IMG/VR virus record: IMGVR_UViG_3300044922_000470 | Span: 1-36,958 of that record | Source: a virus | Length of the DNA stretch: 36,958 bases | Direction: 5' to 3' (one strand) | Shown: one piece after another, positions 1 through 36,958 of the stretch | Numbering within the stretch: the first letter of the stretch is position 1 | Layout: every line of letters begins with the position of its first letter | Translations under genes and position numbers: made by a program | The notes under the pieces: generated by a model | The model's database searches: none | What the model was told of the DNA's origin: nothing | Seen by the model: only the letters and a program-made list of their open reading frames with translations

Positions 1-183
1 TGTCTTCTTAATCCCGATCTGCCCTGTGGCTCCCGCGCCCAACTCCACCACCGAGCCGCCTCGCACGAACTGCACCTCGACGGGAACCGTGTCGCGGCGG
101 GTGAAATAGAGCGTGTTGACCCGTTGCGTCAAAACGGGCGAGACAACAAATTCAGAGGAGTCGAGATTGACGTAAACGCGCAT
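1..183 (-). CDS. Tail appendage protein, paralogue copy 1 (truncated by window edge)
   Basis: Only the first 61 codons are present; the gene runs off the left edge. It starts with ATG at 181-183 and reads MRVYVNLDSSEF, nearly the same as the full-length 177-residue protein at 36003-36536, so it is a diverged second copy. The full copy looks like a beta-rich, Ig-like phage appendage protein of the kind found at the start of baseplate or fibre proteins, but I cannot name a family with certainty. It follows the epimerase-like gene in the same direction, as its paralogue does at the other end of the window. The first 24 bases match the paralogue exactly, then substitutions appear, so this is true duplication and divergence, not a simple terminal repeat. 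Confidence 0.7.
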   Translation of the reverse strand, partial: MRVYVNLDSSEFVVSPVLTQRVNTLYFTRRDTVPVEVQFVRGGSVVELGAGATGQIGIKKT

Positions 184-204
184 AGCAGCCTGTCCCTCGC
201 CCCT

Positions 205-211
205 GTGTCAA
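205..211 (-). promoter_or_regulatory. TTGACAC motif before appendage copy 1
   Basis: Minus-strand TTGACAC, ending 21 bases before the ATG at 183, in the short gap after the epimerase stop codon. It is one of a recurring set at uncoupled gene junctions; its role is unknown. Confidence 0.4.
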
Positions 212-215
212 AGTG

Positions 216-644
216 TCAGCGCGACTCCACGTCCCACCGAAACGGGAATGCAAGCGGCCCCCGGCGCTCCTCGTCAGGATTGGCGGGATCGTATTCGCGG
301 GATGGAAGGTTAAGAATCGCCGCCTCGCGGAGGCTGTGGCACGGGGTGAAGCCGTGAAACAACCCTGCTGGGATGATGAGAAGCTGCGGGGCGTCGGCGG
401 AAAGGATGACGGTTTGCCCCCGCTTGGCCTCGGCGTCCCAGATGCCGACTTTGGCCGCGCCCGCTACGCAATACCAGCGATCGACTTGCAGCCTGTGGCG
501 GTGCCACGCCTTCACCACGCCCGCCGAGCAGGTCGTGATGTAGGCTTGGCCGAAGCCGTGCGCGTCATCCGATGCGCGGAAGATTTCGGTGAGCTTGCCC
601 CGCTCATCGAGGTGGGCCGTGAGCGGTCGCAGGGTGGCTAACAT
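216..644 (-). CDS. dTDP-4-dehydrorhamnose 3,5-epimerase-like cupin, copy 1
   Basis: This is a small cupin of the RmlC (dTDP-sugar 3,5-epimerase) group. Visible marks are DERGKLTEIF near the N-terminus, KAWHRHRLQ with the two histidines expected at the active site, an aspartate-tryptophan step right after it, HGF in the second barrel half, and a C-terminal NPDE segment typical of the short RmlC-related proteins. The usual role is inversion at C3/C5 of a nucleotide-linked keto-deoxysugar; here it may supply or modify a sugar for the neighbouring glycosyltransferase (638-1678), whose stop it overlaps. ATG at 644 is preferred because AGGA lies nine bases upstream; an in-frame ATG at 653 is possible. 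A second copy enters the window from the right edge. Family is fairly sure; substrate is unknown. Confidence 0.8.
   Translation of the reverse strand: MLATLRPLTAHLDERGKLTEIFRASDDAHGFGQAYITTCSAGVVKAWHRHRLQVDRWYCVAGAAKVGIWDAEAKRGQTVILSADAPQLLIIPAGLFHGFTPCHSLREAAILNLPSREYDPANPDEERRGPLAFPFRWDVESR
484..607. repeat. 124-bp exact repeat, left member (matches 36835-36958)
   Basis: Every base from 484 to 607 matches 36835-36958, and the right member stops exactly at the last base of the window. The last mismatch is 483 versus 36834. It lies inside the epimerase-like gene and is the most conserved part of a longer diverged duplication. Confidence 0.95.
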
Positions 645-1678
645 GGCATCCATTCCTGTTGCCGCACCCGAAGGTGGCCGCGATATTCGCCTTCTGTCTC
701 GTGGTAGGCTCGGTAATGGGTATATTCGGGTGCGTCTGCGGGTGCGTCCTTGCCCTTGCGCTTCACATGATCCGCCGCTGTGTGAGGGATGCAGGCAATC
801 CGAAGCCCTGCCGGGTGCCACCTGTGCCAACAAAGGAACAGGTCTTGTGTGCCCCTGCCGTCGTAGCCCTCAAAGGTTGCCAGCGCGAGCGCCTTGGCCG
901 AAAGAAGCGTGCAGCCCAAGCCGCACCAATCGGACGGGACGATAGCCCCCCTGCCGATTCCGGGGAACGCGAAGTCCAGCCACCCGCGTCTGCGCCATCC
1001 ATGCTTGGCCGTGACTTCAAAGACGTTGCCGTCTGGCGCGCATCGCTTTACCCGCTCGTGGAGTCGCCCCAACCTCTTGCCTTCGCGCTCGCCGATCTTC
1101 TGGTCTTTGCAGTCCTTCAACCGCTCGCGGCAAGCCTCCAAGGCGCGGACGAGGCGCGGCGGCAGTCGCCTTTCTTTCTCGGTGAAGTCTTCGGCAATCG
1201 GGTTCTGGGGCGTGCCATTGCCCCCAAGGAAAAGGCCATTCGGATAGGTCACAGCGGCAACATCGTAAAAGTTTGACCCATCCGCCTGCGGCATAGTCAG
1301 CGCCCACTCGGCCACCCGGAGCGCGTCTGCCGGGACAAGGTTGTCGGCCTCCACCGACCACAACATCGAGGCGCGGATCTTGCGGGCAGCGGCCAACGCG
1401 GCCCCCTGTAGGGCGGCAATCCGCATCTGTGCGGGCGCCTGGTAGTCCTTGCCCTCGGCTCCCCCGTCATCGAGCGGAAGCTGCACGGCTTGTATCCTCC
1501 ACCCTTCGGGCAGTTCGTGGCGCGCTGCTTCGATGGCCTGCTTGGCCTCGTCCGACTGGTCGGTCGCCAGAATGAAATGCGCCTCGGCGTGGTGCCCGGC
1601 TGCGGCGGTGATGCGCCGAAGGAACTGGGGCCAGCAGTGGAAATAGCTCTTGGTTGCGTATGTCGCGATAGCCAGCAC
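638..1678 (-). CDS. Putative glycosyltransferase (GT-A-like)
   Basis: A 346-residue protein starting with GTG at 1676-1678 (LAIATYATKS). The opening beta-strand, a segment SVEADNLVP about a third of the way in (position of the acidic DxD-like metal/nucleotide motif of GT-A enzymes), and a late GTQDLFLCWH stretch are what one sees in family-2-like glycosyltransferases. The middle is rich in Arg/Lys and helical. It directly precedes, and overlaps by a few bases, the RmlC-like epimerase, which suggests a two-gene sugar-modification unit. It sits at the far end of the tail operon rather than in a host polysaccharide cluster, so the acceptor may be a phage structural protein or the host surface. 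The assignment rests on motif shape and context only. Confidence 0.5.
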   Translation of the reverse strand: MLAIATYATKSYFHCWPQFLRRITAAAGHHAEAHFILATDQSDEAKQAIEAARHELPEGWRIQAVQLPLDDGGAEGKDYQAPAQMRIAALQGAALAAARKIRASMLWSVEADNLVPADALRVAEWALTMPQADGSNFYDVAAVTYPNGLFLGGNGTPQNPIAEDFTEKERRLPPRLVRALEACRERLKDCKDQKIGEREGKRLGRLHERVKRCAPDGNVFEVTAKHGWRRRGWLDFAFPGIGRGAIVPSDWCGLGCTLLSAKALALATFEGYDGRGTQDLFLCWHRWHPAGLRIACIPHTAADHVKRKGKDAPADAPEYTHYRAYHETEGEYRGHLRVRQQEWMPC

Positions 1679-1693
1679 TCGCGGGCGGGCGGT

Positions 1694-1700
1694 GTGTCAA
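1694..1700 (-). promoter_or_regulatory. TTGACAC motif before glycosyltransferase
   Basis: Minus-strand TTGACAC in the gap between the stop at 1704 and the GTG at 1678, with 15 bases between motif and start codon. Same spacing class as the other junction motifs. Confidence 0.4.
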
Positions 1701-1703
1701 GCG

Positions 1704-3467
1704 TCAGTATTCCTCTGCATTCAAATAAATGGGCATTGCTGGCGGAAGGGGAGTCTCGTTGCGAAAAACCTCAAAGACGCAGGGAGCAAATGACGGCTCC
1801 AAGTAACTGATAGGAACCCAATATGTTGATTCTTTGGCTCCCGTCCACGTTGTGTCGTGGCCCTCAAACCATGAGGTGTCGCCATTTGCGTTTTTGAACA
1901 GCCCGCGCGGCATTTCAATCCGCGCAGTTTGGGCATTGCCCAAATTGCCGCCAATCAACCCCGCACGATACCCCAAAAAGCTGGCCCACGTTGACCCGGA
2001 AACTCCAAAGCTAATGGATTTTGTCGTGCTTACCTCATCGGTGCCGCTTTGCGTTGTCGTCTGAAAGGTCGCGCTGTTTTGTGAAAATGTTGCTGGGAAA
2101 TCAACAATGGGCGCTACTGTTGTCAGACCAGCAAACCCTCCATCTATGGCTGTATTAAATATGAATTGTAAGCTGGCGAAGCTAAAGAATCCTTCGCCAA
2201 CAAAGAACAAACCTTTCGATTCATTTACTTTTACTCCGCGCGGACCATACCCGCTCATAATTGGCGGCCCAGCTATGCGCGGGAAGCCGTAGACAATCTG
2301 TTTGCTCACAGTTGTGTTGCCAGAGCAGCTTGTCGTTCCCGAATAGCTTCCGTTTATCAGAGTGTTGGCTGTGCGCGTAAGTGCCGTGTTGTTAACGGAC
2401 ACGGTGTTGACGGTCGTTGTTTGTATTTCTCCTAAGACAATCCAGCTATTGCCGCCGATAATATCACGTTTTGTTAATTCTGTGACTGTCCCGCTTGTTG
2501 CGGCGATTGTTTCTGTGTTCCCGTAATGCGTTATTGCAGGCTGGCCGCTTAATTGTAGCGTAATGTTACTGTTTGCGGTTCCTGCATAAACAACACGAGT
2601 CGTTCTGGTTGATCCATTGATCACTTGTGCATAACCGTTAATTGTGACCGTCGACCTAGAAAATGAGTTACGCTTGTGGGATTTGGATATTGTGCTTACA
2701 GAAGATTGAATTGTTTGTGCTGCTTGTGAAATTGTGAATATGTGCAAACTTGCTGTCTGCCTAAGATCAGAAACGGTTGTTCGTGTTGTCGAAATCGCAT
2801 TGTCTGTAAGCGGTTTGCTCCACTGCGGAGCTTGGTTAACAACCCACAGAACTTCGTTTTCATCGGCTAAATAAATTGTGTCAGCAGCATTGCCGACTGT
2901 TGTTCCATCTTCGGTGATGTTTGTTCTTGTTTTGGTTAAAGTTGTTCCTGATGTGTAAAAATAGGTGCCATTATTTTCTGTAGAAGCAAAAGTAAGCCGA
3001 GTTGCGCTTTCTTGACTTAGCTGCGTGGTGTCTGTTGTCCATCGTGAGCTTTCTCGGGTGCTGCTGGCCGTGATGCTTCCATAAACAGTAAATGCTTCGG
3101 TTGTTGATGTTTGTTTTGCAAAAGAATACAGAGTGGACCCACTAGAGCTTCCAGATGTCGTGCCCGTTAAAAAAAATGTGCCAAAAGTGTCTGACGTTGA
3201 AACAGTGATGGTTGTGGGCACCCCAAGCGCGCCCCCGGTGACGGCATAAGAAGAATAGTAATTGTATTCTTTGTATAGTGAGCTTGTGTAGCCAGTGGCG
3301 TTGTAGGTTTCTACGAAACTTGATATCTCGGTTGAACCAGATCCTTCTGCAAGGCTTATATCAGTGTTGGTTCCAGCATATTCAGATTGATACGATGTTA
3401 AGAACGACAAAATGCCTGAACAGCATTTTTCGAACGCAACCTCCCTTGCGGTAGTCCACGAAATCAT
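1704..3467 (-). CDS. Thr/Ser-rich tail-associated protein of unknown family
   Basis: A 587-residue protein, very rich in Thr, Ser, Asn and Gly, that I do not recognise. ATG at 3467 overlaps the upstream TGA (ATGA), which fixes the start. The N-terminus (MISWTTAREVAF) is short and helical; most of the rest reads as repeated short beta-strands (NTVSVNNTALTRT), followed by a more globular C-terminus with many aromatic residues (YWVPISYLEPSF). Its place after the tape-measure and two minor tail genes suggests a tail-tip or host-contact protein. The DNA is clearly richer in A and T than its neighbours, which suggests separate acquisition. No signal peptide, collagen repeat or enzyme motif is visible. 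Confidence 0.65.
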   Translation of the reverse strand: MISWTTAREVAFEKCCSGILSFLTSYQSEYAGTNTDISLAEGSGSTEISSFVETYNATGYTSSLYKEYNYYSSYAVTGGALGVPTTITVSTSDTFGTFFLTGTTSGSSSGSTLYSFAKQTSTTEAFTVYGSITASSTRESSRWTTDTTQLSQESATRLTFASTENNGTYFYTSGTTLTKTRTNITEDGTTVGNAADTIYLADENEVLWVVNQAPQWSKPLTDNAISTTRTTVSDLRQTASLHIFTISQAAQTIQSSVSTISKSHKRNSFSRSTVTINGYAQVINGSTRTTRVVYAGTANSNITLQLSGQPAITHYGNTETIAATSGTVTELTKRDIIGGNSWIVLGEIQTTTVNTVSVNNTALTRTANTLINGSYSGTTSCSGNTTVSKQIVYGFPRIAGPPIMSGYGPRGVKVNESKGLFFVGEGFFSFASLQFIFNTAIDGGFAGLTTVAPIVDFPATFSQNSATFQTTTQSGTDEVSTTKSISFGVSGSTWASFLGYRAGLIGGNLGNAQTARIEMPRGLFKNANGDTSWFEGHDTTWTGAKESTYWVPISYLEPSFAPCVFEVFRNETPLPPAMPIYLNAEEY

Positions 3468-4093
3468 GGCCCGAGGACGTAGTAAATGTCGTATGGTGAT
3501 TCGCCTGGGGAGGCCGCAGGATTGGCGCTGGTGACAAGCCAAGTGCGGATTGGCAGGCTGATATGGTCCGCCCCAATGACGCGATAAACCTGCCCCTCGA
3601 AAAATAGGCCAAAGAGGTATTCGATTTCGGACTCAATGCCAAACTTTTGCGGCTGCTGAACGGTTGGTTCTGCTGTGTCGATTGCGATTGTCACGCCTGT
3701 AATGGCTTCCCCATCCGTGGTGATGACGGCTTTGGCATAATGCAGGCCCGTTCCCGCGCACTCAAATTCCTCGTCCCAATTTGAAGGCAGAATGCCGTTG
3801 AGTGTTCCGGGTTGGACGCGCACGAGATAAGGCGGGCTCTCGTCTTCGGGGTCGGCATCGGGATCGACGCGGGCGATTAAGTCCCAAGGTTGGCGGGTGG
3901 TTGGGGCGGAGGTGCCGCCGCCCGGAGGAACCCGGATAGAAATGTGCGTTCCGTCCCCTGTGACGCGAGCAGAGAGGGGCGCGGCCACTACCGGGCGGTT
4001 GCGCTTAATCTCAGAAAGAATGCGGTTGAGCTTGTCGGCTGTAATCTCCGACAAAAGCGGCCTGCCAGACTGAAATGGGCTAATGCCTTCCAT
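3464..4093 (-). CDS. Minor tail protein, unknown family
   Basis: A 209-residue protein of unrecognised family. It opens with MEGISPFQSGRPLLSEIT and a helical stretch (ADKLNRILSEIKRN) followed by a beta-rich, Asp/Glu/Pro-containing body. It begins shortly after the stop of the gene at 4103 and its own stop overlaps the next ATG. The order tape measure, two medium-sized proteins, then a long Thr-rich protein fits a tail-tip assembly region, so a structural or tip-assembly role is likely. I see no catalytic motif, membrane segment or cysteine pair. Confidence 0.6.
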   Translation of the reverse strand: MEGISPFQSGRPLLSEITADKLNRILSEIKRNRPVVAAPLSARVTGDGTHISIRVPPGGGTSAPTTRQPWDLIARVDPDADPEDESPPYLVRVQPGTLNGILPSNWDEEFECAGTGLHYAKAVITTDGEAITGVTIAIDTAEPTVQQPQKFGIESEIEYLFGLFFEGQVYRVIGADHISLPIRTWLVTSANPAASPGESPYDIYYVLGP

Positions 4094-4102
4094 GATGGTG
4101 GC

Positions 4103-4798
4103 TTATGTGCCGTCGTAGATCACTTTTTCCGGGTCCCACCCGTTGCGGTCGGAGAGCATCCATTCTTTTGTCACCTCGTAGGCTACGGTTCCAGTGGGCC
4201 GGGCCACGCTGCGCGCATTGATTGAGGTCAAAAGCCAGTTTTGGGTGTTTCCAACCGCTGGCGTGCGGCTCGGTGCGTTGACCGTGCAAAGCTCTTTAAG
4301 GTTGGGCAGGGCCGTTTCCAGCGTGGTTTGGCGATAGGAAACCGCAGGGGCGAGGTAATATTCCTGGCCTCGCAGGAGCAGCTTGTAGAGGATGCGCGCC
4401 TTATTGTCTTCCTCTGTTGGAACAAGTGTGGTGTCGGGATCTGCGCCATTCTGAATAGCTGATTTGATTTCTTTTAGCGCCGCGTCGCTTACAGAATCCT
4501 TAAATGTGGGATGCGCCTCGGTCGGGATCTCCCGCGCTCCACCGATAAGCTCTGTGGTCGCTCCTCCTCCCGCGCTTCCGCCGCTTCCTCCCGCATCTTG
4601 GCCCTGCGTCCATGTGACTGTCACGCGAGTCGTTCCGCCCTCGCCCTGGGCAAAATCCGCAGAGGTGATCGTTGCTCCCTGCACGGCGGTCGGGTTGACC
4701 GACGTTTCGCCTGCGGTCAAAACATAGACCTGCTTGGTAAGTTTCTTGCCGTCTGGCGTATAGCTGATGCCGCCGCCTGTTGTAGTTACTTGCGCCAT
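4103..4798 (-). CDS. Tail-region protein of unknown function
   Basis: A 231-residue protein starting MAQVTTTGGG just after the tape-measure stop. The first third is beta-rich, then comes a glycine/serine linker (around residues 68-80, GGSGGSAGGG), then a helical part with SDAALKEIKSAIQ and a C-terminal domain ending near EKVIYDGT. The flexible linker between two compact parts is common in phage tail-tip proteins, which agrees with its position between tape measure and the minor tail genes. No family is recognised. Confidence 0.6.
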   Translation of the reverse strand: MAQVTTTGGGISYTPDGKKLTKQVYVLTAGETSVNPTAVQGATITSADFAQGEGGTTRVTVTWTQGQDAGGSGGSAGGGATTELIGGAREIPTEAHPTFKDSVSDAALKEIKSAIQNGADPDTTLVPTEEDNKARILYKLLLRGQEYYLAPAVSYRQTTLETALPNLKELCTVNAPSRTPAVGNTQNWLLTSINARSVARPTGTVAYEVTKEWMLSDRNGWDPEKVIYDGT

Positions 4799-4801
4799 AG
4801 G

Positions 4802-6187
4802 TTATCGAGAGTTGCTCAAAACGAGCGGTTCGCCTTTTTCCAAGGCTTTGAGAATGTTTTTTAGAAAATCGTTTGCTCGCCGCTGAAGCTCTTTGGGATC
4901 GTCGCCACGCACGCGGAAAAACTCGGTGGATGCACCGCCGATGCGTTGCAGGGCGGATGCGCCAAAGTCGCCGTTAAAAGCTGATTGCTGCGCTTGTTGC
5001 AGCGCAATCCGTAATGCCTCTTCCTGTTGCTCGCGGGCAAAATTGGCGGCATCTACGCGGAAGCCGCCCAAAGCCGCCTCTGCCGTGCCGGGGCCAAACT
5101 GTGGCCCTTGGCCGCGCGCTGCCGCCTCTTGCTGGCGGCGAAGTTCCTCAATGCCCTCAAAACTGCCCGGCCCAAGCTGTCGGCCAATGACGTTTCCGCG
5201 ACGAGTTCCAGACTCTAAAGCGGCTTGTTTTTCTTTTTCGCGCGTAATTTCTTTTTCGGATTGTAACCGTTCTTGAATCGCAGCCGCCTCGTTCTCCGCC
5301 GCAATTCTGGCCTCAAGTTTGGCTTTGGCTTCAGCAATAAACTCTGGCGAGGAGTTGTCACGAAGCTGATCGTCTAAGCGGCGGCGTTCTTCGCGTTGCT
5401 TTTGTTCGCGCTGTATGCGCGCGGTCGCAGACTGGTCGCCAGCCGATTCGGATAACTGTTCGGCGTCCAATCTTTGGCGCTCTAGCGATGCCAGCAACGC
5501 TTGCTGCGCTTTTGATCTTTGGTCTTGTTCTTGTGAGCGCAATCCGCCAGTCACAAAATTAAGCCCAAGAAAATCAGCCCCACGATTTAACAGTTGTCCG
5601 GGCTTTGCAGAAAAGAAGTTTGCAAATGCGCTGCGCGTATCTTTGCCGATTGTTTCTTTGATGATTTTGCCAGTCTGATCGGCCAGGCTATTCAGTTGCT
5701 TGTAGCCAGATATGGCGGCATCCAATGTTGGCGCCGCCCCGGCCTCGCCAAGAACTTGATTAAATTGCTCTTGAACTGACGTAGCTGCTTTTACGGCCTC
5801 GCTTAACTGATCGAATGCGGATGCGATTACCTTTCCGACCGTAGCCGCAACGCCAATCATTATGGCAAATCGGCCAAGGACGCCGCCAATTCCGTTGCTA
5901 AATTCTTGGGGGGGATTGGGGTCGAACGCCTGCTGCGCGGCCTCACGCGCCTGTTTAAGCTGTTGCTGCAACTCCCGCAGCGGCCCGAGGCCATAGTCAC
6001 CGATGTCTATATCTATCGGCCCGCCGCTGCCGCCCGGCTGTTTTACTTGCGGCATTCTTGGCGCGGTGGATGCCCGCGCAAAAGTCTGCTGCACTTGTGT
6101 CGCCGTCTTTTGTGCATCGGCCAAGACGGACTGAAAACCAGTTTGCGTCTGGTTGGCCGCTGTGATTTTTACTTTTACTTCAGCCAT
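4802..6187 (-). CDS. Tape measure protein (short)
   Basis: A 461-residue protein, long and mostly helical, with many Gln, Ala, Glu and Arg residues. One hydrophobic segment lies about residues 98-125 (GRFAIMIGVAATVG), and a long charged coiled coil follows with repeats such as REQKQREERRRL and EKEITREKEKQ. This is the usual make-up of a tail-length tape measure protein, which fills the tail tube and helps DNA entry. ATG at 6187 is chosen because it overlaps the upstream stop by eight bases and the N-terminus MAEVKVKITA is clean; a longer reading frame exists but would sit inside the neighbour. If the usual rule of about 0.15 nm per residue holds, the tail would be near 70 nm. Confidence 0.75.
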   Translation of the reverse strand: MAEVKVKITAANQTQTGFQSVLADAQKTATQVQQTFARASTAPRMPQVKQPGGSGGPIDIDIGDYGLGPLRELQQQLKQAREAAQQAFDPNPPQEFSNGIGGVLGRFAIMIGVAATVGKVIASAFDQLSEAVKAATSVQEQFNQVLGEAGAAPTLDAAISGYKQLNSLADQTGKIIKETIGKDTRSAFANFFSAKPGQLLNRGADFLGLNFVTGGLRSQEQDQRSKAQQALLASLERQRLDAEQLSESAGDQSATARIQREQKQREERRRLDDQLRDNSSPEFIAEAKAKLEARIAAENEAAAIQERLQSEKEITREKEKQAALESGTRRGNVIGRQLGPGSFEGIEELRRQQEAAARGQGPQFGPGTAEAALGGFRVDAANFAREQQEEALRIALQQAQQSAFNGDFGASALQRIGGASTEFFRVRGDDPKELQRRANDFLKNILKALEKGEPLVLSNSR

Positions 6188-6743
6188 TGGATTCGTCCTC
6201 CTTCTTGGCCTTGCTGCGGGCAATGGCGATGCGCTCGGCGTCGGTCACGATGTCGAGGTGTGATCCGCTTTCTGTCTCGTAAGCCGCCGCTTCATACCAT
6301 GCCGCTGCGCCAACGGGCGTGGCCCACGCTTGCTGTTCGCTCATTCCAAGGCGCATGAGGCGGGCCACGGTGCTGATGGCATTCGGGATTTTGGACGGCT
6401 CGCCGCGCTCCTCCCCTGCCTTGGGTTGCTTGTTCCACATCTGCGGTGGGGCGCAGTAGTCGGCAACGTAGGTGCGCCAGCGGGCAACCTCGGCCACGAA
6501 ATCAATCTTGCGCCATTTCCACAGGCGGCAGGCAAAGGAATCCATGTCGGGCAAGACCAGCGCGGGACGCGAGCAGATCCACGCGGCAAGGCGCAATTCC
6601 TGCTCGCTGCCCATCTGCCCGTGGTAAAATGGCGAGCCGATGGCTTCCAAAGTAAAGGCGTGGCCCACGGAGAGCGGGAGCATTCGCAGCCCGCAAACGC
6701 GGTGCGTTGCGTTTAAGAACGCTTCAGCGGCCAGCGCATCCAT
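6180..6743 (-). CDS. Tail assembly chaperone-like protein
   Basis: A 187-residue protein between the tail tube candidate and the tape measure, the position where tailed phages encode tail assembly chaperones (gpG/gpGT in lambda). It is helical and rich in Trp and Ala, and ends with a charged tail (RSKAKKEDESNG). Its N-terminal half has LRMLPLSVGHAFTLEAIGSP, a pattern I associate with phage tail-assembly proteins that recognise the tape measure, but the call rests mainly on position. I see no obvious slippery sequence, and the overlap with the next gene is only eight bases, so a lambda-type frameshift product is not supported. Confidence 0.5.
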   Translation of the reverse strand: MDALAAEAFLNATHRVCGLRMLPLSVGHAFTLEAIGSPFYHGQMGSEQELRLAAWICSRPALVLPDMDSFACRLWKWRKIDFVAEVARWRTYVADYCAPPQMWNKQPKAGEERGEPSKIPNAISTVARLMRLGMSEQQAWATPVGAAAWYEAAAYETESGSHLDIVTDAERIAIARSKAKKEDESNG

Positions 6744-6754
6744 AGCGCGAGCCC

Positions 6755-7315
6755 TTACGATCCGGCAAAAGCGACCGTGGTGACGGTGACGCGCTGGTAA
6801 TCGGTGTTACCAAACCGCTTTTCAACTCGGATGGTGGAGGTAGAAGAATGGTCGCCTGTGGTGAGCGTTGATCCGCCGACTGCCGCCGTGTTGATGGCCG
6901 TGCCACGAATGTTTGACTTGACCACATCGCCCGACGTTTCGGCCTTTTCGGCGCTCAGAACTGTAAAGCTAATGCTATCGAGCGTGAAGCTGCTGCCTGT
7001 GAAGTCGCCCAAAACCTGCGCCGAAGCCTCGGCGCGGGGGTTGTAGAATCGGATGGCCGGGGGCGCAGTGTTGGCGCTGCCGCTTTCAATCAGTTGCTCG
7101 TCCACTTGGGCGGTGATGGTGGCGTTGAGAACCTCGTAGCTGCCAATCGTGCCAGCGCCGAAGGTGGTTCCGACCGTCTCGGTGGTTGTCTCCGTGCGGA
7201 CATACTTCGAGATGATCGTCGTGGTGACGCCGTTCTGGTCTTGAACCAGAAGTTTCTCAAACGTCTTGGCCGTGCTTTTGGAAAAAGCGCCCGAAACACC
7301 GTAGCTGATAGGCAT
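6755..7315 (-). CDS. Major tail tube protein candidate
   Basis: A 186-residue beta-rich protein starting MPISYGVSGAFSKS. Alternating Thr/Ser/Val strands, no cysteine and no long helix fit a tail tube subunit, and it lies directly between the tail terminator-like gene and the chaperone-like gene, where the tube gene is expected. There is no clear invasin-like C-terminal domain. A minus-strand TTGACAC lies 13 bases before its ATG, overlapping the stop codon of the gene before it. Function is by position and composition, not by a recognised family. Confidence 0.55.
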   Translation of the reverse strand: MPISYGVSGAFSKSTAKTFEKLLVQDQNGVTTTIISKYVRTETTTETVGTTFGAGTIGSYEVLNATITAQVDEQLIESGSANTAPPAIRFYNPRAEASAQVLGDFTGSSFTLDSISFTVLSAEKAETSGDVVKSNIRGTAINTAAVGGSTLTTGDHSSTSTIRVEKRFGNTDYQRVTVTTVAFAGS

Positions 7316-7328
7316 ACCCTCGCTGGGC

Positions 7329-7335
7329 GTGTCAA
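7329..7335 (-). promoter_or_regulatory. TTGACAC motif before tail tube gene
   Basis: Minus-strand TTGACAC; its TGA is the stop codon of the preceding gene (7332-7334). Thirteen bases separate it from the ATG at 7315, the same spacing as at 14871 and 30871. Confidence 0.45.
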
Positions 7336-8213
7336 TTCTGCTGGCAATAGAGGGTCACGCTGAGAACGTCAGTAATGCGGTTGTTGGCCGTATCAACCGA
7401 GTGCGCGCTTTCCAATAGCCCGGCAACCGTGACATTGGCCGAGGTAAAGTCCTGGGCCACGATCTCGCGCAGGGTTTCCTCGACTTGCTCCACCACCTCG
7501 TCATGCGTGCTGGCGTATTCGCCGGGGCTGATGATGTGAATGGTGGCGTCGGCCTGCCAACGAGCCAACTGCGGGAAGGGTCGGCTGGCCGACAAGCAGG
7601 CGGCGACAATGCGCCGGGGCGGGGTCGTGGTTTCCGAGTAGTAGGGATACACGGTGTAATCGTCCGTGACGGCACTCGGAAGCTCGGTGCCGAGGTGGGC
7701 CGACACGATTTGCTCAATCTCATGGCGCAGGCTGTAGGTCTGCGGGGTGGCCGAGGCCGGGCCTGTGGGGGTGGTGGCGATGCGGTCGCCTGCCACGGCG
7801 CTGATGCGGATGGTGTCTGTCTGGATGTTCGGTGCGGTGTTGCCCGAAAGCTCGACCAGATGCCATCCGTATAGTGTTAAATCGGTCTGTGCCGCGTTGA
7901 TGGCGGCAAGCGCGGTGTTGGTATTGGTATCGTCCAAAATACGCGACAGCGCGGCCACACGGTTCTTGTGGGATGTCTGCCAGCCTGTTCCGTCATTGGC
8001 CGAGGTCAGAACGCTAAAATCCATGCTTACCCGGCTGGCGGATCTCACCCCGCCCTCGACAAGCTCGGAGCCTGCCGCCGACACGATAACGCACGGCAGG
8101 GCCAGCGGATCGGTCGGAACGGCATAACGAATCGGGATGCCTGCGAGCGCGGTTCCCGTGCGGGCGGCTTCGATGCGGGCGGCAAATTGGGCTTCTATTT
8201 GGCGGTGGATCAT
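7332..8213 (-). CDS. Tail terminator-like protein with two similar domains
   Basis: A 293-residue protein that appears to be two tail-completion (gpU/DUF3168-like) domains in one chain. Each half has an N-terminal helix (IEAQFAARI; IEQIVSAHL), a beta-rich core (CVIVSAAGS; RIVAACLSA), a helix with a hydrophobic repeat (RVAALSRILDD; VVEQVEETLREI) and a final strand ending similarly (DTIRISAVA; ITDVLSVTLYC). Single-domain proteins of this kind cap the tail tube and join it to the head. Position, after the connector genes and before the tube gene, agrees. ATG at 8213 overlaps the upstream stop. Domain duplication is my own alignment by eye. Confidence 0.55.
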   Translation of the reverse strand: MIHRQIEAQFAARIEAARTGTALAGIPIRYAVPTDPLALPCVIVSAAGSELVEGGVRSASRVSMDFSVLTSANDGTGWQTSHKNRVAALSRILDDTNTNTALAAINAAQTDLTLYGWHLVELSGNTAPNIQTDTIRISAVAGDRIATTPTGPASATPQTYSLRHEIEQIVSAHLGTELPSAVTDDYTVYPYYSETTTPPRRIVAACLSASRPFPQLARWQADATIHIISPGEYASTHDEVVEQVEETLREIVAQDFTSANVTVAGLLESAHSVDTANNRITDVLSVTLYCQQN

Positions 8214-9109
8214 GCGGCTTGGGCTAACTTGCCGAGGCGGTTGTTCATTTCGCGCTCGATCTGTTTCTGGCGAAACTCAAGCAACCAATTAACCCGGCCT
8301 TGGCGGATTTTGTCGCTGGCGTTTTTTGCGGTGTTCGCCATTTCGATATACATATTCAGCGGATTGCCGAAGCTCCTGCGGCCTTTTCCGCTGCCTCGCG
8401 TAAGGTTGTTGCTGACAAATTCTGGCAAATTGAGCGCGCCTGCCCCCACAAGTCCGAGGTCTTTCCATGCAGCGCCCCAGCCCGCCTTGAGCGTTCCAAC
8501 GCGCTTGGTCATTTTGGTCGTGTAGCTGTTCATTTTGCCTTTGCTAACGACAAGCTGCGACCAATGCGCTTGGTTCACTCGGCCCTGAGAATTTTGCCTG
8601 CTCTTGTGCAGATTGCGGTTCGGTTCTTGGCCCACATATTGAAGATTGCCCAACTTTGGCTCGCCCACTGCCGACACTTTCCGCGTCTGTGTGTAGCTGT
8701 TGACGCGCTTTCCTTTTTTCGTGGTATAGGGGCGCACCTCAACCAGCGTCGGGGTCTGATTGTTCAGAAGATCCAAGGCGCGGGCCTCTGAGTAATTTGG
8801 GCCACCCTGTTTCATGTATCGGTTAAACGCGGCAGACACCCCACGCACTCCGCTATCGGCCAAGATTTTGCGAATGACGGCAACAGTGACAAAAACTCGG
8901 TTGATGTCTCGTGTGACCGCGCCAACGCCCTCCGCTTGGTCTTTGGGTGGAGTAATGGCAAGCAAGCCATTGTCGCCACTATCACGCACAAGCAGTCTTG
9001 CTTGGCGGATAAGTTCTTGCCCGACTTCTTTTGTTGTCGCATTGACAAACTTCGGGACGAACTTACGCAATTCATCCAGCGTAATGTCGGCTGAGACTGC
9101 CGCCGCCAT
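8210..9109 (-). CDS. Head-tail connector or neck-region protein
   Basis: A 299-residue basic protein of unrecognised family. ATG at 9109 is taken because it follows the previous stop by two bases; a longer open frame runs into the neighbour. It starts MAAAVSADITLDELRKFVP and contains several Lys/Arg-rich stretches and a helical C-terminus (EFRQKQIEREMNN). Its place, before the tail terminator, is that of HK97 gp10-like neck proteins in other siphoviruses, but at this length it would be an extended version. Function is inferred only from order. Confidence 0.5.
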   Translation of the reverse strand: MAAAVSADITLDELRKFVPKFVNATTKEVGQELIRQARLLVRDSGDNGLLAITPPKDQAEGVGAVTRDINRVFVTVAVIRKILADSGVRGVSAAFNRYMKQGGPNYSEARALDLLNNQTPTLVEVRPYTTKKGKRVNSYTQTRKVSAVGEPKLGNLQYVGQEPNRNLHKSRQNSQGRVNQAHWSQLVVSKGKMNSYTTKMTKRVGTLKAGWGAAWKDLGLVGAGALNLPEFVSNNLTRGSGKGRRSFGNPLNMYIEMANTAKNASDKIRQGRVNWLLEFRQKQIEREMNNRLGKLAQAA

Positions 9110-9111
9110 AA

Positions 9112-9444
9112 CTATTCGGCCAAGCCGCCCGCTGTGATTTCGACCACTGCGCCGTCCTGCGAGACGGCCAACACTTGAAGCTCTTGCCCGCGAACCGTCA
9201 CACGGCTCCAAATGGCGGGAACGGCGTTGTCGATCTTGTCGAAGCGCGGCTCAAAGGCGCTGGCTTGGAGCGCCAGGCGCACGCTGCGGATCTGACGCAC
9301 CCCGCCCTCGGCCAATTCATCGCGGGTTTCAGTGTCGCCAACCACAGCCTTGTAGTCGATCCCGCCAATAGTCACACACTCGCCGCCGACATCGGTAATC
9401 GCGGCCACGCCAAGGATGTGCGCGGTATCTAACTGGCTTGCCAT
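9112..9444 (-). CDS. Head-tail joining protein candidate
   Basis: A 110-residue beta-rich protein starting MASQLDTAHILG and ending EITAGGLAE. Size, composition (small, acidic, no cysteine except one early residue) and position right after the head genes and before the neck gene are those of small joining proteins such as lambda gpFII. The strand pattern VRGQELQVLAVSQDGAVVEI near the end is typical of these OB-like adaptors. The family is not certain. Confidence 0.5.
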   Translation of the reverse strand: MASQLDTAHILGVAAITDVGGECVTIGGIDYKAVVGDTETRDELAEGGVRQIRSVRLALQASAFEPRFDKIDNAVPAIWSRVTVRGQELQVLAVSQDGAVVEITAGGLAE

Positions 9445-9447
9445 GCC

Positions 9448-11199
9448 CTAATCCTTGGAGTCAAAGGCGTCAGGGTTGCGGCGCTTGAAGACCTCGGCCC
9501 CGAATTTGTTGGCCGCGTCGGAGTTCTCCACATCGTAGATGGCATCTGTGGCAACCTTGGGATCGAAAAACGGGTGGTTATGCAGAAACACAATCTCGCT
9601 GTCCAAGACGATCCCTGCTTTGCGCGTGCGGTGGGAAAATTCCGTGTCGGAATAAATGCCGTGATAGTCGCCAGACAGGATTCCTCCACCGTTGCCAAGC
9701 CAGCCGAGGGTTGGCCGGGTGCAAACGAACGTCACCATGAGGCCGTCCGTGCGATGGCCGTCTTTCACGCCAAGCACTTTTGGGCGCTTTAGGTGCGGTT
9801 CCAACGCCTGCCAAACAAGCTCGTCCCAAAATAGCGGCGGCTCGATGTCATCTTGTGCAGTGACGATGATTTGCCCTGACGATGCTTTTACTGCCGCGTT
9901 GTAATTCGCCACGGCATTTCCACCGACTTGATCCATGAGGCCAGCGGGCGAAAGGCCGTGCTTGAATCGACCCAAAACGTCTCGCGTCTCGGCATCATCC
10001 TCGGCAAAACCAAAGATGTATTCCACGCTTTGCGGGTCTTTGGCCGCTTCCAGCCACTTCTTGCGCGTCTCGGCAGCTTGAAGCGGGCGGCCACGGGTCG
10101 GGTGGCAAACGCTTATCTTGGCCCCGCACTTCTTGAACCACTCCAATTCAAACTGATCTGCCCGCTCGGTGTCGCCATTGGCACGCAAGGTGCAAGCGTA
10201 AAGCCCGACGCCGCCGAATCCATAGACCACCGGGCGGTGCGTCCACGGGACAATCTCTGGCACAGGCAGGGCCATAAATGCGCGGGCATAGGCCAAGGCG
10301 TCTTGCGCCTCGCCGTTGTCCAGGCTGGTGGCCGCGAGTTGGGCCAAGGCTTCCCTGCGCCACGGGCTGACTTTGTATGCCTCATGCAATAGCGATTTCT
10401 TCGGCGCAAATGCCTGCGTCCGCATGGCGAGTTGCAGATATAGCTCATAGCGTTCGTCACCTGAGAGCGATTCGTGTTTCAGTGCCTCGATGGCGAGTTC
10501 CATGCCGCGCGCATCTTCTTTCATGCCGAAATGCTCAAGGCTCCCGTAGAAAATCCAGCGCGGGTCTTTGTCCCAATCGGGCTGCGAAGCGATGATGCGC
10601 CAGTTGCGGGCATTGCCGCGCTTTTCGGATGCCTCGTCTTTCTTTTCGTCGGGGGCGTGGACAATGCGGGCGTCCTCCCACCTCACTTGCCCGTCTCCCG
10701 ATTTGTCTAAGGGTTCAAGGTGTTCGTGAACAGCGCCGTCCCACTTGGCCGTCCCGCGCCGCCAGATGCGCTCACGCAAGAGGTTCAGTCCATTATTGGT
10801 CAAGCGATAGGGAACCATCGCCAGCGTGGTCGTGGGGGCCGTCTCGCGCAAATGCTGGCGGATAATGTCGCAGGACTCTTGCTCAATAATATCGTCCGTA
10901 TCGGCCCAAACCAGCCAATCGTGGCCGTCTGCCTCGGCCATGTCCGTCGCCATCTGCCGGGCGGCGGCGAAGTTGTCCACATGATCCCAAAACTGGAACG
11001 CTTCGGCGTTCTTGTATTCGCCAACCTTGCACCCCATTTCGCGGGCAATGTCCAGCGAACGATCTGGCTCCCTGCCGCCGCAGGCGCGGACAATGTAGAT
11101 GTGGGGCGTGAGCTTTTGGAAAGCCTCGATGAATCGCCCGATGTAACCCTCGCTATTTCCAGTAATAGCGACCAACGCCAAGGAAGGCAGTGTGTCCAT
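9448..11199 (-). CDS. Two-domain glycosyltransferase with TPR-like linker
   Basis: A 583-residue protein. Residues about 1-190 form a family-2 (GT-A) glycosyltransferase: starting strand LALVAITGNSEGYI, then VWADTDDI with the DxD metal motif at about residue 100, and a catalytic-region WDGAVHEH. Residues about 205-340 are helical pairs like tetratricopeptide repeats. Residues about 350-570 look like a second GT-A domain with QDDIEPP and a late FLHNHPFFD. It sits between the capsid gene plus terminator and the head-tail joining genes, an unusual place for an enzyme. The likely role is glycosylation of a capsid or tail protein, or of host surface or DNA; the acceptor is unknown. TTGACAG lies 15 bases before its ATG, which may mark separate expression. 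Confidence 0.75.
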   Translation of the reverse strand: MDTLPSLALVAITGNSEGYIGRFIEAFQKLTPHIYIVRACGGREPDRSLDIAREMGCKVGEYKNAEAFQFWDHVDNFAAARQMATDMAEADGHDWLVWADTDDIIEQESCDIIRQHLRETAPTTTLAMVPYRLTNNGLNLLRERIWRRGTAKWDGAVHEHLEPLDKSGDGQVRWEDARIVHAPDEKKDEASEKRGNARNWRIIASQPDWDKDPRWIFYGSLEHFGMKEDARGMELAIEALKHESLSGDERYELYLQLAMRTQAFAPKKSLLHEAYKVSPWRREALAQLAATSLDNGEAQDALAYARAFMALPVPEIVPWTHRPVVYGFGGVGLYACTLRANGDTERADQFELEWFKKCGAKISVCHPTRGRPLQAAETRKKWLEAAKDPQSVEYIFGFAEDDAETRDVLGRFKHGLSPAGLMDQVGGNAVANYNAAVKASSGQIIVTAQDDIEPPLFWDELVWQALEPHLKRPKVLGVKDGHRTDGLMVTFVCTRPTLGWLGNGGGILSGDYHGIYSDTEFSHRTRKAGIVLDSEIVFLHNHPFFDPKVATDAIYDVENSDAANKFGAEVFKRRNPDAFDSKD

Positions 11200-11230
11200 G
11201 CGGCCACGGCGGGCCTGTCAACTTCACCAA

Positions 11231-11258
11231 AAGCAAAACCCCCGGCTATGCCGGGGGT
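11231..11258 (-). terminator. Rho-independent terminator after the capsid gene
   Basis: Nine-base stem (11238-11246 with 11250-11258, CCCCCGGC core) closed by a three-base loop, followed on the minus strand by TTTTGCTTTT. It lies 28 bases after the capsid stop, so transcripts from the head operon should end or thin out here before the glycosyltransferase gene. Confidence 0.9.
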
Positions 11259-11286
11259 CTGCTGAACACACGAACCAGAACAGTCT

Positions 11287-12201
11287 TTAGGCTTTCTTGG
11301 CGAGGATTTTAAGACCCGCCGTGATGCCGTAGGTGAATCCGCCCACCACCTCAAAATTGAGGAAATGAGTCCCATTTGCTGTGTTATAGTGACGGCGATA
11401 GCCCAAACCAATACCAGAGACGGGATCGACCACGGTGCGAGCTTCCAGATACTCTGAAGGAGCCTGCGGCTGGAGGGTGCGGATCGCCACGGCGATGGCC
11501 GAGGGATGCACCGCGAAGCCTGCGAGGGTGATGCTGGTTCCGACGTTGGTGGCCGGGATCAGGGTGGACTCGTAGACGTTCATGCCCGCCAGACGGCGAA
11601 CCACTCCCTCGCGCACACCTTCGGGGCCGAAGTTGAGGTTAGCAAGGATGTTCGTGCTGTCGGAGAGGAGAGCGTCGTAGGCTTCCGGCTCCAAGAACAA
11701 CGCGCGGTCGTTCTGCGGGGCTTTGGCCTTGGTGAGTTCCAAGCGGGCCTTGCGGACATCGGCCATCGAGAACGAGGCCGAGGTGAACGAGGCAACCGCC
11801 GTGCCGAAGTTACCCGTGGTGATCATGCCCCACGCTGCGCTGATGAAAGCCTGCGCCACTGCGCGGCCCTGCTCTGCGCCGATTTCGGCAAGCATCTGCG
11901 GGGTGAGCGCGGAGGACTTGCTCCATTGGGTGTCGGTGAAATCGACCGTGCTGAGATAGTGCTTGTCGATCGTGACCTCACGGGCGGTGAGGGTAACGTC
12001 TCCGTCCGCACCTTCGTAGGTGTTGTTGAACGTGGAGGCGGTGATCGAGGAGATGAGCGGGATGCTCACCACTTCGCCTTTGCGCGCGGCTTCGGCGTTG
12101 TAGTTCACGCTGAAAGCGTTCAGCGGATGGAGGGAATCAACGAACGCCTTGAGCGCCGCTGAAGAGATGATGTCGTCGTTAAGACCAGTGATGGAGGCCA
12201 T
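11287..12201 (-). CDS. Major capsid protein
   Basis: A 304-residue protein, the expected size for an HK97-fold capsid subunit. It starts MASITGLNDDIISSAAL and has the run of a capsid family with an N-arm, then long helix LAEIGAEQGRAVAQAF (spine-helix position), a P-domain strand set, and RALFLEPEAYDALL, a phrase common in P22-coat-like and related capsid families. It directly follows the protease/scaffold gene and is followed by a strong terminator, as in many lambda-like phages where the capsid gene is the most expressed gene of the operon. I cannot assign the exact capsid family. Confidence 0.8.
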   Translation of the reverse strand: MASITGLNDDIISSAALKAFVDSLHPLNAFSVNYNAEAARKGEVVSIPLISSITASTFNNTYEGADGDVTLTAREVTIDKHYLSTVDFTDTQWSKSSALTPQMLAEIGAEQGRAVAQAFISAAWGMITTGNFGTAVASFTSASFSMADVRKARLELTKAKAPQNDRALFLEPEAYDALLSDSTNILANLNFGPEGVREGVVRRLAGMNVYESTLIPATNVGTSITLAGFAVHPSAIAVAIRTLQPQAPSEYLEARTVVDPVSGIGLGYRRHYNTANGTHFLNFEVVGGFTYGITAGLKILAKKA

Positions 12202-12210
12202 GTTAGTAGG

Positions 12211-13050
12211 TTATTTGGATTGTTTGAGCTTGTTGATGAGGGAGAAATCGCTGGCCTCAAGCGCCTTGCGGACGATTTCAAATTTTGTGGCGCGGTCGCC
12301 AGAAGCGTAAGCGTCTTCGACCGAAACGGCGGAACCGTTGCCCGTGATGGCGTTGTCGCCGCGAGCGGCGAGTTCGACTTCCAGAGCGGACAGCTTGGTC
12401 ATCGCGGCATCGAGCTTCGCGGCCATTTCCGAATCAACGGGGGCGGCGACGGGCGCGGGGGTTTCTTCTTTGGCGGCGGCGAGGCCGTCCACGGTGGATT
12501 TGAGGTCGGCAACCGAAGCGGCCAACGATTCGATGGCGGCTTGAGCGTCGAACTCAACTTTAGCGACAGAACTATTTTCAGTCATGCCCACTGCGGCGGT
12601 GTCAACTTCGGGCGCGGCTTCGGGCTCAGACCCGGCGCGGAAAACGCCGTCAGGGTTGGCGGCGGGGCGGGAAACCAGATCCACGCTGACCAGTTCCGAG
12701 ACGCGGGCAAAACGCTTTCCGTCTTGCTCGTCGGGCGTTCCGCTGAAGGTCATGGAAAAACCGACACGGTTTGGCGCTTTGGTCAGGATCTCGCTGTAGA
12801 AAGTGGCCTGCGGGTGCGAGCCGAGAAGTTCCAAGTCAGCGCGAAGTTGGTCTTCGACAATGCGGAAGTTGGCGAGGAAGCCGATGAGGGAATCAATGCT
12901 TTCGTCGTGATCGACAAAGACTTTGACGGGCGAACCAGCAACGCCTGCGGCCTCGGCCTGCAACAGCGTCACATCGTCCACCATCATGGCGTGGCCGAGC
13001 GCAGGGCCAACCGTGGCGACAGATATTCCTTCAAATTTGAGGGCGTCCAT
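12211..13050 (-). CDS. Prohead protease fused to scaffold
   Basis: A 279-residue protein with two parts. Residues 1-135 are a prohead serine protease: the expected histidine lies in FVDHDESID at about residue 48 and the serine in ELVSVDLVSRPAAN at about residue 121, the usual end of the domain. Residues about 150-279 are a scaffold-like tail, helical and rich in Ala, Glu and Val (SVADLKSTVDGLAA), ending KLKQSK. This is the lambda gpC/Nu3-type arrangement, in which the protease cleaves the scaffold during head maturation. It lies between portal and capsid genes. TTGACAT lies 14 bases before its ATG. Confidence 0.85.
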   Translation of the reverse strand: MDALKFEGISVATVGPALGHAMMVDDVTLLQAEAAGVAGSPVKVFVDHDESIDSLIGFLANFRIVEDQLRADLELLGSHPQATFYSEILTKAPNRVGFSMTFSGTPDEQDGKRFARVSELVSVDLVSRPAANPDGVFRAGSEPEAAPEVDTAAVGMTENSSVAKVEFDAQAAIESLAASVADLKSTVDGLAAAKEETPAPVAAPVDSEMAAKLDAAMTKLSALEVELAARGDNAITGNGSAVSVEDAYASGDRATKFEIVRKALEASDFSLINKLKQSK

Positions 13051-13064
13051 ACTCGGACGCGCTC

Positions 13065-13071
13065 ATGTCAA
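13065..13071 (-). promoter_or_regulatory. TTGACAT motif before prohead protease
   Basis: Minus-strand TTGACAT whose TGA is the portal stop codon (13068-13070). Fourteen bases separate it from the ATG at 13050. Confidence 0.4.
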
Positions 13072-14597
13072 GCAGTCGCCTTCTTGCGACGGTAGATGCG
13101 TTTGCGCTTCTTGGGCAAAGCCAACTCTGTCGGTTCTTCTTTGCTTTCCAACTGCGGGGCGCTGTCCGCTGGCGCATCGAGCGCAGGGATAACTTCCACC
13201 ACGGCAGCTTGCGGCTGCGCCTGCTCCACCCCAATCATCACGCCAAGATCGGCGGCAAATTCGCGTTCGGTCGCAATCTCGGCCACGGCCTCCTTCCAAT
13301 CAATGCCCTGCTCGCCGAAGTAATCGGAGAGAGTCATTAGCCCGGCCTTTACATCGTCGCGGCGGGCGGCGGCCTCGCGGCCTACGTCCACCGTGATCGA
13401 GCGCGGGGTTTGCCAGCCGACAGACTGCCAGCCGGGATTCATGGGAAGTTCTTTGCGCGAGATGGCGCGGGCAATCGCATAGCGCCACAGCTTCGATAGG
13501 AACGCATTAACCAGCACATCCTGGCGGGCAGCAAAGCATCTCGCCGCCTTCTGAATGATAAACCTTTGCGCCACGCCGCCGATCGCGCTGGTGTCCCAAA
13601 CAAACTCGTAAGGCAGGCCAAGGCCGATGGCCGCTGCGCGAATGTATTGCTCAAGGTGTTTGTCGAGCTTCTCGTTCGGGCGGTTCATCACGAAGGATTG
13701 AATGTCCTCCGTATTCTTCATGCGCGGAACCAGCCCGCCGCCGAAAATGCTTTCGCGGGTCAGGTTGCCGTTGCTGTCCTTGCTGAAGTCGCCAAGGAAT
13801 CCTTCCGCGCCAATGTTCCCCGTGGAGTTTTTAATAACGAGGCCGATGCTGCTGCCAGCCTTTGCCGCCATCATTTCAAAGCGCAGCAATTCGTCCCGAT
13901 CCAAAACGCTGTTGAGCGCCACACCGATGGCAGGATAACCGCGCACTTGGTCGGCGCGCTCTGGTTCGTAAACATGAAGCATCGCGTCGGCCTTCACCTC
14001 GCGGTGGCGGCGCGGGTATTCGTCGCCCTCCCCGATAAAATAGCCAAGCGGGCGCTGGAATTTGTCGAGCTTCACGCCGTCCACCACCCCGCTGTTGCTT
14101 GCCGAGGTGTCGGGCGACTCCACGCGGTGCGCCTCGACAATCTGCACGGCAGGAGCGCCGTCTGTCTTGGCCGTGAGGATGGCAAAAATTTCCCCGTCCC
14201 GGTCAATGGCCTCCGACACGAGCATTTGCAGGGAGCGCATATCGTGCCGCCCGCTGATTTCGGGCGAGCGCGCCCAATTCTCCCACCATTGCTCTGCCGC
14301 ATCGTCCCACGCTTGATCACCTGACATGGCTTGCGGGCGAATGCCGATGCCGCTGCCCACGGAATACATGGCCTTGTCGCGCACTGCGCCCCGCACTATC
14401 GCGTTGTTGTAGAAACATTTACGCGAAAGCGCCATCAGGCGGGTGCGGTCATAGGAGGAAAGGTCAACCTTGGAATCCTGCGCCTGCGCGTAAACCCAAC
14501 CGCGCTCCTCGCTGCGGTGGTTCACGGCCTCGATCATGCGCGAGAACCCGAAAGCTGCGGCCACGCGGTCAACAAATTTGGTCTGCTTGGTCTTCAT
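13068..14597 (-). CDS. Portal protein (lambda gpB type)
   Basis: A 509-residue protein with the marks of the lambda portal family: an early RTRLMALSRKCFYNNAI, then GSGIGIRPQA, a long helical wing and crown region (SVLDRDELLRFEMMAA), and the family phrase around ALRKEFVWDTSA (here YEFVWDTSAIGG) near residue 365. Twelve copies would form the dodecamer ring through which DNA enters the head. ATG at 14597 overlaps the gpW-like stop (ATGA), which settles the start although the frame is open further upstream. The order terminase, gpW, portal, protease, capsid is that of lambda. Confidence 0.92.
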   Translation of the reverse strand: MKTKQTKFVDRVAAAFGFSRMIEAVNHRSEERGWVYAQAQDSKVDLSSYDRTRLMALSRKCFYNNAIVRGAVRDKAMYSVGSGIGIRPQAMSGDQAWDDAAEQWWENWARSPEISGRHDMRSLQMLVSEAIDRDGEIFAILTAKTDGAPAVQIVEAHRVESPDTSASNSGVVDGVKLDKFQRPLGYFIGEGDEYPRRHREVKADAMLHVYEPERADQVRGYPAIGVALNSVLDRDELLRFEMMAAKAGSSIGLVIKNSTGNIGAEGFLGDFSKDSNGNLTRESIFGGGLVPRMKNTEDIQSFVMNRPNEKLDKHLEQYIRAAAIGLGLPYEFVWDTSAIGGVAQRFIIQKAARCFAARQDVLVNAFLSKLWRYAIARAISRKELPMNPGWQSVGWQTPRSITVDVGREAAARRDDVKAGLMTLSDYFGEQGIDWKEAVAEIATEREFAADLGVMIGVEQAQPQAAVVEVIPALDAPADSAPQLESKEEPTELALPKKRKRIYRRKKATA

Positions 14598-14857
14598 GTG
14601 CGGTTCGGGAAGCGCATCTGCGTTACGCGGCTGTTGCCGATTGTCCCGGCATTGATGGCAAGGGCCGTCTCGATGAGGCCAAGCATATCCCAAGCGTCAT
14701 AGGATTTTTGCAGGGTGACGCTGCGACCGCCGACGCTGCTTGACACGACGAACGCCTGACTCGCCCCGCCAGCAAGGATCTGAGCCTTACAACTGGCTTT
14801 GAGTTGCGAAAGTTCAGAGGCCGTAAAAACTTGGGCCAGAATAGCAGCGTCCGTCAC
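14594..14857 (-). CDS. gpW-like head completion protein
   Basis: An 87-residue protein. GTG at 14857 is preferred: it lies 13 bases after a TTGACAC motif and just after the previous stop, and it gives a protein of gpW size. The sequence TDAAILAQVFTASELSQLK, a pair of strands (VVSSSVGGRSVTLQ), then a helix (DMLGLIETALAI) follow the helix-strand-strand-helix layout of lambda gpW, which binds below the portal and stabilises the filled head. It sits between terminase and portal exactly as W does in lambda. The longer open frame upstream overlaps another gene and is likely not used. Confidence 0.65.
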   Translation of the reverse strand: MTDAAILAQVFTASELSQLKASCKAQILAGGASQAFVVSSSVGGRSVTLQKSYDAWDMLGLIETALAINAGTIGNSRVTQMRFPNRT

Positions 14858-14870
14858 GCACTCGCGGCGT

Positions 14871-14877
14871 GTGTCAA
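14871..14877 (-). promoter_or_regulatory. TTGACAC motif before gpW-like gene
   Basis: Minus-strand TTGACAC whose TGA is the stop codon of the upstream small gene. Thirteen bases separate it from the GTG at 14857. Confidence 0.45.
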
Positions 14878-15065
14878 GGAGCGGGCGACTTCTTGCGCTT
14901 GGCCCACCGCGCATTGACGGCGGCGCGGGCCTGCTCGCTGCTGCGGGCCTTGAGCGGCGACTTAACCTTGCCGCCTTTGCTGCCAGTGGCGCGGGTGTCC
15001 ACATAGCTGGCTGGCAGGGGCTTGTTGCAGTTCGGGCATTTCACGCCCGCGATGTTAGATGGCAT
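14874..15065 (-). CDS. Small basic protein with a CPNC zinc-type knuckle
   Basis: A 63-residue protein. ATG at 15065 has GAGG nine bases upstream and overlaps the previous stop by 11 bases. It opens with VKCPNCNKPLP, a single CxxC pair as in a half zinc ribbon, and continues with a very basic tail (KGGKVKSPLKAR, NARWAKRKKS). Such small proteins in packaging regions may bind DNA or pair through zinc, but no function can be assigned. It belongs to the small-gene group between large terminase and gpW. Confidence 0.55.
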   Translation of the reverse strand: MPSNIAGVKCPNCNKPLPASYVDTRATGSKGGKVKSPLKARSSEQARAAVNARWAKRKKSPAP

Positions 15066-15240
15066 CGTTGCCAACCTCAATAGGAAGCTCCAGTTGCGGG
15101 TCGGCGGCTTGAACGCGGGCGACTTGAACAAGGTGCGCGTGGCGAATCACGATTTCGGTCAGCTTGAGAGCGGAGGCGATATCGTAGTCGTGGGCCTCGT
15201 TGAAATGCGCGGCGGCGTGTGCGATTTCGTTGATTTTCAT
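15055..15240 (-). CDS. Small hypothetical protein
   Basis: A 61-residue, mostly helical, His/Ala-rich protein (MKINEIAHAAAHFNEA) of no recognised family. There is no Shine-Dalgarno sequence; the start is preceded by an A/C-rich leader ending AAAACACACA, as at three other genes in this window. It overlaps the next gene by 11 bases. Confidence 0.5.
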   Translation of the reverse strand: MKINEIAHAAAHFNEAHDYDIASALKLTEIVIRHAHLVQVARVQAADPQLELPIEVGNDAI

Positions 15241-15280
15241 TGTGTGTTTTGTGTTCGGTTCGCTTTTGGCGTCCCATGCC

Positions 15281-15299
15281 GCCCCCGGCGCGCGGGGGC
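15281..15299. other. GC-rich hairpin in packaging-gene gap
   Basis: Seven-base stem GCCCCCG/CGGGGGC with a five-base loop, in the gap between the genes ending at 15310 and starting at 15240. There is no T run on either side, so it may be a pause or RNA-processing site rather than a terminator. Confidence 0.4.
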
Positions 15300-15309
15300 G
15301 GGAGGAAGG

Positions 15310-15579
15310 TCAAGCGGCGTGGGCAACCTCGGCGTGAACAACTCCGTTATTGTCGATGAGCCGATAGGCAGCGCGAACGTGCGGCTGCCCTTTCATAAAG
15401 CGACTTGCCCACTTGTGGAGAAATGCTGTGTTGTGCGTTCCCCAAACCGACCCGTGTTTGCTGAACTTATACCAGCCCTCGGTCGGGTGAAGAAATTCAA
15501 CATAGACGGCATCGGCAACGATGTGTTCTTGCGCGGCGGTGGTGTTCCCCGCGCCCGTTGTGGTGTTGTTCGTGTTCAC
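15310..15579 (-). CDS. Conserved-looking hypothetical protein downstream of TerL
   Basis: About 89 residues if translation starts with GTG at 15579, shortly after the large terminase stop; the open frame continues upstream inside the terminase gene, so the start is uncertain. The visible core is VEFLHPTEGWYKFSKHGS and HKWASRFMKGQ, rich in aromatic and basic residues, with a short strand pattern AYRLIDNNGVVHAE. The look is that of a small, compact nucleic-acid-interacting protein, but I do not recognise it. Confidence 0.5.
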   Translation of the reverse strand: MNTNNTTTGAGNTTAAQEHIVADAVYVEFLHPTEGWYKFSKHGSVWGTHNTAFLHKWASRFMKGQPHVRAAYRLIDNNGVVHAEVAHAA

Positions 15580-15656
15580 AATGCCCACAATACGCCAGCA
15601 GCTTGCGTATGCAAGAAAAAGTTTCAGCTTTCTGAAAGTTTTTTTGCCCCCCTGTT

Positions 15657-17444
15657 TTACTCTGTTGGGGCGGCGCTTGTGGCCCGAAACTGCGACATGA
15701 TGGAGTCGATCAGAACCAGCGCCATCTTTTCGCAGTCGGCCAGGTGGTTCGGCCCAAGGCGCTGCCACCGCGCCACGCCCTCTTTTTCGATCAGCGCCTC
15801 TCCCTGCAACTGCGAAACGTAGTCCTTGGCAATGTCGCGCGGCAGATACCAGCGCCCCCGGCCATCGCGCAAAACGTCATGGTAGAGCCTTGCCTGCCAA
15901 AACTCGGCGTCGAATTGCAGCATCCAGATATTGTGACCCGCGCCCAAGATTTGCTGGAATTTCCACGGCTCGCGCAATCCCTGCGACACCGTGCGACCCT
16001 TGGCCGCGCAGAATAGACCGCCCGACCGCGCCACAAAATCGTAAACGCCTGCCGGGGTCTTGGCCGCATAGCCCGAATCGACCACGCCTTTGAAGCATTT
16101 GTAGTGGCGGAACTTTTCCATCACCAAATCCCAACCAATCGCCGCCCCGTAATCGACAAGGTAACTGCTCCCGTCTTCGTGCAATTCGCGGATGATCCAC
16201 CACAGTTCCGTTTGCTGAACGTCCACCGACATGATGCGGCCCAACATCTTGCCTTCGGGCGGCTGGCCGATGGTGTAACGCGGCGAGGCGTCCACCCGCT
16301 CGCGGATCATCGCCGTGGTGATGAGTGACCCCGCCGCCACCCAAGGCAGGGCCAGTTCTCGGTTAAAGAAATCCTGCAAGCCGCCCGGCGTCTCGCGGTC
16401 TTGGAGGAATTTGACGGCCAGATCCGACCATCGCCGCCAAGGAGCATAGAGCGAGGACAGATGGTAACTGCGCCGCCCTGGCTCGGCAGCAAGGTCAGTC
16501 GCCCGCCACTCGCCGCGCTCAAGCATCTGCGCTTTGTCGGCCTCGGTGTGCGCGTGGTCGCACTTCGGGCAATGGCAACGCGCCGATTCCGAGACAATCT
16601 CCATGTTCCACGCGGAATCTTGCTTGGCTTCCTGCGCCCACTTGATGCGCTCCCACTCCAAGACAAACATTTCGCCGCAGGCCGCACACGGGACGAAGTA
16701 TTTGCGCTGGTCGCCCTTCAGCCATTCTTCCCAAATGGCCCCATCCTCATAGGTTGGGGTCGAGGTGGTGATGATAATATGCTGCGGGTAGGTCGCTACG
16801 CGGGCCTCGGCCAACTGCAAGGGCGCTGATTCCTTGCCGCCCTTGGCCGGGAACTTGTCCAATTCGTCCATGCACAGCGCGGCAATCGAGCGCGAGGAAA
16901 GCGAGGCCGGGCTGTTGCTGCCCGTGAACCACACGCTCATGCGGTCAAAGTGCTGTTCCAAAAGTCTATACTTGTCGGGATCGGCCTGCTTGTGCCGGGC
17001 GAGCGTCGGGTTCTGGTCAATCAATGGCATCCACCGCGTTTCCGAAAACGAGCGCGCCAAGTGTGTGGATGGCATGACCCACAGACAAGGCGCGGGCGAG
17101 TTGTCCAATTTGTAGGCCATTCCGACAATGATGGCCGTGGTCTTCGATGTCTGCGCGCCCCACACCAAGGCCAGTCGCCGCACCCTTTCGTCTGCGAAGC
17201 ATTCCAACACTTCGCGCACATACGGAGTGCGCTGCGTTAGGTAGCTCCCTGGCTTGTTGGTGATTCGCTCCGAGAGCTTCAGATTTCCCTCGGCCCACGC
17301 CACCACCCCCGGCTTCGGCGGGGCAATCGTCACTTCATGGCTTGCCGCCCAAGCCTCGGCTAATCCGCCTTGGTCTGCTCGCTCAAGGATGGCGGCAATG
17401 TCGCCAGATGTTTTCGCAGTATCGAGGTCGCCTGTTCCCCCCAT
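15657..17444 (-). CDS. Terminase large subunit, GpA type
   Basis: A 595-residue DNA-packaging motor of the lambda GpA family. The ATPase domain shows a Walker A-like WGAQTSKTT at about residue 95 (the GpA variant of the P-loop), a Walker B at CMDELDKFP near residue 190 and a coupling region TTSTPTYEDG. Two cysteine pairs (CAACG and CHCPKC, residues about 250-295) fit the zinc knuckle of this family. The C-terminal nuclease has SVDVQ and VDSGYAAK with the expected acidic residues. ATG at 17444 overlaps the small subunit by 85 bases; an alternative GTG lies some 38 codons later, at VTIAPPKPG. GpA-type terminases generally belong to cos-type phages. Confidence 0.93.
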   Translation of the reverse strand: MGGTGDLDTAKTSGDIAAILERADQGGLAEAWAASHEVTIAPPKPGVVAWAEGNLKLSERITNKPGSYLTQRTPYVREVLECFADERVRRLALVWGAQTSKTTAIIVGMAYKLDNSPAPCLWVMPSTHLARSFSETRWMPLIDQNPTLARHKQADPDKYRLLEQHFDRMSVWFTGSNSPASLSSRSIAALCMDELDKFPAKGGKESAPLQLAEARVATYPQHIIITTSTPTYEDGAIWEEWLKGDQRKYFVPCAACGEMFVLEWERIKWAQEAKQDSAWNMEIVSESARCHCPKCDHAHTEADKAQMLERGEWRATDLAAEPGRRSYHLSSLYAPWRRWSDLAVKFLQDRETPGGLQDFFNRELALPWVAAGSLITTAMIRERVDASPRYTIGQPPEGKMLGRIMSVDVQQTELWWIIRELHEDGSSYLVDYGAAIGWDLVMEKFRHYKCFKGVVDSGYAAKTPAGVYDFVARSGGLFCAAKGRTVSQGLREPWKFQQILGAGHNIWMLQFDAEFWQARLYHDVLRDGRGRWYLPRDIAKDYVSQLQGEALIEKEGVARWQRLGPNHLADCEKMALVLIDSIMSQFRATSAAPTE

Positions 17445-17899
17445 TGAAACGTCGAAAAATCCTGCACCGCCGCCGAGATCAGCCCACGAATCGCCGCCAC
17501 CGTCTCCGCTTTGTTGAGCGTGGTCTTGGTCATCGAAAGGAATTGCGAGAATTCCTGCTCCGCTTGCGCTGCCGCCTTCCGACTGTCCCGCCACGCTCCC
17601 GCCAGTTCGGCCACCGTGCGGCTGTTTATTTCGTCCACGTTGGCTGCGGCCTTCCACAGTTCGTAGTGCCGAAGCTCGCCCTCGGCGGCGCGGTCGAGTC
17701 GCGCCTTCGGCCCCATCGCCGGGTTGCTGCTGGCGGGCGGGGCTGAGAGCTTGCCGCCCTTCCTGCGGCGGATGTTCGCCGCCAGCCACGCCTTCGCCGC
17801 CTCCACCGAGTCGGTCGGCATCCCCTGGGCTTTCCACAGGCTGATGCTCGTCTGGTTCGCGTCGAGCGCGCGGGCGAGTTGGATCTGCGTCAGGGCCAT
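17360..17899 (-). CDS. Terminase small subunit with N-terminal HTH
   Basis: A 179-residue protein. The N-terminus (LTQIQLARALDANQTSISLW) is a helix-turn-helix like that in lambda Nu1 and related small subunits, which binds packaging sites on the phage DNA. A basic linker follows (ANIRRRKGGK), then long helices for oligomer formation (NVDEINSRTVAELAGAW) and a C-terminus that would contact the large subunit. It is first in the late operon; 216 bases without a gene lie before it. cos or other packaging sites would be expected close by. Confidence 0.85.
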   Translation of the reverse strand: MALTQIQLARALDANQTSISLWKAQGMPTDSVEAAKAWLAANIRRRKGGKLSAPPASSNPAMGPKARLDRAAEGELRHYELWKAAANVDEINSRTVAELAGAWRDSRKAAAQAEQEFSQFLSMTKTTLNKAETVAAIRGLISAAVQDFSTFQWGEQATSILRKHLATLPPSLSEQTKAD

Positions 17900-17945
17900 G
17901 CGGCATTTTGATACGGCTTTTTCGTGTGTCTCACTATCAAATCGG

Positions 17946-18106
17946 CTATTGAGACGGCCAGAGGCGAGAAGTGTTTATTACTTGAGCCAATCGCAATAAA
18001 TTTTGCCCCAAATCTTGCCAGTCGTGGCCTCCTCGCGCTCCTGCTTCCAAAGAGATGCCTTTCCCAAGTCTCAACAAGGAGCCTTGTTGTTTACGCCTAT
18101 TGAGAC
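17946..18106. promoter_or_regulatory. Intergenic region with TTGAGAC repeats before the terminase operon
   Basis: The gap 17900-18115 has no gene. It holds CTATTGAGAC twice in direct orientation (17946-17955 and 18097-18106) and the inverted GTCTCAA at 18068-18074. Next to the inverted copy is AACAAGG-AG-CCTTGTT (18073-18088), a near-perfect dyad. The gap is the natural place for the late promoter, an operator or the packaging (cos) region; I cannot tell which. No convincing -10/-35 pair was found. Confidence 0.45.
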
Positions 18107-18115
18107 TGGCGGGTG

Positions 18116-18742
18116 TCAAGACGCGCCCCCCTCCGCGCTTCCGCTCAAAGTTACCAGGCGCTTCTCGATGTTCCAGATAAGATCACGAATGGGCCTGACA
18201 ACCGTAAGAAGCTGAATGCAGGTGTCGCGCTCCATTGCCTCAACCGGATGCTTTTGCACCACCTGATTAAGCCACCTTCTGCCATCGTGAACCCAATGCG
18301 CCGCAAAGCCTAAAGCCTGTGAATCTTCGTCCTTGCTGAAACGCTCTGCCCACTCTTGCTGGTCTTCGTCGCCACTCATGAGACGGGCAGCGTCAGGCTG
18401 TGTTGCCATTTGCTCATAACCCGCCGCGATCATCATCGCCTTGAGTCCGGGAAGATCGGGTGTGCCGCACCCGTAAATCTTGGCGACCCTCATGTATTTC
18501 TGAGCGACCCCAAAAGTCATGCCAACCTTTTCTCTCAGGATGTGGTGAAACGATGCGCCCGTTGTGTCTCGGAGGGATTCGATCTTCTTTCCTGCCTCAA
18601 ATACAACAGAGGCAAGCTCCGATCCTTTCTCGCCTATTTCCAGCGCAAGGATTCGGGCTTTTGCGTCGAGGTCTTTGATCTCTTGGCAAAGCGTATCGAC
18701 CGCCGCCAATTCTACTTTAGTCGTTGTTAAGTCGTTGCTCAT
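18116..18742 (-). CDS. DUF3102-like phage regulatory protein
   Basis: A 208-residue helical protein. Residues about 60-100 (HHILREKVGMTFGVAQKYMRVA) resemble the core of DUF3102-type phage/plasmid proteins, a family with a conserved putative DNA-binding helix pair and unknown role. The N-terminal 50 residues are coiled-coil-like (CQEIKDLDAKARIL). It is co-directional with, and overlaps by 26 bases, the HTH gene before it, and is the last gene before the terminase promoter region, which suggests a role in the early-late switch. The leader is A/C-rich without a Shine-Dalgarno sequence. The family call is tentative. Confidence 0.55.
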   Translation of the reverse strand: MSNDLTTTKVELAAVDTLCQEIKDLDAKARILALEIGEKGSELASVVFEAGKKIESLRDTTGASFHHILREKVGMTFGVAQKYMRVAKIYGCGTPDLPGLKAMMIAAGYEQMATQPDAARLMSGDEDQQEWAERFSKDEDSQALGFAAHWVHDGRRWLNQVVQKHPVEAMERDTCIQLLTVVRPIRDLIWNIEKRLVTLSGSAEGGAS

Positions 18743-19235
18743 CTATTTGGTGTCTGTGTTTCCAGCTTTGGTTTGCTGCTTGCCGCGCGGCCTCTCTGGC
18801 CTCGTCGGACTTTTGAAAGTCATTGTGTCCTTTGATGTTGAATTTCTTCTGAATTTCAATGACGGCCTTAGAAAGTGCCGCCTTGGTTACTCCGATTCTT
18901 TTGGCAATTTCGGTGTAAGTGTTGGATAGCGTCACCGAAATATCGCCCGCCGCCATGAGGAATGCGTAGTATCGCAAAACCTTGTTGCCCCTTGGCTCCA
19001 TGATGTAGGTCAAGACGGGTATCACCATCTTGCTGGCGGCTTCGCTCACCTCCATCTGAAGGTGCTGCCTGAGTAAAATAACCAGTTCGGCGCATTGCTG
19101 GCGGTTTAAGGCCAGAGCTTCTGCCCATTCTTCTCCAATGGAGTCGCACTGAGCGGCTGGATCGGGCCAATAGCTCGTTTCTAAGTTATCGAGGGGGTTT
19201 TCGCCCATGCTGGTGAAGCGTCTAATGTCAATCAT
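18717..19235 (-). CDS. HTH DNA-binding protein
   Basis: A 172-residue protein with a helix-turn-helix at about residues 104-132 (TEIAKRIGVTKAALSKAV), similar to the HTH of phage regulators and sigma region 4. The N-terminal half (residues 1-90) is helical with RQQCAELVILLRQHL. The C-terminus is highly charged (KSDEAREAARQAANQ). It may control the downstream late promoter, as late regulators in this position often do. ATG at 19235 overlaps the stop of the small basic gene (ATGA). Confidence 0.6.
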   Translation of the reverse strand: MIDIRRFTSMGENPLDNLETSYWPDPAAQCDSIGEEWAEALALNRQQCAELVILLRQHLQMEVSEAASKMVIPVLTYIMEPRGNKVLRYYAFLMAAGDISVTLSNTYTEIAKRIGVTKAALSKAVIEIQKKFNIKGHNDFQKSDEAREAARQAANQSWKHRHQIDEQRLNND

Positions 19236-19402
19236 ACTCGGTTCCTCCGTCTGCTTGCTTTCTGCATAAGTCTGCGCCGCTTGGCCTTGGCCCGGTCGCG
19301 CTTGGTCTTAGTCGCCTTGCGCGGCCTCTCGTAGCGCGGGCCTGCTTGGCGAAGTGGCCCCATCGGCATGGCGTGGCCTGTTGTTCCTTGTTCGCCTTTC
19401 AT
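19232..19402 (-). CDS. Small very basic protein (56 aa)
   Basis: This short gene joins its neighbours at both ends: its ATG at 19402 shares one base with the previous TAA, and its TGA overlaps the next ATG. The 56-residue product begins MKGEQGTTGH and is more than one third Arg or Lys in its second half (RPRKATKTKRDRAKAKRRR), so nucleic acid binding is likely. No family is recognised. The coupling at both ends is the main support for its being real. Confidence 0.6.
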   Translation of the reverse strand: MKGEQGTTGHAMPMGPLRQAGPRYERPRKATKTKRDRAKAKRRRLMQKASRRRNRV

Positions 19403-19689
19403 TACGCCACCCCCCGATTCAGTTTTTCATAGGCATATTCGCCCCCACCCATCATTGCCCCGGCTTTACCGCTCCAATCCGCGCACACCCACTCGTAGCG
19501 CACGACCCAAGCCATCAGATCCTCGGCCCACGCAACCACGCCCCGCGCCATCGGAACATCGGCAACGGGCAAGGGCCGCGTTTGATTGACCAACCACACG
19601 CCACCCGCCTCCCGCACCCGCTCGTAGCGTTGCGCGTAAACCAGCACCGTGTCGCCTTCGGCCAATATGTTGCCGTGAATGTCTTTCAT
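19402..19689 (-). CDS. Small hypothetical protein, YopX-like start
   Basis: A 95-residue protein starting MKDIHGNILAEGDTVLVY, a phrase close to the DxNGxxIyeGD opening of small phage proteins such as YopX, but the rest (many Trp and Ala residues) does not extend the match. It sits in the coupled early operon, with its ATG sharing one base with the preceding TAA. Function is unknown. Confidence 0.55.
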   Translation of the reverse strand: MKDIHGNILAEGDTVLVYAQRYERVREAGGVWLVNQTRPLPVADVPMARGVVAWAEDLMAWVVRYEWVCADWSGKAGAMMGGGEYAYEKLNRGVA

Positions 19690-19892
19690 TAAGCCGCCCT
19701 CCTTGCCGTCTCATTGGCCCGCAAATGCCGCGTGTCGCGCTTTTCCAGCCAGCCAATACACTCGCCGCCGTTTCCGACCTCGGCCACGCTCACGGCATTG
19801 TCGGAAATGACCCCGTTGTCTTGCAGGAAATTCATCGTCAGTCGAGCGTCGAGGCCACGAGCGGCGATATAGGCGCGGAGGGATTCGCTCAT
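19689..19892 (-). CDS. Small hypothetical protein
   Basis: A 67-residue protein starting MSESLRAYIAARGL, mixed helix and strand, with no recognised family. It overlaps the stop of the replication protein by four bases and the start of the next gene by one base, so it is translated as part of the coupled early operon. Confidence 0.5.
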   Translation of the reverse strand: MSESLRAYIAARGLDARLTMNFLQDNGVISDNAVSVAEVGNGGECIGWLEKRDTRHLRANETARRAA

Positions 19893-20821
19893 GCCGCTGC
19901 CTCCACGCCAGCAAGCCGCTGCCGCATTTCCGATATGCTCGCCTTCAGTTGCTTAACTTTAGCCATTGGCTCGGCCTTCAATCGCCTGTCGAACGAGTCA
20001 GGAACAGCCTCCTTGTTCGCAGGGTTCGCGCAGATGCGATCCACTTCCTTCTGCGCGGCCTCGATGCGCTGCTGTAGCGACCAGACCGATTCGGGTTTGG
20101 CGTGGCCGTTGAGCGGGACAATCGCCCCGTTCGTTTTGGCCCGCGCGTTCTCGCGCCACCGCCCCGCCCATGCGCCAAGGGCGTATTGCCAGTTGTTCAC
20201 GGGTTGCCCATCGCGGCCCGTCCATTGGCCCGTCGTGGTGATGGGTCGGGCGAGATGATCCATGCGCCAGATGTCGGCTTGCTCGGCGGTCAATCCGACC
20301 TTGCGCCCCGCCTCGATGACCTCTTCCCTTGTTGGCTCAAGCCAGACCTCCTCGCGCGCGTCTTCCCCTTCCTTTATCTTTCCTTTATCCTTCCTTTCCT
20401 TTCCGTTGGGGGTCAGCTTGGGTTCTGCTTGGGTTGTGCTTGGGTTAGTGCTTGGGTTCAGCTTGGCCCCATTGATGCGCGCTGCTTGGGTCTTTGCTTG
20501 GGTTTTGGCGCTTCCACCTCTTTTGCCAGCGTCCCGTTTGGCCTTCACCTCCTCCTGTTTGTCGGTCGGGTAAAACGCCACGCACAGCGTGTCGCCCTCC
20601 CAATGCCAGAGCGCGCAATCCTCGCGCACCTCGGCCAAGGTCACGCCGAGCGTCTGTTGCCATTGGCGATCCTTCCAGCCGCCGCAGCCGTCGATTTTGC
20701 CGCCGTTCTCCTGCTCGCAGCAATAGGCCAAGAGGTTGAGCCAGGTGGCCCGCTGGATCGGCTCGCTCCCGGCATATTCGGGCGAGCGCAGGGTTGTTGT
20801 TTTGAGGTTTAGCCAGATCAT
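19889..20821 (-). CDS. Replication initiation protein with embedded origin
   Basis: A 310-residue protein. Residues about 1-100 (IWLNLKTTTLRSPEY, QWQQTLGVTLAEVREDC) form a winged-helix-type N-terminal domain as in phage replication initiators such as DnaD-like or lambda O-type proteins. Residues about 110-150 are a basic Thr/Gln/Asn linker encoded by seven iterons (20416-20504), next to a 44-base pyrimidine tract. The C-terminal part (NNWQYALGAWAGRW) is likely the helicase-loader contact. An origin inside the initiator gene, in its linker, is the arrangement in lambda. ATG at 20821 overlaps a small upstream reading frame. I see no ATPase motifs. Confidence 0.65.
   Translation of the reverse strand: MIWLNLKTTTLRSPEYAGSEPIQRATWLNLLAYCCEQENGGKIDGCGGWKDRQWQQTLGVTLAEVREDCALWHWEGDTLCVAFYPTDKQEEVKAKRDAGKRGGSAKTQAKTQAARINGAKLNPSTNPSTTQAEPKLTPNGKERKDKGKIKEGEDAREEVWLEPTREEVIEAGRKVGLTAEQADIWRMDHLARPITTTGQWTGRDGQPVNNWQYALGAWAGRWRENARAKTNGAIVPLNGHAKPESVWSLQQRIEAAQKEVDRICANPANKEAVPDSFDRRLKAEPMAKVKQLKASISEMRQRLAGVEAAA
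20361..20404. other. Polypyrimidine tract, candidate DNA-unwinding element
   Basis: Of 44 bases on the plus strand only two are purines (A), the rest C and T, with the repeated unit CCTTTATC/CTTTCC. In lambda the iterons are followed by a strand-biased, easily opened tract; here the same order is seen (iterons 20416-20504, tract at their side). Confidence 0.6.
20416..20504. repeat. Seven origin iterons GCTTGGGTT
   Basis: GCTTGGGTT or a close variant starts at 20416, 20427, 20438, 20450, 20461 (GCTTGGCCC), 20484 (GCTTGGGTC) and 20496. Spacing is 11, 11, 12, 11, 23 and 12 bases, so nearly all copies face the same side of the helix. They lie within the linker-coding part of the replication gene and are probably the initiator binding sites. 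Confidence 0.7.
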
Positions 20822-20919
20822 AAAGAAACGCAAAAAACCCTCAGACCCGCCGCCGCTGAAAGTAGGCGCATGAGTGCCCACGGCGACGGATCTGAAGGTT
20901 GGTTGTTGACGTTTCTCAT
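20818..20919 (-). CDS. Short upstream reading frame coupled to replication gene
   Basis: A 33-codon frame from ATG at 20919 whose TGA overlaps the replication ATG (ATGA). GGGA lies seven bases before its start. The product begins MRNVNNQPSDPSP and ends VFCVSL. It could be a leader that couples translation of the replication gene, which lacks its own Shine-Dalgarno sequence. It could also be chance. Confidence 0.35.
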   Translation of the reverse strand: MRNVNNQPSDPSPWALMRLLSAAAGLRVFCVSL

Positions 20920-20966
20920 GCTGTTTCCCGCTTTCAGACGGGTTGCTGCTGGCGGCGTGTCAAAGG

Positions 20967-21747
20967 TCATTGCGGCCCTCCAAGCAAACGCCATGCGAGC
21001 GCAGCCACTGCTGGAACTTGTCCGTTGCCAATGGCTTTAAGTCTGTCCACCCGATGGGCCACCCCATAAGCCACTCCGCAAAGTCCGGGCTGTATGTAGC
21101 GCAGCGTCCCGTCTTCGCCCTGGGTAAGCTCTGCCCCTCTCCACGGGCCTTCCAAAATTGAAACGCCTGCCGACTCGTCTGGTCGATTTTGCAACGACCA
21201 TCCTTGCGCTTGGTTTCCATGTTTATGCTGTCCTTCCAATCGCGCGCATTCGGCGTGACCCACGATCCAGATGCGCCTTCGGTTGTGGGGAGCGCCAACG
21301 TGGCACGCTCCCAAAACTCCGTGCCATGTGCAGAACCCCATTCGGGCCAAATCTCCAAGCACTCGCCCAAGTCCTCGAACAACAAGCATTGCCGAGTTCT
21401 CCACGAAAACGAATCGGGGTCGAACTTCGCCAATGATTCGCGCCATTTCTCGCCACAGTCCGCTTTCGTCGCCGTCGATGCCTCGCGCGTCTTGCTTTGC
21501 TTGTGATATGTCGGTGCATGGGAATCCTCCACTGACAACATCCACCCCCCCCCCGCCACGGCTTCCCGTCGAAGGTCTGCACATCGTCCCAGATTGGGAA
21601 TCGCGGCAGGAATCCGTCCCGCTGTCGGGCAAGCAGCACCCGGCGGCAGTAGGCATCAAGCTCAACAGCGCAAACGGTGCGCCATCCAAGGAGCTTGCCT
21701 CCCAAGATGCCTCCTCCTGCTCCTGCAAAAAGTGCCAACTCATTCAC
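20967..21747 (-). CDS. C5-cytosine DNA methyltransferase, broken by a G10 tract
   Basis: All core motifs of a C5-cytosine methyltransferase are present but in two frames. Frame one (ATG at 21747) has motif I, ALFAGAGGGILGGK, and motif II near CAVELD. Frame two has motif IV with the catalytic cysteine (SGGFPCTDIS), motif VI (FVFVENSAML), motif VIII (HNRRRIWIVG) and motif X (AIGNGQVPAV). The join is a run of ten G (plus-strand C at 21545-21554); nine G would give one 259-residue protein reading WRGGVDVV across it. It may be a sequencing or assembly error, a phase-variable switch or a real mutation. The enzyme would methylate phage or host DNA, perhaps against restriction. Its ATG overlaps the upstream HTH stop. 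Confidence 0.85.
21545..21554 (-). repeat. G10 homopolymer at the methyltransferase frame break
   Basis: Ten consecutive C on the plus strand (G on the coding strand). A length of 9 or 12 restores one open frame between motif I and motif IV; 10 does not. Confidence 0.95.
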
Positions 21748-21998
21748 GCCGCGCCTCCGATGGAATACTCAGCCACCCTCTTCCCGCCGCTCGTCTCCAC
21801 CATCCGCTCGGCAATTTGCCAGCCTTGGTTGCGAAGCTCGTGGATGCGCGCTGCCAGCCTAAAGCATCCGAAGCGTTGCAGCGCATCCAGCGCCGTGAGT
21901 GCGTGGCCTGCCTGCAAGTAAGCAAGGATCTTGCCTGCCTGCGTAGGGCGGCGGTGCGTTTCGGGCGCACCGAAGGAAAGTTCGGGTTGCCAGGTCAT
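21744..21998 (-). CDS. HTH_55-type helix-turn-helix protein
   Basis: An 84-residue protein. Residues about 22-70 (KILAYLQAGHALTALDAL, then RLAARIHELRNQGWQI) match the pattern of the phage HTH_55 helix-turn-helix family closely. These small proteins are common near phage replication and recombination genes and probably act as regulators; their targets are unknown. ATG at 21998 has a strong Shine-Dalgarno sequence (GGAGGAGG) and overlaps the exonuclease stop, so the longer frame starting at 22082 is not needed. Confidence 0.8.
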   Translation of the reverse strand: MTWQPELSFGAPETHRRPTQAGKILAYLQAGHALTALDALQRFGCFRLAARIHELRNQGWQIAERMVETSGGKRVAEYSIGGAA

Positions 21999-22801
21999 AG
22001 ACCCTCCTCCCGCAGCGCCCACGCCGGGTATTGCAACACCGAGCTTGTTGGATAGCCCGGCCACTCCTGCATATCGCAGCACTCGCGCACGCGAGTCAGC
22101 GCCGCCTCGGCCAAGCGATAACCGCGCTTCATCACCTCATCGCTCGGTTGATACACGGCCACCGCGTAAGGCGCGGCCTTCTCAACCGCGATCCACCAGA
22201 ATGCCTCCACGGGTATGTCGCACTCGTTTGCAAGGGCGCAGTAGTGCGCCGCCGACAAGTCGTAGAGCAGTCGCGCCGCCGAGGCGGCAAACGCCGCTGG
22301 CGAGGCGTCCTCGCACGTTTTAACGTCCGCAATAACGCTGTTGCCGATGGCGTCCATGCGCCCCTTGATCGGCAGGCCCGTGCCCGGATGCTCGGCCCAC
22401 AGGCTCACCTCGTAGTCAGCCCCGCGCAGTAGCTCGCTGGCAATTTGGTGCGCCGCCACGGCGTCCCTCATGCCGTGCAGCGAGTCGGCTTCACCTTGGT
22501 CAAGCACGGGCAAGTCGCCGATGCTGGCCTTCCATGCCTTGCCATCTTTGGTGCGGAGGTCTATGTCCTGCGGCTTGAGCGCAAACGCGCCGTCGAGCTT
22601 TTCGGGCTCCAAGACAGCCAAGTGCGCGAGCGTGCCGATGAGCATGGCTCGCGTCTGCGGCTTGTCCACCGGGCCGATGACGTTGGCAACGTAGTGTGAT
22701 GGCGTGCGCGGCGGCACGATCCACTTGAGATCCGAGGCTGAAATGCCCTCGCTACCACGATACTCGGCGGCAGAGATGTTTTTTTCGATGCGGGGTTTCA
22801 T
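21995..22801 (-). CDS. RecE/DUF3799-like PD-(D/E)XK exonuclease
   Basis: A 268-residue nuclease like the C-terminal domain of RecE. It starts with EKNISAAEYRGSEGISASDLKWI, the typical phage RecE-type opening, followed by MLIGTLAHLAVLEPEKL and the catalytic region KGRMDAIGNSVIADVKTC with the aspartate and the D-x-K pair. The enzyme would digest one strand of linear double-stranded DNA from its 5' end, making 3' overhangs for the partner annealing protein encoded just upstream (22805-23728). Together they form a Red/RecET-type recombination pair, useful for genome circularisation and recombination. Confidence 0.85.
   Translation of the reverse strand: MKPRIEKNISAAEYRGSEGISASDLKWIVPPRTPSHYVANVIGPVDKPQTRAMLIGTLAHLAVLEPEKLDGAFALKPQDIDLRTKDGKAWKASIGDLPVLDQGEADSLHGMRDAVAAHQIASELLRGADYEVSLWAEHPGTGLPIKGRMDAIGNSVIADVKTCEDASPAAFAASAARLLYDLSAAHYCALANECDIPVEAFWWIAVEKAAPYAVAVYQPSDEVMKRGYRLAEAALTRVRECCDMQEWPGYPTSSVLQYPAWALREEGL
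22003..22010 (-). promoter_or_regulatory. Strong Shine-Dalgarno sequence of the HTH_55 gene
   Basis: GGAGGAGG on the minus strand, four to seven bases before ATG 21998. It decides the start and is one of only a few strong ribosome-binding sites in the window. Confidence 0.75.
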
Positions 22802-22804
22802 GGC

Positions 22805-23728
22805 TCAGAACGGGATTTCATCCATGTCCTCGACCGCTGCGGCCTTCTCCTCGTGCTTCGTCGGCACATCCGAAGTGCGAATAGCCGCGAGCTTGCGCCC
22901 GTAGTCATCCACCGTGACTTGCAGCAAGACGTTTTCGCCCTTCTCCAGCGCGTCGATAGTCTCGCCCACCTCGCGGTTAATGGTGTTGAGCCATTCCGCT
23001 TTTTCGGAGCCTTCAATTTCCACGAAAGCGCCCCATTGCGTGTAGTTCTTGCCTGCCTTCGATGTCTTGTCTTGCCTGTTGCCTTTGATGAAGCGCGCCG
23101 TCTGCCAATCGGCTCCGTCTTCCATAGCGGCGACGGGTTGTTTCTTGCGGACAGGCGCTTTGGGCTCCACCCGCTCTGGCGTTACGTCGATCACGTCCTC
23201 GTCCACCATGCGCGGGGCGGGTTTGGAAGCTGCTTGGTAGCGCACAGGACTCGCCGGGCGCGGTGCGTCGGAGAATCCATCTTGCGGCACTTCTTCGGCG
23301 GGTGTGGTTTCCAGCCCGGCATCCATCATTGTCACGACAAAGGCGAACGCGCTGCGGCAGGCCCGCGAGATGGCGCGAGTCTGTGCCATCGCCCTCTTGG
23401 CGTATTCGTCACGCTTCGCCCAGGTGCGCTCATCATCGCCCACGAAGCCCTCGGCCTCGCAGATCACGGCCCCGGTGTCCATGCGGCGAACTTGGCCGAT
23501 GGCGCGGTAGCCTGTCTCGGTGCGCTCAACGTCTTTGGCCGATGCGACACAGCCGAAGGCATTCGCCACGGACTGCCATCCCTCGACGCGGACGTATTTG
23601 CGCCCCTGTATGTTTTGCGCCGTGCGCGTAACAATCTCTTTGCAAACTGAGGCCACTTCCGTTGCTTGACGGTGGTGACTTACTTGGTGTTGGGTGCCAC
23701 TTGACACCGCTAATTGAGTCGATTCCAT
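22805..23728 (-). CDS. ssDNA-annealing-like protein with SSB-type C-terminal tail
   Basis: A 307-residue protein. Residues about 30-125 (RKYVRVEGWQSVANAFG, then EYAKRAMAQTRAISRACRS) match a phage family found beside RecE-like exonucleases and thought to bind or anneal single-stranded DNA. A Pro/Lys linker follows, and residues about 210-290 (KAGKNYTQWGAFVEIEG, LLQVTVDDYGRKL) look like a beta-barrel. The last residues, EDMDEIPF, imitate the acidic SSB tip DDDIPF that recruits repair and replication proteins. It is probably the annealing partner of the exonuclease, with an SSB-like module added. There is no Shine-Dalgarno sequence; the leader is A/C-rich. The domain reading is by eye. Confidence 0.6.
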   Translation of the reverse strand: MESTQLAVSSGTQHQVSHHRQATEVASVCKEIVTRTAQNIQGRKYVRVEGWQSVANAFGCVASAKDVERTETGYRAIGQVRRMDTGAVICEAEGFVGDDERTWAKRDEYAKRAMAQTRAISRACRSAFAFVVTMMDAGLETTPAEEVPQDGFSDAPRPASPVRYQAASKPAPRMVDEDVIDVTPERVEPKAPVRKKQPVAAMEDGADWQTARFIKGNRQDKTSKAGKNYTQWGAFVEIEGSEKAEWLNTINREVGETIDALEKGENVLLQVTVDDYGRKLAAIRTSDVPTKHEEKAAAVEDMDEIPF

Positions 23729-23746
23729 TTGGTGTGTGTTCTAATG

Positions 23747-23783
23747 CCGCGTCGGGGGTGCAACCTCGGCGCGGTCTTTTTTT
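23747..23783 (+). terminator. Terminator-like hairpin facing the minus-strand operon
   Basis: Stem 23747-23757 with 23764-23774 (11 pairs including wobbles), loop of six, then TCTTTTTTT on the plus strand. As a plus-strand terminator it faces against the surrounding operon; it lies in the 58-base gap before the annealase-like gene and could stop antisense transcription or act as an RNA structure in the leader. Confidence 0.6.
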
Positions 23784-23786
23784 GGG

Positions 23787-24188
23787 TTAAGCCAATCGTT
23801 CGCGGGCCTCCTTTAGCTCGTCGTTCAATCGGCAAATCATTTGGCGAAGCCGGGCAATCTCGGCGCACAGCGCGACAAGGTGGGAAAAGCGCAACACTCC
23901 AAGCCATTCGCCCTTGTTCCAGCGCGTGACCACGCAAGGTTCCTTCTCAATGCCAGCGTCATTCACGGCCTGTGCCCACCACTGGCGAAGCGCCTGCTTT
24001 TCCGTGCGCTTCACCTCAAGATGCAAGGGCAAGTCCGTCAGCACATCGGGCGAGGCCACGCCCACGGCAAAGCGTCCCGCGTGCTGGCATCCGCGTTGAG
24101 CCTTAAACACGCCGCCGCTGGCGTCCTCGATCAGCGCCGACACCTCGCGCTCGCCGCCTGCGCCTTTGTTGCGGGACATGGCGCTCAT
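23787..24188 (-). CDS. PD-(D/E)XK nuclease, resolvase-like
   Basis: A 133-residue protein. Its core NKGAGGEREVSALIEDA followed by RGCQHAG and the pair SPDVL ... LHLEVK forms a PD-(D/E)XK nuclease like phage Holliday-junction resolvase-type enzymes (VRR-NUC/DUF-type). A helix with a Glu/Arg repeat at the C-terminus (RLNDELKEARER) may add dimer contact. The likely substrate is branched DNA during recombination or packaging, in agreement with its neighbours, the annealase and exonuclease. ATG at 24188 overlaps the previous stop (ATGA). Confidence 0.75.
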   Translation of the reverse strand: MSAMSRNKGAGGEREVSALIEDASGGVFKAQRGCQHAGRFAVGVASPDVLTDLPLHLEVKRTEKQALRQWWAQAVNDAGIEKEPCVVTRWNKGEWLGVLRFSHLVALCAEIARLRQMICRLNDELKEARERLA

Positions 24189-24556
24189 ATACTCGCCCAC
24201 CCTCCATCCGCCTGCGCTTTGTCCCGGCAAGATTCGCGGCAGGCTTCATCGCGTGCGCGCTCGTCGGCCACCATTTCGCGCAAGCGTTCCAGTTCGCGGA
24301 CGAGGATTGCTCGCTCCTGCTCGGCTACGGCATTGGCTGCGCGCAGTTCATCCGCTTCGCACTCCATGCGAACGATGGTGCGGCAGGCCGCATCATACAT
24401 CTCGCGCAGCCCCTCCTCGTAGTCGCTCCACGTTGGGCCAAAGCCAACGGCACCGACTTCAAAGTTAACCGGGGCGGCTTTTGCGGAGCCCCCAAGCTCC
24501 ACCGCCCCGGCTCTGCCGACCGCTCCCCCATTGTTGATAACGGACGGCAAATTCAT
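24185..24556 (-). CDS. Coiled-coil protein of unknown function
   Basis: A 123-residue protein. ATG at 24556 overlaps the previous stop. After a Gly/Ala-rich start it becomes a long charged coiled coil (RMECEADELRAANAVAEQERAILV), ending in DEACRESCRDK with a cysteine pair. It and the next gene are probably partner coiled-coil proteins. Function is unknown. Confidence 0.5.
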   Translation of the reverse strand: MNLPSVINNGGAVGRAGAVELGGSAKAAPVNFEVGAVGFGPTWSDYEEGLREMYDAACRTIVRMECEADELRAANAVAEQERAILVRELERLREMVADERARDEACRESCRDKAQADGGWASI

Positions 24557-24813
24557 AGCTCGCAAGCCTCCAGTTCAGCGCGCCGCAGCTTTGCCAACTG
24601 AATCTCCGCGTCAGCCTCGTCGGCCCACGATTGCAACTGCTTCCGCAAGTCGAGGTTGTCTTTGGTGGCGCGCTTCGCCGCCGTGTAGAGATCCGCAATC
24701 TCGGCTTCCAATCGCTCGATGATGAGGCGACAGCGTTGCAACTCCTCGCGGAGCGCGCCGAGTTCGGCATCCTTCACGCGCACAAAATCCTCCATTTCCA
24801 TTTCATGCGACAT
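24553..24813 (-). CDS. Small coiled-coil protein
   Basis: An 86-residue protein, almost entirely coiled coil (ELGALREELQRCRLII, RLEAEIADLYTAA). Its start overlaps the previous stop by 11 bases and its own stop overlaps the next ATG, so it is part of the coupled early operon. It may pair with the coiled-coil protein encoded next. Function is unknown. Confidence 0.5.
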   Translation of the reverse strand: MSHEMEMEDFVRVKDAELGALREELQRCRLIIERLEAEIADLYTAAKRATKDNLDLRKQLQSWADEADAEIQLAKLRRAELEACEL

Positions 24814-25237
24814 GGTTCAGCCCTCCGTGTGTCTTGAGCGTGTTCGTGAAAATCTCCTTGGCTGGCAGCTTGCACCCGATGAGGTCGCAAAAGCTCTGCG
24901 CGTGGTCTGAGAGGAACCAGGCTTTGAGTTCCCTGTGCTCGTTCGGCCCTTTGGCCGTTGCCAGATTGCGCGGGACACGGTGCCAGTAGGTGCCGAGCTT
25001 CCCGCTGGGGCCGTATTTGGTTATGCGCTTCATCGTGGTGGGCCACGGAAGGCACTTGCCCGAAGTGGTGATGATGCCGAAGCGGGCGAACAGCACGAGG
25101 TCGGCCACGGCCTGCTCCAAGATGGCCCACGCCAATAGTTCCCAGCCACTACGATCCAGCGAAGGGTTGCCACCCACAGAGCGGGAAGGCTTGCCGTTGT
25201 GCGAGGCCACGCAAATGTCTGAGATGTCGGAAATCAT
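24803..25237 (-). CDS. Phage conserved protein of unknown function
   Basis: A 144-residue protein. ATG at 25237 is preferred because it overlaps the preceding stop (ATGA); an upstream TTG is possible. The phrase WELLAWAILEQAVADLVLF, followed by ELKAWFLSDHAQSFC in the second half, resembles a small phage family with an A-x-LxQAVxD helix and a W/F-S-D segment near the end, of unknown function. It is in the early operon, between a membrane protein and the coiled-coil genes. Confidence 0.5.
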   Translation of the reverse strand: MISDISDICVASHNGKPSRSVGGNPSLDRSGWELLAWAILEQAVADLVLFARFGIITTSGKCLPWPTTMKRITKYGPSGKLGTYWHRVPRNLATAKGPNEHRELKAWFLSDHAQSFCDLIGCKLPAKEIFTNTLKTHGGLNHVA

Positions 25238-25341
25238 CGCAGGAGGTTGGCAATCCAATCGGCGGCGAGAACCAGCGCGATGGCGATTGCTGTGAGCAGA
25301 GCCATTGCCGCGACGGCGTTGTCCGGGGGTGTCGGAGTCAT
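25234..25341 (-). CDS. Tiny one-helix membrane protein (35 aa)
   Basis: A 35-residue protein from ATG at 25341, which overlaps the previous TGA, to a TGA that overlaps the next ATG. About 20 residues (AAMALLTAIAIALVLAA) form one membrane helix, with a Pro-rich N-terminus. Coupling at both ends supports it. Function is unknown. Confidence 0.6.
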   Translation of the reverse strand: MTPTPPDNAVAAMALLTAIAIALVLAADWIANLLR

Positions 25342-25508
25342 TTGGCGAGCTTCTTGCGGAGTTGAGCCAGGGCGCGCTTTACCCGGTCGGCGAGGGTCGG
25401 GCGGTGGCCGTTGCAAATAGCTTCCATCACGCGGCCCAAGGCCAGCGGATCGAGGCAGGGGCAGGCTCCGAGGTTGTCGGAGTAACGAAGGCGTGGGTCG
25501 ATGCTCAT
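25338..25508 (-). CDS. Small basic protein (56 aa)
   Basis: A 56-residue protein from ATG at 25508, coupled at both ends by ATGA overlaps. It begins MSIDPRLRYSDNLG, has CPCLD in the middle and ends in a strongly basic helix (DRVKRALAQLRKKLAK). No family is recognised. Confidence 0.6.
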   Translation of the reverse strand: MSIDPRLRYSDNLGACPCLDPLALGRVMEAICNGHRPTLADRVKRALAQLRKKLAK

Positions 25509-25744
25509 GCGCGCACCGCCTTCCGCGTAGCCTTGCGTTTGTTTTTCGCAGCCTTGGGCTTGCGGGTGTTCTCGTAGGCGATGACATCTTTGACCGAAGC
25601 CAAGACGCCATTGACGCGGCGGTTTGCCGATTGGCGCTCGCGGTCAATGCCGCTTGCGCTGCCGAGTTCCCATCCGCTCATAAACGCAAGGCCCACGAGG
25701 GCGGCGATGGCGGCGGTTCCGAGGATTAGGGTTGTGTAGTCCAT
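25505..25744 (-). CDS. Small single-span membrane protein
   Basis: A 79-residue protein starting MDYTTLILGTAAIAALVG with one membrane helix (residues about 5-25) and a very basic C-terminal tail (KAAKNKRKATRKA). The start has an A/C-rich leader (AAAACACACATG) instead of a Shine-Dalgarno sequence. It is followed by two coupled small genes. Such proteins in early phage operons often alter the host membrane or exclude other phages, but nothing here shows it. Confidence 0.55.
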   Translation of the reverse strand: MDYTTLILGTAAIAALVGLAFMSGWELGSASGIDRERQSANRRVNGVLASVKDVIAYENTRKPKAAKNKRKATRKAVRA

Positions 25745-25751
25745 GTGTGTT

Positions 25752-25955
25752 TTATTTTCTGTTGCTTGAGGAAGCGCGTTTTGACTGCCACCACGCTTCG
25801 AAACTTGGTTTGAGAATTTCCCATCCGCCGCGCTTGCCGCGTGGCATACACGCCGAAAACTCGCCGCGATGGCAAAAGCGGCGGATCATGTAGACCGAGT
25901 AGCCAGTGATGGCTGCGGCCTGCTCCGGGCGAATGATGAAATCGGTCGTGCTCAT
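25752..25955 (-). CDS. Excisionase-like HTH (HTH_17/MerR-like) protein
   Basis: A 67-residue protein, ATG at 25955 overlapping the RHH stop. RPEQAAAITGYSVYMIRRF followed by RGEFSACMPRGKRGGWEI is the winged-helix pattern of excisionase and MerR-type HTH proteins (helix pair, then a wing with GKRGGWEI). In a temperate phage a protein of this kind can be the excisionase that directs the integrase to cut the prophage out; it is only about 1 kb from the integrase. It may equally be a small transcription regulator. Confidence 0.7.
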   Translation of the reverse strand: MSTTDFIIRPEQAAAITGYSVYMIRRFCHRGEFSACMPRGKRGGWEILKPSFEAWWQSKRASSSNRK

Positions 25956-26116
25956 GCCGCTTCTCCGAGTTCTCTGGCGAGCATGGCGCGCACAAACGCC
26001 GAAAGGCTCAGACCTTTTTGAAACGCCGCCTTGCGCGCAGTGCGGATCATGTCGGGCGGAAGCGAGATGCCTGCGCTCTTCGCTCGCTTGCTTGGTGCGA
26101 TGGATTTCCGTGCCAT
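25952..26116 (-). CDS. Ribbon-helix-helix regulator A
   Basis: A 54-residue Arc/MetJ-type RHH protein. The strand-helix-helix motif KSAGISLPPDMIRTARK and LSLSAFVRAML is nearly the same as in the divergent plus-strand protein at 26225. It is made from its own promoter (-35 TTGCCA 26148-26153, -10 GCTAAT 26126-26131, 16-base spacing), which overlaps four CAAG repeats. It is the first gene of the leftward early operon, like a Cro-type regulator. ATG at 26116 fits; the longer frame is not needed. Confidence 0.75.
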   Translation of the reverse strand: MARKSIAPSKRAKSAGISLPPDMIRTARKAAFQKGLSLSAFVRAMLARELGEAA

Positions 26117-26224
26117 GCGCCAAGAATTAGCAAGACTTACCAAGCCTTGGCAAGCGCAAAAATGGGGTGTTCAGCCCATGCCCCAAAAATTGACAAGAAT
26201 TGCCATTTCGCCTACGTTGGGGGC
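26117..26224. promoter_or_regulatory. Divergent promoter/operator region between two RHH genes
   Basis: Four 10-base units beginning CAAG (26121, 26131, 26141, 26151) cover the leftward promoter (-35 26148-26153, -10 26126-26131). A further CAAGAATT at 26194-26201 lies between the rightward -35 (TTGACA 26190-26195) and the -10-like TACGTT (26213-26218, spacing 17). The rightward start site would fall at about the ATG 26225, so that transcript could be leaderless, as in lambda PRM. The helical 10-base phasing fits RHH dimers binding side by side. Confidence 0.65.
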
Positions 26225-26455
26225 ATGGCTTACCCCAAGCAAAAGCCCGACAAAGTGTCCAAGTCGGCAGGAATTTCCCTGCCGAGCGACATCATTAAGT
26301 TGTGCAAGCGCGAGGCGGCGAAACAGGGCAAGACCATGAGCGCCGTGGCCCGCGAGCTATTCAAGGCATGGTTAGAGCAGTCGGGCGATAGCCTTGAGAG
26401 TGCGGCCAAGGCAAAGCTGTCCAAGGCCAATGCTTCCGTAAAGAAGCGCCGATAA
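26225..26455 (+). CDS. Ribbon-helix-helix regulator B (repressor candidate)
   Basis: A 76-residue RHH protein on the plus strand, divergent from the early operon. Its core KSAGISLPSDIIKLCKRE is plainly related to regulator A (KSAGISLPPDMI). The C-terminal part (ESAAKAKLSKANASVKKRR) is basic. A separately expressed, divergent, possibly leaderless regulator in this place is the natural lysogeny repressor; A would be its antagonist. No CI-type repressor with a cleavage domain exists in the window. A terminator-like hairpin follows (26496-26530). Confidence 0.75.
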   Translation: MAYPKQKPDKVSKSAGISLPSDIIKLCKREAAKQGKTMSAVARELFKAWLEQSGDSLESAAKAKLSKANASVKKRR

Positions 26456-26495
26456 AAGATAGAACGCGGTTTTCATTGCTCGACATTTGATCATC

Positions 26496-26530
26496 GGGCA
26501 TGAGACATCCGCTGTCCCACGCCCTATTTT
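26496..26530 (+). terminator. Possible terminator of RHH regulator B
   Basis: GGGC at 26496-26499 pairs with GCCC at 26521-26524, with an inner stem GACA/TGTC and two mismatches, followed by TATTTT. It stands 40 bases after the RHH stop and ends at the convergent RHH gene. Imperfect, so only fairly likely. Confidence 0.45.
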
Positions 26531-26691
26531 GGAGGTTTCCGTTTACTGCAATCAGTGTTCGGCGTATGAGCAAGTGTGACACCTTGGTGCTTTTTTAATA
26601 GCCTGTCGATATATTCCGAGCGCGAAAGATTGCCCCGCGCCTCGTCAATTAGCCGGGTGGTTTCCTCGTCAAGCTGGATCGTCTTTTTCAT
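26524..26691 (-). CDS. Ribbon-helix-helix regulator C
   Basis: A 55-residue protein from ATG at 26691, with KKTIQLDEETTRLIDEARGN and SRSEYIDRLLKKH forming an RHH fold. A longer open frame exists but the shorter start matches the family. It overlaps the end of regulator D by 23 bases and its product ends TDCSKRKPPK. It may act as an antitoxin-like regulator or with D as a heteropartner; no toxin gene is next to it. Confidence 0.65.
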   Translation of the reverse strand: MKKTIQLDEETTRLIDEARGNLSRSEYIDRLLKKHQGVTLAHTPNTDCSKRKPPK

Positions 26692-26857
26692 TGGTTTTGC
26701 GCCCTTCTCTTTTTCGCTCTGCCGCAATAAGTGACCTAACGAAAGTCGAAAAATCATCGAGGCCACGCCTGCGCGCCTCTGCCATCGCCCAAGCATATAG
26801 CTCGCGGCCCACCGTGATCGTGGTGCGCTTCACATTGGCCGCTCTTTGGTTAGGCAT
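26669..26857 (-). CDS. Ribbon-helix-helix regulator D
   Basis: A 62-residue protein starting MPNQRAANVKRTTITVG. The pattern KRTTITVGRELYAWAMAEAR and FSTFVRSLIAAE is the RHH strand and helices. Two direct copies of TTGGCACACA (26861-26880) lie just before the start, an operator-like pair on the same 10-base pitch as those of regulators A and B. It sits right after the integrase gene, so it may respond to or control integration functions. Confidence 0.65.
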   Translation of the reverse strand: MPNQRAANVKRTTITVGRELYAWAMAEARRRGLDDFSTFVRSLIAAERKREGRKTNEKDDPA

Positions 26858-26860
26858 ACG

Positions 26861-26880
26861 TTGGCACACATTGGCACACA
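26861..26880. repeat. Tandem 10-bp repeat TTGGCACACA
   Basis: Two exact copies in a row; on the coding strand TGTGTGCCAA twice, followed by the related CGTATGCC that contains the start codon of regulator D. Likely operator for an RHH protein. It shares TGCCAA with the integrase-side repeats. Confidence 0.65.
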
Positions 26881-26890
26881 GATGCCTTGC

Positions 26891-27901
26891 TCACAACGCC
26901 CACCACGCTTTCGAATCAGCCAAAGCAGCAGGCACGGCATAGACCTTTTGCACCATTGCCGCCGAGGTGTGCCCCATCTGGTAGGCCGTCAGTCCCGCAT
27001 TTTTAGCCCTTGCAAGGTGGTAAGTGGCAAACGAGTGCCGCAGCGCATTATCAGGCCACTCGGCCAAGACGGGCGCACAGGCACGGCGTCGGTGCGTGTG
27101 GAGGGTTTCGGATGCCACACCGATAATCTTGCCCGATTGCTTGGCAAGCCACGCCCTGCGCCGTCGTAGCGGCTCGGTGAAGTCCACGATGCGTTGGTCA
27201 TATCCGCCCGAATCCTTCATCGCGCCGGGCGGGACGTGGATCTGGCCCGATTTAGTATTTACGCGGCTCCAGTCCATCCGCTCCACCTCCTCAGTCCGAA
27301 GCCCCGCAAAGCCCCCAAGGAGCAACAGCGCCCGCACATGGTCGGGAAGCTCCAAGGCCAGCAGCGCCTTCATCTGGTCGGGGGTCAGGATATTGCGCCC
27401 CGGCTTGGTCTTAGGCGCGGGAACCGCCGTGATCGGGTCGTGCGGAATCAGTCGGTTCGCCGCGAGGTATCCGAAGAACATCCGCGCATAGCGGTAATAC
27501 ATGGCCTGAGTGTTGCCATTGGCGCTGCGGGCCTTGATCCATTTCCGTAGGGCCACAGCCTCGATGTCTCCCACCGCCCCGCGAAACGCCTTGCCAAACG
27601 CCCGTTCAAAGATGCCAAGTTTTTCCTCGTGGCTGCTGCTTTGCGGATCGGCCTCGTTTACGAACATCCGCAGCGCCGCCTTGACCGTCAGCCCGTCAGG
27701 ATTGTGCAGCGATTGCATCCCCTTCTCGGTCACGCGGGCCGTCAGCTTGGCCCCCTCGGCCCAGGCTAATTCCTCCGCAGCAAAGAACTTTCGCACCCTC
27801 TTACCGTGGGCAAAGAAGTCGCAAACCCAAGGGGTTGTTTTGTTCCATTCCGCCCGGCGCACTCGGAATCTTACGGGGTTATTGTTGCTCCTCATTGCCA
27901 T
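26891..27901 (-). CDS. Tyrosine integrase
   Basis: A site-specific tyrosine recombinase of about 336 residues. The catalytic domain has LGGFAGLRTEEVERMDW (first arginine), NALRHSFATYHL (second arginine, with Asn where many enzymes have His), QMGHTSAAM (histidine) and the nucleophile tyrosine in VYAVP. The N-terminal part is a SAM-like core-binding domain (SLHNPDGLTVKAALRM). It sits next to the tRNA-Ser-derived attP, as expected. The start is uncertain: ATG at 27901, 27895 or 27934 are possible; a longer frame runs through the tRNA sequence and is not real. It would integrate and, with an excisionase, release the prophage. Confidence 0.9.
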   Translation of the reverse strand: MAMRSNNNPVRFRVRRAEWNKTTPWVCDFFAHGKRVRKFFAAEELAWAEGAKLTARVTEKGMQSLHNPDGLTVKAALRMFVNEADPQSSSHEEKLGIFERAFGKAFRGAVGDIEAVALRKWIKARSANGNTQAMYYRYARMFFGYLAANRLIPHDPITAVPAPKTKPGRNILTPDQMKALLALELPDHVRALLLLGGFAGLRTEEVERMDWSRVNTKSGQIHVPPGAMKDSGGYDQRIVDFTEPLRRRRAWLAKQSGKIIGVASETLHTHRRRACAPVLAEWPDNALRHSFATYHLARAKNAGLTAYQMGHTSAAMVQKVYAVPAALADSKAWWAL

Positions 27902-27939
27902 AATTGCCAAAACCCTACGCTTGATTGCCAACATTGCCA
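27894..27939. repeat. ATTGCCA repeats at the integrase start, possible arm-type sites
   Basis: ATTGCCA occurs at 27894, 27903, 27924 and 27933 (two pairs, each with nine-base spacing); a fifth copy is at 28122 beyond the attP core. Repeats flanking a core site on both sides are what arm-type integrase binding sites look like. They overlap the beginning of the integrase gene, so they could also serve autoregulation. Confidence 0.6.
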
Positions 27940-28014
27940 AACGAAAAGCCGCGACAAGCAAAGACACTGGAGCGGCGTAAGTGTCTGAACTTGTGCGGCT
28001 TTTACAGAGAAAAG

Positions 28015-28072
28015 TGGCGGAAGGGGTGGGATTCGAACCCACGGTTGGTTTAACCCAACGCTCGATTTCGAG
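28015..28072 (-). other. attP core: 3' half of a tRNA-Ser gene
   Basis: Read on the minus strand, 28072-28015 gives an anticodon loop CTCGAAA, the long variable arm (GTTGG/CCAAC), a T arm GTGGG-TTCGAAT-CCCAC, the 3' acceptor strand CCCTTCC, a discriminator G and CCA. The variable arm and G discriminator fit tRNA-Ser, with CGA as the likely anticodon. The 5' half does not follow, so this is not a complete tRNA gene but the part that would restore a host tRNA after integration. With the integrase beside it and no host DNA visible, it is attP rather than a prophage border. Confidence 0.8.
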
Positions 28073-28128
28073 GTGAATGCCCGCTCCTAATAATCAGGCA
28101 CTTGCAAAGGCTGTGCCAACGATTGCCA

Positions 28129-28220
28129 GCATGGCGTTAATTCGGGGTCAAATCCTGTCCAACTTTTGACCCTTAACTTCCGCAGCCCTGCGGAGACTTT
28201 GACATACCGCGCCGCCTTGC
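28129..28220. other. Gap between attP and the plus-strand operon
   Basis: No gene is seen. GGGTCAAA (28145-28152) and TTTGACCC (28165-28172) form an eight-base inverted repeat with a 12-base gap, an operator-like site. CCGCAG-CC-CTGCGG (28180-28193) is a short hairpin. TTGACAT follows at 28199. Confidence 0.45.
28199..28205 (+). promoter_or_regulatory. TTGACAT motif before the plus-strand operon
   Basis: TTGACAT on the plus strand, 15 bases before the GTG at 28221. It has the same spacing as the minus-strand motifs although this operon points the other way, which argues against chance. Confidence 0.45.
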
Positions 28221-28961
28221 GTGGCGACGATCACCCGTAAATGGAAAAAGTGGGCGGCGGCGACTTGCTCCCACGGTTCAGACATCGACCCCAAGGCCCG
28301 CGAAGCGTTCCTGACTTTCCTCGACCGCTACAACCCGCACCAACGCATCCACCTCGGCGATGCCATCGACCTCGCTTGCCTCCGCGCTGGCGCTCGGCGT
28401 GATCCCGATGACCCCGACCGCGCCGAGTCCCTCATGGACGATCTGCTCGCCGGGCTCTCGTTCCTGCACGAAATGCGGCCCACCATGTATTTCCACGGCA
28501 ACCACGAGGCCCGCGCCGTCTCTCTTGCCCATAGCGCCAATCAAGTCGTGGCCTATGCGGCGAGCGCGGTCATGGCGAAGATTCACGACAACCTCGCCAA
28601 ATACAAAACCGAGATCATCCCCTATCGCGGCATGGCCCGCGACTCGGTGCGGTATCTGGGCGGCACGGCCTTCCTGCACGGCGCTTTGTTTAACGTCAGC
28701 GCGGCCCGCGACACGGCGGAAACCATCGGCGCGCATAGTGTGTTCGGCCACACGCACCGGGTGGCGATGGAGCCCGCCCGCACTCATGCCGACGCCATTG
28801 GCTACAACATCGGTTGCCTGGCTCGCCTCGATATGGAGTATGCCGCAGGACGGCGGCAGACCTTGGCATGGCGGCATGGCTTTGCCTACGGCGAATACTG
28901 CGACAACGCCTGCACGGTCAACCTCGTCACCCTTTCCCCTCACTACAGGCTTCCGCTATGA
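28221..28961 (+). CDS. Calcineurin-like metallophosphoesterase
   Basis: A 246-residue protein starting with GTG at 28221. It has GDAID (GDxxD), GNHE, a middle HG and GHTH, the metal-binding marks of the metallophosphoesterase superfamily. The first DxH motif is instead CSHG, so one metal ligand may be changed. These enzymes cleave phosphate mono- or diesters, often in DNA or nucleotides, and phages carry several types. It leads a four-gene plus-strand operon, each next gene overlapping the previous stop, beside attP and opposite to all late genes. A role in lysogenic conversion or defence is an inference. Confidence 0.8.
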   Translation: MATITRKWKKWAAATCSHGSDIDPKAREAFLTFLDRYNPHQRIHLGDAIDLACLRAGARRDPDDPDRAESLMDDLLAGLSFLHEMRPTMYFHGNHEARAVSLAHSANQVVAYAASAVMAKIHDNLAKYKTEIIPYRGMARDSVRYLGGTAFLHGALFNVSAARDTAETIGAHSVFGHTHRVAMEPARTHADAIGYNIGCLARLDMEYAAGRRQTLAWRHGFAYGEYCDNACTVNLVTLSPHYRLPL

Positions 28962-29242
28962 GGTCAAAAATTTTGACCACCAAGGCTGGCGGCAAATTGC
29001 CCCCCTCCCTCGATCTCGATCTTGCCCAGTGGTGCGCGGCCCTCGCCTCCCCGCTCGTCACCGACACCGTCCCCCCCGGCTGGTTCACCACGCGCCAAAT
29101 CGCCAGTAAGCTCGGCAAGGCGCTCCCGACCACGGGCGCATCGCTTGGCCGTGCCGTGCGCGATGGCCGCGCGGAACGGCGGTTGTTTCGCATTACAACT
29201 GGCGCGATCACTCGGCCAGTGCCGCATTACAAGCTCAAGTGA
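28958..29242 (+). CDS. Winged-helix-like small protein
   Basis: A 94-residue protein from ATG at 28958, overlapping the metallophosphoesterase stop. GWFTTRQIASKLGKALPTTG and GRAVRDGRAERRLFRI look like a helix-turn-helix followed by a wing, and the end VPHYKLK is basic. It may regulate its own operon or the switch, or modify the action of its neighbour. No family is recognised. Confidence 0.6.
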   Translation: MRSKILTTKAGGKLPPSLDLDLAQWCAALASPLVTDTVPPGWFTTRQIASKLGKALPTTGASLGRAVRDGRAERRLFRITTGAITRPVPHYKLK

Positions 29243-29583
29243 AAAAGCCTGCCACAGCCCCACGCAAGCGCAAGAAAGGCCCGCCCTCGATGCGCTTCAA
29301 ATTTGATGGCGAGTGGTGGACGGTCAAAGTGCAGCGCCCGCCGAGCAAAGAATTGTGCGAAGGCATGGCCCACTACAAAAAGCGCACCGTGTTTCTTCAC
29401 CCCAAGGCTATCGCTGGCAACTTGCTCGGCATCTGCGCGCATGAGTTGGCGCACGTCACCATGCCGTGCGTGGCCGAGGAAAACGTGCGCGATCACGAGC
29501 GCCTTGTCTCGGTCGTGGTTCGATGGGCGGCTGGCCTCAACGATGGCAAGGTAATCATTGGTCAGCACCGGGCCGACAAATGA
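29239..29583 (+). CDS. HExxH zincin-like small protein
   Basis: A 114-residue protein from GTG at 29239, overlapping the previous stop. The centre (ICAHELAHVTMPCVAEE) holds an HExxH zinc-protease motif followed by a glutamate, the pattern of small SprT- or zincin-type metalloproteins. The N-terminus is very basic (RKRKKG). Three domains are not visible, so it is a minimal enzyme or a zinc-binding protein that has lost activity. Being third in the operon between a winged-helix-like and a membrane protein, it might process one of them. This is an inference. Confidence 0.6.
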   Translation: MKKPATAPRKRKKGPPSMRFKFDGEWWTVKVQRPPSKELCEGMAHYKKRTVFLHPKAIAGNLLGICAHELAHVTMPCVAEENVRDHERLVSVVVRWAAGLNDGKVIIGQHRADK

Positions 29584-29726
29584 CCTTCTGGCCCCTGCTC
29601 ATCTGCACCCTGTGCTATGTCGCCACCAGCGCGGGCTTTGCCTTGGAAAAGAACTGGCCGATGGCCGCAATTTTCCTTGGCTATTCAGGGGCTAACCTTG
29701 GGTTTCTTTGGATTGCTTGGCGTTAA
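29580..29726 (+). CDS. Small two-helix membrane protein (48 aa)
   Basis: A 48-residue protein from ATG at 29580, overlapping the zincin stop. Two membrane helices are visible (WPLLICTLCYVATSAGFAL and MAAIFLGYSGANLGFLWIA). It is the last gene of the operon; its stop overlaps the end of the convergent 43-codon gene. It could be an inner-membrane effector or exclusion protein. Confidence 0.65.
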   Translation: MTFWPLLICTLCYVATSAGFALEKNWPMAAIFLGYSGANLGFLWIAWR

Positions 29727-29854
29727 GCAAACAGCTTTAGAAACCAACGCAACGCCGCGAAAAAGTCCGCAGACTTCCTCGCTTCGATGCGCTGGACAAA
29801 GCCGATGCCGCCGTATGGCACATAGATGATGCCGTTGTCGGGCAGTCGGTGCAT
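29723..29854 (-). CDS. Small protein at the end of the lysis operon (43 aa)
   Basis: ATG at 29854 is preceded by AAAGGAGG six bases away, the best ribosome-binding site in this window, and the frame runs 43 codons to TAA at 29723. It begins MHRLPDNGIIYVPYGG and ends with a hydrophobic-basic helix (FFAALRWFLKLFA), which might attach to a membrane. It is last in the minus-strand late operon, converging with the plus-strand operon. No family is known. Confidence 0.6.
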   Translation of the reverse strand: MHRLPDNGIIYVPYGGIGFVQRIEARKSADFFAALRWFLKLFA

Positions 29855-29860
29855 GGGTGT

Positions 29861-29866
29861 CCTCCT
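29861..29866 (-). promoter_or_regulatory. Consensus Shine-Dalgarno AGGAGG
   Basis: AGGAGG on the minus strand, six bases before ATG 29854. It decides that the 43-codon frame is a likely gene. Confidence 0.75.
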
Positions 29867-29916
29867 TTCATTTTTTGTGCAGTAGTTAAAAGCGCCCTTG
29901 AACTATTGAGCAGAAG

Positions 29917-30558
29917 CTATGCCAACCGCGCAGCCAGATACTTTTTGAAGCGCGTAAATTCTGTCGGGTTCAAATCGTCTTTGCGACTCGGCGAAACCGT
30001 GCGGTGGTCAGTAACGTCATCCAGCGTGAGCCGATACAGCTTCATCAACGGCGCAAGATATTCGGCCATGCTCGCCATCTCGTCCTCGCCTAACGGGCGC
30101 TTGTAACTGTCGCCTTCAAAGGCTGCGCCGATGCTCCAACTATTAAGGTCGCGCTTGCCGCGCCATTCGCTGCGCCCAGCGTGCCATGTTCTTTCGTCTG
30201 GATCGGCCAGCGTAGAGCGCCTGCCGTCTTTTGCCACGATGGCGTGGTAGCTCACGCGGCTGGCAGGGTTCATGCACCATGCGACAGAGCCAGCGTAGGT
30301 GCCGCTCGTGTGGTGCAACACGATTGCCTTTGGCTTGATGCGCTTGCCCTTTGTGACGTTCGGAGAGTTAAGCAGCTTCTCCGGGTAACTTTTAGGGCTT
30401 TTCGCCTTTGTGGCGGGGGCGCTTTTTGGTGGCGCGCTCGGCTTCTTTGGCTCGCTTGGCAAGGATAGCTTGGATGGCGTGGATAAGTTCCGCGAGATCG
30501 ACGGTGGGCCAGCGCGAAAGACCGCGAATAAATGATTGAACCATTTTAGCGGGTTCAC
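29917..30558 (-). CDS. Endolysin: N-acetylmuramoyl-L-alanine amidase (Amidase_2/PGRP)
   Basis: A 213-residue lysis enzyme. The catalytic domain starts at about residue 75 (KAIVLHHTSGTY, first zinc histidine), with YHAIVAKDGR, RTWHAG and the late zinc pair in DHRTVSPSRKDDLNP. A Pro/Lys/Ser-rich linker (residues 25-70) precedes it. It would cut the amide bond between muramic acid and L-alanine in peptidoglycan. GTG at 30558 overlaps the lipoprotein stop (GTGA), which gives the start; no signal peptide is clear, so a holin must let it out. Confidence 0.9.
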   Translation of the reverse strand: MNPLKWFNHLFAVFRAGPPSISRNLSTPSKLSLPSEPKKPSAPPKSAPATKAKSPKSYPEKLLNSPNVTKGKRIKPKAIVLHHTSGTYAGSVAWCMNPASRVSYHAIVAKDGRRSTLADPDERTWHAGRSEWRGKRDLNSWSIGAAFEGDSYKRPLGEDEMASMAEYLAPLMKLYRLTLDDVTDHRTVSPSRKDDLNPTEFTRFKKYLAARLA

Positions 30559-30695
30559 TTTTTGTTGCTGCCGGGAGGCGGCAATTCGCCGCTCACCGTC
30601 CACTGTTTTGTCTGCGGGTTGTAGCCAACCGCCCACTTGAGACCCGCGCAGCCCGTGAGGCAGAGCGCGGCCAGCGCCAATAGTGCGAGGCGCAT
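30555..30695 (-). CDS. Small outer-membrane lipoprotein, o-spanin candidate (46 aa)
   Basis: A 46-residue protein with a lipoprotein signal: MRLALLALAALCLTGCAG, lipobox LTGC with the cysteine at residue 16. The mature part is about 30 residues, Pro-rich near its end (GELPPPGSNKK), as in small Rz1-type spanins. Between holin and amidase, its place is that of an outer-membrane spanin, but no separate inner-membrane spanin was found. It overlaps the amidase start. Confidence 0.65.
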   Translation of the reverse strand: MRLALLALAALCLTGCAGLKWAVGYNPQTKQWTVSGELPPPGSNKK

Positions 30696-30698
30696 GGA

Positions 30699-30857
30699 TT
30701 ACTTCTTGGCGTCGGCTGCGAAGATAAGACCGATCCCGGCCAACACGGCAGGAACCAAGGCGGGATCGAAGGGCTCGCCGTTGATGACGGCTTTCAGGAT
30801 TGAGAGCGCGGCAGAAAGCGCCGTGATTACGCCAGTGGTCGTTGTCTTCCAGTTCAT
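30699..30857 (-). CDS. Holin candidate (52 aa)
   Basis: A 52-residue protein from ATG at 30857: MNWKTTTTGVITALSAALSIL, a turn with GEPFDP, then LVPAVLAGIGLIFAAD and KK. Two membrane segments with a charged end and first place in the lysis cassette make it a holin candidate. TTGACAC lies 13 bases before its start. There is a four-base gap to the lipoprotein gene. Confidence 0.65.
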   Translation of the reverse strand: MNWKTTTTGVITALSAALSILKAVINGEPFDPALVPAVLAGIGLIFAADAKK

Positions 30858-30870
30858 ACCCCGCGCAGGG

Positions 30871-30877
30871 GTGTCAA
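30871..30877 (-). promoter_or_regulatory. TTGACAC motif before the lysis cassette
   Basis: Minus-strand TTGACAC after the stop at 30881 and 13 bases before the holin ATG, the exact spacing seen before the tail tube and gpW-like genes. Confidence 0.45.
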
Positions 30878-30880
30878 AGC

Positions 30881-31366
30881 TTACCCTGCGAGATCGGTAA
30901 CAGCCTCCGTGCTGGCCTGCTCAAACGTCACGCCACCCGCAGGACTTCCATAGCTGGCCGCAGGCGCGGGCGTTGGGCTCATCGCCCAGCCAAGCATCAC
31001 GCCTTCCAGCCATTGCTTGCAGGCGGTCATCTTCGGCCCGAGGGGCTTGCCTGCTTGAGCAAGGGCCATGCGAAGCTCTTGCAGCGCGGCGATTTGGTAG
31101 GCGCTGAAATACTGCGAGACTGCGTTCTCCGCTGTGACGGTCGCCACAGGCATTTCCACCACGCTCCACCCTCGCGTCACCGTCCGCGCATCCGTGTCGA
31201 TCACTTCAGTCTGCTCCAGCCGCTGCGTGGCGGGGTCGAAGGCGGGCTGCGGTTCCTGCACCACGGTCATCTCCAAGAGGTGCGCGTCGAGGCCGACTAC
31301 TGGCTCCTCGTCGATGCGGGGCCAAGGGAGGAGCTTTTGGGTTTGGGTGTTGTAGAGGGCTTTCAT
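30881..31366 (-). CDS. Tail fibre-associated protein of unknown function
   Basis: A 161-residue protein starting MKALYNTQTQKLLPWPR. The N-terminal part is strand-rich (VQEPQPAFDPATQRLEQTE), the second half helical (FSAYQIAALQELRMALA), as in tail fibre assembly chaperones and fibre-end proteins. It is placed directly after the LamG-like gene, before the holin, so a chaperone or fibre tip role is likely. No clear family. Confidence 0.5.
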   Translation of the reverse strand: MKALYNTQTQKLLPWPRIDEEPVVGLDAHLLEMTVVQEPQPAFDPATQRLEQTEVIDTDARTVTRGWSVVEMPVATVTAENAVSQYFSAYQIAALQELRMALAQAGKPLGPKMTACKQWLEGVMLGWAMSPTPAPAASYGSPAGGVTFEQASTEAVTDLAG

Positions 31367-31368
31367 GG

Positions 31369-32166
31369 TTAGTAAATCGCGTATTTGTCGTTCAAATACT
31401 TCTCAACGTCCTCCCGCTCTGAAGTGGTGAGCGCCCTGTTGTAAGCAATGACTTCCGCTATATCGCCGTTGAAAAAAGTCGTGCCAGCGATTGCATTTCC
31501 TCCGACGTTAATTTGCGAAGAGTCGGTGTTGGAGGTGCTGCCAGTCGTTTGCCAAGATGTGTTTGACGCCTCTTGCGATCCATTTAGATACAAATACAAA
31601 TCGGTGTTGGTGTAGTCATAGAGGGCCGACTGGATTTGAAACACCGATGTTGAGACGTTGTTTGTCGATTGGATTCCCGCAAACGAATCTGCGTCTAATC
31701 GCCGCCCACCCGCATTGGCCTTGCCGCTGTTGAATCCAACGGAGAAAAATATGCGCGAAGAATTTGCACCGTTGATGTTGGCACGAAAGATGTTTTGCTC
31801 TGAAATCGGATTGGACGCGCATTTGCGAACGGCAAACACGGTTGCGCCGCTGATGTTCTTAAAAAGCGCATTGCTGGCGCAAACAACGGCGTCATTGCTT
31901 CCGTCAAAGCGGATGACATTGAGGCTATTTTGAATCGCTGTTTTGAGGATCGGCCTGCTGGCAGATGTGCCCTGCGTAAAGTGGTTAGCGTTGCCGCTTT
32001 GGTCTTCCCATCGCGCCACGGCAGAGGCGTCCGTGGTCACGGCGCTTCCGCCGCTTGTGGCGTCGAATAGGCCAATACCAGCATCAAGCCAAACGACGAG
32101 ATTGCTGATGTCGGTCGGGACTATCGCCTTGGCGAAAGCATAGGAATTTACAACAAACGCACTCAT
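31369..32166 (-). CDS. LamG/concanavalin-like receptor-binding protein
   Basis: A 265-residue protein with the typical LamG jelly-roll phrases: VVWLDAGIGLFD, ARWEDQSGNANHF, RPILKTAIQN, FNGDIAEVIAYNRALTTSERED near the C-terminus. Such domains bind glycans; at the end of a fibre they recognise the host surface. ATG at 32166 overlaps the fibre stop. It is probably the tail-tip lectin working together with the large collagen-like fibre. Confidence 0.75.
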   Translation of the reverse strand: MSAFVVNSYAFAKAIVPTDISNLVVWLDAGIGLFDATSGGSAVTTDASAVARWEDQSGNANHFTQGTSASRPILKTAIQNSLNVIRFDGSNDAVVCASNALFKNISGATVFAVRKCASNPISEQNIFRANINGANSSRIFFSVGFNSGKANAGGRRLDADSFAGIQSTNNVSTSVFQIQSALYDYTNTDLYLYLNGSQEASNTSWQTTGSTSNTDSSQINVGGNAIAGTTFFNGDIAEVIAYNRALTTSEREDVEKYLNDKYAIY

Positions 32167-34535
32167 GCCCGTGTTCCGATGAGAACGACCTTCAGCCCCT
32201 TGCCTGCGATGGTTGAGCCGATCTGGTCGATGTCGATGGTGATCTCGGCGTCATCCGCGATGGCCGAATCCGAAATGACGGCGGCGGAAGCTGCGGTGGT
32301 GGAGGTTTTCTCCGAGGCGTCGATGGAAAGTTTGGTCGAGAGGATGGTGGAGCCGCCCTCGTTGATGTCTACGATGAGCGTCGAGCCTGTTGGCGCGGTA
32401 TTGACCGAGGCGCGGACGCCTGTGAGCGTGAAGGCGTAAGGGGCGCGGAAGGTGACTTTGGCCGTGCCTGTGGTGAGGTTCGTGGCTTCGTCGGAGCAGG
32501 CGATGACGAGTTCGACGGGCAATGCCGCATATTTCAGCCCCAGCGTTTCAGCCGAATCGACCGTAAGAACATGGCCGTTGGTGCCGCCCACAGGGAGCCG
32601 TGCAACGGTGTCCGCCGCCGAGGCCACGATGAGGTCGCCCTTGGCGTCCACGAGGGTTGCAGGGATGCCTGCGCTGACTGTGGAAGACAACTCCCCCGCC
32701 GAAAGCGAAAGCCCCGAGCCGATTTGGATTTCCTCGATGGCTCCTGTGCTGGCGCTTGTCCTTCCCAAAATTCTTGCGGTGGCTTGGGTGAGGCCCGATG
32801 TGGTGATGGAGCCAGAGGCGGCTGCGCCTGCTACGTCTGCGACAACGTGGGTGTGATTGCCTGCGGCGACTTGCGTGGAGCCTGTGCCGACAGGGAGGCG
32901 CGCCACATCCAAGGTTCCCGAGGTTATGGCCGAGGCTGCATGAGTATGCGAAGCCGCCGCAAAGTCGGTTGTCGCTGCTGCTGCTGCGGTGCCGAGGGTC
33001 GGCTTGTTAAGAATCTGCGCGTCACCGCTGCTCGCGTTCCAGTCGGCGTTGACGTTTGCTTCCGCGCCCGAAGCAATGCCGTCGAGCTTGGTCTTGTCTG
33101 CCGTGGAAAGAAATCCAGCGACAGACTGTGTGGCGTCCGAGTGCGTGTGCGAGCTTGCCGCCGCGCCGACATCGGACGGCGTTCCGTAGGTGAGCTTGTT
33201 GCTGGTGTTGTTCCAGTAAACAATCCGATCCGCGCCCGCATCGTCTGCCGAGATTGCCCCCGATGAGACGGAAAGGATGTCTGCGGCGGTTGATTGGATT
33301 GAGACGGTGTCACCGCCTCCTCCACCGCTTTGCGCCTCCCAAACTATCGTGCCATCTCCCTGTGCCACAGGAACGTAGTCGGCGCTGATGCCTGTGGCGG
33401 AAAGGTCAGTAACTTCGGTCGGGATGTCTGTCGTGACCGCGAGAGTGCCCGGCTGGTCGGGCAAGGAAAAAGTGCGCTCTTCGGTTAAGGCGGAAGATTG
33501 AATCTTTGCAAAAAATCCTTCGCCTTCTAAACGTATTTCTGTATTGGCGACTAAAGCGTCAACAGACACAATTCCAATCGCCGTATCGGAAAAATTTCCA
33601 TTACCGTTGATGACAATAAGATTTTCAGATGCGTTTGGTTGGCCGAAAAAGAAAGTGTCGGCATTATAGACAAGGCCACCAACCTCTCCTCCGCCTCCTA
33701 TGTTAGAAAAATAAAATCCATTGCCACCCCAATTGTCTCCTTGAATAAGACCAAATCCTGTTTGATCGTTTAAAGTTGCTGTGATGACTGGCTCTGGATT
33801 AACAAAAGCAACTCCTTTGAATTGCGGTGTGTCCGTGGTATTGAGGTCTTGGTCGAAAACTGGATCAGAACCGACACCTGATGCAGCGGCCCCGCCCGAA
33901 AGCTGAAGCGAATCACCATCGTCGGGAACTTGTGAGCCATCGCCACTGTATAATGTCGCTTGGTTTGAAGGATTGGCTGCGTTCCAAGCGGCCACCACGG
34001 TATCGACATCGTCCACACCATCGAAAGACAGCGTGATGCTGTTGCCCGCCGTGCCTGCGGTGTTAGCGGTGATGGTGACTTCTTCGCCAAAAGTTTCGCT
34101 GTCTCCGATGCCTGTGTAGCTGGCGGCAATGGCGGGTGTGCCTGCGAGGTGGCTGGCGGCGTGCGCGGACGGCGCGAACGTCGAAGGCTTGTCCGTTAAA
34201 TCGTTCCAAGACGAAACGCCGCCCCCCTCTGCCGCCCAATGCGGCAAACCCTGCGAGGAAACTTTAAGAATTTGGCCCGTAGCGCCAATGCCGAGACGGA
34301 TGGCTTGCGTGCTGTTGCGCGTGAGAAGGTCGCCTTGGGTCGTAAGCGTCTCAATGCCTGTTCCCGCTGGCCCTTGCGCCCCGGTCGCGCCTGTTGCGCC
34401 CGTGGCGCCCGTTGCCCCGGTTGGCCCCGCAGGGCCAATGGTCGGCAGCGTCACGTTTACTGTCTGCGGCGAAGGGACGCCCACCTCAACCGCGTTGGTG
34501 TTTAGACTGACCTCGACTTTGTGGTAAGCGGCCAT
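32163..34535 (-). CDS. Large tail fibre with collagen-like segment
   Basis: A 790-residue fibre. Residues about 33-60 are collagen-like Gly-X-Y (GPAGPTGATGATG). The rest is beta-rich with repeated SHTH and NHTH histidine steps (SSHTHSDATQ; GNHTHVVAD), known to hold metal ions along trimeric phage fibres, and LSTADKTKLDGIASGAEAN, a widely shared fibre phrase. The C-terminal 100 residues (ITIDIDQIGSTIAGKGL) form a separate compact domain. It would form a homotrimer. The DNA about 33500-33900 is less GC-rich than around it. The ATG is two bases before the TAA of the previous gene. Confidence 0.85.
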   Translation of the reverse strand: MAAYHKVEVSLNTNAVEVGVPSPQTVNVTLPTIGPAGPTGATGATGATGATGAQGPAGTGIETLTTQGDLLTRNSTQAIRLGIGATGQILKVSSQGLPHWAAEGGGVSSWNDLTDKPSTFAPSAHAASHLAGTPAIAASYTGIGDSETFGEEVTITANTAGTAGNSITLSFDGVDDVDTVVAAWNAANPSNQATLYSGDGSQVPDDGDSLQLSGGAAASGVGSDPVFDQDLNTTDTPQFKGVAFVNPEPVITATLNDQTGFGLIQGDNWGGNGFYFSNIGGGGEVGGLVYNADTFFFGQPNASENLIVINGNGNFSDTAIGIVSVDALVANTEIRLEGEGFFAKIQSSALTEERTFSLPDQPGTLAVTTDIPTEVTDLSATGISADYVPVAQGDGTIVWEAQSGGGGGDTVSIQSTAADILSVSSGAISADDAGADRIVYWNNTSNKLTYGTPSDVGAAASSHTHSDATQSVAGFLSTADKTKLDGIASGAEANVNADWNASSGDAQILNKPTLGTAAAAATTDFAAASHTHAASAITSGTLDVARLPVGTGSTQVAAGNHTHVVADVAGAAASGSITTSGLTQATARILGRTSASTGAIEEIQIGSGLSLSAGELSSTVSAGIPATLVDAKGDLIVASAADTVARLPVGGTNGHVLTVDSAETLGLKYAALPVELVIACSDEATNLTTGTAKVTFRAPYAFTLTGVRASVNTAPTGSTLIVDINEGGSTILSTKLSIDASEKTSTTAASAAVISDSAIADDAEITIDIDQIGSTIAGKGLKVVLIGTRA

Positions 34536-34536
34536 T

Positions 34537-34905
34537 TTAGAGCGGTGCGGTGCGCGTGGTTACGTCAGACAGGACTTTCCACAAGCCGCCGAAAAGCGTG
34601 TAGATTTTGCTGTCCGAAGTCTTTAGCTGCACATCGTAGTAGTAAGTGCCAGCCGTCGGGTTGTCGGTGGTTGCCAGGTCAAAGTGCGACTCGCCACCGG
34701 ATGCGTCATCGTGTGCGGTAACTTCCTTGCGGATCGTGGCGCTGGCGTCTGCAACGGTCAGGGCCGTTTTCACTGTGAGAAAAAGCGTGGCCCCTGTAAG
34801 ATTGTAGGCCGTGCCGTCCGCGTCTTTAACCGACACATCGAGCCGCCCGGAGTCGCCCCGCGTCCAGCACAGATCGGCGCTCATGCTGTTGCAGGGGGCG
34901 CTCAT
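34537..34905 (-). CDS. Ig-like baseplate/fibre attachment protein (BppU-like)
   Basis: A 122-residue protein with an Ig-like strand pattern (GRLDVSVKDADGTAY, LFLTVKTAL, GTYYYDVQLKTSDSK). This resembles the N-terminal domain of BppU-type attachment proteins that bind fibres to the baseplate. ATG at 34905 overlaps the stop before it. It is next to the collagen-like fibre, so it likely anchors it. Confidence 0.55.
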   Translation of the reverse strand: MSAPCNSMSADLCWTRGDSGRLDVSVKDADGTAYNLTGATLFLTVKTALTVADASATIRKEVTAHDDASGGESHFDLATTDNPTAGTYYYDVQLKTSDSKIYTLFGGLWKVLSDVTTRTAPL

Positions 34906-35087
34906 TTTGATCTGTCCTTCCATGCCTTGCGGACGGTCAACATTCCCGCGATGAGGCCGAGTCCAAGGACGCCGAGGCGCATAGCTGTCTCAAGGTGCGG
35001 GAGCAGGCTAACCACCACGGAGCCGAGGCTTGTGGTCACGCCGATGAGTGGACGCGAAAAGAAGTCTGTGGCGTCGTGGAGGCTCAT
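34902..35087 (-). CDS. Small membrane protein (61 aa)
   Basis: A 61-residue protein with two likely membrane helices (GVTTSLGSVVVSLL; LGVLGLGLIAGMLTV) and a basic end (RKAWKDRSK). It looks like a holin but lies inside the fibre genes, 4 kb from the lysis cassette. It may be a second holin-type protein or serve with the neighbouring secreted protein. Overlaps with both neighbours (ATGA) support it. Confidence 0.6.
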   Translation of the reverse strand: MSLHDATDFFSRPLIGVTTSLGSVVVSLLPHLETAMRLGVLGLGLIAGMLTVRKAWKDRSK

Positions 35088-35995
35088 TGGTAATAAGGAA
35101 CGCGCACCGAATTTGTTCCGACAAACAATTCAATCCAGCCAACGATGGTGTTGGTGCTGCTGGGTGTTGAGGCGTTCGTGGTGAAGCCTACCGGGCGGTG
35201 CATGAGGGTTGCTCCCGTGTCGGTGTCGATCAGCGTGGCGACCTTGTTGGTGGGATTGATTGAGTAGATGTCCGCTTCAATGCCGTTGGTGTTGGTGGCC
35301 GAGCGGGCAGACGGGCCGATCATCGCTAGAGCATTGTAACCAAAGACCGAAAAGACAGCCACGCCGCTGCCGTTGGTGTTGGTCGAGCGGAAACCAAACT
35401 GCGCCGAGCGGTTGGTTGCCTCGGCGGTGCCTACGCGAAACAACGTCTCGTTGGAGATCGTTGTGTTGTTGCTGGCGAGGAGGTTAGCGAGGCCAAGGAA
35501 AGGCTCGTTGTTGGTTCGGCGGATGTAGAGAAGGCCGTTGTTGGTGGCGGTCTGGTTGATCGTGATGTCGCCGTTGTTGGTTAGGCCGGCGAAGATTACA
35601 CTATTGGCGGCTCCGAGGCCAAGGTTGGTGCGGGTGATGGCTGCGGCTGCTGTAGTGCCAAAATCAACTCCATTTACGATTGTTAGGTTGGTGCTTGATG
35701 CGTACCAAACAACCGATCCGCTTCTATAATATCCAAAATCACTAGGGCCAGCGCCGACACCCCCAAATCCAGTATTTGTTTGTCCCAGTGTAAGGTTAAA
35801 GATTGAAGATGAAGCAGTCTGACTAGAACTAAGTGTTGCAAATGCCGTGTTGTTTGTAAAAGTCAGCGTATTCGTCCCCGTGTTGGCGACTACTTGGCCG
35901 TTGGTCGCGTTAAATCCAAGCGATTTGATCGTCTGCCCGTGGCTTGCGACCGCGCAGAAAGTGAAGAGGATGATGGCGAGGAAAAGGTGTTTCAT
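35084..35995 (-). CDS. Secreted fibre-like protein with signal peptide
   Basis: A 303-residue protein with a clear signal peptide: MKHLFLAIILFTFCAVASHGQ, cut expected after the small-residue ASHG step. The mature part is rich in Asn, Thr and Gly, beta-rich, with TRTNLGLGAANSVIFAGLTNNGDI-like phrases as in phage fibres and bacterial adhesins. A signal peptide on a fibre-like protein is unusual for a phage structural protein, since virions assemble in the cytoplasm. It may be displayed on the host in lysogens or at late infection. Confidence 0.65.
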   Translation of the reverse strand: MKHLFLAIILFTFCAVASHGQTIKSLGFNATNGQVVANTGTNTLTFTNNTAFATLSSSQTASSSIFNLTLGQTNTGFGGVGAGPSDFGYYRSGSVVWYASSTNLTIVNGVDFGTTAAAAITRTNLGLGAANSVIFAGLTNNGDITINQTATNNGLLYIRRTNNEPFLGLANLLASNNTTISNETLFRVGTAEATNRSAQFGFRSTNTNGSGVAVFSVFGYNALAMIGPSARSATNTNGIEADIYSINPTNKVATLIDTDTGATLMHRPVGFTTNASTPSSTNTIVGWIELFVGTNSVRVPYYQ

Positions 35996-36002
35996 AGTTA
36001 GA

Positions 36003-36536
36003 TTAGTTGGGCACGGTTGTCAGAATCCCGTCGTTATCCACCGACACACGGTAAATCGTGCCACCGGGGGCTTGCAGAAGCGCAAAGGCAGCGGCAACCG
36101 TAGTCGGAACGCCTTCGCCGCCACGGATGACATCGTTGTAGATGACCGCCTCGGTGGGTAGGGTGGTGGTGATAGTGCTTCCAACCGCCCAAGTGACTTC
36201 GATTTTGGCAGAGATGCTGCTCGTGTCGTTGTCTGGGCTGAACTCCGCGTCCATGTTGGACGTGTTGAGGTTAAGATCGAAGGTGTAAACGCTGTCCGCG
36301 CCCGTTCCCGTCTTTGTCCATGCCGTATCCGAAGCGAGGAAGTTGCCTGTGAATGTCTTCTTAATCCCGATCTGCCCCGTGGCTCCCGCGCCCAACTCCA
36401 CCACCGAGCCGCCTCGCACGAACTGCACCTCGACAGGCACCGTGTCCCGCCGTGTGAAAAACAAAGTCGTGACCCGCTGCGTCAGGACGGGGGAAACGAC
36501 AAATTCGGATGAGTCGAGATTGATGTAGACGCGCAT
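36003..36536 (-). CDS. Tail appendage protein, paralogue copy 2
   Basis: A 177-residue protein, the full-length version of the copy at the left edge. It starts MRVYINLDSSEFVVSPVLTQ, has a strand-rich body (TVPVEVQFVRGGSVVEL, DSVYTFDLNLNT) and a helical end (TTVAAAFALLQ). It looks like an Ig-type appendage attachment domain followed by a second strand set. The epimerase-like copy 2 lies before it and the secreted fibre-like gene after it. It ends seven bases before that gene. Confidence 0.7.
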   Translation of the reverse strand: MRVYINLDSSEFVVSPVLTQRVTTLFFTRRDTVPVEVQFVRGGSVVELGAGATGQIGIKKTFTGNFLASDTAWTKTGTGADSVYTFDLNLNTSNMDAEFSPDNDTSSISAKIEVTWAVGSTITTTLPTEAVIYNDVIRGGEGVPTTVAAAFALLQAPGGTIYRVSVDNDGILTTVPN

Positions 36537-36555
36537 GGCCCTGCCCTCGCCCCCT

Positions 36556-36562
36556 GTGTCAA
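36556..36562 (-). promoter_or_regulatory. TTGACAC motif before appendage copy 2
   Basis: Minus-strand TTGACAC, 19 bases before ATG 36536, matching the motif at 205-211 of the other copy. Confidence 0.4.
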
Positions 36563-36566
36563 AGTG

Positions 36567-36958
36567 TCAGCGCGACTCCACGGCCCACTTGAACGGGAAG
36601 GCTAACGGCCCTCTGCGCTCCTCGTCGGGATTGGCGGCATCGTATTCACGGCTCGGTAAGTTCAGAATCGCCGCCTCGCGGTGGCCGTGGCAGGGCGTGA
36701 AACCGTGAAACAAACCTGCCGGGATGATGAGAAGCTGCTGCGTGTCGGCAGAAAGAATGATGGTCTGTCCGCGCATGGCCTTTGCGTCCCAAATGCCGAC
36801 CTTTGCCGCGCCTGCTACGCAAAACCACCGATCCACTTGCAGCCTGTGGCGGTGCCACGCCTTCACCACGCCCGCCGAGCAGGTCGTGATGTAGGCTTGG
36901 CCGAAGCCGTGCGCGTCATCCGATGCGCGGAAGATTTCGGTGAGCTTGCCCCGCTCAT
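36567..36958 (-). CDS. dTDP-4-dehydrorhamnose 3,5-epimerase-like cupin, copy 2 (truncated by window edge)
   Basis: The right edge cuts this gene about 13 codons after its start; the remaining 130 codons are open. It is close to the copy at 216-644 (KAWHRHRLQVDRWF, NPDEERRGPLA) with scattered changes, mostly conservative, in its C-terminal part, while its first 124 available bases are identical to the other copy. The motifs are those of the RmlC-like family. The two copies are probably working paralogues created by duplication of an epimerase-appendage pair. Confidence 0.8.
   Translation of the reverse strand, partial: ERGKLTEIFRASDDAHGFGQAYITTCSAGVVKAWHRHRLQVDRWFCVAGAAKVGIWDAKAMRGQTIILSADTQQLLIIPAGLFHGFTPCHGHREAAILNLPSREYDAANPDEERRGPLAFPFKWAVESR
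36835..36958. repeat. 124-bp exact repeat, right member (matches 484-607)
   Basis: Identical to 484-607 over its full length and ends at the last base of the window, as expected when an assembly stops inside a repeat. Confidence 0.95.

Follow-up and report, generated by a model that had tools for sequence, protein, structure and literature searches.

Two paralogous ribbon-helix-helix proteins as a probable lysis-lysogeny switch in temperate phages of Verrucomicrobiota

The virus analysed here, an IMG/VR record considered over its whole stretch of 36,958 bases (hereafter, the window), is a temperate phage of Verrucomicrobiota in which the choice between lysis and lysogeny is probably made by RHHm and RHHp, two paralogous proteins of the Arc-like ribbon-helix-helix (RHH) type that would take the place of CI and Cro. 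Judging from the sequence, regulation by this pair through a shared set of operators is very likely. The paralogy of the two proteins, the phased boxes shared by their promoters, their conservation and operon positions, the integrase, the tRNA attP and the absence of an S24 repressor can be read from the DNA, and from these features we infer binding, repression, immunity and the role of each protein. The layout is that of a temperate phage whose early operon starts from a pair of divergent regulators with shared boxes; the retention of the pair in about 37 viral contigs, together with its likeness to a pair found in an integrated prophage, suggests that it probably switches the phage between lysis and dormancy.

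The RHH gene pair and its phage context

The genes concerned and the attachment site are the following:

25752-25955, minus strand: HTH_17 excisionase-like gene, whose start overlaps the RHHm stop (ATGA)
25952-26116, minus strand: RHHm, 54 aa, MARKSIAPSKRAKSAGISLPPDMIRTARKAAFQKGLSLSAFVRAMLARELGEAA; first gene of the leftward early operon, a Cro-like position
26225-26455, plus strand: RHHp, 76 aa, MAYPKQKPDKVSKSAGISLPSDIIKLCKREAAKQGKTMSAVARELFKAWLEQSGDSLESAAKAKLSKANASVKKRR; lysine/arginine-rich C-terminal tail, a CI/C-like position
26891-28042, minus strand: tyrosine integrase, whose true start is probably internal to the ORF
28015-28072, minus strand: attP, 58 nt identical to the 3′ half of a Verrucomicrobiota tRNA-Ser(CGA)

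RHHm and RHHp are divergently encoded and separated by a gap of 108 bp (26117-26224). The earlier note had proposed, from a short shared motif, that they are paralogues; the similarity extends well beyond that motif, since a direct search with RHHp matches the RHHm gene at E 2.2e-7 and profile-profile comparison gives E = 4.6e-20 over 54 columns, the latter value identifying the two proteins as paralogues. As for the fold, the scores of single proteins against the RHH_1 family of Pfam are weak, both below the curated cut-off of 20.5 bits (RHHp, 18.4 bits, E 0.0021; RHHm, 14.6 bits, E 0.032). RHHp matches PHROG 2639, “Arc-like repressor” (E 7.3e-4), and the RHHm profile matches Arc (1b28, E 0.006); another RHH protein was also matched by profile. 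In Foldseek comparisons Arc is on top for RHHm with probability 1.00, but with an E value of 0.2, while the fold matches of RHHp are led by RHH proteins other than Arc, and none of the matches of either protein reaches E < 0.001. In the monomer models the strand segment is left extended and is followed by two helices, at residues 21-33 and 38-53 in RHHm and 21-34 and 38-75 in RHHp. Thus, profile and fold evidence, on which the assignment rests, agree on a ribbon-helix-helix fold for both proteins.

Arc contacts DNA through Q9, N11 and R13. In the Arc register, the predicted DNA-reading positions are S14, G16 and S18 in RHHm and RHHp alike, and this identity predicts that both proteins recognize the same box. 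Both also look to be under purifying selection, with pN/pS values of 0.12-0.21 in comparison with two close relatives. In a tree of the two families the RHHm and RHHp labels cluster strongly, with 2 changes versus 21 when shuffled; the tree, built on few columns and with long branches, is weakly resolved and is consistent with an old duplication, possibly with a single origin.

The leftward block headed by RHHm continues with the HTH_17 gene (HTH_17, E 1e-6; PHROG 66, “excisionase and transcriptional regulator”, E 7e-4), small early genes, an exonuclease VIII-like gene and a methylase, up to the terminase and the structural genes. The integrase and the tRNA attP are marks of an integrating, temperate phage. 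The tRNA-Ser attP sequence is present in two other phages as well, whereas members of the L027-L034 clade (L labels denote contigs and chromosomal loci) carry the 3′ part of a tRNA-Leu beside the integrase instead. The hosts belong to Verrucomicrobiota, and Chthoniobacterales feature prominently in the matches to the attP pattern. The terminase is nearest to that of an Akkermansia phage, with 32% identity, and no close relative of RHHm was found among named phages.

Two further RHH-like genes (26524-26691 and 26669-26857, minus strand; RHH3/RHH4), which overlap each other, lie in the interval that separates RHHp from the integrase, in the orientation of the latter, so that the window contains four RHH-like genes within 1 kb; these two occur only in the closest relatives, L003 and L004. 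The ends of the window (1-607 and 36354-36958) align in direct orientation with 88% identity across 608 columns, and represent either a duplicated gene or the overlapping termini of a circular genome whose assembly combined two variants.

The absence of a CI-type protein, already remarked in the earlier note, held in a wider survey: S24 peptidase was found in 0 of 25 phage records and HTH_3 nowhere in the window, and neither domain occurs inside the integrated prophage described below. HTH_3 gave weak matches in 9 of the 25 records, one of them above the cut-off, and the two whose position was checked are far from the pair. No S24, HTH_3, antirepressor or ParA family is listed for the 41 window proteins.

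Candidate operators and promoters in the shared gap

The features of the gap are listed below:

26121-26124, plus strand: half box, the fourth in-phase CAAG, at the left end of the array
26127-26133, plus strand: left box 1, TTAGCAA, 11 nt from the RHHm start, a position kept in relatives
26137-26143, plus strand: left box 2, TTACCAA
26147-26153, plus strand: left box 3, TTGGCAA
26124-26153, minus strand: candidate RHHm promoter, TTGCCA-18-TAATTC, under the left boxes, with a weak -10, proposed from the sequence
26190-26196, plus strand: right box 1, TTGACAA, overlapping the -35 of the RHHp promoter; AAAATTGACAAGAATTG is nearly invariant across clades
26200-26206, plus strand: right box 2, TTGCCAT, degenerate, 10 bp from right box 1
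26190-26218, plus strand: RHHp promoter, TTGACA-17-TACGTT (-35 at 26190-26195, -10 at 26213-26218), ending 6 nt before the ATG

The gap had been described as containing CAAG units on a 10-base pitch over the left promoter, and CAAGAATT again in the right one, 73 bases apart; these positions were recovered, with CAAG at 26121, 26131, 26141, 26151 and 26194 and CAAGAATT at 26121 and 26194, spaced by 73 bp. When all 36,958 bases were scanned for in-phase runs of 4-mers at pitches of 7-22, the four CAAG units at pitch 10 were the sole 4-mer repeated four times in phase, and dinucleotide shuffling of the gap, repeated 5000 times, gave such a four-fold run, of any 4-mer, in only 2 cases. CAAG appears to be half of a near-palindromic box, TTRNCAA(G). 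The tandem arrangement TTRNCAA-N3-TTRNCAA, with at most one mismatch, has five matches in the window, every one inside the gap, although some of these are one place counted on both strands; 0.45 matches are expected, and five were reached in 0 of 100 shuffles.

The boxes extend to relatives. TTGNCAA occurs at 30 sites, in 20 of the 22 dereplicated intergenic regions (phage clades plus three chromosomal loci), against an average of 2.7 and at most 7 in shuffles, and it stands out among the 64 palindromes of its form in these gaps; as the relatives are not independent, the conservation counts are inflated by shared ancestry. Within the window clade, boxes are constant at gap positions 11, 21, 31, 74 and 84, and among close relatives they vary less than the remaining gap sequence. 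The degenerate right box 2 is a full TTGCCAA in L027 and L028, and the L027-L034 clade has the variants TTGTTAA and TTGTAAA with the phase unchanged. A phase of 10 bp would fit RHH dimers bound to tandem major-groove sites; a covariation between box sequence and strand residues from clade to clade is suggestive only.

The spacing of the RHHp promoter is kept in relatives, some of which have a GTG start, and in L021-L024 a TTGACA-18-TAnnCC lies at the place matching the candidate RHHm promoter. A strict scan for the sigma-70 consensus listed no promoter at the RHHp site. The suggestion that the right transcript may start at its ATG, as in lambda PRM, fits the distance from the -10 to the start in several clades, but the leader is longer in L027-L034. 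The promoter sequence is consistent with an RHHp message that is leaderless or nearly so.

Between the two promoters, a GGGG...CCCC dyad followed by a T-run (26156-26192, minus strand) is kept in most phage relatives. As a terminator it fared poorly, since the hairpin of the window is no better than shuffles (z -0.05) and a strict scan puts the sole terminator elsewhere; it is possibly an insulating terminator or an extra operator.

In the proposed switch, RHH dimers would bind in tandem on TTGNCAA boxes 10 bp apart, three of which would cover the early-operon promoter, while the other two would lie over the -35 and the spacer of the RHHp promoter. RHHp would be the maintenance repressor and, bound to the left array, would block RHHm, the excisionase-like gene, and the replication and later genes; when abundant, it would limit its own promoter through the right boxes. 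RHHm, produced first among the early proteins, would occupy these boxes as well and so silence RHHp, much as Cro acts.

Comparison with known phage switches

In lambda (CI/Cro) and P2 (C/Cox), divergent promoters share operators and the lytic-side regulator heads the early operon; in P2, moreover, the repressor and integrase genes are adjacent. The layout of the window is alike, although the protein folds are unrelated, and in some relatives the repressor-side gene, RHHp, adjoins the integrase as in P2. The arc and mnt genes of P22 are divergent homologues, so that immI of P22, like the window, has two homologous RHH proteins divergently encoded in one phage region. The P22 repressors Arc and Mnt act on ant, the antirepressor gene, in the ant moron, beside a separate prophage repressor (PMC2629481). 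In the window, instead, the pair stands at the start of the early operon and beside the integrase, an excisionase-like gene follows and no antirepressor was found; also unlike P22, no S24 repressor was found and the box type is identical at both promoters. Another precedent is F55 of SSV1, an RHH repressor that maintains lysogeny by means of tandem repeats at early promoters and at its own (PMC5569661); there, however, the regulator is a single RHH protein, the host and promoters are archaeal, the repeat is ATAGATAGAGT, and a divergent RHH paralogue is not described.

The P22 precedent also supports a different reading, namely that the pair is a secondary module similar to immI, which controls its own expression and that of a few early genes, immunity being due to another, unrecognised repressor. 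Candidates for such a DNA-binding protein are the product of 18717-19235, with a weak HTH match, and those of 26524-26691 and 26669-26857. This reading is unlikely: the window has neither S24 nor HTH_3 and, among its 41 proteins, no antirepressor family; the HTH candidate is deep in the early operon, away from the divergent promoter, and RHH3/RHH4 are confined to the closest relatives of the window.

The earlier note had also presented the double-RHH switch as possibly a novel immunity system. This was overstated, as P22 arc/mnt and F55 precede it; what stands is a pair of divergent RHH paralogues with shared boxes at both promoters, placed where a phage immunity region would be and conserved across phages. 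To that note the analysis adds the full palindromic unit TTGNCAA, right box 2, the tRNA attP, the vicinity of RHHp and integrase in relatives, and the two small RHH-like genes near the integrase. A search of open-licence papers yielded no bacterial phage with an RHH pair as its main immunity. We advance only tentatively, as a proposal with somewhat less than an even chance, that a family of tailed temperate Verrucomicrobiota phages uses co-evolving RHH paralogues acting through a common set of TTGNCAA boxes as its sole immunity and lysis-lysogeny switch, without a CI-type protein and hence without induction by RecA-triggered S24 self-cleavage.

If the main switch is indeed built in this way, a lambda-like bistable logic would have been built twice, in this case with the smallest DNA-binding fold, and the repressor and anti-repressor sides would share one ancestral gene, in the phages of a phylum that has been little studied. 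The pair would provide a marker for temperate phages without CI-type genes and would explain failed repressor searches, and it would raise the question of how a prophage is induced with no S24 domain to cleave. With a control region of 108 bp and two proteins of fewer than 80 residues, the proposal is easily tested.

The pair in viral relatives and bacterial chromosomes

Four scans of the IMG/VR viral contigs gave a set of 39 contigs bearing RHHm, and in 37 of them RHHp is adjacent and divergent. The two exceptions are L045 and L059. L045 has RHHm with neither RHHp nor a Pfam integrase in 39 kb (a single case), whereas in L059 (1-1700) the cassette made up of RHHp and the integrase has the opposite orientation with respect to att and RHHm, each gene keeping its boxes. 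This arrangement, seen in one contig, may reflect an invertible segment, a rearrangement or an assembly error; provided that the assembly is right, the separation of the promoters implies that the pair can do there without a compact shared operator.

The position of the integrase relative to the pair differs among clades. RHHp is directly upstream of it and co-directional in the L009-L014 and L027-L034 groups, whereas in the window clade RHHp and the integrase are oriented towards each other and the two small RHH-like genes lie between them; the pair is retained while the integrase type changes. These arrangements bear on the possibility that the two proteins form an integration/excision circuit, balancing the integrase against the excisionase-like gene instead of controlling the lytic genes. 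The overlap of RHHm with the HTH_17 gene and the co-directional RHHp-integrase neighbourhood in several clades speak for such a role, yet the RHHm promoter appears to drive the entire early block too, the integrase of the window clade converges on RHHp, and the pair outlasts the exchange of integrase type, all of which make this circuit quite improbable as the main function.

The likeness to pairs in bacterial genomes brings us back to the lysis-lysogeny switch. A first genome scan with the RHHm alignment gave no match; among 213 genomes of the order Chthoniobacterales, divergent pairs were found in G134, G124 and G158. The last contains a distant 44.3-kb prophage bounded by a 21-bp direct repeat (attL/attR) at 243631 and 287962, the latter copy lying at the start of a tRNA-Gln gene. 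The prophage has its integrase at 244293 and a terminase-like protein at 276 kb; the pair is located at 246.2-246.7 kb, and its gap is full of TTGNCAA-like boxes. The interior of this prophage has no S24 and no HTH_3; the single S24 match of the genome is on another contig, and its HTH_3 matches are outside the prophage. ParB-like genes are located near the pair, and the roles of the two RHH proteins could differ here from those in the window.

These ParB-like genes, the weak matches of the pair to antitoxin RHH families and the many RHH proteins that act as antitoxins or in partition would suit a toxin-antitoxin or plasmid partition system, with antitoxins or ParG/omega-like centromere binders on an iteron array, but this explanation is very improbable, since no toxin gene adjoins RHHm or RHHp, no ParA family is present among the 41 window proteins, and the integrase with its tRNA attP favours chromosomal integration.

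The other two chromosomal pairs also have TTGNCAA-like boxes; they are located beside terC in G134 (L128, around 7590-8007) and beside lgt in G124 (L129, around 9045-9460), with no evident phage genes near either. They may be either domesticated remnants or cases in which the module is used independently and, having no evident phage neighbours, they indicate that the module is not tied solely to lysogeny.

A last observation concerns the sequence downstream of RHHp: the window has an altered GGCGTAGGACATCCGC without the C or G homopolymer of variable length (about 8-17) that, in most relatives (e.g., L018, L024, L028 and L035), is found ~70 nt past the RHHp stop and is often preceded by GGCGTAGGACATCCGC.
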